Source: Thraustochytrium sp. TN22
Taxonomy: Eukaryota; Sar; Bigyra; Thraustochytrida; Thraustochytriidae
Length of the DNA: 64,000 nucleotides
Assembly: GCA_013306675.1 (NCBI GenBank)
Contig: JABLUY010000164.1
Coordinates: forward strand, 1-64,000
Direction of reading: 5' to 3'
Positions 1-64,000 of this stretch are shown piece after piece. Under the pieces are notes generated by a model. That model saw nothing but the letters and a program-made list of their open reading frames with translations. It did not search any database and was not told where the DNA came from. Both the position numbers and the translations under genes were made by a program. Numbering within the stretch: the first letter of the stretch is position 1; each line of letters starts with the position of its first letter.

Positions 1-909
1 GCTTTTTGAAATTTGAAAGCGCGCGCGGCGCGGGCCCGCGGCGGCGCGGCGGCCGCGGCGGCGCGCGGGCGGCGCGGGGCGGCGCGCGCGCGGAGGGCTC
101 AGGCTGCCCCGCGCGGCGCGGCGCGGCGCGGATGAGCGAGGCGAGCTGGGACTTGCGTCGCTGAGGGCGCTTGCGTCCTTGCGTCACAGGTCGTCGAGTT
201 CTGGCGAGCTAGCGATGGTTGCGCGCCGACTCCGAGTCCTCGCGCGCCGCGACAGGCGAGGCGAGGCGAGGCGAGGGCGGGGCGAGGCGAGAAGCGGCGC
301 GACGCGTGGCGAGGCGTGGCGCCGCGCCCCAAGCGCAGTCGCGACGGGACGTGACGGAAAGGCCTCTCTCTGTCAGACTGGCTGGGCTGTTGAGTTCACG
401 CTTTGCTTCGTCTCCTCTGAGCACTGTCAGTCTGCCCTGCTGGCTGCAGGCAGGATGGAGATAAATGAATGAGCCTCAGACGCCTCAGACGGCCCGCGAC
501 GCGTCCAGGCCGGTGAGCCGGGCGCACTCGAGCAGGCCCGCGCCCAGGCAGCCAGGCTAAGGCCCGCGCTGGAGCGCCGGCGCTCAGCTCGCGCGAGCTC
601 AGCTCGCGCGCCAACTTGAGAGAAGTTGAAGTCCGGCGCGCAGAATTCTGCACCGCCGAGCGCCTTTCCGCGCGCCGGGCACTGCGCGGGGCCACTGGCT
701 GGGCCCACGCGGGAGCGCGGAGCACACCGGGCGCGGGGACGGGGCGCCAGGTGGGGCGGCGGGGTGGGCGGCGGGGTGGGGCGGCGGCGTGGGCCCCGGC
801 AGCCTGCAGTGTCTCAGTGAGAGCGCGCGGGTGGCGGTGGCGGGCCCGGCGAGCGCGGCGCGGCGCGGCGGAGGCGCGCGCAGACGCAGAGGGACAGCGG
901 CGGCGCGCG
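1..909. other. GC-rich leader region before DIS3, no gene
   Basis: No coding region is supported here. The stretch is dominated by CG-rich low-complexity sequence, including a GGCGA-type pentanucleotide run at about 254-291. Open frames on both strands read as Arg/Ala-rich shadow ORFs with no family resemblance. The frame of the following DIS3 gene stays open back to 616, but that extension begins with TTG and resembles nothing, so it is probably 5' UTR. An AACTTGA motif lies at 613-619; the same motif recurs upstream of other genes in this window. Confidence 0.6.
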
Positions 910-3900
910 ATGTGGCGCGGGGAGGGCGAGGAGGCCGGGTCGCGGCAGCGGTTCTTCCGGCGCACGCGGCGCGGGCGCGTGCAGCAGGTGGTGCGGGAGC
1001 GCTACCTGCGCGACGATGTCGGGTTCGGGACCCTGGCGGGGCGCGGCGACTTGCGCGACGAGGAGGCGCTGAGCGAGGTCATGGGCGATGAGTACAGGCA
1101 CCCGGAGAGCGGCATGCGCCAGCTGCTGGTGCTGGACACCAACGTGGTGCTGCACCAGATGGACCTGCTCGAGGTGGAGGACTGCCCGCCGCTGCAGAAT
1201 GCCGTGCTGCTGGAGACCGTGCTGCAGGAGACGCGCAAGAACAACCTCAGCGTGTACAACCGCCTGGCGCTGCTGCTGCGCGACGACAAGCGGTGCTTCG
1301 TGGCCTTCGCCAACGAGCACCACCGCGACACCTGGCGCGACCAGGACACCGGCGAGACGCCCAACGACTACAACGACCGCCTCATCCGGGAGGCGGCCGC
1401 CTGGTTCAAGCAGCAGATCGAGGCCGAGGGCATCGCGCGCGTCGTGCTGCTCACCAACGACCGCAAGTGCCGCGACCTGGCGCGCAAGGCCGGCCTGCAT
1501 GCGCTTACCGTCCACGCATTCGTAGACTCCGTCAAGAAGGAGCACCCGGGCCTCGTGGACCTGCTGGCTGGCTCGGACGAGGACGATGGTTCCACGGTGG
1601 CCGACGCGGACGGGCTCAGCATGGCCTCGGGTGGCCGCGGCGCGCCCGCTGCCAGGTTTGCCGCGCATTTGCCCGAGCCGGAGATCAACCGCCGCCTCAA
1701 GGCGGGCACCGTGCTGCAGGGCACCTTCCGCCGCAGCGCCTACGCGCACGACGAGGCTTCGGTCATGACCTACGCGGCGGACGGCCGGGCGCAGAAGATT
1801 GTGCTCAAGGGCTTTGCGCACCTGAACCGCGCCGTCGAGGGCGACCGCGTCGCGGTCGTGCGGCTCTCCTCGGCCGAGGCCAAGGAGGCCGCCTCGGGCG
1901 CCGATAGCCTCAGTGCCGCCCCGAAGGACGCCAGTGGCAACGACAACGACGACAACGACGACGCGGACGCTGCGCAGGCCGGCCTTGCAGACGAGACCGC
2001 GGAGGACCCGGCCGAGGCCAGCATGGTGGGCACGAGGCTGCCCACCAAGGAGGCGGCCACGGGCAAGGATGGTGAGGACGCGCCAGCCACTGTGTACGGC
2101 AAGGTCGTTGGCATCATCAAGCGCAACTGGCGCCAGTACTGCGCATCCGTGGACGAGCGCGATGCGACGCGCGTGGTCAAGGGCGCCCACGTGCTGGTGG
2201 TGCCCGTCGACCCCAAGCTACCCAAGATCCGCATCCGCACGCGGCAGCTGGACGCCATCAAGGACAAGCGCATCCTGGTCAGCATCGACGCATGGGACCG
2301 CTTCTCTATGTTCCCGGACGGCCACTTCGTCAAGGTGATCGGCGAAATCGGCGACCGCCAGACCGAGACGGCTGTGCTACTGCACGAGCACGACATCCCG
2401 ACGCTCGAGTTCTCGCGCAAGGTGATGAAGTGCCTGCCGCGCGAGGGTGCCGACTGGAAGGTGACCCCGGAGAACTCCAAGGGCCGCACCGACCTGCGCC
2501 ACCTGCCCGTGTGCAGTATTGACCCGCCCGGTTGCAAGGACATCGATGACGCGCTGCACGTGCGCACGCTGGAGAACGGCAACATCGAGGTCGGCGTGCA
2601 CATCGCCGACGTCACGCACTTTGTGCGCCACGACGCCGAGATCGACAAGGAGGCTGCCAACCGCGGCACGTCCACCTATCTTGTGGAGCGCCGCCTCGAC
2701 ATGCTGCCCGGCCTGCTCACCACCGACATTTGCTCGCTGCGCGGAGGCGTGGATCGCTTCGCCTTCTCTGTCATTTGGGAGCTTACGCCGCCGCGCGACC
2801 CGGCCACGGACGGCCCAGACAAGAAGCGCCGCAAGCTGGCCGAGGGCGGCGACAGCGACAACGTGGCCATGGAGGAGGACGCAGGCGAGGACGATGCCAA
2901 GGGGGACGGCGAGCCAAAGGATGGCCGCGGCCTGCGCGAGGTCTCCGTGCGCTTCTGCAAGAGCATCATTCACTCCAAGGCGGCGCTCAGCTACGGCGAG
3001 GCGCAGGCCTGGCTGGACGACTCGAACGCCTCGGGCGCGCTCCCGGACAGCGTGCGCATGCTCAACCGCGTGGCGCGTGTGCTGCGCCAGCGCCGTATCG
3101 ACGCCGGTGCGCTCACGCTCGCCTCTCAGGAGGTCCGCTTCAAGCTTGACAACGACTCGCACGATCCCACCGATGTAGAAATGTACCAGCAGAAGGAGGC
3201 CAACCAGCTCGTCGAGGAGTTCATGCTGCTGGCTAACATCACCGTCGCCAAGCGCATCGTTGAGCGCTACCCGCGCTGCTCCATGCTGCGCCGCCACCCA
3301 AGCCCGTCCAAGGAGATGTTCGACGAGCTACTGCGCGCCGCCAAGATCCACGGCGTGTCCCTGCGCGTTGACACCTCGCGCGAGCTTGCCGACTCGCTCG
3401 ACCGCGCCGTACGCCCGGGCAAGCCCTTCTTCAACAAGCTTTTCCGCATCCTCACCACGCGCTGCATGATGCAGGCCGTCTACTTCATCTCCGGCGACTT
3501 TTCGCCCTCCGAGTACCGCCACTACGGCCTCGCCTCCCCCATCTACACGCACTTCACTTCACCCATCCGCCGCTATGCCGACGTTGTTGTGCATCGCCTG
3601 CTGGCGGCTGCCGAGGGCATCGACCCGCTACCGCTGGCCTACGAGACCAAGGACTCCATGAAGGAGCTCTGCGACAACCTCAACAAGCGCCACCTCAACG
3701 CGCAGCTCGCCGGCCGCGCCTCCATCGCCCTGCACACGGTCGTTTTCTTCCGTGGTCGCACCACCATCGCCACAGCCATGGTCTCCCGCGTTCGCGAGCG
3801 CGGCATCGTCGTCGTTGTGCCCGAGTACGGTATCGAGGGCAAGATCGCGCTGGCGCGCACCGACGCGGAGGCGCGCCAGGCCTTCGACTACGACGCCGAC

Positions 3901-4167
3901 CAGATGCTTCTGCGCCACAAGGCGACCGGCCACCGCATCCAGATCTTTGACGAGGTCAAAGTCAAGCTCTACGTGCACCGCTCCGTCGCCTACCGTGAGT
4001 CGCTCATTGTCGCGCTCGTCGACCCACCCATCCCTTCGCTGGAGCCTGCGCCGCGCCCCGGCGCTGCAGCGCTCGCCGACGCCTCGAGCGCCAACGCCCA
4101 GGCCTCTGCACCAAAGCGCGACCAGAACAACAACAACAACAACAACAGAAAGAAGAAGAAGAAGTAG
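910..4167 (+). CDS. DIS3: DIS3/RRP44, catalytic subunit of the RNA exosome
   Basis: The 1085-residue product is the RNase II/R-family 3'-5' exoribonuclease and PIN endonuclease of the nuclear and cytoplasmic exosome. The start at 910 is chosen because family similarity begins at about residue 14 (FFRRTRRGRVQQVVRERYLR, as in animal DIS3). The PIN domain covers about residues 68-200, with LVLDTNVV near 74-81 and the TNDRKCRDL block near 182. Cold-shock-type OB regions follow. The RNB domain has the catalytic DPPGCKDIDDAL at about 538-549, and an S1-like end begins near 950. The PIN domain makes this DIS3 or DIS3L1 rather than DIS3L2. Oddities are an acidic insert with a KKRRK basic patch in the RNB domain at about 628-676, an Asp/Asn-rich linker near 340, and a tail of seven Asn followed by basic residues. 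No intron was seen. Confidence 0.95.
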   Translation: MWRGEGEEAGSRQRFFRRTRRGRVQQVVRERYLRDDVGFGTLAGRGDLRDEEALSEVMGDEYRHPESGMRQLLVLDTNVVLHQMDLLEVEDCPPLQNAVLLETVLQETRKNNLSVYNRLALLLRDDKRCFVAFANEHHRDTWRDQDTGETPNDYNDRLIREAAAWFKQQIEAEGIARVVLLTNDRKCRDLARKAGLHALTVHAFVDSVKKEHPGLVDLLAGSDEDDGSTVADADGLSMASGGRGAPAARFAAHLPEPEINRRLKAGTVLQGTFRRSAYAHDEASVMTYAADGRAQKIVLKGFAHLNRAVEGDRVAVVRLSSAEAKEAASGADSLSAAPKDASGNDNDDNDDADAAQAGLADETAEDPAEASMVGTRLPTKEAATGKDGEDAPATVYGKVVGIIKRNWRQYCASVDERDATRVVKGAHVLVVPVDPKLPKIRIRTRQLDAIKDKRILVSIDAWDRFSMFPDGHFVKVIGEIGDRQTETAVLLHEHDIPTLEFSRKVMKCLPREGADWKVTPENSKGRTDLRHLPVCSIDPPGCKDIDDALHVRTLENGNIEVGVHIADVTHFVRHDAEIDKEAANRGTSTYLVERRLDMLPGLLTTDICSLRGGVDRFAFSVIWELTPPRDPATDGPDKKRRKLAEGGDSDNVAMEEDAGEDDAKGDGEPKDGRGLREVSVRFCKSIIHSKAALSYGEAQAWLDDSNASGALPDSVRMLNRVARVLRQRRIDAGALTLASQEVRFKLDNDSHDPTDVEMYQQKEANQLVEEFMLLANITVAKRIVERYPRCSMLRRHPSPSKEMFDELLRAAKIHGVSLRVDTSRELADSLDRAVRPGKPFFNKLFRILTTRCMMQAVYFISGDFSPSEYRHYGLASPIYTHFTSPIRRYADVVVHRLLAAAEGIDPLPLAYETKDSMKELCDNLNKRHLNAQLAGRASIALHTVVFFRGRTTIATAMVSRVRERGIVVVVPEYGIEGKIALARTDAEARQAFDYDADQMLLRHKATGHRIQIFDEVKVKLYVHRSVAYRESLIVALVDPPIPSLEPAPRPGAAALADASSANAQASAPKRDQNNNNNNNRKKKKK

Positions 4168-5088
4168 ATGGAGTTGTAGACCAAGCCAGCTCAGCATCAG
4201 TAAGATATCGTTTCACGTGTCGTCAAGAAGCCGCCGCCAAAGGCATCGCAAGAACCGCGGCGGTGCTTCGGGCCAGCATGGCGGAGTGGTTCGGGCAAGG
4301 ATTGCGGCGGTCATCGGGGCAACAGTGTTCCGGACGAGAAAGACGGCGGAACTGATCCTGATCATAGCGACGACTTGTTCTCGTCGTCGTCTTCGTCCTC
4401 CTCGTCGTCGTCGTCTCCGTGCCATTCGCCACCTCCTACATTCCACCCTCCGCGCTCGGGGTGGTTCCCATGGATATGGTCCTGGCGATGGAGCCTGGCG
4501 AGCCCTCCGCCGCCTCCGCCCGAGCGACGCCCAAGCTGGCGATTTCCACGTTTTCCCACGAGCACAGGCAAGAAGTGGCAATCCCAGAGTCCTACTTCCA
4601 TGGCCGTCATTCCTGGGCCGGAGAGCATCCATGACCAGCGCTCGCCGGACCCTCCGCCGCCTCTACAGTCTTACTAATAGTTGCATGAACGTCATGCCTG
4701 GCCCGGGTGGCTGCACTTCGTGGCCTTCGAGAGGTTGCAGGAAGCGCGTTGGTGAACGTGGTCGCAGTGTGCATGGACCCGTGCGCTCGTTGCGAAGAGC
4801 AGAGTATTCGTGGCGGCAAGCTTCCAACTCGGGAGGAGTGTGATCGCCACTGATGCACCCTGCATCGCCAGCCAGGCGAGATGATGGAGGACGGCCGCTG
4901 CACGAGGTGCCTCGAAGGCGTGTGCAGGCTTCACGACGACTTGCAAGCGATTACGATCTGCAATTGGCGCTTCGCGACGTGGTGCCAGCCGTCAGGACAG
5001 AACGATACGGCTTCTCAACTCGGAGCGATCAAGGTCTTCGTTCTTTACTGCTGCAGTGTAGGATACATGGATGATGGGGCGCGTTAGA
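4168..5088. other. Intergenic, 3' of DIS3 and 3' of the 5.1 kb gene
   Basis: This 920 bp stretch lies between the 3' ends of two convergent genes. It holds a TCG/TCC run around 4377-4420 that produces serine-rich or Asp/Glu-rich shadow ORFs. I see no domain, splice pattern or RNA gene. Confidence 0.5.
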
Positions 5089-6156
5089 TTACGGGGCAGC
5101 CAGGCGCTGCTCGAGCTCTTGGCGGCGGCGGTCGGCGTGGGCTGCAAAGGCAGGGACCGAGAGCTGTTGCTCGATGTCCGACACGCGGTTGAAGGTGAGG
5201 GCCGCGCCGAGGCGCGTGAGTTCGCTGACACCCTGCATGGTGAGCTGCAGCGAGTCGCGGAAGCTCGTCCTGGACCTCTCTTGCGTCTGCCGATGCGTGG
5301 CTGCCAAGTTGCGGCCCCTGGCGAGCTGCTGTGCGTACGCGGCGTCGAGCTTGAGGCGGAGGTAGTGGCGGCGGCAGATCATGTGGATACTGCGCACCAT
5401 GTCCGTGACGGCCCCGCGCGGCACGAGGCTGGCGTGGCGCCCGAGCGAGCAGGTCCCGTCCGCCAGGAGACGAAAGCCACTGTATCCGGTGATGTAGTTC
5501 TTGTGGCGCGAGTCCATCTTGGTGGGGTCCGCAGCGGCGGCGAGCGCCCCTGCCTTCAAGCAGACGAGCCAGACCTTGCGGGCGAACAGGTCGAGCTCGT
5601 TGGACCTCAGGACGCCGAGCATACACACGAAGGCCATGCACCACGGGGTGGAGAGCTCCTCTAGCGGAGCCAGCGCCTTGCGCTTTCCCGTGGCAGGGTC
5701 TTCCTGTCGAGGGATGGGCACAGCGTCCTTGTGCTTGCGCGAGTCCTGCGCCAACGTGGTGGAGGAGATCTTCTCCGGAGCGTCCCGGAAGCTCAGCACG
5801 ACGCTCTCGCCGGCGCGCATCTCATCCACTTTCGAAACGTAGCCCTTGTACTGCTCGACGGAGTGGACCAGCCGTTCGACGTAGTCGCGCGCGAGGGAGA
5901 CGGCGTTGTTGGACCGGTGGCTGGCGATGCGGACGTTGAGATCCGCCAGCTCCTCGGGCGCCTCCACCTGGTTCTCCAGGTAGTTCAGGGTTTCGTGCAG
6001 CGCGTTGTCCACCTCATCGTAGTTGGCGGTCATGGCCTCCATGTCGCCGGCCACGGTCGTCACCGTGCTGCCCAAGGCCCCGCGCGCCGCGACCATGCGC
6101 GACTCCATGTCGCCCTGCGCCGCGGTGCTCACCTCGCTCGGGGCCGCGTCGTGCAT
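5089..6156 (-). CDS. Unknown 355-residue protein
   Basis: I do not recognise this protein. The ATG at 6156-6154 gives MHDAAPSEV. The frame stays open much further upstream, but there it overlaps the divergent gene at 6700 and looks random, so the short start is preferred. The N-terminal third (about 15-110) is helix-friendly and low in proline, ending in a stretch with YVERLVHSVEQYKGYV, so a short coiled coil is possible. The middle has SLGRHASLVPRGAV and RRHYLRLKLDAAYAQQLA, and the C terminus is Arg/Glu-rich. No signal peptide or membrane segment is visible. It shares a 543 bp divergent promoter region with the J-like gene at 6700. Confidence 0.6.
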   Translation of the reverse strand: MHDAAPSEVSTAAQGDMESRMVAARGALGSTVTTVAGDMEAMTANYDEVDNALHETLNYLENQVEAPEELADLNVRIASHRSNNAVSLARDYVERLVHSVEQYKGYVSKVDEMRAGESVVLSFRDAPEKISSTTLAQDSRKHKDAVPIPRQEDPATGKRKALAPLEELSTPWCMAFVCMLGVLRSNELDLFARKVWLVCLKAGALAAAADPTKMDSRHKNYITGYSGFRLLADGTCSLGRHASLVPRGAVTDMVRSIHMICRRHYLRLKLDAAYAQQLARGRNLAATHRQTQERSRTSFRDSLQLTMQGVSELTRLGAALTFNRVSDIEQQLSVPAFAAHADRRRQELEQRLAAP

Positions 6157-6699
6157 CGTAGGCTCTGGTTGCAGGCGAAGTTGCGGGTTTGCCGCCGCGC
6201 GCCGCCGCCACCGCCCGCCTCCGCGCTTCCCCTGCCAGCGGAGTCTGCCGTCTGGCCGTCTGCCCAGACCGTCTGGCGGGAGCCCCGCAGGACCCAGCGG
6301 TGCCCGCAATGCGAACGCGGGAGCGCGACGAGATCGCCGCCGAGCGCCCCGAGAGCGCCCGAGAACGGCCAACTTGAAGAGCATCGGCGAGCATTGCGAG
6401 CGTCTGTACGAAGCTCTCGCTTGCGGGGCCGCCGAGGCCAGCAGGCGGCTGGCGGCGGCTGCGATCCCGCTACGATCCCGCCGCGAGCCGCCGCGACGCC
6501 GCCGCTCCCGCGGGCACAACGACAGCAGACAGTCCTGGAAGACGGCAGACGGCCGCGATCCAAGTCCGAGTCCAGGCAGACGCGACGGCGGGCAGGGGCG
6601 GCGGCGGCGGCGGCGGCAGCAAACCCGCAACCCAAGGCGAGCGAAAGCCGAGAGACCGAGCAGCGGCAACTGACTGGACTGTGAGCGCGCGCGCACGAG
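6157..6699. promoter_or_regulatory. Divergent intergenic region
   Basis: This lies between the start codons of two divergently transcribed genes and presumably contains both promoters. It is CG-rich with a GGCGGC run at about 6598-6620 and carries AACTTGA at 6371-6377. No TATA-like element stands out. Confidence 0.4.
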
Positions 6700-7749
6700 A
6701 TGGCGAGTACGCTGCAGACGAGGGCGGCGGGCGACGAGGCGGGCCCCGCGCTGCGGGTCCTCCCGTCGCTCAAGGCTGCCTTTTTGAAGGACCTCCTGGG
6801 CATTTTGGTGGAGCAGGTCTGCACGGCGCAGAAGCTGGGGACGCTCGAGCGGCTGGGCGACCGCATCGACAAGTGTCTCGCCGCCACGAACAAGAGCGCG
6901 TTCAAAAAGCGACTTTTCCTCATCATGCATCCGGATAAGCAGCCGCAGCACCCGCAGCACAGCAAGGGGTGCGCCAAGGACGCTGGTGAGAGCTACGATG
7001 CCCTGCGGGAGCGGCTGGACAAGTTCGATGGTGAGGAGGCCTGGGTTAGCGCGATCAAGGACGCGAAGGACTACCTCCGGGAATTGCGCTACATGGTGAA
7101 GACGTTCCAAAGGTGCTCCTGCAACAAGGTCGATGCTATGAGTGTCTCCACCTCGACCCAAGGCGCGCCGCCGACGCGAGGCGCGCCGCCGACCCCAGGC
7201 GCGCCACCGACCCCGGGCGCGCCGCCGACCTCAGGCAGGGGTAGCCAGGAGGAGTCTCCGTTGGTGCTCGGCAGCCCGGACTCGCACATGCCCAGTTTTC
7301 CTCGGAGCGCTGCAAGCTCGCATCAGGCCCGGCAGTCCCGCAAGAGGCGCCGCACGAGTCCGCCCTCCTCCGATCTGAAGCCCGACGAGCATGAGCTCCT
7401 CGCCCGCAAGCTTCGCTCCGAGCTCAAGTCCGCGCTGGCGCAATTCCGAGACGAGCGAGTACAAGTCGGTCAGCGCCGGCCGAAAGGTAGGACCCCATTC
7501 ATGATCGTGACGCAGGGAAGGATGCACGTCAAGCAAACGAATCTGAAGGAGGACGCTGGACCTACTATTAAGAGGGTGTACCAAGAGGTCTGCACCGAGC
7601 ACAACAGAAGACTCGCAGTGGGGTCTGAGGGCAATGAGCTGCGCCGCGGCCCAGATTCTTCGGCAATGCAGGGGGCTCCTCCATCCAGCAATCAAGCCAT
7701 GGTCCGGGCCTTTTTCAAGCAGAAATTCTCCTGGACCAACGGGTTTTAG
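6700..7749 (+). CDS. Unknown protein with a J-domain-like HPD segment
   Basis: This 349-residue protein has one recognisable stretch. Residues about 65-105 read AFKKRLFLIMHPDKQPQH followed by AKDAGESYDALRERLDKF. This looks like helix II, the HPD loop (H77-P78-D79) and helix III of a J domain, with the preceding leucine-rich helix in the place of helix I. If functional it would stimulate an Hsp70. A short GAPPTP tandem repeat (four units, about 154-178) leads into a Ser/Arg-rich region with a RKRRR basic patch, and the C-terminal 130 residues match nothing I know. The ATG at 6700 is the first in frame. Its stop lies 30 bp from the convergent stop of the oxidase-like gene. Confidence 0.65.
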   Translation: MASTLQTRAAGDEAGPALRVLPSLKAAFLKDLLGILVEQVCTAQKLGTLERLGDRIDKCLAATNKSAFKKRLFLIMHPDKQPQHPQHSKGCAKDAGESYDALRERLDKFDGEEAWVSAIKDAKDYLRELRYMVKTFQRCSCNKVDAMSVSTSTQGAPPTRGAPPTPGAPPTPGAPPTSGRGSQEESPLVLGSPDSHMPSFPRSAASSHQARQSRKRRRTSPPSSDLKPDEHELLARKLRSELKSALAQFRDERVQVGQRRPKGRTPFMIVTQGRMHVKQTNLKEDAGPTIKRVYQEVCTEHNRRLAVGSEGNELRRGPDSSAMQGAPPSSNQAMVRAFFKQKFSWTNGF

Positions 7750-7779
7750 TTCCTCGTTCTGATCGAGAAGAATCTCTCA

Positions 7780-9342
7780 TCATTTTCTCGCCGCTGTCTT
7801 TTCAAAGTGCTTGTCGCAGACGGCGTTGGCCAGCGCATAGACCAGCCTGTAGTTCTCATTCCACAGCCGGAAGCGCTCACCGCGCGACGCAGCGGACAGC
7901 ACGCGGCCCAGCCGCAAACAGAGCCTGAGCTCCGCCTGTTCTGCGGCCGATCCGAGCAGCAGCTGTACGCCCGCGCCGGCCACCGTCACGTGGCGGAACC
8001 GCTTCAGTGAGTCGCGGGCCAGCTTTTGCATAAGAATGCGGTTGTCGCCCTCCACGAGCCGCATGGCCTGGATAAATGCCTGGTGCTGCATGCCGGATCG
8101 CGCCAGGAGCGCATAGGATCCAATCTCCCGCTTCAGCCGGTCCGTGAGGTCCAGCGCCACGTCCGAACACCGGACCTTGGCCACCGTGACGGCCTCGGCC
8201 AAGTCCTCGTCCGGCTCGCCGGCGTCCCGGAGCGCGTCGCACAGTCTAGCCTGCGTTGCGTCCAGGTACCGCGTCAGCGTGGCGAGCTCCTCGTCGGCCT
8301 CGGCGAAGAGCGCCGCGATGTGCGGCACCTCTATCAGCGCCGGCCGAGTCATGCCTTGCGGGGCCCACACGAGGCGCGATTCCGCGTGCTCTCGGGCCCG
8401 GGCGAAGAGCAGGTGCGCCATCTGCACCGAGGACCGCGCCATGATGAGGCGCCCGGTGACGAGCCGCTGGAAGATCTGTTCGACGCCCATTTTGCGATCG
8501 GTCGTCTGCACGTAATGGTCGTCCCGGACGTCGGCGAAGCGATTGAGGAGCGCCGACTTGTCGAGCCAGACGTCCTTGAACAGGATGAAGCCGTTGTCAA
8601 GGTCGCGCGCGATGTGCTTTTCGCCGACACTCTCAACGCGCACGCCAGGCACGAGACCGCCCCTGGCCCCGTTGCGCAGGGTAACGAGGAAGACGTGCGG
8701 CCCGTGCGACTCGCCCTTCACGACGAGATCGGCCATCACGCAGGCGCTCGGCGCCGTAAGCGCCTGGCCGATCCAGAACTTGGCCGCATCCTCGTCTGGC
8801 GTGGACAGCATGAACTGCTGGCGCTCCGGATGCCAGGTCGCCGTGGTGCGCACCACCATGCCGCTCGCGGCGGCGCCGCCGCCGTATTCAGTCATGGCAA
8901 AGCTGCCGAAGACTCCGCGTCTCTGGTACTCGTCGAGCAGGGCAACCTGCTCCGGCCCGCCCAGCGAGAGGATGGACCCGGCCCACAGGTTGAAGGTGAC
9001 CGTGAACGCGATGCTCAACCCCTTCTCGCCTGCCTCATCGGCGAAGAGCTCCTCGGTTCCGATGGCATGCGCCGCGAAGAAGCGCTCCGGGCGGTCAAAG
9101 ATGTCCTGGAAGCGCAGTAGGCGGCGGCGGATGAGCGCCGAGAGGCTGGCGCATCGCTCCTCGACCGTCGCGCAGTCCCTGATTTCGCGCACAGCGTCGG
9201 TGAAGGCGGCCTCCCAGTCCTGCTCGGAGGCAAAGTTCTGCGAGTCCTCGGGCCCCACGGCGTCCTGATCTTTCTTCCTCGCGCGGCCGTGGCGTTGATG
9301 GGCTCGCCACGAGCCGAGCGACTTCGTCCATGCCCTGCGCAT
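7780..9342 (-). CDS. Acyl-CoA oxidase/dehydrogenase-like flavoenzyme, shortened
   Basis: The 520-residue product resembles peroxisomal acyl-CoA oxidases, which oxidise fatty acyl-CoA with FAD and O2. The flavin and substrate region has FGSFAMTEYGGGAAASG followed by a TTATWH block and KFWIGQA. The conserved EGDN motif carrying the likely catalytic glutamate is present (E431 in VEGDNRILMQKLARD). The usual oxidase is about 650-700 residues, and the second C-terminal helical domain is largely missing here. There is no PTS1 (ends AARK), so peroxisomal location is not shown. The GGHG-type loop before the EGDN is replaced by SGMQHQAF. An acyl-CoA dehydrogenase-like role is the alternative. Confidence 0.8.
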   Translation of the reverse strand: MRRAWTKSLGSWRAHQRHGRARKKDQDAVGPEDSQNFASEQDWEAAFTDAVREIRDCATVEERCASLSALIRRRLLRFQDIFDRPERFFAAHAIGTEELFADEAGEKGLSIAFTVTFNLWAGSILSLGGPEQVALLDEYQRRGVFGSFAMTEYGGGAAASGMVVRTTATWHPERQQFMLSTPDEDAAKFWIGQALTAPSACVMADLVVKGESHGPHVFLVTLRNGARGGLVPGVRVESVGEKHIARDLDNGFILFKDVWLDKSALLNRFADVRDDHYVQTTDRKMGVEQIFQRLVTGRLIMARSSVQMAHLLFARAREHAESRLVWAPQGMTRPALIEVPHIAALFAEADEELATLTRYLDATQARLCDALRDAGEPDEDLAEAVTVAKVRCSDVALDLTDRLKREIGSYALLARSGMQHQAFIQAMRLVEGDNRILMQKLARDSLKRFRHVTVAGAGVQLLLGSAAEQAELRLCLRLGRVLSAASRGERFRLWNENYRLVYALANAVCDKHFEKTAARK

Positions 9343-10189
9343 GGCGTCGTAGGGTATGGTGTCGAGGGAATCAACAGTCTCTCGCGCGATGTAGGTCTGC
9401 GAGTCTCAGTGCGAGAGGCATCGCCGCAACCTCCAGCCTGGGGTGGGGGAGGGGGGCGCTAGCCTGCAGGGGACGGCTTGGCGACTTTGGCACTTTGCCT
9501 CGCGGCGGCTCGGGCCAGGGCGCGCCGCACGCGGCATTGTTTCGAGCCGTCGCGGCTCGCAAGCCGAGCCATGGGTCCCCTTCGTGATCCTTGGCTCGAA
9601 CCCCGAGCCAAGAGGCAGGCAGCTTGCCCTGCGGCGCAGAGCTCTCGCGCAGCACTCTGCAAGTTTACAATGATGGCGTGGAGTTGTACGACAAGTGACG
9701 GTGCCTCGCGACGGCTCGAGCCAGGGCGCACCGCACGCGGCATCGCCGCGAGCCGTCGCGACTCGCAAGCCGAGCCATGGGTCCCCTTCATGATCCTTGG
9801 AAGGGCCAAGCAGCTCGCGCAGCACTCTGCAAGTGAGTAATGTAATTATGGCTTGGAGTCTTGCACGCGCGGTCTTGGACGCCCTTTCCGACAAGTGCCG
9901 ACAAGTGGCCACGCGCGTATTCTTACTTGAACAAAGTGTCTTGCGTGTCCTGGACACCCGCGCGTTCTAATTCGACGCACGACCGACACTCCTCAGCGGA
10001 GTCCCCGCGACCTTCCATTCGATCAGGCCTGGATAGTGCGAGAGACTGGCCTTTTGTGCAGCATTCGTGGTGGGCCGGCCCATCGATACGTGAAGACCGT
10101 CCCGGCCACATTGGCGCGCCAGGCAGGCAGCGGTGCACGCCGCCTTTGCGAAGAAGCTCGCGGCAAAGTCCTTTCGCCTCGACTCCGTC
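9343..10189. other. Intergenic with a duplicated block
   Basis: This region separates the divergent oxidase-like and DUF829 genes. It contains an imperfect direct duplication (see the repeat entry) and an AGGCAGGCAG tract at about 10120-10130 just upstream of the DUF829 gene. ORFs here mirror the duplication and have no family resemblance. Confidence 0.5.
9497..9860 (+). repeat. Imperfect direct duplication, about 100 bp core plus 20 bp block
   Basis: A block starting GCCTCGCGGCGGCTCG at 9497 recurs at 9703 (offset 206) and matches for about 100 bp with roughly nine in ten bases identical, through GAGCCATGGGTCCCCTTC and GATCCTTGG. A second block, CTCGCGCAGCACTCTGCAAG, recurs at 9644 and 9814 (offset 170). 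The offsets differ because copy 2 lacks about 36 bp, which in copy 1 begins in a perfect 9 bp stem, 5 base loop hairpin (9590-9612). Confidence 0.8.
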
Positions 10190-10990
10190 ATGCGCCGCGA
10201 GTCCGCGCGCCGAGGCGGGCGCGAGGCCAAGCGCGAGGGCTGCATCGTCCTGATGCTCGGCTGGTGGGGCGCCAAGCCGGCCTATCTGCACAAATACGAG
10301 GACATGCTTCTCGAGCACGCCAAGGTGCAGGCCGTGGTCGCGGACGTGGCCTCCACGCGCGAGCTCGTGATGGATTTGGGCAGCGAGCCGGCCGCGCGGG
10401 TGCGGGCAGCCCTGCATGACGCCGAGAAGAAAACCCCCGGCGCCCGGCAGGTCATTGTGTACGCCTTTAGCAACGGCGGCTGCTCCGAGCTGTGCCATGC
10501 GGTCCCCGCCGTGAAGCGGGCCGGCTTCGAGGTCGTTGGTGTTGTCCTTGACTCGGGTCCCGGCCGCTACACCGCGCAGGAGGCTTTCGCCGCGCTGGAC
10601 AGCGTAGGCAAGCAGGCGCTCCTCGCCGGCTGCGGCCTCGCCGCACTCGCCTCATGGGCGCTCCTGCTCCGACTCTCCACGCTACGAAGCCGGCTTGCGC
10701 TCGTGGTCCTCCTGGCGCTCGTCGTGCTCGTGGTGCACCGTGCACAGTTCTCCGCAAGAGATCTCCAGCGCCGCGTCGCCGCGCACACCAAGGCGCTGCC
10801 GAAGCTCTTCCTCTACTCCGAGAGCGACGCCGTCATTCCCGCCGCCGCCATTCAGGAGATGGTCGATTTGGTGCGCGAAGACCCCATCACAACCGTGACC
10901 TTCGCCAAGTCGGCCCACGTCGCCCACTTGCGCAAGTACCCCGTGGACTACCGCGCGGCTGTGCACACATTTCTGGATGCATGGGCGTGA
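10190..10990 (+). CDS. TMEM53/DUF829-family alpha/beta-hydrolase-like protein
   Basis: The product has 266 residues from the ATG at 10190; the frame is open to a GTG at 10133. The N-terminal LMLGWWGAKPAYLHKY is the family signature. Likely catalytic residues are S94 in VYAFSNGG, D213 in SESDAVIP and H243 in SAHVAHLRKYP. Two adjacent hydrophobic stretches, between about residues 140 and 185 (LAALASWALLL and LALVVLLALVVLVV), form a membrane hairpin. In animals TMEM53 sits in the nuclear envelope and ER; the substrate is unknown. Confidence 0.85.
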   Translation: MRRESARRGGREAKREGCIVLMLGWWGAKPAYLHKYEDMLLEHAKVQAVVADVASTRELVMDLGSEPAARVRAALHDAEKKTPGARQVIVYAFSNGGCSELCHAVPAVKRAGFEVVGVVLDSGPGRYTAQEAFAALDSVGKQALLAGCGLAALASWALLLRLSTLRSRLALVVLLALVVLVVHRAQFSARDLQRRVAAHTKALPKLFLYSESDAVIPAAAIQEMVDLVREDPITTVTFAKSAHVAHLRKYPVDYRAAVHTFLDAWA

Positions 10991-12033
10991 CGACACAGCA
11001 GCTCCTGCGCCGCGCGGGACATGAGGCCGCGCGCACCAGCGACCGCCGGAATTGAGCATACGCCGGCAACCGGTCCCTTACAGTTAGCGCGGGCTGAATG
11101 GCGCGCGCGACGATCAACAGCGGGCGCGCTCCTCCTAGCCGGTAGACTGCTCGAGGATGGCGTGATGCCTGGCCTGGCTGTGCTCGACCTCGCCAGTCTT
11201 CTTTTGGGGCCGAACCACCGATTCCCGCCAACACAGAGAAACACCATAAGCACCTCAGTCTTGTACAAGGTGGCGATCTTGGCCCTAAGTTTGCCGAAGC
11301 GCGTGGACCCCTTGAAGCGAATCTGCACCATGGGCTTATACCCGCCAAGATCAACGGTGATGGCCAGCGTTGCCTGTTTCTGCGACCTCAACTTGAAGCT
11401 CCCGGCGCTTGGCACACTCTGCGCGAACAAGCTCGCCGCTGCCGATGAGGACTCGCCACGAGCGCGCGCAGCGCGCGCAGAGGCTCGCCTTCGTTCCAGT
11501 CAAGTCGCTCGCTGTCGCCACGAACTGCCAGCCCGCTGTGGCCAAGGCGACTCACCTCTCCTTCGGCCTCATGCCGTCGTGCCCAGCGCCCCCGTGGCGC
11601 GCCCCGAGCGCCGGCGTGGCCGACTCTTAGCCGCTCCCCGCCAGCGCCAGCCACGGCGCGCCCGCACCTGCGCACCGCCAGAGCGCAGCAGGAGCGCCGC
11701 GGGACGTCGGCGGGAGCGCGTGCAGTGAGTGCACTGTGGAGAGTAGCGGAGTAAATGGGGACAGGCGTGTGCAGTCCTCTGCTAAGCTGCGTCGCGGACT
11801 CGTTGCGATCATTGCGATCCCAGCGCGCTCGCATGGCCGGCAGCGGCGCGTGGTCAGCTAGGCCTGGCGACCAGGCGCAGACCCCGAACCGCGCAGAGAG
11901 CGAGCGGGCAAGCCAGCCACGCGGGCAGGAGCGGCCGAGTCGAGTCACAGAGCGCGAGCGAGGCGTGCGAGCCGGCAAGACGGCAGCGCGGGCCGCAGCG
12001 GCAGGGTCGGGGGAAGCGAGCGCGGCGAACAAG
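10991..12033. other. Intergenic with a SUMO-like remnant
   Basis: About 1 kb between the DUF829 gene and the three-domain SUMO-like gene. Apart from the SUMO-like segment at 11215-11367 on the minus strand, I see only CG-rich sequence. The frame of the downstream gene is open back to 11755 but its translation there is Arg/Ala-rich and not family-like. Confidence 0.45.
11215..11367 (-). pseudogene. SUMO-like domain segment, possibly a remnant
   Basis: The minus strand encodes about 51 residues with the strand-strand-helix-strand pattern of the SUMO-like domains next door: LAITVDLGG, MVQIRFKGS, a helix with GKLRAKIATLY, then LMVFLCVGGN. This lines up with LVITVTAQDG and AVKATFPVQKVCKAF of the neighbour. 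Base composition is less GC-rich than the flanks, as in coding sequence. No ATG or convincing complete exon set was found, though an AG acceptor just before KQATLAIT would fit. The last part of the domain, with the conserved intron and the DGDxID block, is not recognisable. It may be a decayed copy or an exon of an undetected gene. Confidence 0.38.
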
Positions 12034-13398
12034 ATGGCGGCGGAGCAGCCGTCTACGGCGACTGCGGCCAAGGCGGTGACGCCGGAGACGGTACAGGTCA
12101 ACGTCACCTTCGAAGGGATCGACTTGAAGGATTGCCCGTTGAAACTACGCATGGCAATGCCGGGCAGCAAGATTGTGGCTTTGATGGCCGAGCGGCTGGG
12201 TATGCCTGTTCGCCTTGAGTACCGGGACAAGCAGTGGGGTTCCACGGAGACCCCTCGCAGCATGTAAGTTTTCTCGCTGGGCCAGGCCTTGTAAATGATC
12301 GATCTCTCGCGTGATCTCACGCACGCCCGTGTTCACGACGCAGCGGTATACGCAAGGACGACACGGTGATCTGCCGTCCTGTCGGCGAGCAAACAACGCC
12401 AGGGCCGGGGACGGAAGACGGCCTTACGACTCACGGCGAGCGCACGGCCAGCTCGCAGGGAGATGCGATCCTTCCGAGCAAGGCCACCTTGGACGGCTCG
12501 CAGGACGCCAGGTCCATTTCCCTCGAGCGCACGCCGCCTGTGTCGGAGACCAACGCCGCCGAGGCGAAAAATAGCCCTCTGGGCGGTTCGTGGCGAGGCG
12601 CGCTCGAAACCTCGAAGCGGACGCCAGTTGGACCGCCGGAGGACAGCCCCCGCGTCGCCAAACGCGCTTCTCTGCGGGGGGCGCAGGAGAGCCCAGGGAC
12701 GGCTAACGAGCGCGCGTCGCCGGGGCGGGCAAGCACCGAGTCCAAGCTGGTTATCACGGTCACTGCCCAGGACGGCACCACCCAGCAGTACGCTGTGAAG
12801 GCCACATTCCCGGTCCAGAAGGTTTGCAAGGCCTTTGCGAACCATCTTCAGGTTGACCTGGCTCGTCTCCGCTTCGTTTTCCAGGGCGAGCGCATTCAAC
12901 AGAACGCCAGGCTGACCTTGGCCGAGATGTAAGTCTGCGACTGCCGTGGCGAACGAGGAAATGAGGAGCACGCCATGCTGACCAACCATATTCCAACAGG
13001 AACCTGAAGGATGGTGACAGAATCGACTGCCTTCTCGAGCAGTCTCCAAAGCTGACGCTCGTGATCAAGAGCCAGGAGGGTAGCACCAGCCAATTCAGCG
13101 TCAAACCGGAGACTCCGGTCCTGCGCATCTTCGAGGCCTACGCGAAGCAGGCCAAGGTCGACCTGGCGAACCTTCGCTTCCTCAGGGATGGCGATCGTCT
13201 CCCGACGAAGGACACCGTGACAGTGGCCGACGTGTGAGTTCCTCGCACGGCGAAGTTGATGAGACATGAGACATTGAGAGAGGGGCCGACTGACACTCAC
13301 GTGGTGCGTACCACAGGGACTTGCACGACGGAGATGTGATTGATTGCATGTCGGAGGTTCACGGCGGCGGCTCCGCATACTTTGCGCAGGGCAAGTGA
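12034..13398 (+). CDS. Triple SUMO-like protein with C-terminal Gly-Gly
   Basis: Four exons (introns 12264-12343, 12929-12999, 13234-13316) give 376 residues with three SUMO/Rad60-SLD-type beta-grasp domains at about 20-90, 211-286 and 289-367. Domain 1 has VTFEGIDLKDCPLKLRMAMP; domains 2 and 3 end in NLKDGDRIDCLLEQ and DLHDGDVIDCMSE, the SUMO C-terminal pattern. A 120-residue Ser/Pro/Arg-rich linker separates domains 1 and 2. After the last domain comes HGGGSAYFAQGK, so a SUMO protease could expose a Gly-Gly end (G366-G367). Internal domains lack Gly-Gly, so the protein would stay a fused modifier. Every intron is phase 2 and interrupts each domain just before its DGD block. The ATG at 12034 (AAGATGGCG) is chosen; upstream ATGs at 11755 and 11833 are in frame. 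Confidence 0.85.
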
Positions 13399-13526
13399 GA
13401 AGCATCGACACATTCCTTGGCGGAAGCTTCACCTCAGCAACTGGGACAAGTCCTGGCGTCACTGGCGTTTACACTCTTTCTAAGATATAAGATCCTAAGC
13501 GAACCTGATGATGGTAGCGAGCGTGA

Positions 13527-14244
13527 CTACGGAAGGCATCCGCCGCCAACCTGCGACCCCATGCACGAGATCTCGTCGTTGTCCTCCATGTCCCTACGCA
13601 GCAAGCCCTTGTCAGCCTCACGGTGCGTGCAATGGCGTGAGACAACCGCTACTTACAAATCCTTTGGCGTCGCCGTTGGAGAGACGTGGTCTCCGTCATA
13701 GATGAACCGAAGGTCCATTTTGTCAACCTTGATGTGCTTGGAAAAAGCGTCGAACAACTTCACGAAGGGCGTCGTCCGCTTCACCTTGTAGGTTTGTTGT
13801 ATCCAATCTGCTTTCATGATGATGTGGAGGGTGGGCTCCGAGGGCTTGCCGGCTTTCTCGTTCTTGACGTCTTGCACGGGGACCTGCTCGTCCTTTTGCT
13901 CCTTTTGCTCCCTTTGCTCCACCTCCTCCTCCGCCTGCGCCTTGAAACAGAAGAGCTTGTCGCCCTCCTTCATGGCCCTGTCTCGCGTCGCGACCGTGAG
14001 CAACCGACTCTCGAGGCGTCTGAGCGCGCAAGGGTCGGCATTTCGCTTACATGCTTTCAGGAGAGTCCCACGCAGTGAAGGGGTTTCCCTTGTAGACGAA
14101 ACGTAGCTGCTCAGGGGGGAGGTTGGCCACCTTGCTGGCGGCAGCGATCACCTTGTGGCCCGGCGTCGCAGCGCGGAGCCGGAAGCGCCTCTCATTGATG
14201 TCGAAGCCCTCGAAGATTACTACGAGCTCGATTGCGTCAGACAT
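13527..14244 (-). CDS. Double SUMO-like protein with C-terminal Gly-Gly
   Basis: Three exons (introns 13978-14050 and 13594-13656 on the minus strand) give 193 residues. Domain A (about 5-76) starts IELVVIFEGFDINERRF; a charged Glu/Gln/Lys linker follows; domain B (about 112-189) starts TLHIIMKADW. Domain B ends LDMEDNDEISC, very close to the LDMEDNDIIEA of yeast Smt3, then GSQVGGGCLP, so processing after Gly-Gly (G188-G189) would release a four-residue tail. Both introns are phase 2 at the same domain position as in the triple SUMO-like gene, whose stop faces this one across 128 bp. Grass DiSUMO-like proteins are a known two-domain precedent. The MSDAIEL start is chosen because the upstream frame has no family resemblance. 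Confidence 0.85.
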
Positions 14245-14780
14245 GCCTTCGAAAACGTGCTCAGCCTTCTTGTGAGTATGATACCTGCGCTGCAGGCACT
14301 CGTCAGTCTTGACACAGGCGTCACGGGCCTCATTCTTGGCGCTCGCTCCCCTGGCCGGTGCCTGCCGGCCTGCCTGCCTGCCTGACTGCCTGCACCTAGC
14401 ATCATCGCCGCGACAACCCCGACTCATCACCACGCCGCCGCCGGGCAGGCCGGCCGCAAGCGACCAGCGCCGGCGTGGGACCGGGGGCGCCGCGCGGCCA
14501 GCGCGCCGCGACCTACCTCGACGCCGCGCCTCGCAAGGGTGCCCGCGACCCGAATCCAGATCAATCGTGTCTGCGGCGGCGAGCAACCTCGCTCACCGTT
14601 AGGTTGGCCATCAGGGACACTTCGTCATGGTCCCGTCTGGTGCGCCTCCTTGACCCGCCAGGGCGGGCCCCGGCAACGTGTCGCTGCAGTCGGCGGGGAC
14701 GCTGGCGGCCTTGACACTCATACTATCTTGCGAACACCGACCCAGAGTCAGATCAGGGCGCACAGGGAATAGCTAACTTA
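14245..14780. other. Intergenic, 5' of the double SUMO-like gene
   Basis: This lies between two minus-strand genes. It contains a CCTG tetranucleotide tract at about 14369-14394 (CAGG on the coding strand of the SUMO-like gene) and CG-rich sequence. No gene was seen. Confidence 0.5.
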
Positions 14781-16340
14781 TCAATAGTGCCTGCCGAGGC
14801 CGGTTACGGAGAAGCGCTTGCCCTCAAAGGCTTCCTGTAGAGCGGCCTCGAGGTCCTCCCGCAGAGAAGCGATGCGCGCCTCTAGCGCGACGCGCTTCGG
14901 CGCGAGCCGCTGGCGGTCGGCCTGCGCCTGCGTCGTCTTGGCCTGCAGCTGGCGCACTGATGCGCGAAGTTTGTCTTCCAAACCGCGCATGCGCTCGAGA
15001 TCGAGCACCATGCGCTCGAAGCGAGGTCCACCCTGGTCAATGATGGTCAGGTCGGCGAGCTCGCGGTCCGCGAAGGCCCTTTGCGCGGCGTCCACGGCCG
15101 CGATCAGGGCCTCCAGCTCGCCCTGCGAGAGCGAGGCGGTCGCTCGGTTGCCGCCCGAGCCGGCGTCAAGCCAGGCCGCGGCGGCCGCGCTGCTGCGCGA
15201 GTCGCCCGCCTCGGCCAGACGCTGCCGCAAGAAGCTGCGCAGCTCCGCCAGGTCGCGGACCACCTGCTCGCGGGCTGCCGGCGACCGAAGCCCCGTGGCG
15301 TCGCGTTCCGCGTTCTCCGCGCAGGTGCCCGCTTCGCCCGCTGGGTCTGCTTCGTCCGTGGGGTTCTCCTCAGCGATGTCCCAATCGATGCCTGCTCCAT
15401 CATCGCCCCAATCGATCCCGGCCTCATCGACCTGCTGGATTGCAACGCCGTCTGGTGTCGCGCTGCTGTTCGCGAATGCAATTCGGTCAGCTTCCTCATA
15501 CGGCACGTCCGCATTCTCCGGCAAACTCGACGTGAGTACACCACGCAGCGCAGCAAGGGACGCGGCTGCGAGCTCGCCCTCTGCATCAGGCACGGCGGCG
15601 TCGTAATGTGCGAGCGCAGAGCGCAGGGCCGCGGCCTGCAGCGCGCGCCAGAGCGCCACGAGCCGCGCAGGCAAAACGTGCGCGGCGCGGTGGCGGAGCT
15701 CGGGGACGAGGTCGACCCCGAGCACGCCAAGGCCGTCGCAACGCGCCCGGAAGGCGCGATGATGACTCTTGATGTTGCGCTCGTGTATAATGACGCGCTT
15801 CTGCGCGGCCGCCATCTCGCGCTCCAGCTTGGCCAGGTGCCCAAGGACATATGAGAGGTCGTAGTGCACAAGCCGCTCGAGCAGCCTGGCGGCCTGCACG
15901 ATATCCATTCGGTCGCGCCGAAAGTCAGCAATGGTCTGCCGCAGCTCCTCCAGCTGCGCGTCGTGGTACGCGCCGCTCCACCAGGACGTCTTGGTGCGCT
16001 CCTCCGGGAGGCCCTCGCGTAGTGCGCGAAGCGCGTCGGCGCAGTCGAAGGCCGTCACCTCGACGCGGGTGTCGCCCTGCAGGGCGGCCGCCTGGAGCGC
16101 GGTGCGCGGGTCCACACCGAGCGGCAGGCCGCCCACGGCCTCGTGTGCGCGCTCGCGCAGGCGTTCCAGGCGCTCCCGCGAGGCCTTGGCATCGCCCTCC
16201 ACGATGCCGCCGCTGCGCGCCAGCTCCTCCACGCGGTCGATGCTGACGCGCGTGGGCGGGAGCGCCGCGGCCTCCTCGCGCCGCCGCGCCGCGCCCCACG
16301 CCAGGCCTGCGCGCCGCGCCAGTGCTTCCAGCGTCTCCAT
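14781..16340 (-). CDS. CDK5RAP3: C53/CDK5RAP3, UFMylation and ER-phagy receptor
   Basis: The 519-residue product is predicted helical coiled coil, like C53/CDK5RAP3, a partner of the UFM1 ligase UFL1-DDRGK1 that acts in ER-phagy of stalled ribosomes. Two IDW motifs sit in tandem at about residues 308-322, AGIDWGDDGAGIDWDI, in an acidic loop. These match the shuffled ATG8-interacting motifs known from plant and animal C53. The C terminus FEGKRFSVTGLGRHY also matches the family ending. Flanking regions are coiled coil (about 130-260 and 430-510). The start METLEAL at 16340 is chosen because upstream residues in frame are low complexity. Subunits UFL1, DDRGK1 and UFM1 are not in this window. Confidence 0.88.
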   Translation of the reverse strand: METLEALARRAGLAWGAARRREEAAALPPTRVSIDRVEELARSGGIVEGDAKASRERLERLRERAHEAVGGLPLGVDPRTALQAAALQGDTRVEVTAFDCADALRALREGLPEERTKTSWWSGAYHDAQLEELRQTIADFRRDRMDIVQAARLLERLVHYDLSYVLGHLAKLEREMAAAQKRVIIHERNIKSHHRAFRARCDGLGVLGVDLVPELRHRAAHVLPARLVALWRALQAAALRSALAHYDAAVPDAEGELAAASLAALRGVLTSSLPENADVPYEEADRIAFANSSATPDGVAIQQVDEAGIDWGDDGAGIDWDIAEENPTDEADPAGEAGTCAENAERDATGLRSPAAREQVVRDLAELRSFLRQRLAEAGDSRSSAAAAAWLDAGSGGNRATASLSQGELEALIAAVDAAQRAFADRELADLTIIDQGGPRFERMVLDLERMRGLEDKLRASVRQLQAKTTQAQADRQRLAPKRVALEARIASLREDLEAALQEAFEGKRFSVTGLGRHY

Positions 16341-16560
16341 GCAGCGAGCGCCCGCTGGGGCTTTGCGCCTTGAGGCGCTTTGACGCTTGGAGCAAAGGGA
16401 AGAAGTTCTCCCCAGACGGTGAACGAGCATAGGGACTTGCAGGCCGCGCTCGACGAGGTATCCATTCATCCATCCAGCCAGCCAGCCAGATAGACAGCCA
16501 GACAGACTTAGACATCCGGCCTGACAGCTCGCTCTCAGAGAAGGGGAGCGCCCACGCGGG
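16341..16560. promoter_or_regulatory. Short intergenic region 5' of C53
   Basis: This 220 bp stretch holds tandem CATC, CCAG and AGAC short repeats at about 16469-16507 (CTGG-type on the C53 coding strand). It lies between the C53 start and the stop of the upstream ankyrin gene. Confidence 0.4.
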
Positions 16561-17496
16561 CTAACGCCCGCGCGTTTCATCGCAGTACATGAAGAACGAG
16601 GCGCCGCGCAGTACCGACACGACCGAGGTGTGGCCCTTGCGCGCAGCAAGCTCGAGTGGCGTGCAGCCCGTGAGGCGGTCGCTCGTCACGACGAGCTGGC
16701 GCAAACAGCGCGGGTCGCGGAGGTGCGACTGCACGTGGTCAATGAGCAGGTTGACCATGGCCAGGTCGCCGACCTCGGCGGCCCAGTGCAGCATGGAGCG
16801 GCCGGAGCGGGGGTCCACAAGGCTGCAGTCGGCGCCAGCACGGAGGAGGATCGCGACGACCTCTGGGTCTTCGGCGAGCAGCAGCGCGGGCCGGCCGGCT
16901 TTGTCCAAGAGGTTGGTGTCCGCCCCCGCGCCCACGAGGAGACGCAGCGTCGCGAGCTGCCCGTTGCGCGATGCGCCCACGAGCGCGGTCCAGCCGCGCA
17001 CGTGATCGCGCAGGTTGAGGTGGGCCCTGGCGCCCGCCGGCCCGGTCAGGAGGAACTTGCAGACTTTGAGGTGACCCCACCAGGCCGCGAGCATGAGGCA
17101 GGTGCAGCCGCTCGCGTCGGGCTTGCAAGGGTCGAGGCCGCGCTTGATGAGGTAGCGCACGGTGGCAAAGTGGCCGCGCTTGCAAGCCCAGTGCAATGCG
17201 TTCTTCCCGCTCGACTGGTCCACCTGCCTGAGATCCGCGCCGACCTCGAGCAGGACCTCGAGCGTCTCGGTGGCTCCGGTCTGCGCCGCGAGGATGAGCG
17301 GGCTCGGCCTCGCGCGCGCAGACGTGCGCACAATGTCCTTGCGGCCGCACTCGACGTCCACACGGTCGCGCCTGACAAGCTGACCCGCAAGATTCTGCCA
17401 GTTCGCGCGGCACGCGCGCCGTAGCTCGTCCTCGCCGTCCTCGCGCCGCTTGAAGACGCGGCGCTTCTGCGCAGCGCCCGCACCTGCACCCGCCAT
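16561..17496 (-). CDS. Ankyrin-repeat protein
   Basis: The product has 311 residues. It begins with a basic AAQKRRVFKRRE segment, then about six ankyrin units. Clear ones are SPLILAAQTGATETLEVLLE, NALHWACKRGHFATVRYLIK, TCLMLAAWWGHLKVCKFLL, TALVGASRNGQLATLRLLV, SMLHWAAEVGDLAMVNLLID and TPLELAARKGHTSVVSVL. No catalytic domain, signal peptide or membrane segment is present. It is likely a scaffold; the partner is unknown. It lies upstream of C53 on the same strand with 220 bp between them. Confidence 0.9.
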   Translation of the reverse strand: MAGAGAGAAQKRRVFKRREDGEDELRRACRANWQNLAGQLVRRDRVDVECGRKDIVRTSARARPSPLILAAQTGATETLEVLLEVGADLRQVDQSSGKNALHWACKRGHFATVRYLIKRGLDPCKPDASGCTCLMLAAWWGHLKVCKFLLTGPAGARAHLNLRDHVRGWTALVGASRNGQLATLRLLVGAGADTNLLDKAGRPALLLAEDPEVVAILLRAGADCSLVDPRSGRSMLHWAAEVGDLAMVNLLIDHVQSHLRDPRCLRQLVVTSDRLTGCTPLELAARKGHTSVVSVLRGASFFMYCDETRGR

Positions 17497-17903
17497 CCCG
17501 AGGACCGCGCCGCGCCGCGCCGCGCTGCGCCTCGCTGTGCCGGGCTGGCTTGCCCGCCGGCGCCTACTTGCCTGCGCCTTCCTGCGTACTCGTCGAGCGA
17601 GCGCTCTCGCGGCACGTTGCAGGGGCTAACCGTTGATGCTGAAGCGGTGGCGCAGGCTCGGACTTGCATTTTCGCCATCGAAGCAGGTGTGCGCTCGAAC
17701 GGTCCCCGGTGAACCGCCCCGCCGTGGCCGCTGCGCCTTGTGGCCTTGCGCGCGTTGCCTTGCCTTGCGGTCGCTTGCAGTAAGTTGTTGAAGGCCAGGC
17801 CGTGCAAGCAAAATCAGAGAGAGAGGGCGAGAGGAAGGACGTGCAAGAGTTGAACCGGAGCGCGGCGCGGGGAGCCGCCGATCAGACTTCGTCGAGGCGT
17901 AAG
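17497..17903. promoter_or_regulatory. Divergent region between ankyrin and EF-hand genes
   Basis: A 407 bp divergent intergenic region that presumably holds both promoters. No clear motif stands out. The EF-hand frame is open back to a GTG at 17802 but without family resemblance. Confidence 0.4.
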
Positions 17904-19040
17904 ATGGGCGGGGGCCGCGAGGTGGAGCAGCTGGAGGAGGCGATCCGCGCGCACATCGAGACCAAGAGCGGGTTCGCCGGGCAGGCGCGCAAGGTGCGCA
18001 CCGTGGAGAAGGCCTTCCGTGAGTTCGATGTGGACGGAACCGGGTCGATCGACGAGGAGGAGTTTCTGGCCGCGCTTGTGCGCATGAATATTGTCGGCTG
18101 CACGGAGACGGCGCTGGAGCTCTTCGACAAGTTCGATGAGGACATGTCAGGCACGGTCTCGTACGGCGAGTTCGCGCGCTCGCTCTTTCTCGCGTCTGAG
18201 GACGAGGCGGAGTCCAAGGACGGCTTCGCCGGCGCGCGATGCGGCTCGCGCGCCGAGCAGGCCGCCGCCGACGTGGTGGCGCGCGTGCGGCAGCGCGTGC
18301 TGCAGTTGGTGGGCGCGAACGCCGGCGTGCGCGGCGTGACGCGCATCCTGCGGCAGATGGACGAGGACGGAAACAACACGCTCAACGCGCAGGAACTCAA
18401 GGAGGGCCTGCTGAGCTACGGGGTGGAGGTCTCGCCTGAGGAGGTGCGCACCCTGATGCGGCACTTTGACCGCGACTCGAGCGGACGCATCACGATCGAG
18501 GAGTTCCTGCGCGGTCTGCGCGGCAACATGAGCCGGATGCGGCGGCAGCTGGTGCGCAAGGCGTGGAACCAGCTTGTCTCGCATCTCGCCATGGACGGGC
18601 CCTCGGACAGCGTCACACTGGACCAGCTCGCTACCTTTTACGACGTCAGCAAGCACCCCGAGGTGGTTGCTGGCAAAATGACGCCCGAGGAGGCGATGCG
18701 CGAGTTCATGCGCATCTGGGACAAGAATGGCGACGACGAAGTGGCCTGGAAGGAGTTCCTCGATTACTACAAGGACCTCAGTGCCGGTATTGATCGCGAC
18801 GACTACTTTGAGCTGCTCATTCGCAACGCCTGGCACCTCAGCGGAGGCTCCGGGTGGAGCGAGAACACTGCCAACATGCATGTCCTCGTCACGTATGCGA
18901 CGGGCGAGCAGCGCGTTGTGGAGATCCTCAACGACTTTGGTGTCTCGCGCTCCTCCGTCACCAAGCCGGAGCTCCTTCGGTTGCTCGAGCGTCAAGGCGA
19001 GCATGCCTCGGAAATCAGTGACGTGAGTCTAAGCAACTGA
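17904..19040 (+). CDS. Calcyphosin-like multi-EF-hand protein
   Basis: The product has 378 residues from the ATG at 17904. Five canonical calcium loops are visible: DVDGTGSIDEEEF, DEDMSGTVSYGEF, DEDGNNTLNAQEL, DRDSSGRITIEEF and DKNGDDEVAWKEF. The block from the third loop to the fifth, including the degenerate fourth-hand segment SDSVTLDQL and the FLDYYKDLSAGI ending, has the order of calcyphosin/CAPSL. The first two loops form an extra N-terminal pair. A 60-residue C-terminal extension (NMHVLVTYATGEQRVVEILN) resembles those of flagellar calcyphosin-like proteins. It probably senses calcium; a flagellar location is inference only. Confidence 0.88.
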   Translation: MGGGREVEQLEEAIRAHIETKSGFAGQARKVRTVEKAFREFDVDGTGSIDEEEFLAALVRMNIVGCTETALELFDKFDEDMSGTVSYGEFARSLFLASEDEAESKDGFAGARCGSRAEQAAADVVARVRQRVLQLVGANAGVRGVTRILRQMDEDGNNTLNAQELKEGLLSYGVEVSPEEVRTLMRHFDRDSSGRITIEEFLRGLRGNMSRMRRQLVRKAWNQLVSHLAMDGPSDSVTLDQLATFYDVSKHPEVVAGKMTPEEAMREFMRIWDKNGDDEVAWKEFLDYYKDLSAGIDRDDYFELLIRNAWHLSGGSGWSENTANMHVLVTYATGEQRVVEILNDFGVSRSSVTKPELLRLLERQGEHASEISDVSLSN

Positions 19041-19639
19041 AACAGTGGTGCAGGACTTCACATCACGTGAAGCGGTAAAGTCATCATAAGAGGAAAAAGG
19101 AATTGGAATTTGATTCATGTCATCGAAAGGAAGGGAGAAGCAACAAAGAGGAGAGAGACCCACGAATGCTATCATGAGCCGCAGCCTTTCAAGGGCTGAG
19201 GAGGATGAGAAGGGAAGGAAGCAGTCGAAGCTGATGTGACGACGCAAGCCTGATGAGACGTTTGTTTCGCTCTGGAAGATGCTCAATCGCGTCCGAGCAA
19301 CATACAAGGTCCCAAAAGGTGTCAAAATAGCAGCAGCTCTGGCGGAGCTTCCCAGTCTGCCAGGCTTTGTGATGGCGCCTGCCTTTTTGTACTTGAGAGC
19401 GCCTCTCCAGCGCCCCTACATACGTCTGGCTGCCATCGAGAAAGCAGCCGAGGGGCAGTACGCGCTCGGAGGAATGGTTGCTACTTGGCAAGTAAGTTCG
19501 AGCAAGTTCGAAGCGTAGGCTGAGCCAAGGAGGAAGAGAGAAAAAAGCACGGTGACGCTACAAAAGCTGGTTTAGGCCTAGCTAGACCTACTTCGCTCGG
19601 GGCGGCGCGGCTACTGGCCGGCGTATGGCAGGCATAGCA
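19041..19639. other. Intergenic between convergent genes, AT-richer
   Basis: This 600 bp stretch is visibly less GC-rich than the rest of the window. It holds the 3' ends of the EF-hand and kinase genes. A 79-codon ORF at 19279-19518 is not supported (see rejected). CTAGCTAG-like sequence lies at about 19574-19582. Confidence 0.45.
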
Positions 19640-20866
19640 TTACTCCTCGGCCGCAGGGGCGGCGGCCTCGCCCTCCTCCTTGGCGGCGTAGTCGCCGCCC
19701 TCGCCCTCGGAGGCAGCCTCCTTCTCCTTCTCGAGAAGCAGCTTGATGCCCTCGTAGAGCGCCGCGACAATCTCGGCCTCCTTGATGAAGAGGCGGGCCC
19801 GAGGCGAGATGTCGACGGTGCCATCGGCGCCAATGGGGGTGTGCTCGCCGCCAGTGCCGCGCACCGAGAGGCCGAGCGGCTTGCAGACCTCCTTGGCCTT
19901 GGTGTCGCTGCCGTCCTTGGTGAGGTTGGGGATCTTGATGTGGACCGAAGCGCGCATGCCGGTGCCGAGGTTGGACGGGCAGGAGGTGACGTAGCCGTAC
20001 TCGCCCTTGGCGAACTCGATGCCGTCGATGCTCTCGAGCACGTCGAGGCCCTGCTTGAGGCGGGTGAAGACCTCGTCCAGGCGGGTGCCGGTCTTCATGC
20101 ACATGATGCGCAGCTGGTCCTCCTCACCCCACCAGATGATGAACTGGCCGTCCTCCGAGACGTAGCAGCCACGGCCGTAGGGCCAGTCGGAGCTGATGCC
20201 GGCGCTCTTGAGGTAGGGATCGGCGTCCATGTCCTTGAACATGACGTGGGCGTCGACGAGCTCCTTGTACTTTTCGTCGGAGATCTTGTTCGGGTTCTCG
20301 ACGCCCTCGCCGAGGTCCGGGCTGAGCGAGTAGATGTTGCCGCCGTACTCCTCCATGCCCTTGAGCTTCTCGAAGGCCTCGAGCATGGTCTTCTCGAACT
20401 CGATGCGCTCGGCCTTGTCCATGAGGCCGGGAAGGTTAAACTTGGTCAGGTTGCGGCCCACGCGCACGCGCATGGACACCTCCTCCAGGCCCAGCTTGCT
20501 CACGTCCAGGACGCCCTCCTCGCCCACGGTGGTGATGTCCCAGTCCGTCACGTGCTCCTTGGCGCCGGTCTCGTCGCCGTGGTACTCGCGGATGACCTTG
20601 TCGAAGAACGGCTTAAAGGTCTCGTAGTCGGCCGGCTTCATGGCGTAGCAGCCCAGGCCCGAGTCCGGGTTGTCCAGGCCGGTGATGGTGCACCGGTACA
20701 GCACCTTCTGGTCCTCCTCGCTCAGCGAGTTGAAGTACTCATCCGTCAGGTGCTTGGCGCACAGGTTGCCCGGGTTGCTCTCCTTGACCGCGGCCAGCTT
20801 CGCCAGGAACTCCGTCTTGGCCTCCTCCAGCGACTTGCCGCCCTCCACGCTGCCGGCGGCGCCCAT
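19640..20866 (-). CDS. Phosphagen (arginine/creatine-type) kinase, predicted N-myristoylated
   Basis: The 408-residue ATP:guanidino phosphotransferase stores high-energy phosphate on arginine, creatine or a related compound. Visible signatures are MRVRVGRNL in the N-lobe of the active site, EDQLRIMCM, and the reactive-cysteine motif CPSNLGTGMRASVHI (C296). The length matches the family, plus an acidic Glu/Ala-rich tail of about 30 residues. It starts MGAAGSVEG, which fits the glycine-2/serine-6 rule for N-myristoylation, so membrane or flagellar anchoring is plausible. Codon use is extremely biased to C and G endings, as expected for an abundant protein. Substrate choice (arginine versus others) cannot be settled by eye. 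Confidence 0.92.
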   Translation of the reverse strand: MGAAGSVEGGKSLEEAKTEFLAKLAAVKESNPGNLCAKHLTDEYFNSLSEEDQKVLYRCTITGLDNPDSGLGCYAMKPADYETFKPFFDKVIREYHGDETGAKEHVTDWDITTVGEEGVLDVSKLGLEEVSMRVRVGRNLTKFNLPGLMDKAERIEFEKTMLEAFEKLKGMEEYGGNIYSLSPDLGEGVENPNKISDEKYKELVDAHVMFKDMDADPYLKSAGISSDWPYGRGCYVSEDGQFIIWWGEEDQLRIMCMKTGTRLDEVFTRLKQGLDVLESIDGIEFAKGEYGYVTSCPSNLGTGMRASVHIKIPNLTKDGSDTKAKEVCKPLGLSVRGTGGEHTPIGADGTVDISPRARLFIKEAEIVAALYEGIKLLLEKEKEAASEGEGGDYAAKEEGEAAAPAAEE

Positions 20867-22608
20867 CTTGTTTGTCTGCTTCTTCTCTCGCTCCTGCCTA
20901 CGGCTGCCGCGCGACGCTTGTCAGTGCACTGTGTGTTTGCTTCCCTCGCATGTGTTCATCGACCCCGGCCTCCTCAGCTCGCCGCACCTTCGCAACGCCT
21001 GCCCGCCTGCCTGCCTGTCTGCCTGCAGCCGCCGTGCTCGGGAGCGGGCCAAGCAAGTTCAACGGTCGCTGCAGACCGTTGCGGGGCCCAGGAACCCGTC
21101 CGTCTCGTCTCGCTCGCCGGGCCTCGCCGGGCTCGCTGGCCCGCGGCCAGCGCCGGACGCCTGCCTCTGCCAGCTTTGCGCTTGCTTGCCTTCCTGCCCG
21201 CCGCGGCCTCCTTCCTGCAGCGCAGCGCAGCGCCTGGGTCGCCGCGCCGCCCGCCCGCCCGCCCGCCCGCCGCGCGGGAGCGAACAGCCGTTGCAACGGC
21301 CTGCAAGCATCATAGCTCGCGGCGCGCTCGAAGAGGCCATGCTCGACAGCTAGCTAGCCGAGCTCACTGGCCTCCTCCTGGCAGGGCAGGACGAGCGACG
21401 AGGCGAAGCGCAAGCGGCCTGGAAGGGGAGATGGGAGCCGCCCCGCACCGCCTGGCCAGCCGAGACCTTGCGCCGCTGGCTGGCCACTTCCTCGGCGCCG
21501 GCGAGCGGGCGGGAGAGCAGCGGCGGCCTCCCGGCCTCGGCGGCGGCGAAGCGGCGCGGCGCCAGGGCCGACCGGTGGGAGCCGCCAGCGGCGCTCTGTA
21601 TCCAGAGCAGGTGGGCTGGCTCGGGCTGGCCGCCTGCCTGGCTGGCTGGTAGGCAGGCGCGTCCACCCGGCCCTCTCTTCTCTCTCTTCGTTTCGGACCA
21701 GCGCAGGCCGGCACAGCGCGACCAAGGCGCGCGGTGCCGGGCGTGCCGCGTCGCGGGCGAGCCCACGCCCGACGCCGGGCAGGGCGAAGCGAGCCGCACC
21801 GCCGCCGCCGCTCGGCCCATGCGCTTCGAGCGCGTCCACGTACCTGGCTCCTCGTGTCTCGCTGGATCGGGGTTCTGGGTCTGGACGCCTGCTGGCTCGC
21901 CAAGCGAGGCCAGGGCTACAAGTTCGCTATTGACAAGTAGCTGCTAACGTAGGCTAGCCATCACCAGCCACAGGCGCCGGCAGCAGCTGCAGGGCTAACT
22001 TTAAGTCGTCAGAGGGACTTGACCTGCAGTGGCTGGAGAGAGATCAAAGATGCAGCCAGTGCGACTGGGCGCAGCAACAAGCTGCCAGGAGGCAGTCAAA
22101 CTCGCGCAAGTCTCTCGCCTTTACGTTAGAATGCGCATTGTCGTCGTGCGTTTCCGGCGGAGAAGAAAAGAAGATGCATGGCATCGAGCAGTTCAACGTC
22201 TCGCTGACGATCTCAACGGGACGTCCAGTGGCGCCCTCCCCAGCGCCACTGCGCGCCGCCCCCCGGCGGACGCCTACAGGGCGTCCCTCCGAGCGCCGCG
22301 TGGGACTCGCAACGCAGGGGGGGAGGTGGGACGCGGCTTCGAACGATCGCGCGAAACGCGAGAGGGGCGCCACTGGGCCCCCGCCCCCCCGGGGCTGTAC
22401 CAGAGGGGACGGAAACCCGGGAGCGCGAGGCGCGATCGAACGAGCCTTGCGGAGTCGCTCGCGCGCGAGCGACGGAACAGCGCGCGGCCAGGCGCTCGTC
22501 GAGCCGTCAGACTCGGATCGAGGCCGCGGCGGCGCGCGGGGGAGGGGGCGGCGGCGCGCGCGCGCGCGCTGGCGGCGGCGCGGAGGCGCGCTTGGGCGTG
22601 GCTGCAGC
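20867..22608. other. Long divergent intergenic region, kinase to COG3
   Basis: No gene is supported in these 1.7 kb. The region is CG-rich with short tracts: CCTG at about 21006-21027 (CAGG on the kinase coding strand), CCCG at 21250-21270, and CTAGCTAG at about 21348-21358. Dense Arg/Ala/Pro ORFs on both strands look like composition shadows. The COG3 frame is open back to 22138 but reads as basic low complexity. Confidence 0.5.
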
Positions 22609-25600
22609 ATGGCGCTGCCGGGCGCGCTGGAGAGCTGCGTGCTGGACCTGGAGGAGGCGCTCTCGCGCGACGCGGCGGCCCTAGGCAACGGCGGCGAGGC
22701 CGCGGAGCCGGCGGCGCGCACGGCGCGCGCGCACGTGGCTCGCAGGCCGAGCGCCGCGAGCGACGACGGGGAGGAGGGCGCGGCTGCGGCTGCGGCTGCG
22801 GCTGCGGCTGCGGCTGCGGCCACGCCGCTGGCGTCGAGCTCAACGTCGTCCTCCGCGTCCTCGGGGCCGGCTCCGGCGCAGGATGCCGACGTTGACGTGG
22901 CACGGACGCGGCAGGCCTCGGCCGCTTCGAGCGTGCTGTCCGGGCTGGCGAGCGAGATCTCGCGGCTTGGCAGCGGTGAGCTGGACTTGGGCGCTGATGA
23001 CCTGAACGGGCTCGCGCCCAGCAGCGCGCGCGTGCTGCGGGGGCCGCTCGAGTTCTGGGCCTTTGAGCGCTCGCGCAAGCAGCATCTGCAGCAGCAGCAG
23101 CAGCAGCAGCCCGGGCACGCGATGAAGCGGGCCGTGAGCATCTCCAGCTCGACCTCAGCCTCGAGCTTGAGCTCGAGCTCCGGCGGCCCTGGTCAGGGAA
23201 ACGACGCGGCGAGGGACGACGCCGTGGCGGCGCTGCGCGAGGGCGTGCGGCGACTGGCCGGCTTCGTGCAGGTGTGCGACGAGATCGTGGGCGCCATCGA
23301 CCGCGGCAAAGTGCTGCTGGATGACTTGGAGCACAAGCACGAGACCGTGGCGGACAAGACCAGCTCCCTGCACGAAAAGTGCAAGAAGCTCCTGGAGGAG
23401 CAGAGCAAGTTCGAAAAGATCGCGAACGAGATTGCCGTTCCGCTCGAGTACATGCAGGAGCTGGACCGCCTGGGACCGCTGCTTGGTCTGCCACTGCAGA
23501 CGAGGCTCAAGCAAACGATGCAGCGCGGCCGCGGCGCGCCCAAGGAGCGCGTGCGACCGCTCAATCCGGATTCGCCACGGTTTTTCGAGGTACTGGACCG
23601 CGTCGACGAATGCATCGCCTTCATCGAGGAGCACCCATCGTTTCGCGACTACGAGGAGTATTCGACCAAGTTCCACCAGCTGCACCTGCGCGGGCTTAGC
23701 CTGCTGCGCAACCTGGTGATGGACTCGCTGGAGGCCACCACGAACTCTGCGCGCGCCGGCGTGGAGGCCAAGCTCGAGCAGGCGCGCCTGCACAGCGCGG
23801 ACGAGAGTCGGCTGGCCTCGCTCGACTCGGAGATTAGCTCGCTGCTGTATATTCAGTACTTTCCACCACAGGCCAAGCAGCTGCGCAGCTACATTGAGCA
23901 GCTTGAGAAACGTGTCGGCCAAAAGGACGGCGCCGACCTTTTGCTGGAGTGCCAGCGGGCGTACTGCGCGCAGCGCCTTAGCCTGCTGTCGCTCGTCGTG
24001 CCGCGCAGCGCCAAGCTGCGCCCGCAGGCCGGCGACCTGCTTCGCACGCTGCGCGTTGCCTGCCCGTACCTGCTGAGCGCAAGCCGTATGGAGTACAAGC
24101 TCTTCCACGAGTTCTTTTCGGCGGATGCTACCGCGGCGCTGCTCAGCGAGTCGGGGCCCTTGGACTATGCTTCTGGCGGCGCCAGTCCTGGCACGCCGCC
24201 CTCGGCGCAGCGCCACCTGCGCCAGCAGGCCTCTTCCTCGGCGGTCTCCATCACCACCGAGACCACGGCGGCGCACATGGGCATGGAGTCCAACCGGGAT
24301 GCCTTCGTGGAGATGATGACGGACCTCTGCGGCGTGCTGTACGACCTCGTGCGCCCGCTCATCGTCAAGCTGACCGACCTTGAAACGCTCTGCGAGGCGG
24401 TGCGCGTGATTGAAGGCGAGATCATCGAGGGTCAGATCGAGGCACTTGGCGACGCCGGGACCGCCATGCACGTCGTCATCGTGCAAGTTCTCCAAGACGT
24501 GCAGGAACGTCTCATCTACAGCACCAGCCAGTATATCGGCGTGCAGATTGCCTCCTTCGAGCCGCGAGCCGAGCACCTCGACTACCCGGCGCTGCTGGAG
24601 CGGTCCGCGACGGAGAAAGGCAGCGGCGGCAATGGCGCTTCAGCGCGCCCCGCGCTCTACGCGGGCTGCTACAAGACGCTGGAGACAACCTTGCTCTGCC
24701 TTGGCCTCATCTACCGCTGCGTCGAGCCGCGCACCTTTGAGGAGCTCGCGCAGGAGGCCGTGCGCTCCTGCGCGCTCAGCCTCAAGACCGCTAGCGAGCG
24801 CATCGCGGCGCGCTCCAGCAAGATTGACGGCGATCTCTTCTTCATCAAGCACCTGCTCGTGCTGCGCGAGCAAATCAGCCCCTTCAACACGCAGCTTGCC
24901 GTCAAGGAGATCGAGCTAGACTTCTCCACCACTGCCTCGGCATTCTCCGACTTTCTCGCTCACTCGCGCCATATCTTTTCGCGCCATCAGAATGCCTTCG
25001 TCGAGCTCGTCTCGCATGGCGTCCCGCTCGTGCGCGAGCATGAAATCGACTGCAAGCGCGACCTCGAGACGCAACTCAAGCAAGCCTGTGAAAACTACAT
25101 CAAGCGCACCTACTCGCAGGCGCTCGCGCAGATCATCGCTTTCTTGCACCGGGCCAGCAAGCCGCCGCCCGACGACCAGGCTTTCCAGGACCAGGACTTT
25201 GCAAGGCCCGACCGCGTCATGCAGCTCCTGCAGCAGCTGCTCGAGTCCGTGCCGGACTTCCTCGCCTCTGTGCGCGCCAAGATGCACCTTTACCTCGCCA
25301 ACGCGCAGACCGAGTCCATCCTGTACAAGCCCATCCAGGCCAACGTACTCGCCGCGCTCACGCAAATGACCAACTGCGTCGAGGCCAACTACGCCGCCGA
25401 CCACGCTACGTCCATGCTGCGACTCCTTGCCGCACTCCGTACCAAGGTCAGCGCCGCGCCCACGCTGTCCCCTTCCAGCGCACGTACGGCTAGCTCAAGC
25501 TCCAAGGAGGTGCAACAGCAGGTTGAGACGTCGAAGACCGAGACCGAGACCGAGACCGGGACCAAGGCCGAGGCCGAGGCCGAGGCCGCCGTGCCTCCTC

Positions 25601-25638
25601 AACCGGACGCGCCCCACGCCGTGGAAGACCTCGTCTGA
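22609..25638 (+). CDS. COG3: COG3/Sec34, conserved oligomeric Golgi complex subunit 3
   Basis: The 1009-residue product is the COG3 subunit of the Golgi tethering complex, which captures retrograde vesicles. The Sec34 region starts near residue 220 with VGAIDRGKVLLDDLEHKHE and continues through EQSKFEKIANEIAVPLEYMQELDRLGP, a strong COG3 hallmark. The rest is alpha-solenoid. The N-terminal 190 residues are a disordered extension with an alanine run (about 58-71, from a GGCTGC repeat) and a polyglutamine run (about 160-168). The C-terminal tail is Glu/Thr-rich (TETETGTKAEAEAEA). The start at 22609 is chosen as the first ATG giving non-random sequence. SEC15, another CATCHR-fold tether, follows on the same strand. 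Confidence 0.92.
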   Translation: MALPGALESCVLDLEEALSRDAAALGNGGEAAEPAARTARAHVARRPSAASDDGEEGAAAAAAAAAAAAAATPLASSSTSSSASSGPAPAQDADVDVARTRQASAASSVLSGLASEISRLGSGELDLGADDLNGLAPSSARVLRGPLEFWAFERSRKQHLQQQQQQQPGHAMKRAVSISSSTSASSLSSSSGGPGQGNDAARDDAVAALREGVRRLAGFVQVCDEIVGAIDRGKVLLDDLEHKHETVADKTSSLHEKCKKLLEEQSKFEKIANEIAVPLEYMQELDRLGPLLGLPLQTRLKQTMQRGRGAPKERVRPLNPDSPRFFEVLDRVDECIAFIEEHPSFRDYEEYSTKFHQLHLRGLSLLRNLVMDSLEATTNSARAGVEAKLEQARLHSADESRLASLDSEISSLLYIQYFPPQAKQLRSYIEQLEKRVGQKDGADLLLECQRAYCAQRLSLLSLVVPRSAKLRPQAGDLLRTLRVACPYLLSASRMEYKLFHEFFSADATAALLSESGPLDYASGGASPGTPPSAQRHLRQQASSSAVSITTETTAAHMGMESNRDAFVEMMTDLCGVLYDLVRPLIVKLTDLETLCEAVRVIEGEIIEGQIEALGDAGTAMHVVIVQVLQDVQERLIYSTSQYIGVQIASFEPRAEHLDYPALLERSATEKGSGGNGASARPALYAGCYKTLETTLLCLGLIYRCVEPRTFEELAQEAVRSCALSLKTASERIAARSSKIDGDLFFIKHLLVLREQISPFNTQLAVKEIELDFSTTASAFSDFLAHSRHIFSRHQNAFVELVSHGVPLVREHEIDCKRDLETQLKQACENYIKRTYSQALAQIIAFLHRASKPPPDDQAFQDQDFARPDRVMQLLQQLLESVPDFLASVRAKMHLYLANAQTESILYKPIQANVLAALTQMTNCVEANYAADHATSMLRLLAALRTKVSAAPTLSPSSARTASSSSKEVQQQVETSKTETETETGTKAEAEAEAAVPPQPDAPHAVEDLV

Positions 25639-26034
25639 CCTGGATGCGAGCCACGCCACGCCTGTGGGAACTCCTCGTTTGACTGTGATGACAACATGTA
25701 GTACCAGCCTCTCAAAAGCTCGCCTTTCTTACTACTTACTTGTTGCGTGTGGAAGTTGACCGGCGCCTTCTTCAAGAACAATGTCACCGACGACGACCAC
25801 CAAGGGACAACACAAGTTATTACGCGCCTTTATGCGCTCTGCCTTGCACTCCGTGGCTGTCGTGCGTGGCGCACCGTGGTCGCTCGACGTCGTCTCGACG
25901 TGCGTGACATGGTGGCTGTGCCGCTGTGAACGAACTTGTCTTGTTGATGAAGATGGTGATGATCGAGCGGGCTGGGCCGTGCAGCTATAGCTAGCTGCCA
26001 GAGTCAGTTGCGCGGCCGGGCGGCGGCGCGCGCG
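25639..26034. promoter_or_regulatory. Intergenic between COG3 and SEC15
   Basis: This 396 bp stretch is less GC-rich than average. It ends with TATAGCTAGCTGCC about 45 bp before the SEC15 start. No gene seen. Confidence 0.4.
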
Positions 26035-29000
26035 ATGGAGGGCGCGGTGGCGGCGGGCAGCGGGGGGCCCGGGGCGGGCGGCGCGGCGCGCAGCGGCGCG
26101 GGGGGCGCAGGCGGCGCGGATGGAGCGCTGGGCGGGGATGCGTCGGTGCTGGTGGCGAACCTGGTGGGGAGCGACGACGCCGTGGTGCCTACGGTGCGCA
26201 GCGTACTGGAGCGCGGGTGGGGCGAGGGGTTCTCGCGAAGCCTGGAGGATTACGTCGTGCAAAAGGAGGACGAGCTGCGCGGGCTGTGCAACTTTCACTT
26301 TGGCGAGTTCGCGCGCGGCGTCGACGACATCGCGCAGCTGCGGCGGCACTCGGCGGAACTGCGCGAGCAGCTGAGCGCCATGGACCGCGCGCTGCAGGAC
26401 AAGGGCGCGCAGGTTCTGGAGGCGAGCGGCATGCTGTTGCGGTTCTACCGGATCCAGCGGCATTTGCGCGTGACGCGGCAGGAGTTGCGGCGCGCGGCGA
26501 GCTGCGTGAGCTTGGTGCAGCGCGCACGGCGGCAAATGGCCAAGCGCGCGTACTTTGAAGCGCTGCAGAGCATTGACCTGGTGCGCGAGGTGATCCACGG
26601 CAAGGATGTTCATCGGCTGCTCAATGTGGATGACGGCGAGGAGCCGCTGGAGCTAAGCCAGCAGGGCGACAGCCGCTTCAGCTTGGCGCTGGAGCGCTGG
26701 ATCCCGCGCGTCATTGGCAAGATCAAGCTGGACGTGAACGAGGCGCTCATGGAGTGGTTTGTGACCGCACGCGACCGGGCCGGCGCCGTGGGCGCGCGCG
26801 CGCTCGAGCTCGTGCGCCAGGACAAGCTGCAGCTGCAGCAGCTGCAGCAGCCCGGCGGCTCGCTCGGCGGCGCGACGGGCGGCGCTGCCGCGGCGCCCAC
26901 AGGCAGCAACGGCGCCGGTGGCACTGGTGGCGCCAACGGCACGGCGGGCGGGCGCCGGTCCGTGAAGAAGGCGAGCCTGCGCACGCGGTCCTCTTCGGAT
27001 GCGCTCTTGCAGTGGGAGCACCGGGACTCCGTGCTGCAGCAGGGCCCGGACATTGCCGAGATGTGCCTCGCCGCGGAGAACGTGAGCCTGGCGCCCGTGT
27101 ACCAATACATGGACATCCAAAAGTATCTCGGTACGCAGGAAGAGGCGCTTGAGTTTTACAAGGAGAACCGCCTCCCGCAGGCGTCGCTGCAGAGCATGCT
27201 TCCAATCGACGTGCGCAAGCTGCGCAAGGGTCAGTTCCACCAGCTGGCCGTGCCGCTGCTGCATAAGATGACTGGGTTTTTGGTGATTGAGGGCGTTGTC
27301 TCGCGCTCGCTCGGCCTGCTGTCGCCATACGAGATCTCCGCCATCTGGGAGACCATGCTGGACACGCTCGTGCCGCTCGTGCAGGACGAACTGCGCGGTC
27401 ACGGCACGTCCGGGCCGGCGGACCCGAGCGCGAACCTGGACCTCATTCGCCTGCTCATGGACATGGCGACGCTCTTGGGCCGTGGCGGCGGCGCCAAGTC
27501 CGCGGCCAGCGCGGCGGACGGCGTCGCCTCGCACCGTACGGCGCGCATGCTGGACGCCACGCGCCTCGTGGCGGCCTGCTACGACGAGCGCCTGTCCGTG
27601 GGGCGCAGTTTGTCGGACGCGGCCGGCGCGACGCTGCAGGACCTGGTGGCCACCGACAATTGCGCGCCCTATGACATGGGTGCCTACCGTCCGGGCGACC
27701 CGGTGCGCGCGGCCGCCGAGGCACTGCTGGCGCTGACGAGGGAACACGACCGAGACGATGCGGCGGGCGACGCCAAGGTGCAGGACGAGGATGCGGCGAT
27801 ACGCGAGCAGCAGCAGCAGCAGCCCAAGTTTAGCGCCACCGTGCCGAAGGCCTGCGCGGAGGTGGTCGCGTGCATGAACCAGGCCTTCCAGCTGAGCCGC
27901 CAGCTGGGTGGCAGCCTTGTGGCGCACGAGTCGCAGACGCCCTCGCCCAGGTCGTCCGGGAGCCGGTCCCCGCAGCGGTCGGCCAGCCCGGCCAGCCCAG
28001 CCAGCCCGGCCAGCCCGGCCACGCCCACCCGCAGCGGCGTCGGCGTCGCCTCGCGCATCCGCGGCAGTCTGAGCGTGTCTTCGGCGGGCGGCGGCAACGG
28101 CAAGGGGCGCCCCTCCGGCAAGGGCGGCGCCGAGGACGGCGACGGCTTGGCCCTACCGCCGGCGCCCGTGCCGATCAAGGCGCAGCAGGCCGAGGCAGGC
28201 GAGGGCAGCGGCAACAGCGGCAGCAGCAGCAGCAGCACTGTGGACGCGGCGACCGTGTCGCCGCAGACGGCCGTGCAGAGCGCCATCGAGATCGCGAGCC
28301 GCGCGCTGCTGATGATGTATGTTCGCGCGCAGGCCGTGGTGCTGGACACCAACACGTCGCCCGAGGTGCTGTGCCAGTGGTCCGCAAACCTTGAGGCGCT
28401 GCACTTGGCGCGCGCACTCTGGGAGGCACACGCGCGGCATCTCGCCAAGCTGGATGGCGACTGGTCCTTTCAGCTGCCGTGCGAGAAGTTTGCGAACCTG
28501 AGCCACGAGACACAGCCGCGCGTGGTGGACGCGCTACGCGACCGTGTGGACGCCATCATGTCCAGCGGCGCCTATGACGACTGGACGCCGGCCGAGGTAC
28601 CGACGCAGGCGCACGTCTTCGTGAGCGACGCCGTGAGGTACCTAGAAGTCATGCTGGCACCCACGTCCTGCTTGCGCCTGCTTCCGGCGGCGCAGCGCCA
28701 GGTCGCGCAGTTCACCGCGCTCATCCGTATCGCCGACGGCATTTTGGACCTGCTCACCGGCAATGAGGTGGACTCTATCAACGCGCTGTCCGTGCACCAG
28801 GTGAAGCTCGACCTCGACCTGCTGCGCGCGCTGGCCGCCAAGACCGACGTCCCGTCCCAGGAGGTCCTCCTCACACTCGAGCAGATGGTCGACCTGCTGC
28901 GCTCCGGCAACCTGCAGGACTACCTGCAGCCTGAGACGCGAGGCAAGCGCTACGCCACGCTGGGGCCCAAGATGGTGCGCGATGCGCTGCGCAAGTACCG

Positions 29001-29088
29001 TCAGCTTGCCACCACACGTCTCCCTCGCGGTGACAAGGTGCCCATGCTCAAGCAGACTGACATCAACCTCATCATCGGCGGTGGCTGA
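26035..29088 (+). CDS. EXOC6: SEC15/EXOC6, exocyst complex subunit
   Basis: The 1017-residue product is the Sec15 subunit of the exocyst, which tethers secretory vesicles to the plasma membrane, with the C-terminal part binding Rab GTPases. The N-terminal coiled coil carries VPTVRSVLERGWG and CNFHFGEFARGVDDI, as in animal EXOC6. LPIDVRKLRKGQF-like helices and the C-terminal QLPCEKFANLS to LIIGGG region fit the family. Two disordered inserts are specific to this lineage: a Gly/Ala-rich one at about 275-310 and one with an SPA triplet repeat at about 645-665, plus a Ser run near 730. The N terminus is Gly/Ala-rich. ATG 26035 is the first in frame. Confidence 0.92.
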   Translation: MEGAVAAGSGGPGAGGAARSGAGGAGGADGALGGDASVLVANLVGSDDAVVPTVRSVLERGWGEGFSRSLEDYVVQKEDELRGLCNFHFGEFARGVDDIAQLRRHSAELREQLSAMDRALQDKGAQVLEASGMLLRFYRIQRHLRVTRQELRRAASCVSLVQRARRQMAKRAYFEALQSIDLVREVIHGKDVHRLLNVDDGEEPLELSQQGDSRFSLALERWIPRVIGKIKLDVNEALMEWFVTARDRAGAVGARALELVRQDKLQLQQLQQPGGSLGGATGGAAAAPTGSNGAGGTGGANGTAGGRRSVKKASLRTRSSSDALLQWEHRDSVLQQGPDIAEMCLAAENVSLAPVYQYMDIQKYLGTQEEALEFYKENRLPQASLQSMLPIDVRKLRKGQFHQLAVPLLHKMTGFLVIEGVVSRSLGLLSPYEISAIWETMLDTLVPLVQDELRGHGTSGPADPSANLDLIRLLMDMATLLGRGGGAKSAASAADGVASHRTARMLDATRLVAACYDERLSVGRSLSDAAGATLQDLVATDNCAPYDMGAYRPGDPVRAAAEALLALTREHDRDDAAGDAKVQDEDAAIREQQQQQPKFSATVPKACAEVVACMNQAFQLSRQLGGSLVAHESQTPSPRSSGSRSPQRSASPASPASPASPATPTRSGVGVASRIRGSLSVSSAGGGNGKGRPSGKGGAEDGDGLALPPAPVPIKAQQAEAGEGSGNSGSSSSSTVDAATVSPQTAVQSAIEIASRALLMMYVRAQAVVLDTNTSPEVLCQWSANLEALHLARALWEAHARHLAKLDGDWSFQLPCEKFANLSHETQPRVVDALRDRVDAIMSSGAYDDWTPAEVPTQAHVFVSDAVRYLEVMLAPTSCLRLLPAAQRQVAQFTALIRIADGILDLLTGNEVDSINALSVHQVKLDLDLLRALAAKTDVPSQEVLLTLEQMVDLLRSGNLQDYLQPETRGKRYATLGPKMVRDALRKYRQLATTRLPRGDKVPMLKQTDINLIIGGG

Positions 29089-29561
29089 CTGACCGACTGA
29101 CTGCCTGAAATACATAAAAGGCCGGTGTGCTAACGTTTTGCCAGAGAGACAAGTCGAACGCCAGCCAGGGAGGAGACAATCGCCGAAGGAAGAAATGTCA
29201 AAGAGGCAAATGCTGCCCAATGCTCATGTAGAAGTAACGTAAAGCAAGAAGGTTGAAACGAGATGCAAGCGAACAAGAGTAGGCGACGGTCTCGTCCGGG
29301 TTGGTGCCCTTGTTGGGCTCCTTGCCGTTGAAGAAGTCCCTGAGCAGCTGCTGCACGCAAGGATGTGGATGCAGCCGCCGACGAGCACGACCTCGTCGAC
29401 CTCGCTGTTCTTGATCAGAGCTTCGGCTCCTGACGTTTTACGCAGTGCGAAAATGTGGTCCCGCACTCTGCGGACGTTCACTTCAATACGATACAAGGCA
29501 AGACAAGGCGTTTTCACGGTCAAGACACGAACGAGGAAGCAAAGTCAAACACGTGTCTACT
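29089..29561. other. Intergenic with an inverted BiP fragment
   Basis: This region lies between the convergent SEC15 and eS28 genes. A TGACTGACCGACTGACTG run follows the SEC15 stop. The middle holds the Hsp70 remnant annotated separately. Nothing else was recognised. Confidence 0.5.
29279..29418 (-). pseudogene. Inverted fragment of the BiP/Hsp70 gene
   Basis: On the minus strand, GAGGTCGACGAGGT, GTGCTCGTCGGCGGCT, GTGCAGCAGCTGCTCA and GACTTCTTCAACGGCAAG appear in the same order as in the BiP gene of this window (about 32250-32390). Translation gives [12 protein letters not shown] against [12 protein letters not shown], then shifts frame after a one-base loss, so it cannot continue the Hsp70 reading. 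About 140 bp are recognisable, roughly 90 percent identical by eye. It is a non-functional partial copy, oriented opposite to the intact gene 2.9 kb away. Confidence 0.85.
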
Positions 29562-30230
29562 TTAGCGCAGCCGCCGGGCCTCACGCTCCCACTCGAGCAG
29601 GGTAAGCACGTCGCCCTCCTTGACGGGGCCCTTGACGTTGCGAATAATGCTGCGAGGATCGTCGTCGAGGAACTCGACGCGAACCTGCGTCACGTTACCG
29701 GTGGCGCCGGTGCGGCTGAGCACGCGGGTCACGCGGGCCAGCATAACAGCCTGGGTAGCGGCAGCCGGGGCGTCAGCCTGTGCGCGCGGGAGGAGAAGCG
29801 TGTCTCTGTCAGTCAATCCCGTCCAAACCTGTGCTGTGTGTGTTCAAGCGGCGCGCGGTGGCCGTCCATCTCTCCGTGGCCGCGGCGCCCTTGGGCAGCT
29901 CGCTAGCTCCTCCTGGGGCGCTGCCGCACGACGCCGGCCCACGAGACGCGCCACCCGCGGCGCGCGCGCGTAGGTCAGGGCATGCCGCCTCGCAGCGAAG
30001 CTCCTCCCTGCGTCACGTCACGTCGCGTCTCGTCGCGTCGCGTCGCGTCGCATCGCGTCGCGGTTGGTCGCCGCCCGTGGCGGTCGCGCGGCGCCCCTCA
30101 TCCCATCCTCTCCTCCCTCCCGCCCTCGGCGCGGCGCGGCGCGGCGCGGCGCGGCTGCGGCTGCGACGCTGCGCGCGGCGGCCGCGCCCGCGCTGCGCGG
30201 CGCGGCGCGGCGCGCGACGTGACGTACCAT
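29562..30230 (-). CDS. RPS28: 40S ribosomal protein eS28 (RPS28)
   Basis: Two exons give a 72-residue protein: [12 protein letters not shown] then [17 protein letters not shown] and the conserved [17 protein letters not shown] and ending EREARRLR. Human RPS28 has 69 residues. Exon 1 contributes only the ATG (30230-30228), which is followed directly by a GTACGT donor. The intron is 29778-30227 (450 nt, phase 0) with acceptor GCGCACAG. An intron right after the start codon is common in ribosomal protein genes. The alternative, an unspliced start, would need a TTG codon. The gene is transcribed away from BiP, whose start lies 955 bp off. It acts in the small subunit near the mRNA exit site. Confidence 0.9.
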
Positions 30231-31064
30231 GGTGCTGGGGGCGAGTGCGGCACGGAGAAGGCGGGCGTCGCTGGCTGACTGCTGCTCCTCGCGCGGCCTC
30301 CCGTTCGCGCCGCCTGCTTGGCGCCCTGTCTCCGCGCGAGACGTGCGGCGGCGCGCGGCGGCCTATCGGGCGGCCTATCCGCGCTCTGCCATCCATCCCT
30401 GCACTGCCCCTGCGCGCGCCCCACTGGCGCCCCCGCCGGCGCCTTCCCGGCGGTGGGCGCGCGCCTCCCGCGCCACTGGCGGCCCGCCCCCCGCCTCCAC
30501 TGGCGGCCGCGCCCCCTCAGCCGCGCCAGTGGCGGCCCCCCGCGCGCGCGGCGATTTCCCGCGCGCACGTGGCGGCGAAGCCGCGGCTCCGCCGCGGCGG
30601 GCGCGAGGAAATCCTCGCGCGGGCACGGCTCGCTCGCGCGCGAGCGAGCTGCCACGTTGGCCGCCGAGGCGCCTTAAGCGCGCGGGGCCGGCGCGGCGCG
30701 GAGCAGGGCGGCGCCGGCGCGGCGCGCGCGGCGTAAGGCGCGCGGCGCGGGGGGACGCCTTCGCGAAGGACGCGCGCGGGGGACGCGCGCCAGGTGGGCC
30801 AGGGCCGCACTGGCAGGCGGTTAGCGGCCAGCGCGGGGCGGCAGTGGCGGCGGCGCGCGAAAGTCGGGAAGGGCGCGCAGCGGCCCTTCCACGCTGGCGC
30901 GCAAGTCGCCAGAAGCCCTTGCGGCCGCCGCGCCGCCGTTGGCACGGGCGAGTTCGGGTTACAGGCTGGAGCGCAGGCCGGATCTCGCGGCGGCCGGCGC
31001 GGCGCGGCGCGGCGCGGCGGCAGTCCCCGAACGAGCGCGGCGGCGGCACGCGGCGGCGCAGACA

Positions 31065-31102
<38 letters not shown>

Positions 31103-31185
31103 GCAGGCAGGCGGAGGCGAGGCCAGCGAGCGCAGCGGCCAGGCGGGAAGGTCGGCCAGCCAGCCAGCCCGGCGCCCCCGGGAGG
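30231..31185. promoter_or_regulatory. Divergent eS28-BiP region with repeated CCACTGGCG
   Basis: This region presumably contains both promoters and the BiP 5' UTR. The nonamer CCACTGGCG occurs at 30421, 30473 and 30497 and inverted at 30524, four perfect copies in about 110 bp, with looser copies up to about 30860. A CAGG tract lies at 31067-31112. No classic ER-stress element was recognised. Confidence 0.5.
31067..31112 (+). repeat. CAGG tetranucleotide tract
   Basis: Eleven or so CAGG units with one irregular unit, about 75 bp upstream of the BiP start codon and probably in its 5' UTR. CAGG-type tracts lie in the same orientation upstream of several other genes in this window. Confidence 0.9.
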
Positions 31186-31716
31186 ATGGCCAGGATGGGC
31201 TGGTACCGGTCGGTGGTGGCCGTGATGGCGGCCGTCGCGCTGGCCACGGCCGGCGTGGCGCGCGCGGACGAGGAGGCGAAGACCATCGTGGGCATCGACC
31301 TCGGCACGAGCACGTCGTGCGTGGGCGTGTACCACAACGGGCGCGTGGAGATTTTGGCCAACGACCAGGGTAACCGGATCACGCCCTCGTACGTGAGCTG
31401 GACGGAGACGGGCGAGCGGCTCGTGGGCGACTCGGCCAAGAACATGGCGTCGCTGCGGCCCGAGGCCACCGTGTACGATGTGAAGCGGCTCATCGGCCGC
31501 GACTTCAACTCCAAGGAGGTGCAGGCCGACAAGAAGCTGGTGCCGTACGAGATCATCAACAAGGGCGGCAAGCCGTTCGTGGAGGTCGAGATCAGCGGCG
31601 AGAAGAAGCAGTTCGCGCCCGAGGAGATCTCCGCCATGGTGCTGCAGAAGATGAAGGGCATCGCCGAGGGCTTCCTCGGCGAGGAGGTCAACCACGCCGT
31701 GGTGACCGTGCCGGCC

Positions 31717-31758
<42 letters not shown>

Positions 31759-33180
31759 ACCATCTCGGGCCTCAAGGTCGAGCGCATCATCAACGAGCCC
31801 ACGGCCGCGGCCATTGCCTACGGCCTGGACAAGCAGGACGCGGGCGAGATGACCGTGCTCGTCTTCGACCTCGGCGGCGGCACCTTCGACGTGACGCTCA
31901 TGACCATCGAGGGCGGCGTCTTTGAGGTCATGGCCACCAACGGCGACACCCACCTGGGTGGCGAGGACTTTGACCAGCGCGTCATGAAGTACTTCATCAA
32001 GCGCTTCAAGAAGGAGCACAACCAGGACATCAGCTCGGACAAGCGCGCCCTGCAGAAGCTGCGCCGCGAGGTCGAGCGCGTCAAGCGCGCTCTGTCCACG
32101 CAGCACCAGGCCCGCCTTGAGATCGAGGCGCTCGTGGACGGCATGGACTTCTCCGAGACGCTTACCCGCGCCCGCTTCGAGGAGCTCAACCTCGACCTCT
32201 TCAAGAAGACCCTCGTCCCCGTCGGCAAGGTGCTCCAGGACGCCGGCATCAAGAAGAACGAGGTCGACGAGGTTGTGCTCGTCGGCGGCTCCACCCGCAT
32301 CCCGCGCGTGCAGCAGCTGCTCAAGGACTTCTTCAACGGCAAGGAGCCCAACAAGGGCATCAACCCGGACGAGGCCGTCGCCTACGGCGCCGCCGTCCAG
32401 GGCGGTGTGCTCGGCGGCATGAACAAGAAGGACGAGCTCATCCTGCTCGACGTCGCGCCGCTCTCGCTCGGCATTGAGACCGTCGGCGGCGTCATGACCA
32501 AGCTCATCAACCGCAACTCCGTCATCCCTGCGCGCAAGTCCCAGACCTTCTCCACCTACTCGGACAACCAGCCGGCCGTCAGCATCCAGGTCTTCGAGGG
32601 CGAGCGCGCCATGACCAAGGACAACCACCCGCTCGGCAAGTTCGAGCTTACCGGCATCCCGCCCGCCCCGCGCGGCGTGCCCCAGATCGAGGTCACCTTC
32701 GCCGTCGACGCCAACTCCATTCTCAACGTCCAGGCCGAGGAGAAGGGCACCGGCAAGAAGGAGCAGATTGTCATTACCGCCGAGAAGGGTCGCCTCTCCG
32801 AGGAGGAGATCGAGCGCATGGTCCGCGAGGCCGAGGAGAACGCCGAGTCCGACAAGCTCCTCAAGGAGCGCATTGACCTCAAGAACTCCTTCGAGGGCCT
32901 GCTGTACTCTACCAAGGCCACGCTCAACGATGAGGACAAGGGCGTCCGCGACAAGCTCTCCGAGGACCAGGTCGAGGAGCTCGAGACCGCCATCTCCGAG
33001 AACATCGACTGGCTCGATGAGAACCAGGAGGCCGACCTCGAGGAGCTCAAGGAGAAGAAGGAGGAGTTCGAGCAGCTCGTCCAGCCCATCATGGCCTCCA
33101 TCTATCAGCAGGGCGGCGCTGGCGGCGCGGCCGACGACGACTTTGACGACGACGACTTCGATGACCATGATGAGCTCTAA
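31186..33180 (+). CDS. HSPA5: BiP/GRP78, ER lumenal Hsp70
   Basis: The 664-residue Hsp70 folds and holds proteins in the ER lumen and supports translocation and ER stress sensing. A signal peptide covers about residues 1-26 ([18 protein letters not shown], then DEEAK). ATPase-domain signatures are IGIDLGTS-like [23 protein letters not shown] and [16 protein letters not shown]; the linker [13 protein letters not shown] and substrate domain follow. It ends [10 protein letters not shown], giving an HDEL retention signal. The start at 31186 is chosen because it begins the signal peptide; the open frame upstream to 30229 is composition-driven. An inverted partial copy lies at 29279-29418. The gene shares a divergent promoter region with eS28. 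Confidence 0.97.
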
Positions 33181-33410
33181 TTGGTGAGCCCGTCTTTGTA
33201 CGCTCGCGAGTCGTTAGTTGATTTCATACCACCGAAAAACAAAAACAAAACATACAATGCCAGTGACGTGACGTAGTTCGTGCATCCTTGTGGGTGGAGC
33301 CGGGTTCTGTATTGGTTCCAGTGGAGTTCCGAGGCAAGGGGGGAAGGCCTCGTCATCTACAGGAAGCGCGCGAGCTCAAGGGCTCAAGCACCAATCAATT
33401 ACAGAGAACG

Positions 33411-35165
33411 ATGCTCGCGACGGTGCGCGCCAGCCTGCAGCGCCGTCGCCGCAGCGCTGCCGCTGCGACCGCCACCGCCGCCGACCCCAACGTCGCTGGC
33501 CGCACGACCACCGACGCCAGCGCGGCCATCGACTACCGCACCGTCAGCCTGCGCTTTCTCGTGCGCGTGCACGAGGACCTGCTTGCCAACGAGCTCGCCA
33601 AAGACACCTGCCTGGTCGTGGCGACCCGCCCTCTAGGCCAGCGCGTGCAAAAGGGCGAGACGCTCCGCCTGCAGCCTCGACCCGGACTCGGAACCGGCAC
33701 TGCCAGTGAGGCCGTCAGCAGCGAAGGCGAGCGCCTCGAGGTGGTCCTCGGCCACGACGTCGTGGAGAAGCCCCGCGACGAATGGAGCACCGAAGACGTC
33801 GCGGAGCACGTTGTGCGCGAGCGGGCGCGCGGGGTTCCAACAGAGAAGGCCAGCTTTCTCAACGCGGCGCCGCCAGAGGATGTCGGTGCCACATTTCAGG
33901 GACACTTCGTGAGTCATGTATGGCAGGCCTCGTTCGCGTGCCTCGTGGACAGTCTGCAGAGCCACTTCAAGGACACAGATCCGGGCGAGGTCTTCATTTG
34001 GCTTGATCTTCTATGCATCAACCAGCTCGATGCGGGCGGCGCCCTTTCCGAGCGGGCCCTCACCAGCGGCCTGCACAACGCCTTGCGGTCCTTTCACAGC
34101 ACGCTCGTCGTCCTGGACTGCTGGGACCAGCCCGCAGCGCTGCAGCGCACATGGTGTCTCTGGGAACTTGCTGGCGTCCCGCGGGGGTCCACGGTGGCTG
34201 TCTTCGCTCCCGGCGTCTCAGAGGTCTTCCTCGCGCAGCTCCTCCAGGACGCGGCCGACGTAGCTAGGGCACTTCCGGAGACGGTCCACGTCGACGAGGC
34301 GGCATGCAGCCGCCCCGCGGACAAGGCCATGCTTGACCGCGCCATCGAGGCGCTCCCCGGCGGGTCCGCGATGCTCGGTGTCCAACTCGCGAGCAGCATG
34401 AGGTCGTGGCTGGCGCGTCTGGTCATGGACGTGGTCGCTGCAGCTCCACGAGATGATCTGCAGCCTGGCGCTGACCTCGATTTCGGGCGTGCCCTCCGCG
34501 GAGCAGCCTTTCTGCTCGAGGATGGCGGCAGTCTGACGGAAGCTCTGCATGTCTATGAGGAGGCGCTCGCAAGGGCGACAGAGGCCTTCGGCCACCAGCA
34601 CCCCGACGTCGCGCTCGCGCTCGAGGGCGCCGCCGGGATTCACTGGATGCAGGGGCGCCTGGAGGAGGCGCTTCGCGTGCACGACGAGGCGCTACAGCTG
34701 AGGCGGTCGGTCCTTGGCCCGCTGCATCCTAGCGTGGCAACCTCCCTCGTGAGTATTGCCCGCGTCCACCACGCCCAGGACCGTCTGGACGAGGCGCTCA
34801 CATGCTACCAAGAGGCGCTCGAGATCATAGAGGGCGACCTCGGACCGCACCACCCCGAAGTTGCCACCATGCTCGTCACCGTCGCGGTGGTGCTCAAGGC
34901 GCAGGGCAGGCTCAGTGACGCGCTCGAATGCTCCGAGCGAGCACTCGAAATTCGCAGCGCTGCCCTCGGCGAGCGCCATGCGCTAGTAGCCAAGACCCTC
35001 GATGGGATTGCGAATCTCCACCGTGCGCAAGGCGACCTGGAGACCGCGGCGACTATCTTCGAAGAGGCTGCGGACATCTGGCGAGACGCGCTCGGTCCGG
35101 AACACTCCTTTACAAGGGGCGCTCTCGAGAGCTCCCGCTCCTGTCGGGCGCACTTGTTAGCCTGA
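33411..35165 (+). CDS. TIR-like domain protein with TPR repeats
   Basis: The product has 584 residues from ATG 33411 (upstream frame starts at TTG). Residues about 160-290 look TIR-like: FVSHVWQASFACLV, then FIWLDLLCINQ, LVVLDCWD, and RTWCLWEL, where E252 occupies the place of the catalytic glutamate of NAD-cleaving TIR domains. The C-terminal half (about 355-575) has at least five kinesin-light-chain-type TPR units of 42 residues, such as ALHVYEEALARATEAFGHQH, ALRVHDEALQLRRSVLG and ALEIRSAALGERHALVAKTL. The LCINQ string also recalls fungal HET domains, so the assignment is open. TIR-TPR proteins are known in algae and bacteria; a signalling or defence role is inference. The stop faces the APP1 gene stop across 89 bp. 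Confidence 0.75.
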   Translation: MLATVRASLQRRRRSAAAATATAADPNVAGRTTTDASAAIDYRTVSLRFLVRVHEDLLANELAKDTCLVVATRPLGQRVQKGETLRLQPRPGLGTGTASEAVSSEGERLEVVLGHDVVEKPRDEWSTEDVAEHVVRERARGVPTEKASFLNAAPPEDVGATFQGHFVSHVWQASFACLVDSLQSHFKDTDPGEVFIWLDLLCINQLDAGGALSERALTSGLHNALRSFHSTLVVLDCWDQPAALQRTWCLWELAGVPRGSTVAVFAPGVSEVFLAQLLQDAADVARALPETVHVDEAACSRPADKAMLDRAIEALPGGSAMLGVQLASSMRSWLARLVMDVVAAAPRDDLQPGADLDFGRALRGAAFLLEDGGSLTEALHVYEEALARATEAFGHQHPDVALALEGAAGIHWMQGRLEEALRVHDEALQLRRSVLGPLHPSVATSLVSIARVHHAQDRLDEALTCYQEALEIIEGDLGPHHPEVATMLVTVAVVLKAQGRLSDALECSERALEIRSAALGERHALVAKTLDGIANLHRAQGDLETAATIFEEAADIWRDALGPEHSFTRGALESSRSCRAHLLA

Positions 35166-35254
35166 GGCACAACCTGAGTTAGGCCTACAAAGAAAGAAAA
35201 AATGAGGATGAAGAAACTGATCATGGTTGAGAGGAGAATGACACGATGAGGCGT

Positions 35255-35541
35255 TCAGAGGCTAAAGGGAGAGGAAAACTTGAGCGCATCCACGATATTG
35301 GCCTTGGCCTTGGTGAGGGCGTCTGCCGGGTCGCTAATGAGCGCGCCCGGGAGCGACTCCGCGTTGTTGTTCTCTGCCGATGCCGGCTCCGAGGAGTTCG
35401 GCTCTGGCGAGGCTGCTTCGAGGGCGGCCGCCTCGGCCGGAGGCAGCCACGAAAATGGCGTGTGACCCGGCGGAATGGATGACAGCGAGAGCGTCGACGC
35501 GTTGCGAGCGTGCTGTGCGCCGGCCCGAGGAGACGATAAGA

Positions 35542-35576
<35 letters not shown>

Positions 35577-38500
35577 GTCTCTCCTTGGCCTTCGTCTTGC
35601 TCTTGCTCTTGCTCTTGCTTCTTCTCCTGTTCTTGCTCCTGCCAGGGTGATGCGCTGGCGACGCTCGAGTCCAGACCGAGCTCCACTTCGCCACGTTTGC
35701 CCTCGTGCACATCATCGTCCGCCATCATATCCACCTCTTCCAGGTCACCGGGCGACGGAAGGCTCTCCTCGCTGCTGGCGGGAGTCGCGTCTGGCTCAAT
35801 GGCGTCCATGGCTGGTGCGTTGACGTCGGTAAAGGGGTCTTCGCCGAGCCAAGAGAAGCTTGTATGGCCAGGCGGCAGCGCTAGGTCGCTGCTCAGCGGG
35901 GCAACGTGCTGCCATGCGCCCTCGTCGATGCGCGAGGTAGCAGAAGAAGATGAGGACGAAGCTCGCTTGGACCGCGCCTTGCCAGAGCGGCGGCGCTGGC
36001 TGTCTTTCTTGTTCTCGCCGCTCTCCTCGCCCGCCGTCGGGTACTGGATGATGTTGCTAATGAAGGAGAGGATGCTGGACCGGAAGGAGCCGCCGTGGTC
36101 GTCGCTGGCCTCTGCCCGGGTAGACCGCGCGCCGTCCATCGAGACCGAGGAGGCCGAGGCCGGGAGCTCCGGACGCCCCGGCAGGTACACCATGGCATTC
36201 CAGCGATGCAGCTTCACGCAGTAGACACCGTCGTCCTCGCGAAAGTCCTGCACGACGCCCAGGCCATAGGGTGTCACGACATGAGTGCCGTTCGGGACGC
36301 GCAGGCCGCCATGTGACATGCCGCCGCCGACGAGCAGGCGCGGTACATGGATGTAGGCCGTGCCGTAGGGAAGACGCACGACGAAGAAGCCGTCGGGCCG
36401 AATTTCCAGCACCTGGCCCACCCCATAGGCCTCGGTATCCACGGTGTCGCCCACACGCAGTCCGTGGGCCTCGTCGAGGGCGCTCAGATAGGTGCTCGAG
36501 GACTGGCCCGATGCCGCCGTGGCGAGCGAGTAGAGCGAGAGCAGGCTGTCGGAGTTCGGCAGCGACGGCGTGGCAGCTGCGCTGCCGTGCACGGAGCGCG
36601 TCCGCGTGAGGCCGAGGCGGCCGCCCTGCATGACGGAGAAGGGCAGCTTGAGGCGCTCCCAGTTCTTGGAGATGATCTCGCGCGCCTTTTGCAGCGGGCT
36701 CTGGTCCAAGCGCAGGAGCTTGGCGGCGCTTGCCGAGTCCTGCTTGGAGGTATCGACCAGGCTGACGCAGTCCGGGTTCACGTAGGCGCGCGCCGCCCAG
36801 AGGAGGCGAAGTTCCAGCATGCCCGAGTCGCGCACCTTGAGCACGAGGCCCTCGCCGTAAGGTGTCTTGACGACGGCGCCCGGCTCGATGGCGTTGTGCG
36901 TCTGCGCCGTGCGCACGCTATCTGTCTCGTCGCCACCGTCCGTGGGCGCGGCCTCGCGCGTAAAGAGCTTTTTCATGAGGCCGTAGAGCCGCCGCGGGTA
37001 CGAGCCCTCGCGCACCATGGCGCGCGCGCGCTCCTGGAAGAGCTTCTCGTTCCACATGAGCAGCGAGTCTTCCGTGATGTACGCGCTTGCGTTCATGGAT
37101 GGAATGGCGAGCTCGTAGATGTTGTCGTGCTCGCGAAAGATGAGCACGACCGCCACCCCGTAGGGCGTCTTGACGCGCGTGCCGATCTCCAGAATATCGT
37201 CCACGGGCGGCTTGCCCGAGGCGACTTGTGATGCCGGGGCCGATGCAGAGGCCGTTGGCGTGGCCACCTTCGTGGCGTCGAGGCTGAGGCTATGGCTGGC
37301 CCGACGCCGCGCCGGCGCTTCGGACGGGTCTGCATCGCCCGCGTCGGGCGGGGCAGCCGCGTCATCGGCGACATCCTCGTCCGAGTCACCGCCCTCTGCG
37401 GCCTCGTCCAGGGCGAAGACAATCTTGCCGCGCGCGTTCCGCAGAGGCTTTGTGGGCGTGGCATCGGCCAGGGCCGAGCGCGGGTGTTGCGGCGTCTCCA
37501 GCATGCTGTCAGACTTGATATGCGCCGCGGCCGTGGTCGCCTCAAGACCCGGGCGCTGCGTTGTTGCGGAGGTGGAATCGGTCGGCGACGGCGTGGAGCG
37601 CGCCTGCGCCGCGCGCTGTGGCGGGTGCGGAGTCGCGGGCAGCGAGCGGGCGCCTAGGAGCACGCCTTCGGACTTTGGCGCGCCCAGGCCGTAGAGCGAG
37701 GGGCGGCGCGGTGTGCCAGACTCCATGCTGGAGCGCTTGCGCAGGCCGAGGTGAGCCTGCTTGCCCGGATAGGTGATGGCGGGCGTGATGAAACCGGAGA
37801 ACGCATCGAGGTGCCTGGGTTTGTCGATCTTTTGTAGGGTTGCGGTCATGGCCTCGCGCACCGTATTGTCGCTAGGCGGCACGAGGTCCTCCGGCTTGGA
37901 AATGGCCGAGGAGGAGCGCGAGGTGCGGCCGCGCATGACGTCGACTACATTCTCGGCACGCGATGAGGTGGACCGCGGGCGGAAGAGGCGGCGCTGCACG
38001 TCTTGCACGGCGCGGTGGGAGCGGAAGAGGCCGTGCAGCTGCGTGTAGAGGCGCGCGCGGTTTGTGGACGGGCCGCTCGTGGCCCAGTCCAGGAGAACCT
38101 CATACACGCCGGTGGCGGAACGGTACGAGACGACGTAGCCTTTGCCGAACACCGTATACACCGTGGTGCCCTTGACAAACTCGCACTCGCCCGGAATGAG
38201 CCCTGGGCTCGGGAGGCCGGCGGCTTCGAGCGCGACGCCGGCGGCGCGGAGGTCCTCATTGATCTCGAGGCGGCGGATGTCGCGCTCGTAGGGGTCGGTC
38301 CAGGTGTGTCGGATGCGCTGGAAGTCCTCGTGCGCCGCGATAGCGACGCGCCAGAGGCCGGTGTAGCGAATGAGCCCCTGCTGCGCTGCGTCGAGCGCCG
38401 CGCGAACGTAGGTGCGGCAGAAGACGATGCCGCTCTGCTGCCAGCGCGTCTCCGAGACGCCCTCCTCGTAACCAAATGTGAACTCACGCGGCTGCACCTC

Positions 38501-40108
38501 ATGCACGTAGACGCGCTCCACGACGCCGCGGCCGAACTTCTCGACCATGAGCTCGGCCGCTTTGACGTCGGCCTGGCCGTTGTCGCCAATGAAGATGTGC
38601 GTGTACTCGGGATATATGGAGTAGTACTGCTCGAAGTTCTTGAGCTTCTTGAGCGCCATGGGCATAAAGAGACCCCGCATCATGAAGGCCTGGCCGGACT
38701 CGAGGTCGCCCGGCAGCAGACTGGGCATGCAGTGCAGGGCCTGCATCTTCATGAAGGTGCGAAATTTACTGTACATGGTGGTCTCCGTGACGTCTTTGTA
38801 CACGTGCGGGCGCGCCGAGAGGAAGACGAGATCGCCGCTGCGCTTGGGCGGCCAGGCGCCCGCGTCCGCCAGCGCGCCGCGCGCACCAAGGTTCAACTCG
38901 CGGTAGAGCGCAGTGATGGCCGGGTAGAAGACTTTACGCCGGTACGAGACGTCGATGCCCGCCGGGTAGCGGCCGCCGGAGGAGAAGAGTGTGTCGTCTA
39001 CGTCGCTGAGGATCTTGCGCCATGAGCCCTTTTGCAGGCGCTTCTTGGCCAGCGAACTGCCCATGGCCATTTGCGCGGCCTGAATGGAGGCCTGCTTTCG
39101 GAAGTGCTGGAGGATCTTCTCGCGCACTTTAACGTCCGTGACGTCCTCGTAGACGAGCTTGTGCATGCTCTCCGCGGACCCCTTGTTGTCCACGAGCTGC
39201 TTGAGCTCGCTGAGCTCGTCGCCACGCACGGTGCTCAAAAGGTTCAGGACCCACTCCTGCGCCTCGGCCGCCGTGTCTGGGTGGTTCGTTAGGCGCAGCC
39301 CCTGGATGACGTCCAGCACGACCGCGCGCGACGAAAGGTTGAGCTCGGCGATTCGCCGCCGCGCCAAAATGTCCAAGAGCTCGCTGCGACACCGATTGCG
39401 TCGCCCCAACGGCGTGCTCGTGTCGGTGGCCTTGTTGTGGTTCTTGAGCTTGTAGGTAATGAGCTTCATCTCCACGCGCACGAGAATGTAATTGAGCTCG
39501 CTGCGCGAGCAGTTGTTGAAGACGCCCAAGATGGCGCGCTCGATCTCCACGAAGCGAGCGATGTTCCACATGGTGTGAAAGGTGGACGGCAGGGTCAGGT
39601 CCAGCTGGCTCACGTGCGCCTTCAGCAACGTCACGATCTCGTTCGCGCTGCTGTTCTGGATGAGCTCGTCAAAGTCCACCAGGCTCGGCAGCGTGCTCAG
39701 CCGCGTGCGGTGGTGCCGCTTGTCCAGGACGTGCGCGGTCATGGTGCTGCCCACGACCAGCACGAAGCCCACCAGGGGGCCGGCTGGGGCCCAGGCTGCC
39801 GCGCGGTACGGCGAGTCGGGCGCGAAGAGCAGCGTGCTGCTGAGCAGGAAGCTTGTCAGCATCCAGAACTGGTTCTCCAGGTTCTGCGACTGGTGCCAGA
39901 ACGCGTTGGCCTGCGTCACGTAGTGCAGCAGCATTAGGCAGACCACCAGGCACAGCGTCGCAAACATCGGCCTGGCCACGAACACCGTGCCCACGTAGGT
40001 CACGATGAGCCCGGCCAGCACGCGCAGGGTCCAGAACAGCACCGACGCCATGTCTCGCGCCGTCTCCACGCTGCTCTTGAGCGCCTTGCGCTGCCCATAG
40101 TCCATCAT
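35255..40108 (-). CDS. Large APP1-type phosphatidate phosphatase-like protein with five barrel-like repeats
   Basis: The product has 1617 residues. The N terminus has about four hydrophobic segments between 18 and 125 (RVLAGLIVTYVGTVF, ATLCLVVCLMLLHYV, FWMLTSFLLSSTLLF, GPLVGFVLVVGSTM), so it is membrane-bound. Near 360-540 lies an APP1/LNS2 HAD-like catalytic domain with ILSDVDDTLFSSGG (DxDxT, D near 368), LVFLSARPH and IFIGDNGQADVKAAE. Yeast App1 dephosphorylates phosphatidic acid to diacylglycerol. Then come five copies of a 40-residue module with a T.YG.G.V pattern (about 643, 971, 1073, 1216 and 1268), for example VKTPYGEGLVLKVRDSG. The tail has PPGHTSFSWL and PPGHTPFSWL flanking a polyglutamine run of 11. 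The module repeats recall oomycete proteins. Start MMDYGQ. Confidence 0.85.
35543..35576 (-). repeat. CAG trinucleotide tract in the APP1 gene
   Basis: About eleven CAG units encoding the polyglutamine run near the C terminus of the APP1-like protein. Similar coding CAG tracts occur in the COG3, DnaJ, small-HSP-like and GT61 genes. Confidence 0.9.
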
Positions 40109-41045
40109 GCCTGCGTGCCCGCCCGCCCGCCTGCCCGCCTGCCCGCCTGCCCGCCTGCCCTGCTAGCTAGCTAGCTGGCCGCGGCGTCCGCCGCCCTGGC
40201 GAGGAGAGTGCCTCTCCGCGCGCGGCCGCCGCGCTAGTACCCCTCGTGGTTCTCCCCTGCGAAGACGCGCGCGAGCGACGCCGCCTCCGACGCCGGGTCC
40301 TGCCGCAGCTGCCGCCGCGCGCGCGCGCGGTCGTGCGGGCGGGCGGGCGAGCGCGCGAGCGAGCGAGCGCGCGAGCGCGCGAGCGCGCGAGCGAGCCGCC
40401 GCCGCCGCGGCCGCGCGCGCCGCCGCGCGCCGACTTGAGGGACTGCCGCCCGCCCGCCCGCCTCCTTGCCTCGCAGCCTCGGCCTGCCTGCTGCGCCGCG
40501 CGATGACGACGATGCCGCGAGGCGAGCCCGCCTCGCGGCTGCGCGCGGCGCCCGCGGGCGAGCGCGGCGAGCGAGGAGGCGCGGCCGGAATCAACTCTCT
40601 CTCGCTCTGCCTGTTGCCTGCCTGCCTGTCTGTCAGTCTGCCATCTCAGCCTGGTGGCTGGCAGGCTGGCTGTCGTCGCTGGCGGGCGACGTGGCCGTCG
40701 GGGAGACCTCAGCTGCTACGTCCTGGTTCGGCGAGCTGCGTACAGCGGACAACACCGTAGTTGCGAAGCGCGAGCTGCCGCTCTGATGTGAGGCACAGCC
40801 TGAGCGCGCGGCCAGCCGGGCCAGACCCGGCGGGGGAACTTGGAGGAGTCTGTCTTGCGCACCTCTGCCGGCGACGGACGCGAGGTCGAAGAGAGAACTC
40901 GAAGAGAGAACTCGCGCGGCGTCCGTCAGAGTCGGAGCGCGCGTCGCGGCCGCTGCGTCATTGTGTTCTGTCATCATCTGCATCTTCGTCATCATTATGT
41001 GTCATCATCGTCAAGGGTAAAGCAGGCCTCAGGCTCGGCGCGCAC

Positions 41046-41081
<36 letters not shown>

Positions 41082-41118
41082 ACTCACTGCCAGTAGCTAG
41101 CTAGTAGCTAGTAGAGAG
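40109..41118. other. Intergenic, 5' of the APP1-like gene
   Basis: About 1 kb between two minus-strand genes. Short repeats dominate: a CCCGCCTG run directly upstream of the APP1 start (about 40113-40160), CTAGCTAGCTAG at about 40163-40174, a GCGAGCGA/GCGAGCGC run at 40350-40395, CCTG units near 40614-40630, a CTGT tract at 41045-41081, and TAGCTAGTAGCTAG at about 41094-41112 next to the LIM gene stop. No gene seen. Confidence 0.5.
41045..41081 (+). repeat. CTGT tetranucleotide tract
   Basis: Nine perfect CTGT units about 40 bp downstream (in gene orientation) of the stop codon of the LIM-GYF gene. Confidence 0.95.
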
Positions 41119-44100
41119 CTACTGGGAGAGCTGCGAGAGAGGCGTCCATTGCGGCATGCCGGGCGTCCATACGTGCGTGTTCGTGTCGATGGATCTGGCG
41201 ACGGCGAGCTGGTACAGCTGCTCGCCCGTCACCGGGCCTTGCTGGTTGCCCATGCGGTCGATAAAGAGAAAGCTTCCGAGCGGCACGGCCTGCGCAGCAC
41301 TGGCGTCGGCAGCAGCACTGGCACTTGCAGCGTCAGGAGCCTCAGCGACGGCCTCGGCGTCTGTATGAGCCGGCGAGGAGCCCTCAAGCTCCGCCCCCGC
41401 ATTGACGCCGTCATCCGTCAGGGCCTCCGCTTCTCCGGCCGAAGGCTCCGAGCCCGGGCCCTGCTCGTGCACGACAGGCTCATCGGCCGTCGCGTTGTCG
41501 GCCTGTTGGAGCTGCTGCTCGAGGAGTGCAAAGTCGTCCTCGCAAAAGAGTTCGTAGTGGGACATGTCGGCGGAGGGGCGCACAAAGCAGACGGCCGCGT
41601 CCAGGCCCTTGCCGCAGGCGTTGCACTTGAGGCAATGCTCGTGGCAGCGGAGACGGCCATCCTCGCCGGTGCGCACCATCTCTACGAGCTCGATGGGTTC
41701 CTCGTCGATGCGCGCCGCGCGCGTCGGCACGAGCACCTTGCGCGGCGTGGAGGTCTCCACCGCGAGCATGCAAACCACGCAGGTAGGGCGGAACTGCGTC
41801 TCGCAACAGGCTGCGCAGAAGACAAGCAGCCGGTGCTTCTCGAGCGGACTGCGACGCGCCGACTCCAGCGTCAGCTCCGTCTGGCAGCAGCAGCACTTGA
41901 AGCACTGCGGCGAGCGGTGCAGATGGAGGCCGGGCTCGAGCATGACGCCCTCGTCGGAGACGGCCTGGAGGCAGGCGACGCACTGCGGAAGCTCCTCCTC
42001 GCGCAGATGCTGCTCACAGAGCGCGAGGCTCATGCGCTGCGAGACATGCGCGCGGCTCGTGTGCGTGCCGCAGCGCGCACACGAGAGGTGGTGTTCGTGC
42101 CAGCTCCGATGCAGCGGGAAGAGGCGCGCGTTGGTGCCGGTCTCGCCGCACGACGGGCACTTGTCCTCCTGCTGCACGATGCACTCGGCGCAAAAGGGCC
42201 AGGCGCCGCCCACCTCGTCAACTTGCGGCGGGTCCTCCTCGTCCGAGGGGTCCAGCACGCGCGAGCACGTGTAGCAACGGAGGTGCTTCTTGTGCCACGT
42301 GTAGCCTTGCCACACGACGGCCTCGTCGCCGGTCGCGGCGTGGTGCTGGTGGTGCTGGTGGTGCTGGTGCTGGTGGTGCTGGTGGTGGTGATGGGCGGTG
42401 CCCGAGGGCGAGGGCGGCCGAAGGCGAATGGCCTGCGTTGGAAGCGTGGCGTCCGGCTGCGCTACGTGGTCCTTGCAGATCGGGCAGACCTGGGCCAGGG
42501 AGAGCACGCTGCTGAGCGTCGCGTCCAGCGTCGCCTCGGTGGTCGCCGCCAGCGGGCGCACGCGGCCCACCGCGTCGGCGTCCTCGCTCAGGACGAGGTG
42601 CTCGCTCTGGTCGCGCACCTGACGCACGTGCTGGCGCGCGGCGGCCGCGGCCGTGAGGTCGGGCTCGGCGAGGCGCTCGAGCGCGCGGAGCGACGCAAGG
42701 TCGGCGGCGCGCATGTTGCAGCAGTAGGAGCAGGCGCAAGTCTGCTCGACACGCACGCGCGCCTCGAGCACGGCGAGCTGTGCCTCGAGCATGGTGACGC
42801 GCATGCGCCGCTTGAGCGCGGCGCGCGCGCGTCGCGAGGTCTCCTGAATGTCATCCATGGCATGCAGGCGAAAGGGCTGGCGCGGCGGCGCGAGGGGCGG
42901 CGCGTCGGGGCGCCCGCTGAGCGCCTCGAGCGCCTCCTGCGCGACGCCGAGCGCGTCGGCGAGCATGGCGAGGCGCGCGCGGATGGCCTCGAGGCAGTCG
43001 CGCTCCCCCGAAGTGTCGCGCTCGCCCTCCAGAACGCCATCCAGCGTGTCGAGCATGTGGCGCGCGAAATCGACGTCCGCAAGGTAGACGGCGTCCTTGT
43101 CCAGATGGCAGCCGAGGTCGACACCGCGGCGCTGACCGAGGAGCTGGAACTCGAGGAAGTCGACCTGGTTCTCGGCCATCTCGATGGGCGCGCACTGGCC
43201 CAGGACAGGCTCCCAGAGCCAGTTCTCTTCGACCGTGCGGTGCAAGCTCTCGTCGGCGCCGTCGTCCACGCCGTCGTCCTCGTCTTCGTCCTCGTCGCCG
43301 GCGCGGGCGCCGCCCAAGAGCGTGCCCAGGCCGTCGGCCGCCTCGTCATCCTCCTCGTCCTCGTCGAGGTGATCGTGCGGATCGGAGGAGTCGCCGCCGT
43401 TGGCATCGTCGTCCTCGGCCTCGGCCTCCTCGGCGGAGAGCACGTGGAAGCTGTCGTCGGCGCCGCCGAGCTCGCCGAGCTCCTCGCCCGGCGAAAGGCT
43501 TGCAGACAGCACGGTGGAGGACCACTCGCTGCCGAAGGTGGAGTGGCGGCCGTGGTGCGCGGTAGCGGCAGCGGCGAGCCCGAGATCACTGGTGGAATTG
43601 GCGCGCGCCAACGTGGCGGCGCGCGCGGCGCGCGCGCGCAGGCGGCGCGAGCGGCGTGCGAGTTTGGCCCACTTGTTGTCGAACCCGAGGAGCGCGTCCT
43701 TGCGCGTGGGCATGTAAAGCAGAAAGACCTCGACGATGCGGAAGAAGCGCAGCGCCGCGAGGCGCGGCGCGCGCATGAGGACGTCGGCCTGCGCGCAGAG
43801 CAGGCTGCGCGCGAAGGCGACGCTGTCCGCGCGCCATCCGGCGAGGACGGCGGTTTCGTAGAGCGTCTGCTCGAGCCCCGGCACGCAGAGACTCGCAGAG
43901 CGCAAGTCCTCGCGCAAGTGGCTCACGCAGAGCAGCTCGGTTACGCGGCGCAAGATGAGCTCGGTGGCCTCGTCGCGGAAGTCCTTGTCGCTCGGGATGG
44001 TCTGCAGGATGCGCAAAAGGCCGGTGCGCCAACCATCGGTGGACTGCAGCATGTGCAGGCTGCGCGCGCTGGCGGTGCAGAGCGTGAAGAGGCTGGCGAC

Positions 44101-46606
44101 GAACTCCTTGCGCACGAGGTTGTCACTCATCCAGCCGAGCATGCACAGCATGACGGGCACGAGCTCGTGCGTGGCGACGCCAAGCGGCTGTGTGAACGGG
44201 TTGGTGGTTTGGAAGCTGTGGCCGTCGAGCGGCTGCACGATTTGGCCCGTGATGAGCTCGAAGAGAGTGGCGCAGTCCGAGTACTCGATGCCAGCGGCCG
44301 CCAGATTGGCGCGCGCCGAGCCGGCGTCGTTCGGATTGGACCACTGCTGGCTGGCGGCGGCGCTCTTGGAGGACCAGATGCGCTGGTCCAGCTTGAAAAT
44401 CTCGTGCTCTGGAATGCTAATGTCGGTGAGTCGGTGGAAGTTGAAGCCGGCTTCCAGGCCCAGCGCGCTACCCTCACGAACGCCCGACGCCAGGTCCTCG
44501 GAGCGGAAAGTGTGCACAGAGCCCACGAAGGACATGCTGGACCGCCGTGCCTGCATCATGAGCTGCGCAAGCCGCGAGTACCGCAGGCCCGACATGCGCA
44601 GGTCCGACCCGCGCAGCTGCGACATGCGCATGTCCGAGATGCGCGCGCCGAGCGGGCCTTCCTGCGCGGCGGCGCCGGAGGCGCCAGCCTCCGCGGCAGC
44701 GCCGGACGGCCGGCTCACGGGCATTTGCGACTTACGCTCCAGGGGGGCGCGCGCCAGCGCGCTGGCCAGCTCGGTCTGCCGCCGCGCCCCTGGCGCCGCG
44801 CGGCCCAGCCCAAGCGAGGTGCTGGCGCCTGTGCGCGGCCGCGCCAGCATTTCTGTGTGGCGTGCGCCGCCTGGATCCACAGGCGGCGCTCCGGCGGCGC
44901 CGCCGCCATGCGAAAGCAGCCCTCGGTGCGGCGAGCGCCCCAGCTCCGTGCGCCGGCGGCTTGGGCTTGGCGGCGTCGCCACAGCCAGGCCGTCGCGCTT
45001 GCTCGCCGGGTCGGCGCTGGCCGACGCCCGCGCCGCCCGAAAGCCGGAGAGCTTCGAGCTGGAGCGCGCGTGCTGATTTGGGTTCTGGTGGTGCGGGTCA
45101 TGATGTTGTTGCTGCTGGCCGCCCGCCTCGCTGCCACCGATGACGAAGCCGCTTGTCATGGACGTGTCGCAGGTGTCCCGCTTGGAGCTGCTCCCGGTCT
45201 CGAAGCTTGTGATGGGGTCGCGACGGCCACTGCCCAGGCTGCTGTATGGACCATTGCTGGAGGAGTTGCCGGACTGGGACCCGGTGGACCCCAGCGCGAA
45301 GGACGTTCGACTGCCGCGGCGCCGGCCGCGCTGCTCCAACTGCACCATACGGGTGAGGAGAGAGTGCGCAAAGGCACGCCGCACCAAGACGTGGCGCACC
45401 CGCGGGGGGTTGTCGCCGCCCAAGTTGGCGGCCAAGCGCTGCTGCACCTCGGCCAGCGCGTCGCTTGGCGGCGTCGAGGACAGCGCTTGCACGGTGAGCA
45501 CGTCGGGCGAAAGCACGCCGTACTCGAAGGCCTCGAGGCCGACCAGGAAGTCGCTGCAGCGCTCGTGTACGCTGCACGTGTGCAGGGCACGCCATAGGCC
45601 CTTGACGGCCCACCTCCGCACCTCGCGGTCGCTGCACCCCTGCAGCACGTCGAGGCACTCGAAGAAGATCGCCACGGACGAGGCCGTCCCGAGGCCGTGG
45701 TCGTCCGTACCCTGCTGCAGCCCACCGGCCCCGCGCACCCCGCCCGAGGCTTCGGCGTTCAGCTCGTCCATGTCCATGAGGCTCTCCAAGAGTGCTACGC
45801 ACTCCTCGGCGCGGAAAATGATGGCGGCCACCGCCTTGATGGCCTGCGCCGCGTCGCGTGGCAGCACGAGGGCAAAGTCTGCCGGCGAGGCCGGCGTCGC
45901 CGGGCTCGTTGGCGAAGCGGTCTCGCTGCTGCTGATGCTGCTGTTAGCCGCGTCCTCCTCGCAGGCGCGGCGTACAAGCCTGAGACACGCAAGCGCGGGA
46001 GCACACTCGTCCGACTCAGCCGCCAGGAAGAGCGCCTCCATGACGAGCTTCCAAAGCGGCTGCACCGGGCCCAGGTGCGGCAGCAGGTAGGGGCCCTCCC
46101 CCTCGCCGCTGCCACTGCCGCCGCCCGTAGCACTGCTGCCGTCTGCATCGGCGTCCGACGCCGCGCCCTCTCGTCGTGTTGGCGGCACGGCCTTTCCGTC
46201 TGCTGGATCTGATGTGAATTCTCCCGGCGCTCTTGGCGTCCCTCTCGTCTGCGACGCCGGCCACGAAGTTGCCGCTGCCGCGCCAAGGTGTGCCGCGAGC
46301 CCGCCCTCGGTCCCGCGTGGGAGCTGCTGCGGCGCCTCCCGCTGCGCCCCCTGCTGCCGCGCCTCCGGCTGCCGCGCCGCCTGCGCCTCCTGCGCCGCCG
46401 CCCGTGGCTGCGCTGCGCCGCCGTCCCCGCGCGCGCCGCCCTCGCCCTCGCCCTCGCCCTCGCCCTCGCCCGCGTCGCGCGCGTCGCTGCTGCTGCTCCT
46501 GCTGCTGCGGCCGGCCTCGCGCGCGGGGGCCCACGTCTCGTCCGCCTCGGACCGGCTGCCGGCGCCGCCGCCCAGCGCCTTGCCCCGCGCGCCGCCGCCC
46601 GGCGCC

Positions 46607-46637
<31 letters not shown>

Positions 46638-46653
46638 CGCGCGCGGCCTCCAT
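41119..46653 (-). CDS. Giant LIM-domain protein with C-terminal GYF_2-like domain
   Basis: The product has 1844 residues from the ATG at 46653. The first 220 residues are disordered (Gly/Ala/Arg, a Glu-Gly alternation). A long helical repeat-like middle (about 220-1250) with FFECLDVLQGCSDREVRRWA and IVEVFLLYMPTRKDALLG is of no family I can name. Around 590-720 is a Met/Arg/Ser repeat (SDMRMSQLRGSDLRMSGLRY). Residues about 1400-1710 hold zinc-binding clusters: CPICKDH, CYTCSRVLD, CPSCGET, CARCGTH, CVACLQA, CFKCCCCQ, CVVCMLA and CNACGKGL, in LIM-like spacing, with a His-rich tract (HHHHQHHQHQHHQHH) before them. The end (about 1790-1843) is GYF_2-like: DRMGNQQGPVTGEQLYQLA and VWTPGMPQWTPL. It is likely a scaffold at the cytoskeleton or nucleus. 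Confidence 0.8.
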
Positions 46654-48348
46654 CGGGGCGAAAACTTCTCTGCGCGCCGCGCCGCCGCGCCGCGCCTGCC
46701 TCGCCGCCCCACTCGCCTCGCCTCGACTCGACTCGTCGCTTTCTTCTTTTTTTCTCGCCTTCTTTCTTTCCAAGTTCTTCGCCCAGCCTGCGCCAACTTG
46801 AAGTCTTGCCTTGAAGTGCCCGCCCGCCTGCTTGGAAGCGACTCGCGCGAGCCGAGCGCGCACGCGGGCAGCGCCGCGGACAAACTCCTCCTGCCAGCTC
46901 GGCCGCGCCCAGCCTGAGGCCAGCTCGCTGGCGCGGCGCGGCCAGCCACCGGCCAGAGACCAGAGACGCAGCGCCGCGCGCTCGCAGTGCGGCTGGCTGC
47001 CCGTACGAGACGAGCGAGCTCACGCGCCGCCGCCTGCCTGCCTGCCTGCCTGCCTGCCGCCAGCCAGCCGCCCTGCCTGGGGCGCGCGCCGCCAACGCGC
47101 TGGCGCGTTGGAACACGAACTCGGAGGATGACAGGCAGGCAGACAGGCAGGCGCAGCAGCCCGGGTCGAAGACGATGCGACCAGGATGGTCTCGACGCAG
47201 GCCGCTGTAGGCGCGGCGAACTCGAGCCCGGAATCAAAGACAGAACTTACCCGGGTCCGAGGCAAGTCAATCTAGCCCGGGGCGAGCCAAGCGCCGGCCT
47301 GCCAGTGCAGCACGGCCTCGCTGTGCCGCCTGCCTGCGACGGCTGCCTGTCCCACGCGCGTGGCGCGGCTCGTGCGGCGTGGTCCGAGTCGTGGTCGGCA
47401 CGAGCGCCGGGCAGCACGGAGCACGCGCCCGCGACGCGCTGCGACGAAGTCTCGCGATCTCGCGCCGACATGCACGCGGCCACGGATGCGGACGAGCGCC
47501 GCGAGGCGGCCTCCGACAGGCTGCTGAGCCGCCGCCCTGACATGACTCGGATAGCGTGGCATGATCATCCACAAGCACACAGGACCACAGATCTATCTCG
47601 CCGCCGCCGCGCGGCCGCCGGGCCCGGCCGTGGCCGGCGGAAACTCGCTCGCAAGACCAGCCACCGGACAGGGCAGCAGCGCGGCGACGGCCTGCGCCCG
47701 GCCTGCCCGCGAGGCGCGCGGCGCGAGGCGTCGCGAGGCGTCGCGAGGCGTCGCGAGGCTCCGAGCGGAGCCGCAGGACTGCGGCAGGAGCATTCGAGAG
47801 CGGGACCGGCGCGCGCCGTCCCCTTTCCACGGTGGAGGACAACGTGGAGTTTGCCAGAAGTCGTCGGAAGCCGCCGGAGCGAGGCCGCTCGCAGCCGTCG
47901 CGGGCGCAGGCGGTCGCTCGGGCTGGCAGCTGCGCGGCGGGACTGCAGACAGAGAACTCGGTCGTGGAGAGGGCTGGCCGCGGGTCAGACTCGGACGGCG
48001 GCGACGAGGCCAGGCAGAACCACATCGAGCCAGGCGGCCCAGCTCCCGGCTCGCAGTCTCACGCGCGTAGTCTCGCAACCTGTGGCGCAGCGAGCGGGGG
48101 AGTGCAGGCCTGGCAGGGGTCACGCGCTCGCACCCGCCGTCGGAGGCGGACCGCGGCGGCACGGGCGTACTCGCAAGCCGCGGCTCGCACGCGGGCTCGC
48201 ACGCGGCTCGCACGCGGCCGGGAGGCGGCGTCCGAGCGCGACGAGTGCAGTGCTAGAGACAGGCCTTGAGACGTCGTCGTGTGCGGTGTGGGACGAGCGC
48301 GGCGGCCGCCGTCGAATCGCGACAGGCCGGACAGGCGGAAGAAGCAGC
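46654..48348. other. Divergent intergenic region, LIM gene to small-HSP-like gene
   Basis: No gene is supported in 1.7 kb. A CCTG tract lies at 47033-47058 on the LIM side and CAGG units at about 47130-47150 on the other side, so each lies with CAGG on the coding strand of its neighbour. AACTTGA is at 46795-46801, about 140 bp upstream of the LIM start. The long open frame from 46987 into the small-HSP-like gene reads as Arg/Ala-rich shadow. Confidence 0.5.
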
Positions 48349-49158
48349 ATGACGGACAAGCGCAAGCTCGTTGTGTTGGCGCTCAGTGTGCTGGTCATGG
48401 CGGTGCTCGCGCAACCCGGTCTGGCCTTTGGCTTCCGGGGCCCCGGGTTTGCTGATTTCGGATTCCACCACCCGCACCACGCGCAGCGGCATCGCAGCGC
48501 CATGATGCAGCATCAGCAGCAGCAGCGCAGGCTCCAGCAGCAGCTCCAGCAACAGCAGCAGCAACAGCAGCACCAGCACCACCATCACCAGCCATTCGGC
48601 GCTCCTCGCCACCGATTCGCGGACGAGGGCCCGTCGTGCCAGGTCTGGCCGCACCAGGCCAAGTGCCAGGAGCGCCGCGCGCCGCAGCAGCCTGTGATGG
48701 AGCGTGCCTATCGCGTGGTGGACGCCGGCCAGACCTACGAGCTCCGCATCGAGGCGCCCGAGGCGCGCAAGGGCGCCCTCTTTGACTTTGATGTGGACCG
48801 CGAGGGCACCTTGCACGTGACGGACCGCGCGCAGCCTGCGCGCTTCAACCGCGCCTTTCAGCTGCCACCCGGTGTGGGACGCGACGACCTCCGCCTGCGC
48901 TCGGACCGCGACGTGCTCACCGTGCTTGTGCCCAAGCACGCCCATGCACAGGCGGCTCCTGCCGCAACACCAGCGCCAGCCGCCGCGGCGCCTGTGCCGC
49001 CCGCTGCTGCGGAGTCGCCAAAGGTGGCGCCCTCCGCGCCAAAGACCTCCGACACCGGCATTGTCATCGAGGACGCCCCGGCCGACGACTTCACCGCCGT
49101 GGACGAGGACGCAGCCACTGGCTGGGTCGACAACCGCGGCATCTTTCGCGAGTACTGA
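48349..49158 (+). CDS. Secreted or ER small-heat-shock-like protein with Gln/His-rich insert
   Basis: The product has 269 residues from ATG 48349. A signal peptide is clear (KLVVLALSVLVMAVLAQPGLAF). A Gln/His-rich stretch follows (about 48-82). Residues about 118-196 resemble an alpha-crystallin/HSP20 fold: YRVVDAGQTYELRIEAPEA, FDFDVDREGTLHVTD, RFNRAFQLPPGVGRDDLRL and DVLTVLVPK. Small HSPs bind unfolding proteins without ATP. The C-terminal 70 residues are Ala/Pro-rich, then acidic, with no HDEL-type signal (ends GIFREY). Small HSPs in the secretory pathway are unusual, and BiP lies 15 kb away. The stop faces the TIR-like gene across 106 bp. Confidence 0.78.
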   Translation: MTDKRKLVVLALSVLVMAVLAQPGLAFGFRGPGFADFGFHHPHHAQRHRSAMMQHQQQQRRLQQQLQQQQQQQQHQHHHHQPFGAPRHRFADEGPSCQVWPHQAKCQERRAPQQPVMERAYRVVDAGQTYELRIEAPEARKGALFDFDVDREGTLHVTDRAQPARFNRAFQLPPGVGRDDLRLRSDRDVLTVLVPKHAHAQAAPAATPAPAAAAPVPPAAAESPKVAPSAPKTSDTGIVIEDAPADDFTAVDEDAATGWVDNRGIFREY

Positions 49159-49264
49159 CCGCCGCATGAACATCACAACTGTAATTTTCAATTGATGCTG
49201 ATTCTTGACTGGGAGTTGCTTGATTCTCAAGTTGGCGAGGGTGGGGAGGGAGGGCTTCAGACAG

Positions 49265-50935
49265 CTAGATGGGAGGACGCGCTGCGCGCTGGACGACTAC
49301 TGCTACGGAGGAAATCTGAGGGTTGTTCTCCAGGCCAGGGAAATTGCTGAAGTTGACCTTGATGGACCGCCGACGCAGGAGCCACTTGAGCGCGTTCATG
49401 ACGTCGATCGGGAGCACGTCGACCTTCTCCAGGCGTTTCCAGTCCTCGTCGGCAAAGAGGTCCATGATGTTCTGGTAAGAGTACGTGTCAAAATTTCCCT
49501 CTGCGAACTGACCATCGGCATCAACCGGCACGCAGCGTTTCCCGTCGCGCTGAGCTGTGACGATGGCAGCAACGCAGTCGCGCTGCTTCATAAGATCTCG
49601 CGAAAGAAGGACGCAGAAGACATCCGTTGCGTGCACATTCTGCACCACGAGGGAGAGTCCATGGCGCTGCGGGAACTGATTTTCGGGGATGGTGATCTGA
49701 TCATCCACCCTCTTGCAGAGCCCCTGATTCAGCAGCGCAGCGTAGGGGGAGGTCGACTGCCCACTGAAGCAGATCATCACAGAACGAGGCTCCAGAGGCC
49801 TTGACTTTGCAGGGGTCGCGACCACATCCTGTGGCACTCCGCAACAGAGCAGCTTGCGGCACGCAAAAGACACCAATGACGTTCTCTGTACGGGTACAGC
49901 ATCGAAAGAGATGGTTCGGCCAGTGGCCTCAGGCACCGCGCAAGGCTGCACGGCAGGTGCGCGTCGGAAGATGTAACGGTGCACGGTGAAGTCCTCTGTC
50001 ACGTCGCGTGGATCGTACCGCAGCACGAGCATCAGGTTCCCGTTCTTGAACACGAGCCTAGCCGTGGGATTCTTGTTCACAAAGAAGACAGCCTCGCCAT
50101 GGGGATACCCTTCTTGCATGTTGACGAAGAGCATCGGTTCGGTCTTGGTGGCATCGGTAGACAAGGTTCGAAAGACGAAGCCCTGGCCGTGCATCATACC
50201 GCCTTTGAAGGTTCCGTAGTACTCAACGAGGTGGGTCGTGGTTGTGAGACGAGGCAGGAGAGCTGTGTCAAACCAAATGCTCGCGTTGTCTTTGGGTAGT
50301 GACCAAACCCTGTCCGCAATGTACCTACTGTCGAAGTAGCGCTCCAATTTGTTCATACGGAGGATGGCTTGGAAGAGATCCTTTTGCTGAGCGGGATCCT
50401 TTGCCTTCGACAGAATGAAGTCTGCCGCGAAGCCACCTATCGCGCCGCCGGCAAGACCGACTCCCACCACAGGGGCTACAGGAACCGCTGCATGAGGGAC
50501 AGCGCCGAATTTCATCGCCAAACTTGCGAGGACCTGACCGGCAGCCGGGAGCTCGCCTAAGGCAGTTGCGAACGCAACCGCTGCGCCGCCAGCGAAGAGA
50601 AGACTGGCACCGGCAAAAGCGGCGAGGCCTAAGGGCCCAGCCAAGACCCCGGCCACTCCTTGCCCAAGTGCAGTCATGCCTGCAGCGGCAGCAGCCTTGC
50701 CGAAGATGACCCATCCGCTCGCGCCTGCAGCCAATGCGCCGAGTGCCGCTACGCCCGCGACCTTGCCAGTTCGTGTGTCATGGTCGCGCTTGATGGCCGC
50801 GATCGGGTTGGTATCCACCTCGCCTGCACGCCAGCTAGGCGGGAAGGCGATGCGGAGCAGCTTGGCCTGCTCATCCTCGCTGAGAAAGCCCGCTCGAGTC
50901 GCGCGCTCCAGCGATGCACGCTGGTTGCGCGACAT
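49265..50935 (-). CDS. Membrane protein with Gly/Ala zipper, MORN-like unit and TIR-like C terminus
   Basis: The product has 556 residues. The N terminus has a degraded-EF-like or linker helix, then a Gly/Ala-rich hydrophobic block (about 57-165) with VAGVAALGALAAGASGWVIF, GVAGVLAGPLGLAAFAGASL and VGVGLAGGAIGGFAADF, which could form membrane helices. One MORN-like unit follows (EYYGTFKGGMMHGQGFVF, near 240) and another weaker one (MQEGYPHGEAVFFVN). Residues about 383-500 look TIR-like: VMICFSGQST, ATDVFCVLLSRDLMKQRDC and GKRCVPVDADGQF. The glutamate expected after the cysteine is replaced (CVAAI), so NAD cleavage is doubtful. I know no protein with this order. Base composition is less GC-rich than neighbours. 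Confidence 0.65.
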   Translation of the reverse strand: MSRNQRASLERATRAGFLSEDEQAKLLRIAFPPSWRAGEVDTNPIAAIKRDHDTRTGKVAGVAALGALAAGASGWVIFGKAAAAAGMTALGQGVAGVLAGPLGLAAFAGASLLFAGGAAVAFATALGELPAAGQVLASLAMKFGAVPHAAVPVAPVVGVGLAGGAIGGFAADFILSKAKDPAQQKDLFQAILRMNKLERYFDSRYIADRVWSLPKDNASIWFDTALLPRLTTTTHLVEYYGTFKGGMMHGQGFVFRTLSTDATKTEPMLFVNMQEGYPHGEAVFFVNKNPTARLVFKNGNLMLVLRYDPRDVTEDFTVHRYIFRRAPAVQPCAVPEATGRTISFDAVPVQRTSLVSFACRKLLCCGVPQDVVATPAKSRPLEPRSVMICFSGQSTSPYAALLNQGLCKRVDDQITIPENQFPQRHGLSLVVQNVHATDVFCVLLSRDLMKQRDCVAAIVTAQRDGKRCVPVDADGQFAEGNFDTYSYQNIMDLFADEDWKRLEKVDVLPIDVMNALKWLLRRRSIKVNFSNFPGLENNPQISSVAVVVQRAARPPI

Positions 50936-51882
50936 CCTGATTTCCTTCGCGATTCAAGTCTGCTGCCGGCGGCAAGTCTGCTGCCGGCCACTGTCAGTGG
51001 AGGGTGGGCTAATCCCGCCTACAGCGCGTGACTCGAACAGCTTCGCCGCCGCGCGCTGGCTGCGTCGCAGGCTGCTCTCGCAGGCCCGGCCCGGGGCTGC
51101 GAGAGCCCCAGTCACCGCTGATCTCCGCGCGGCCACGGCCCGGCGGGCGGGCACGAATCTGTGTCCGAGTCGAGTCGTCAACGCAGCAAAATCGACTTGC
51201 AACCCAGCTTGCACATGGCAAGGCTGTGGCAACCATGGCAACTTGAAGTGCAGTCGCCTTCCGCCTGCCAGCTGCCCCTGGCTCGTTCAGGCCTTCCGAG
51301 CCGCACGTGCACAGCAGCGCATGAGCACTGGCAGCCCGGCCCAGTAGAGTCTGAGCAGACGGATGCACACTTGGTGAATCGGAGACCTGGACACCGGGAC
51401 ACGCACGGCCTGCAGTGGCCCGGCGTGGCCGCAGCGGCCGGCCAGCCAAAGGCAGCCACGCCGTGACGGCGTGGCCGCGCGTGGCCGCGCGCTCCGAGTC
51501 TCCGCTCTCCGTGCCGGGCCGCTCGTCACGGTGCCAAGTCACTGCACTTCGTGGTATCGTGGTTTGTGGTTATGTCGGTCGGCGCGTGTTGGCGCGTGTC
51601 GACTTGATTGGGTGTGCGGCTTCGGCTCAGGCTGCAACGGGCCGCCGCCAGCGGGCCACGCGGAGGCTGGGCTCGCCTCGCGAGCTGCGCAGGTTGGCCC
51701 GGCCTGAAATCTGATCTGATGGTGCCTCGAGAGCCCTCGAGGCATTGATTTGTCGAGTCGTGCCGGTGCACCAACTACCAGAAAAGATGCAAGGCGTTCG
51801 TGCGGTGCACGTGTCGCAAGCAGCCAAGGCCCGTCCTTCGGCGCTGCGGTATGCAATAATCTGATTGCCGTTTTGAGTTTGA
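50936..51882. other. Intergenic, no gene seen
   Basis: These 950 bp lie upstream of the TIR-like gene and downstream of the DnaJ gene, both on the minus strand. Only AACTTGA at 51240-51246 and a duplicated GTCTGCTGCCGGC (about 50958 and 50973) stand out. Confidence 0.45.
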
Positions 51883-52416
51883 CTAAGATCGTCTGCCATT
51901 GCGTGATGAGCCCCCGAAGATGGAGGTGATGGAGGTCCAGATGCGCTGGAAGAAACGGCGGATACTGAGGCCAATGGCGGCAATGACGCCCATCATCCAT
52001 GCCCTTGCGAAGCCGCGAACCATGCCGCCAATGGTGTTGCGTAGCTCGCGCTCGATGGCCTCCTGCTGCTGCCTGCGGGCCTCCTCGTATGGGTCGGGCC
52101 CGTCCACGCGTGCCCTTTGTTGCTGTTGTTGTTGTTGTCGCTGCTGCTGCTGCTGCTGCTGCTGCGCAAAGGCGCCGGCGAGGTTCTGAAAGAACCCGCT
52201 GGCGAAAGAGCTATCCGTCTGGCCGCTGCTGCCACCCATGCCAAGGTCCTCCTCGTTGACCGTCCGCGCCTGGGAGCCATCAGCGAAGGTCTGGATGGTG
52301 GTCCGTCGCAGCTTGCGCCTTCCATTCGGCAAGACTACGACCTGCTCGATGGTCTGCGTGCCGACAACATGCGGTCGGTGCGATGCGCGCGATTGCTGTT
52401 GTTGCTGCTGCCGCTG

Positions 52417-52448
<32 letters not shown>

Positions 52449-53205
52449 CCTGCGCGCGGAAGCCCTGCTGTTGCATGCGCTGCGCGCGCATGAGCTCTTC
52501 CCAGACTTGAGGGTTGCCGAAGCCGCCTCGTTCCATCTCACGAAAGAGACGGTTCAAGTCCTCGTTGCGAAACATATGCCGGAAGAGCTCCTGAGGGTCC
52601 ACGTACTGGCCCTGGTCGAAGCCGTGGCCAAAGGGCCCGCCCTGGCCGAAGCCGGCGCCGCCGGGCCCGGCGCCGCCAAAGCCACCGCCAGGGCCGCCCC
52701 CGCCCCCGCCGCCGCGCGAGAGCTGGTTGTAGGCGTCGGAGACCTCCTTGAACCTGGTCTCTGCCTCCTTCTTCTTCTCGGGCGACTCGTTCATGTGGCG
52801 GTCCGGGTGGTACTTGAGCGCCAGCTTCTTGTAGGCCTTCTTGATCTCATCCTGCGAGGCGCCGCGCTTGACGCCCAGCACGTCGTACGGGTCCCGCCAC
52901 GCCGCCGCGGCCGCCGCCAGGGAGCGCACGGCCGCGCCGCCGCCGAGCCCCGCGCCGCGCGCAGCCTGAAGCGCACCGAGGCCGGCGCCGCCGCCGCGCC
53001 AGGACCCAGAGACCGCGCCCGCGCCGCCGCCGCGGGGCCGCGCGCCCAGCGCCGCCCTCGCCGCGGCCGCGCGCAGGGCCCTCATCGCCGCCGCGCGCTG
53101 CTTGCGGCTCTGCGCGCCGCCGCGCGCCGCGCGCGCGCAGAGCCCCGGTCTGCTCATGCTCTCTCTTCCCCGCCACAGAATGGCCGACGCCGTGGGAAAG
53201 CGCAT
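51883..53205 (-). CDS. DnaJ-domain co-chaperone, probably organellar and membrane-anchored
   Basis: The product has 440 residues. The J domain is at about 105-165 ([23 protein letters not shown] at 133-135). The N terminus is Arg/Ala-rich without acidic residues, typical of a mitochondrial presequence. A Gly/Phe-rich segment follows (166-210), then three glutamine runs (about 255-285 and 355-380), a strand-rich part ([21 protein letters not shown]) and one hydrophobic helix near 405-425 ([17 protein letters not shown]). It would activate an organellar Hsp70. Zinc-finger motifs of type I DnaJ are absent. Start options are 53205, 53157 (MSRPGL) or 53085 (MRALRAAA); all keep a presequence-like start. 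Confidence 0.88.
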
Positions 53206-53652
53206 CGCCGTGCGCCACCTCGCGCCCTCGCAGAACCGCGGCGGCGGCGACCACGGCGTGCGAGGCCGCCTGCCCCGGCTGCGAGCGCGCGCAAGCTACC
53301 GCTGTCGGGCGAGCTTTGGAGCGGCCGCGCCGCTCGGAGCGGACTTGCGCGCGCCTTGTTGACGGAAAGGAATGCCGCGAAAGGATACACGGGCGGGTAC
53401 CACGGGCAGGACCACCACCACCACCACGACCACCACCAGCGCCTGGGCTGGGCGGACTAGTTATGCGAAGGGCGAACCGCGAGCTCGCGGTCGTGCTCGA
53501 GCTCGGGTGTCGAATGCGAACTTAGTTGCTGGCGCGAATGTCCTAGCCTAGCTGTCGTCAGGGTGCTGTCTGGCCGCTCGCTGAAGAAGATGAACTAACC
53601 TTAGGCCTAGAGCCTGATCAACGTGCGCGAGCGGCGCGGCGGCGTGGCCGAG
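53206..53652. promoter_or_regulatory. Divergent region between DnaJ and GPI8 genes
   Basis: 447 bp with a CACCAC run at about 53412-53432 and CCTAGCCTAGC near 53543. No gene seen. Confidence 0.4.
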
Positions 53653-54723
53653 ATGAGGGCGGCGCGGGCGGCGGCCGCGCTGGCGGCGCTGGCGGTCGCC
53701 GCGGCGGCCGGCGCGGCGCAGGCGGCGGCGGCGGCGGCGGAGGTGGCGCGCCATACGAACAACTGGGCGGTCATCGTGGAAACCTCGCTGTACTTCTTCA
53801 ACTACAGGCACGCGGCGAACGCGCTGTCCATGTACCGCACGGTGAAGCAGCTGGGCATCCCGGACAACCAGATCATTCTAATGCTCGCGGACGACATGGC
53901 ATGCCACCGGAGCAACCCGCTCAAGGCGGAGATCTTCAACAACAAGCGCCACCAGATTGAGCTGTATGGCGACCACGTCGAGGTGGACTACCGCGGCAAG
54001 GAGGTCACGGTGGAGAACTTCTTGCGCGTGTTGCTCGGGCGCCACCCGCCTGGCACGCCCGCGTCCAAGCGCCTCGACACCAACGAGGGCAGCAACGTGT
54101 TCGTGTACATGTCGGGCCACGGTGGCGACGAGTTCCTCAAGTTCCAGGACTCCGAGGAGATCAGCAGCCAGGACCTGGCCGGTGCCTTCGAGCAAATGCG
54201 CATCAAGCGTCGCTTCCACGAGATCTTCTTCGCAGTCGACACCTGCCAGGCCACCACGCTGTACACGCACTTCAACACGCCCAACATTGTCGCGGTTGGC
54301 TCGTCCAAGCGCAACCAGAACTCCTACTCGCACCACGGCGACGACCTCCTCGGCACCGCCGTCATCGACCGCTTCACCTACTACATGCTCGAGTTCATGG
54401 ACCGGCGTGGCGACAAGGCCACGCTCGGCGACCTCATGCACTACATGACGCCGGAGCGCCTGCACTCTGACGCTGCCATGGACACCTCGCACTACGCGCG
54501 CCCGGTCAGCAAGGTTGCGCTCACGGACTTTCTGGGCTCTGTTCTGCACGTCGACACCTCCGTGGGCCAGGCGCCCTACGTGCCGCCCGCCAATGCCAGC
54601 AGCGACGCATCAGAGGAGGCCGAGGACGACAAGCTGGACGACGCACCAGCCCGAAAGCCCGCTCCGGCTGCACGGACCTTGCCCGTGCCGGACATGTACC
54701 CTGACTGGCAGCCCTCGTTCTAG
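53653..54723 (+). CDS. PIGK: GPI8/PIG-K, catalytic subunit of GPI transamidase
   Basis: The 356-residue C13-family (legumain-like) cysteine protease fold attaches GPI anchors to proteins in the ER lumen. A signal peptide is present (ALAALAVAAAAGAAQA). Family hallmarks are NNWAVIVETSLYFFNYRHAA, the catalytic His in MSGHGGDEFLKF (H156) and the catalytic Cys in AVDTCQATTLY (C198). The C terminus is acidic, then ends TLPVPDMYPDWQPSF with no hydrophobic helix. Animal and yeast GPI8 have a C-terminal membrane span while trypanosome GPI8 lacks one, so this is a soluble-type version. The start at 53653 is the first ATG (a GTG is upstream). The stop faces the methyltransferase stop across 102 bp. Confidence 0.95.
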   Translation: MRAARAAAALAALAVAAAAGAAQAAAAAAEVARHTNNWAVIVETSLYFFNYRHAANALSMYRTVKQLGIPDNQIILMLADDMACHRSNPLKAEIFNNKRHQIELYGDHVEVDYRGKEVTVENFLRVLLGRHPPGTPASKRLDTNEGSNVFVYMSGHGGDEFLKFQDSEEISSQDLAGAFEQMRIKRRFHEIFFAVDTCQATTLYTHFNTPNIVAVGSSKRNQNSYSHHGDDLLGTAVIDRFTYYMLEFMDRRGDKATLGDLMHYMTPERLHSDAAMDTSHYARPVSKVALTDFLGSVLHVDTSVGQAPYVPPANASSDASEEAEDDKLDDAPARKPAPAARTLPVPDMYPDWQPSF

Positions 54724-54825
54724 CTCCTGGCTAGCTACTACCTAGCTTGCGTTTTACTACTACAGCTCATGTGTGTGATGGATGTGTGGTATGCGGGTGC
54801 GAGTTTGTGCGCACGTATTTGCTCC

Positions 54826-55938
54826 TTACAGCTCATTGCCGATGGAGACCCAGTCCTGCGCCTTGCCTGCGTCAGCCTGTCCGCGAGTACCAGCGAGCGC
54901 CCCACCCCCGAGACGTCTACTTACGTTGCGTAGGTTGTTCCGTCGAGCAAAGATCTCAAGGTACGAGCCCCCCGGCACAAGCTCCTCGATGAGCTCATAG
55001 ATCTCGATCGGCTTCTGGCTCTGGCCTTGCCGCTCGCAGTAGAGCACGTCGCTCGCGATGTTGCGGCGAGTGCCGGGCGGGTCCACCTTGCCCTTCTTGC
55101 CAACCAGACACGTCTCCTTGGCGTGCTGCAGGTAAAAGCCGTGGCTCTTGGCGAGACGCCGGTTCACGGTCTGCTTGACCCAAGCGATCTCGTCCACGAG
55201 CTCGTAGCCCCACTTCTCCATGAGCTCCAGAGCGAACTTGTACTTGGCGTTGATGACCCATACAAACAAGAAGCCGTTCTCCTGTAGAGAGGGGAACGGA
55301 ATCTTCTCGATGAGACTGCGATTTCGCGCACGTTAAAAAGTCAGCATGGCCAAGTTGGAGCGTGATCACGGGCCGTGCGAGCGAGCACGCGCGCAGCCTC
55401 GCGAGACGTACCTGTCCGAGAGCTGCTGGTAGCCAATGGCAACGCCGCGCGTCGGGTTCGAAGTGGCCAGCTGCCAGGGCGGGTCGGTCATAATCACGTC
55501 GAAGAGCTTGCCGGTCTTGCGCCTTTGCGCCTCCGCAAGCTTCTTAAAGTCGAAGGAGCGCACGTCGGCACGCACCGGCACGCACCGCGACGGCGGCTTC
55601 CACAGCGCGAGCTGCGGTTTGCTCTCGGCCGCGGCCTCGGCCTTGGCCTCCTCCTCGGCGGCCGCCTCAGCCTTGGCCTCCTCCTCCGCGTCCTCCTGCT
55701 CGCCGTCCTCCTCGTCCGCAGCCTTGTCGTCCGCAGCCTTGTCGTCCGAGGATTTGCTCTCCGACGCCTTGCGCTCTGCCGCCTTGTCCTCCTCCGAGGG
55801 CTTGGCGGCCTGCTGCTCCTCCTCAAAGAGGTCCTCCAGGATCTCCTGCTCCAGCCTGCACATCTCCTTGCGCGTCGCCTCGATGTACCGCACCAGGTCC
55901 TCCTCCGTGAGGCCTTGCAGGTTCGCCGGCAGCTTCAT
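54826..55938 (-). CDS. MT-A70 family adenine methyltransferase (MTA1/METTL3-like)
   Basis: Three exons (introns 55316-55411 and 54856-54924 on the minus strand) give 315 residues. The N terminus is a Glu/Ala/Lys-rich coil. The methyltransferase core has FDVIMTDPPWQL (catalytic DPPW) followed by NPTRGVAIGYQQLSD, then FVWVINAKYKFALELMEKWG, VDEIAWVKQT, KETCLVGKKG and ARRNNLRN joined to DWVSIGNEL. These are the SAM-binding and RNA/DNA adenine N6-methylation motifs. The block after DPPW differs from the HMELPYGT type of METTL3 and looks like protist enzymes of the MTA1 kind, some of which methylate DNA. The acceptor of intron 2 has two alternative AGs; the one chosen gives the family ending. Confidence 0.87.
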
Positions 55939-56160
55939 GGTGGCCCGCGGCCACCGCCACCGCCCGCTCGCCGAGCCTCGCCGAGCCTCGCGCGCGCGCG
56001 CCCGCCCGCGCCTCGCGCGACGCGACTGCAGCCGCCAGACGCTGCCGCAGGAGCAGCCGACCTAACGACCGCCGCGCGCGCCTGCAACTTGAAAAGATCA
56101 AAAAGAGGCTCGGAGCGAGCAAGGGCAGAACTTCAACTGCGACGAGAAAATCGCAGCGGG
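55939..56160. promoter_or_regulatory. Divergent region, methyltransferase and Myb-like gene
   Basis: 222 bp between two start codons, so probably a bidirectional promoter. AACTTGA lies at 56086-56092, 69 bp before the Myb-like start. Confidence 0.45.
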
Positions 56161-57846
56161 ATGGCGGCTGCGGCGCGCGCGGGCGCGGGTGGCGCGCCTA
56201 CGCGGCACGCCGAGGCGGCGCGGCCCTGCGACGCGCTCCCGGCATCGCCCTTCGAGGACGCCTTCCGCTCGGATCGGTGCGCCAAAGATCCTCAGGGCGC
56301 GGTCCGCTACACGAAAAAGACGGTCACCACCACGGTGACGGTGGTCACCATGACAACTCGGACGGTGAGGAGAGTTACCGTGTTCCACCCTGCCGCCAAG
56401 ACGGCCCCTCAGCAGCAGCCGCAGCAGCAGCCGCAGCCGTTGGCCATGGCCGAGAAGCAGGACCACGTAGCGACGATGCAGCCGGAGCCGCCAAAGCACT
56501 CGTCGCACCAGTTGACCGTGGCCGAAAAGCCTGACCACGCGTCGCTAAAGCAGCTAGCCGCACCCGAGAACCAAGACCACGTATCAACACTGCAGCCAGA
56601 GCCCGCGAAGCAGCCGCAGCAGCGGCAGCAGCTGGCCAAGAGCCAGGACCGCGTCGTGTCGTCGCTTAAAGATCGCTACTACGATCCCTATGAGGTCATC
56701 GAGGCCGCTGTCCAAGCGATGCCGCCTGGCAAGCGGAATCTTGATTGGATGGCGATCAAAGCCATCTGGAGAGCGAACGGCACGTCCGAAGACATGTATA
56801 GCTTCTACAAAGGCCTGTACTACAGACGGACCAAGAGGCCTCGTGCCCGGTGGACTGACTCCGCCGCCGACGACGACGACGCCGACGATACCGCGCGCCC
56901 CCCGCGTCGTCGGCGCACTGGGACCAACTCGCAGCAGCCGCGTCCGTCGCAGCTGCCGGCTGTTGCAGTCGAAAATCAGGCGAGCGCCGCGCTGCCGCCT
57001 GTAGGTGGCCGTGACGACCCGTTTGGGGTTGTTTTGGCTGCGGCCCGAGCCCTGCCCCCAAGCAAGCAGAATCTTGACTGGACGGCGATCGAAGCCACAT
57101 GGAGAGCGAACGGCACACCCGAAGACAGTTGGGGCTTTTACCGGGGCCTGTTCTACAGACGGAACAAAAAGCCACGCGCTCACGCGACTGACTCCGCCGC
57201 CCCAGACGCTAGGCTGCTTGAGGCTTCAATGTCGAACCGTACCGACGGCGACTCTGCCGGGCACCTCGACGTCGTTCGCAGTCAGGACGCGACTGTGCAG
57301 GGCGAGCCAGATGGGACCGCCTTTGAAGCTACTGCTGGCGCGGCTCCAGTCAGTGACCACAGGGATGGCAAAGCCCCGGTCAACCCCAATGTCGAGGGCG
57401 ACACCCGTGCATCCGCCCTCTCGCAGCCCCCTGTGCAGCCTCGTGCGCCTGCTCTTCCCGAGGCCATCCATGCACGTTGCCCTGAACGAGGTTGCGACTT
57501 TGTTTCCCCGACTTTGGACGAGATGCCGTCCAATGAGGCGTTCATGGTACGAAAGCGCGAGCTTCTGAAGACCGCGGTTGGGAACCTCTCATGGACCGCC
57601 GCGGAGACGCAACTGCTCGTACACATTGTGAAATGCCAGCGTTCCAAGATGCAAGGGCGAAAGGGACGCAAGAACCTCTGCTGGGACAAAGTCTACAGCA
57701 AGTGGCATGAGCTAGTCGCCGCGCTGCAGATTCTTGGGCGCGCCGGCACCCCCGAGAATCCACTTTATTATGCACGAACGAAGGTCTCGTTGCAGAACAA
57801 GAAGCGCGAACTTACTCGCGGAGGAGAGCGTCTGTCTGACTACTGA
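56161..57846 (+). CDS. Unknown protein with two tandem repeats and a Myb/SANT-like C-terminal unit
   Basis: The product has 561 residues from ATG 56161. Two 55-residue repeats at about 175-229 and 285-340 share LDW.AI.A.WRANGT.ED and FY.GL.YRR.K.PRA. A related C-terminal unit at about 462-555 has NLSWTAAETQLLVHIVK, CWDKVYSKWHEL, GTPENPLYYARTK and LQNKKREL. The spaced tryptophans and basic ends suggest divergent Myb/SANT helices that bind DNA. Before the repeats is a Gln/Pro-rich stretch with a QDHV.T.QPEP motif repeated (about 98-158), and a Thr/Val-rich strand (TTTVTVVTMTTRTVRRVTV). No family name can be given. Codon use is less GC-biased at the 3' end. Confidence 0.68.
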   Translation: MAAAARAGAGGAPTRHAEAARPCDALPASPFEDAFRSDRCAKDPQGAVRYTKKTVTTTVTVVTMTTRTVRRVTVFHPAAKTAPQQQPQQQPQPLAMAEKQDHVATMQPEPPKHSSHQLTVAEKPDHASLKQLAAPENQDHVSTLQPEPAKQPQQRQQLAKSQDRVVSSLKDRYYDPYEVIEAAVQAMPPGKRNLDWMAIKAIWRANGTSEDMYSFYKGLYYRRTKRPRARWTDSAADDDDADDTARPPRRRRTGTNSQQPRPSQLPAVAVENQASAALPPVGGRDDPFGVVLAAARALPPSKQNLDWTAIEATWRANGTPEDSWGFYRGLFYRRNKKPRAHATDSAAPDARLLEASMSNRTDGDSAGHLDVVRSQDATVQGEPDGTAFEATAGAAPVSDHRDGKAPVNPNVEGDTRASALSQPPVQPRAPALPEAIHARCPERGCDFVSPTLDEMPSNEAFMVRKRELLKTAVGNLSWTAAETQLLVHIVKCQRSKMQGRKGRKNLCWDKVYSKWHELVAALQILGRAGTPENPLYYARTKVSLQNKKRELTRGGERLSDY

Positions 57847-58070
57847 GAATAAGAGTGATACCAGATCACGACGAAAAAAGACCAAGGCGCGTAATGGTTG
57901 GTCCCAAGTAGGCTACGACCTGATGGTCAGCTGCTCTGGAGTGGTGGTGGCCCTACGCCGGGGTTTGGTTGGTGGTATTGGTACCCACCCACCAGGGAAC
58001 CACGGGACCACTGATACCAACCGCCATGGCCGCTGTCGTGCGAAGTAAGAATAAATAAAAGTCGAAAAGG
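57847..58070. promoter_or_regulatory. Intergenic before the 58 kb gene
   Basis: 224 bp with a GGTTGGTGGTATTGGT segment (57966-57981) and an imperfect inverse partner ACCACTGATACCAACC (about 58009-58024). AATAAATAAA lies just before the next start codon. Confidence 0.4.
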
Positions 58071-59588
58071 ATGCCTCGGCGCGGAGCGGTGCGGGCGAAC
58101 ACGGAGCCCTTGCGGCTCGCACGGGCGGCGTGGCTTTGTGATGCGCTCCAGGGGAAGGCGTTCGAGGACGCTTCGGGCTCGCGGTGGCGAATCGCGGGAA
58201 GCGCTGGGCGCGACAAGTGCATCCTCGAGGCCGACACGGATGGCGCGAAAGCTGCTTCCTCGCGAGTCGTGCAGGCCGAGACGGTGGCCAGGAACTTCAT
58301 CAAGGCGCACACGAAGAAAACAAAAAAGTCGAGAATTGTGCAGCCGGCCGCCAAGGAGCTTCTCTTCTCCATCTGGATGATCAGCGAGGCCGACAAGGCC
58401 GCCGTGGTGAAGGAGCGGCAGCTCTTAACTCAAGAAGTGGCCAAGCGTGCGGCCTGCCAGGCGAAGCTGCAGGAACATGCGGCGCAGCAGGCCGTCCAGA
58501 GGCTCCCGACCGACGCTAACACGCGCACGAGAAGATCTCTCTTGAGGCAGATCGCAAACAGCGAGCAGCGCTCCAAGGCGATCGAGGAGCGCGCGTCGTT
58601 GGCCAGCGACGGCGCCAAGTATGCGTTCATCGGCCAGGTGGAAGCCCTTGCCTACTTCAAAGAGGTTCTCGGGGTCAGCATACACAAGAGCACCCTCTCG
58701 CAGTGGATCCATGGGAATCGCTCGCCTATGAATGGCGACGGTCGCAAATCGGCGCTCAGTGCCCGAAGGAAGAAGCAGGCGCAGCAGCCTGGGTCTGTTG
58801 CAGACGGGTCAGCTAGTGAAGTTGAAGACGGAGATCCCGAGACCGCGGGAAGTGAGGATGACAGTGAGGATGACCTGGACGAGCGCGGCCTTAAAGTGTC
58901 GGATGCCGCCGACAGTACGGCGCATGCGGCGGCGGCAGCAACGACGGAGGATAACACCGAGGAATCCGACGGCGAGGACAATGACTCTGATGGCGAGGAC
59001 GGTGGCTCTGATGGCGAGGACGATGACTCTGATCATGATTTTCAAGAGGAGTCGGACGAGAAAGAATCCAAGGCGGACTCAGCCAAGGTCGCGACGAGCA
59101 AACCTCCGTCAAGTCTCTTGCCAAAAGAGAAGGCCAGTCATTCCAGCGCTGCTTTGGAGGAGCTCAAGGTGAGGTGCGATGCGCTCTCCAGCACCCTTAT
59201 CGAGATGCGGCACGAGCCGGGCCTCAGGCTCCTCGAAACCGTTGCCGAGCTCCAGGGCGCGACAGATGCAGTAGAGACGGAGTACAGGGCGCGCGTCGCG
59301 GAGCTCAAGGAGGCCATCCGGCAGGCCCAAACCGATCTCCGCCACGTCAAAGAAGAAGCCAAGCGTAAGAAGATCATGGTGCGCTCCAAACTGAAGGGGG
59401 AGAAGCGCCGGTACACCTTCATGAAGGACCGCTTGAAGCGACTCCGTACCGAGAATGGCTTCGCCGACGTCGCAGAGGCGCGCCGCGTCTTCACGGCCTA
59501 CGAGAAGATACTTGAGGACGCAAAGAATGCTCCTCGGGACGAATACGGCTGCTTGCTTGATGAGCCCGACCTGGGGACTCTGGGGTGA
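58071..59588 (+). CDS. Unknown protein with helix-turn-helix-like segment, acidic region and coiled coil
   Basis: The product has 505 residues. The N terminus is basic. Residues about 190-217 (EALAYFKEVLGVSIHKSTLS then QWIHGNR) resemble a helix-turn-helix pair. Residues about 252-340 are strongly acidic with a GED.DSDGED repeat (about four units). Residues about 360-490 form a coiled coil rich in Lys/Glu (ELKEAIRQAQTDLRHVKEEA and following). A KKTKK basic patch lies near 80. This suggests a nuclear or chromatin protein but no family is recognised. It follows the Myb-like gene on the same strand. Confidence 0.62.
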   Translation: MPRRGAVRANTEPLRLARAAWLCDALQGKAFEDASGSRWRIAGSAGRDKCILEADTDGAKAASSRVVQAETVARNFIKAHTKKTKKSRIVQPAAKELLFSIWMISEADKAAVVKERQLLTQEVAKRAACQAKLQEHAAQQAVQRLPTDANTRTRRSLLRQIANSEQRSKAIEERASLASDGAKYAFIGQVEALAYFKEVLGVSIHKSTLSQWIHGNRSPMNGDGRKSALSARRKKQAQQPGSVADGSASEVEDGDPETAGSEDDSEDDLDERGLKVSDAADSTAHAAAAATTEDNTEESDGEDNDSDGEDGGSDGEDDDSDHDFQEESDEKESKADSAKVATSKPPSSLLPKEKASHSSAALEELKVRCDALSSTLIEMRHEPGLRLLETVAELQGATDAVETEYRARVAELKEAIRQAQTDLRHVKEEAKRKKIMVRSKLKGEKRRYTFMKDRLKRLRTENGFADVAEARRVFTAYEKILEDAKNAPRDEYGCLLDEPDLGTLG

Positions 59589-60345
59589 CGGTCCAACGGT
59601 GGTCGTAGTGAGCAAATCGGATCCCATTCAGAATGTTCCTTTTCTTCATCAGCGCTTGCGCCGTGCATAAGCCGGCGCTCCCATCGGTGCTGTCTCGCAG
59701 GTCCGCCGAGCCTTGAGGCTGCGTGCCTGTGGCAGTGGCTCACGCCTGACACTGTCGCCACTTGCGGTGCTCATGACGACAGCGACGCATGGCGCACCGC
59801 GTGGGGAGCCAGTCGACAAGCTGCAAGCTGCAAGCCACATGAGACCACGCATGCCGCGCACGGGCGGGACAGAGCGTGCCTTCCGCCGACGGCACCTTCG
59901 TTGGTCGCTCAGGGACACGTCGAAAGCGTCCTGGGACCAGCGGGACCTCCAAGCCTGCCAAGGGCATTGCCGTCGGCGGCCGCTACGCAACCAGGCGGTG
60001 GAGCGCCTCTTCTGCGCTTGACCAAGCGGTGGTCGGAGGCGCGAACTCGGTCATGCGCGCTCGGGAGCTTTGCGCGGCTGCTGGCCGGGTGGCGCGCTGG
60101 GTGTGGCTCGAGGCTCGAGGCAGCCAGCGAGGCAGAGCTTCGCCGCGCTCCGTGGCAAAACCTGGTGACGATCACGGAACTCCTTCGCGAGCGGATGAAA
60201 TGATCTGCAGGGGCCGAACGATCGCGAGAAGCCGAGATCTTCACCGAGGGCGACTCACGGGCAGCCTGAAGATGGCAGCAGACCAGCAACTGCCGAAATC
60301 GCAGACGCAGAGCAGCGTTGCACGAGCGCAGGGACGCCGAGAAGC
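59589..60345. other. Intergenic, no gene seen
   Basis: 757 bp of mixed sequence between two plus-strand genes. ORFs on both strands are short and without resemblance to any family. It presumably holds the promoter of the Hsp31-like gene. Confidence 0.45.
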
Positions 60346-61065
60346 ATGGGGGACTCCAAGAAGAGCGTGCTGATGGTGCTCACGTCGACGGAAAAGTTCG
60401 GCGAGACGGGCAAGCAGACTGGGTGGTACCTGCCTGAGTGCGCGCACCCGTACCACGTCTTCAAGCAGTCGGGCATGGTGGAGATGACCTTCGCGAGCCC
60501 GGAGGGCGGCAAGGCGCCGCTGGACGAGAGCTCCCTGGAGGCCTACAAGGACGAGGAGGTGTGCAAGACGCTCTGGGCGGATGAGGACTTCCGCTCGCGC
60601 ACAGAGAACACGGAGAAGCTGAGCGAGGTGGCGGAGAAATCCTTCGACGCCATCTTCATCGTGGGCGGCTTCGGCTGCATGTTCCCGGACGGAGGCCTGG
60701 CCAACGACGAGGACCTGCAGAAGATCGTGCGCAACACCTACGAGTCCGGCGGCATCGTCTCAGCCGTCTGCCACGGCCCGGTCGGCCTCACCAAGGTCAA
60801 ACTCTCTGACGGCACGCTGCTGCTCAAGGACCGCAAGGTGGCGGCCTTCACCGACGACGAGGAGCGCGCGGCCGAGGCCTTTGACGTCGTGCCCTTCACC
60901 AACGAGCAAAAGATGCTCGAGATTGGCGCCGTCTATACCAAGCGCGGCCCCTGGCAGGCGCACGTCATCACTGATGGCCGCGTCATCACCGGCCAGAACC
61001 CGGCCTCGGCCTACGGCGTCGCCAACGCCGTCCTCGCCAAGTTCAACGGCGCCACCCTCGCATAA
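60346..61065 (+). CDS. Hsp31/DJ-1 superfamily protein, probable glyoxalase III or holdase
   Basis: The product has 239 residues. The Hsp31-type triad is visible: E31 in LPECAHPYHVF, C142 and H143 in SAVCHGPVGL. SFDAIFIVGGFGCMFPDGG is the nucleophile-loop neighbour typical of Hsp31-like proteins. Members convert methylglyoxal to D-lactate without cofactor and protect proteins under stress. There is no signal peptide. Strong C/G-ending codon bias suggests high expression. The stop lies 99 bp from the convergent GT61 gene stop. DJ-1/PfpI is the wider family. Confidence 0.93.
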   Translation: MGDSKKSVLMVLTSTEKFGETGKQTGWYLPECAHPYHVFKQSGMVEMTFASPEGGKAPLDESSLEAYKDEEVCKTLWADEDFRSRTENTEKLSEVAEKSFDAIFIVGGFGCMFPDGGLANDEDLQKIVRNTYESGGIVSAVCHGPVGLTKVKLSDGTLLLKDRKVAAFTDDEERAAEAFDVVPFTNEQKMLEIGAVYTKRGPWQAHVITDGRVITGQNPASAYGVANAVLAKFNGATLA

Positions 61066-61164
61066 ACAGAGAGAGACCATCTTTTAAGATACACCATGTA
61101 CGCACTTCTCTCTCGCACAAACATGTCTCTCACAACAATAATCCTGAGATGAGTGTTCGGCGCG

Positions 61165-63015
61165 CTAACTGTCCACCAGCGCCACTAATGCCTTGCGCAA
61201 AGTACGCTGCCAGGCCGCATCCTCCAGATAAACGTCTTGATCGCGCAGAGGATGCAGACCCCAAGCATCGCTGCCGAGGTAGTCCGTGTCCGTGCCATTC
61301 CAGCCGGCCTCCGGGTCGGCGAGGGACTCCGGCTCGTGCACGACGACGCGCACGCCGAGCCAGCGCGCCAATCGCTCATACATCCAGCGCCACCCAAAGT
61401 ACGAGGGTGGCATCACCAAGATGAGCACGGCGCGCCGCGGCAGAAACGCGACGTTGGCGCATCCTTGGCCATGCACGCAACACAACACGCGCGTGCGCTG
61501 GAACGCCGCCCACTGCTGGCGGAAGTCAAGGCGCTCCACGACCACCTCGCGCGTCGTGAGGCCTAGCGGCGCGAACATCTTGCGCGCCGCCGACACGGTA
61601 TCGCGCAGGTTCGCAAATCTGCGCGTCCCGCGGCGCTTTACAAAGGTGACCTCACCCGCGATCCCGTCCGGCGCCGTCTGTCGCAACTCGGGCCAGAGCG
61701 CCTGCGCCACCGCGTCTCGAAACGCGGGCCCTGCCGCGTCGTGGCCTGTCGGGGCGGGCTCCGGCTCCAGGGGCCGCGTGAACGGCAAAAGGCCCACCTC
61801 GACGAATAGATCGGCAAAGCAGAGCGTCCCGGCGCCTGCACTCGCAATCGGCGCGCTCGCCGTGCGTAGGGCCTCCAAAGAATGTACGTGCTTGAAGAGC
61901 ACGTCGAGGAGCCCCAACGGGCTCTGCTGTGGCGCGCCGCGCGCCGCGCGCACAATTTCCTGCAGGCGCGCGCGTTCCTCGGCGTGGCCCACGTCCAAAA
62001 ACAGTGTTGCTTGCGCCGGATCCACTCCAGCGCGACGCAAAGTCTCCGAGACTGGGATGAGTACATCGGCGAGGAGATGGTACACGTTCGTGACGGACCA
62101 CACAGACAAAATCACCACTGGGTCCGCCGCGTGAGCATCACAGGCAATCTCTGGGGCAGCCGCCGCGCGCAGCGCGCCAAGGCCGTCGTCGCGCAGGTAC
62201 GGTTCAAATCGGGACTGACCCATGACCCACTGTGTTGCGTCGGCCGCGCGCAGACGCGCGTACGTCTCGCTGCCAAAGGCGAAGAGCAGCTTCCCGCGCG
62301 AGAAGCCGCACGCCTTGCACCGGGCGCTAATGGCCGGCCCAGGGATGGATGGATGCTCCTCGCGCCAGTCCAGCTCGGACCGCGCGATCTGCTGCGCAGA
62401 CCGCGTGAAGAGGTCCTCGCGCACCTGCAGGTCATCCCGAAACCCACTACACCTCGTCGCGCATTGGTGGTATGCCCTGCGCTCGTCCGCACAGATGCTT
62501 TCCACGGTGCTACGCGAGACATTTTGGCCAGCGGTCGCCCAGTCAATATGCTTCCCTAGGCAGGTCTCGAGCGCCCCCAGCAGGGGCCGGCATGGCTGGC
62601 GCGTGCCACACAGGCAGACCGACTCGCCGTCGGCGCGAGCTCGCAGCCGCACGCGACCGTGTGTGGCTGAGAAGAGGTCCTCCACGCCGCGCGCCGTGCG
62701 CAGCGTCTCGAGCACTGGGCCGGGCTCAAGACAGGCGTCGTTGAGAAGCAGCTCACGCGCCAGCGCGCCGCGGACAAGCCGCCAGGGCTCCTCCACGGAC
62801 GTGGGCACAGCCACGGTTGTTTCGAGCGTCTCTCCTCGAAGGTCGTCCACCAAGTCCACCTGCACGCGCAGCAGCCACGGGTGCGGGATCCTCGCTCGCC
62901 GCGTGCCGGCCTCCAGGTCCAACTGCACGTCGAGCCCGGCGGGGATGCTCTGGCCTTTTTCCACCACTTGCCAGTGCCTGCTAGCCACCCAGAGGGTCTC
63001 TGGTGGACCGCCCTT

Positions 63016-63081
<66 letters not shown>

Positions 63082-63258
63082 CTCCTGCTGCTGCTGTAGC
63101 TGCCTCGTAGGCTCCACCACGGCGCAGGCGCCCGCGGCTCCCGGAGCCGCGCCTACGTGTTCAACATTCCCAGCCGCCGTTGCGTCCAGCAGCAGCAGCA
63201 GCGCCGCTGCAGCCAACGCGGCGGCGCGGGCGGCCGCGCGCGCAGCGCGTCCCCGCAT
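61165..63258 (-). CDS. GT61/DUF563-type glycosyltransferase, type II membrane protein
   Basis: The product has 697 residues from ATG 63258 (an in-frame GTG lies 15 bp upstream). The N terminus is Arg-rich then hydrophobic (ARAAALAAAALLLLLDATAAG), a signal anchor into the Golgi or ER lumen. A polyglutamine run of about 25 (residues about 55-85) follows. The middle has LSVWSVTNVYHLLADVLIP, a GT61/DUF563 feature, and the C-terminal catalytic region has VTFVKRRGTRRFANL, LCCVHGQGCANVAFLPRRAV (the H-G-G-NLIF-like site) and FGWRWMYERLA. Several Cys and an N-glycosylation site (NVS) lie in the lumenal part. Family members include plant xylosyl/arabinosyltransferases and animal EOGT. Donor unknown. 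Confidence 0.85.
63018..63077 (-). repeat. CAG trinucleotide tract, about 20 units
   Basis: Uninterrupted GCT/CAG repeat of 60 bp encoding most of the polyglutamine run of the GT61-like protein. The length and purity suggest it is unstable between isolates. Confidence 0.95.
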
Positions 63259-63664
63259 ACGCAGCTTCGCCACGACCAGCAGCGACCTCTCCGAGGTCTG
63301 CAGCCAGCTCAGCTCTGCGAGCTAGTAGCTACGAAGTTTGAGAGCGATCTATCGGCCTGCTGGGGCTCGACGCGCCGTGGCTGGAACCCTGGAACTCGAG
63401 CGCGGCGCTCGACTGGGACGCTTTCGAGGAAATCCTGGGCGTCCCAACGTGCCAAGAAATTCGAAATCGAAGTCGAAAATTCGAACTTGACAGCCTGGGG
63501 GAGATCGAAGTGGCTGCCCGCCAAACGCGCTCGGCCAGGAGCTTGGGCTCGCGCGTGCGCGCGCGCCGCGGCCCGGCACGGCCCGGCACGGTGCGGCACG
63601 GCGCCCGGCCGGGGGATGCGCTGGGAAACCCAGGTGCGTTGCGTGCGACGACGGGCGCCTGGCG

Positions 63665-64000
63665 ATGGCCGTCGCGTGGAGCGCGGCCGTCAAGGCACAA
63701 CTGCGGAGCTGGTTTGCGGACGCCTGCGCGCTGCTGGCGCCGGAGGACGCTGCACGGAGCGCGCTCGACAAGGCGAGGCGAAGGAGCCTCGCCAGGGCGC
63801 ACGTCTCGGGCGCCCAGGGCAGGGATGGCGACGACGTCCTCCTGGAGCCGGCCGAGGCCAGCCTGCGCAGGCTCCGTGCTCTGCTCCAAAGCACAACAAC
63901 CGCACCTAAAAACAACCTGCCTCCTGTGCCTGGCGTGGACATGCGCCGCGCCGTGCCCAGCGATGGTGTTGATGAGATCCTCGAGAACCTCACGCTGGAC
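63665..64000 (+). CDS. Possible partial gene running off the right edge
   Basis: From an ATG at 63665 the frame stays open to the window end (112 codons). The translation begins MAVAWSAAVKAQLRSWFADA and continues through LLEPAEASLRRLRALLQS to DGVDEILENLTLD. It is amphipathic helical, has mixed composition and no Arg/Ala bias, unlike shadow ORFs. AACTTGA lies about 175 bp upstream, as for other genes here. The true start could be further upstream because the frame is also open there. No family is recognised. Confidence 0.38.
   Translation, partial: MAVAWSAAVKAQLRSWFADACALLAPEDAARSALDKARRRSLARAHVSGAQGRDGDDVLLEPAEASLRRLRALLQSTTTAPKNNLPPVPGVDMRRAVPSDGVDEILENLTLD

Follow-up and report, generated by a model that had tools for sequence, protein, structure and literature searches.

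Two convergent genes, A and B, in the window (the whole stretch of 64,000 nucleotides that was analysed; contig C71 of a thraustochytrid genome of 37.9 Mb in 453 contigs) encode three and two SUMO-like domains in one chain, respectively, and each chain carries a Gly-Gly pair followed by a short tail at its C-terminus only. This anatomy suggests that A and B are probably precursors of fused, uncleavable di- and tri-SUMO modifiers that would mimic preassembled SUMO chains.

Structure and domains of genes A and B

Gene A contains domains A1, A2 and A3, and gene B contains B1 and B2; their stop codons face each other across a gap of 128 bases. All five introns are GT-AG, lie in phase 2 and are 63-83 bases long; splicing keeps the frame, and the seven exons, joined by five intact splice pairs, contain no frameshift or internal stop. 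The ATG of gene A at 12034 was chosen by eye for the best Kozak context and is uncertain (further in-frame ATGs lie at 11755 and 11833), and the start of gene B is likewise uncertain, with in-frame ATGs upstream; from its chosen start, B shares the N-terminus MSD with ordinary SUMO. In gene A, A1 and A2 are separated by ~115 low-complexity residues, and A2 passes into A3 almost without a linker. The stretch LGGSWRGA in the exon 2 linker resembles the QGGSWVA end of ordinary SUMO, a likeness that is probably due to chance.

Table 1 Coordinates of genes A and B, their exons and introns, and the neighbouring C53 gene in the window.
Feature	Position	Strand	Description
Gene A	12034..13398	+	376 aa, 4 exons, three SUMO-like domains
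Gene A exon 1	12034..12263	+	chosen start ATG and most of divergent domain A1
Gene A intron 1	12264..12343	+	GT-AG, phase 2
Gene A exon 2	12344..12928	+	A1 last strand, low-complexity linker, most of A2
Domain A2	~12741-13042, intron included	+	
Gene A intron 2	12929..12999	+	GT-AG, phase 2, same place in domain
Gene A exon 3	13000..13233	+	A2 last strand (CLLEQSPK, no Gly-Gly), most of A3
Gene A intron 3	13234..13316	+	GT-AG, phase 2, same place in domain
Gene A exon 4	13317..13398	+	A3 last strand, Gly-Gly (13363-13368), tail GSAYFAQGK, stop
Gene B	14244-13527	-	193 aa, 3 exons, two SUMO-like domains
Gene B exon 1	14051..14244	-	chosen start MSDA..., most of divergent B1 (SUMO-like fold predicted)
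Gene B intron 1	13978..14050	-	GT-AG, phase 2
Gene B exon 2	13657..13977	-	B1 last strand (CFKAQAEE, no Gly-Gly), charged linker of ~30 residues, most of B2
Gene B intron 2	13594..13656	-	GT-AG, phase 2, same place in domain
Gene B exon 3	13527..13593	-	B2 last strand, Gly-Gly (13542-13547), tail GCLP, stop
C53/CDK5RAP3 gene	14781..16340	-	PF05600 1.7e-36; extent counted from one ATG; neighbour outside the system

The preliminary description had proposed several SUMO-like domains per chain and named a profile search as the way to check this. We found that the Pfam Rad60-SLD model covers two stretches in each protein (A, 1e-26; B, 1.1e-17), and that, among solved structures, both proteins match a two-domain human diSUMO-2 chain best (4bkg; A 9.9e-19, B 1.1e-19). 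A SUMO profile built from 15 sequences from outside the window, 13 of them found by a query containing window sequences, was run on all 1081 stop-to-stop window frames of at least 25 aa; E fell below 1 in six frames, each one an exon of A (exon 3, 7.6e-19; exon 2, 1.1e-11; last exon, 4.1e-4) or of B (exon 2, 2.3e-13; last exon, 3.3e-4; exon 1, 0.0039). The evidence for the two first domains is weaker: A1 has no match to a Pfam model and only E 37 with the SUMO profile over the window frames, and B1 alone falls under the Pfam cut-offs. A1 and B1 are kin to each other (phmmer 1.7e-6 within the window), A1 being the best non-self match to the first domain of B in a whole-genome search (E 0.0079), and a joint A1 and B1 profile matches SUMO in hhalign (95.4%, E 1.8e-8). 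Together, Pfam, profile and hhalign results bear out three SUMO-like domains in A and two in B.

The C-termini align with that of the ordinary SUMO gene of this genome (on contig C6), reading CMSEVHGG-GSAYFAQGK in A3, CMGSQVGG-GCLP in B2 and CMVQQQGG-SWVA in C6, and the distance from intron to Gly-Gly is identical in all three. A3 and B2 thus each show what is expected of a conjugatable precursor (i.e., a C-terminal SUMO-type beta-grasp domain, then Gly-Gly at SUMO spacing, then a tail). Gly-Gly occurs at these two ends only, as had been described from the sequence, although both ends actually read GGG; at the matching place the internal domains have QT (A1), PK (A2) and EE (B1), which agrees with the earlier statement that they lack Gly-Gly. 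The stretch LDMEDNDEISC in the last domain of B, described before as almost that of Smt3, shares 8 of its 11 residues with the Smt3 sequence, and an SMT3 database match shows the same stretch. A2, A3 and B2 also retain the second-strand basic residue and hydrophobics and the helix K/R plus V/I/L pair, which we take to be the SIM groove of SUMO.

Third-position GC is 0.78 in A and 0.79 in B (0.56 and 0.46 at positions 1-2), a signal that favours live or recently live genes and carries no information on their level of expression. These values lie below those of five other window frames (0.825-0.878) and are similar to that of a second SUMO gene of the genome, on C343 (0.77).

A SUMO-like remnant had also been placed beside the two genes, at ~11215-11420 on the reverse strand. 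It did not hold up: the stretch has no Pfam match, reaches 0.7% in hhalign, is absent from the profile list at E <= 50 and gives a best shuffle z of 3.8. The C53 gene named as a neighbour is present (as CDK5RAP3), but its proximity is not a sign of a link to the UFM1 pathway.

Descent from SUMO and known tandem SUMOs

A phase-2 intron lies at the same domain position in A1, A2, A3, B1, B2 and the ordinary SUMO gene of C6 (6 of 6; the C6 gene is on the reverse strand, exons 993-773 and 692-626), and it is absent from the open frames of the C343 SUMO and of a RENi-like gene on C30. Because the A and B domains share this intron with the C6 gene and the RENi-like gene lacks it, A and B most likely derive from the ordinary SUMO gene. 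A tree of 27 domains groups A1 with B1 (support 99/98), A2 with A3 (96/90) and, with moderate support, all five A and B domains together (86/81). A1 sits on a long branch in this tree, and ubiquitin and a SUMO-like domain from C395 fall implausibly beside ordinary SUMO, which indicates that long rows are unreliably placed.

These groupings fit a likely order of duplications. An ancestral one-intron SUMO gene would have been duplicated head to tail within one gene; the two-domain ancestor would then have lost its internal Gly-Gly while its first domain diverged; and this gene would have been copied in inverted orientation, with the last domain doubled again in A.

Searches with A and B as whole queries returned no relative at E 0.001 (6024 and 33 candidates), though the SUMO of Hondaea fermentalgiana (P0042), to which the ordinary SUMO of this genome is close, is in that database. 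A profile built from A2-A3, B and two ordinary SUMOs (2402 candidates) found 81 proteins, 20 of which have at least two full SUMO domains. In 19 of these 20 (P0001-P0019), Gly-Gly follows every domain, making them cleavable into monomers; 18 have two domains, and P0001 (299 aa) has three full ones. By eye, 14 of the 19 (P0003-P0015 and P0018) begin with a short DGERV...GG segment like half a SUMO. P0011 carries a name from the transcriptome MMETSP1105, assigned to Ochromonas sp. BG-1 in PMC6484121, so that a cleavable multi-SUMO form appears to be transcribed in a chrysophyte. These proteins resemble A and B in having two or three SUMO domains per chain and, for P0011, in coming from a stramenopile; they differ in the Gly-Gly after each domain (19 of 19), which is absent after the internal domains of A and B. 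Of this set only P0001, P0002 and P0011 entered the tree, where their domains group apart from A and B. The twentieth protein, P0020 of the flowering plant Heracleum sosnowskyi, is like A and B in that its SUMO-like segments exceed two, Gly-Gly is missing inside the chain and the protein closes with VGGG and a tail, but it has two full domains and one partial domain and occupies a separate branch of the tree.

In the grass DSUL/GSUL2 concatemers, as described in PMC6680281, SUMO-like domains are likewise fused head-to-tail at a multi-copy locus, and some concatemers lack internal and/or terminal Gly-Gly. A and B are set apart from that locus by the three-domain gene, the very diverged N-terminal domain in both genes, the long linker and the intron in every domain, a distinction of described architecture rather than of compared DSUL sequences (PMC6680281). 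With the grass concatemers, P0001 and P0020 on record, a tandem or three-domain SUMO is not new, and the view that three-domain forms are absent elsewhere (the preliminary description knew of none with a long linker) is contradicted by the databases: P0001 has three full domains, and P0020 combines two full domains and a partial one with a Gly-Gly at its terminus only.

ISG15 and FAT10 are di-ubiquitin-like modifiers with one terminal Gly-Gly. They have this single terminal Gly-Gly in common with A and B and are built of ubiquitin-like rather than SUMO-like domains (both are named in PMC6680281). Among the matches listed from open-licence PMC full text, we found no description of a thraustochytrid SUMO fusion that is uncleavable and has a diverged N-terminal domain; judged by their titles and the opening of their abstracts, the matches listed there likewise included no paper on thraustochytrid SUMO and none on natural SUMO polyproteins whose domains each end in Gly-Gly. 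A survey of SUMO in Chlamydomonas reportedly dates from 2008. The uncleavable multi-SUMO form seems rare.

SUMO machinery and other SUMO-like genes of the genome

The search for SUMO proteases and an E2, suggested in the preliminary description, succeeded on both counts. Two UBC9-type E2s are 61% (C191) and 57% (C72) identical to human UBC9, the latter matching a UBC9-type structure in the PDB at 1.6e-56, and the active-site stretch HPNxYPSGxVCLSIL occurs in both genes (L036 on C191, L037 on C72). Two SENP1-class proteases (C137, 7.9e-50; C409, 3.1e-30) are among the 14 Peptidase C48 matches in the genome; 11 of the other 12 fall in frames longer than 1200 aa, and those of L026-L031 and L033-L035 sit within very long frames (1236-1982 aa), possibly mobile elements. 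A UBA2-like E1 subunit with ThiF, UAE_UbL and SCCH domains was found among 18 ThiF matches, and the one MIZ frame in the genome, which also has a SAP domain, is a candidate SUMO E3.

Rad60-SLD matches in the genome number 27, with ubiquitin and further ubiquitin-like proteins among them (12 frames were read). The RENi-like gene on C30 has an acidic N-terminus, two SUMO-like domains and no Gly-Gly end. The second SUMO is intronless and has a long tail (L012, G000:C343, 917-1393); upstream in its open frame, QLDVMVQQVGGAGDDEHSF resembles the terminal part of a further SUMO domain, and no full SUMO domain was seen in the 900 bases upstream. A 348-aa frame (L014, G000:C395, from 75159, reverse strand) has a C-terminal SUMO-like domain ending VQSQGC, with Gly-Cys replacing Gly-Gly.

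The genome also holds a PfaA-type PUFA synthase frame of 3044 aa, which with its neighbours in frame scores 2539.7 bits (cut-off 1010.1, with 14 control genomes below it). Beside it on the opposite strand is a 2083-aa frame that also matches the PUFA synthase model, a layout of adjoining opposite-strand frames that we take to be that of thraustochytrids. These frames and the closeness of the ordinary SUMO to that of Hondaea fermentalgiana most likely place the genome with the thraustochytrids rather than with plants.

Proposed fused modifiers and alternative readings

The anatomy best supports the proposal that A and B yield fused multi-domain modifiers (i.e., descent from SUMO by shared intron, Gly-Gly at the terminus only, and the enzymes in the genome), and this is the supported part of the earlier claim; expression, processing, conjugation and chain-like reading are what we infer from it. 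A SENP/Ulp1 protease would remove GSAYFAQGK from A or GCLP from B and expose Gly-Gly, and the SUMO E1 and a UBC9 would attach the entire di- or tri-SUMO to target lysines. Since the internal joints (QT, PK and EE) lack Gly-Gly, the unit should escape cutting into monomers. Once conjugated, the block would present itself as a ready-assembled SUMO chain to proteins that carry several SUMO-interacting motifs. There is a laboratory parallel for this multi-SIM reading step only: in PMC3901395, an engineered linear di-SUMO in which RS replaces GG binds the SIM domain of RNF4 with a KD of 14-17 uM, stronger than mono-SUMO and close to the 11 uM of a native di-SUMO chain. E1 and E2 might handle a fused unit of 190-370 residues poorly.

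The main rival is that A and B stay unconjugated, as stable RENi-like SUMO mimics that bind partners, their Gly-Gly being a leftover of origin. In RENi proteins (Rad60-Esc2-NIP45) the first SUMO-like domain is divergent and the last one clear (PMC549199), as in A and B, which have also lost the internal Gly-Gly; some grass concatemers have lost conjugation motifs too (PMC6680281). Both A and B nonetheless keep Gly-Gly at the exact spacing with a tail, whereas a C-terminal Gly-Gly is not conserved in RENi proteins according to PMC549199, and the RENi-like gene of this genome is a separate one, on C30, without the SUMO intron that A and B possess. For A2, A3 and B2, shuffle z is also higher against ordinary SUMO (24-30) than against the RENi-like domains (1.8-14). 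We consider the unconjugated role rather unlikely. As to the long polar low-complexity N-terminus of the RENi type, A and B lack one when read from the chosen starts, but in-frame ATGs upstream of both genes could extend them.

Decay into functionless pseudogenes after tandem duplication is improbable. It would account for the divergence of A1, the failure of full-length A and B searches to find an orthologue, the clustered and inverted copies, and a third-position GC under that of the five neighbouring frames, but it sits poorly with intact exons and splice pairs, with the Gly-Gly spacing kept in both genes and with the coding signal in that same third-position GC. That A and B are instead polyproteins like P0001-P0019, releasing ordinary SUMO monomers through another cut, is very improbable: 19 of 20 multi-SUMO proteins do have Gly-Gly after each domain, and the LGGSW of the gene A linker recalls the QGGSW end of ordinary SUMO, but A1, A2 and B1 lack a closing Gly-Gly, A2 and A3 adjoin nearly linkerless, and LGGSW lies ~60 residues beyond A1, outside any recognised SUMO fold.

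Fused modifiers encoded by A and B might let the cell put finished SUMO chains onto proteins rather than build them link by link. Going further, and tentatively, it is possible that this lineage evolved genetically encoded SUMO chains, in which an uncleavable di- or tri-SUMO is attached as a block, perhaps through the second UBC9 and second SENP, as a chain signal that could not be cut back to mono-SUMO. Should A and B prove to be conjugated, evolution would have arrived at nearly the same linear fusions with replaced Gly-Gly that are engineered to study SUMO chains (PMC3901395). Next to the cleavable polyproteins, A and B would then illustrate how tandem SUMO genes can take opposite courses, and they would provide a natural test of what a chain that resists dismantling does.
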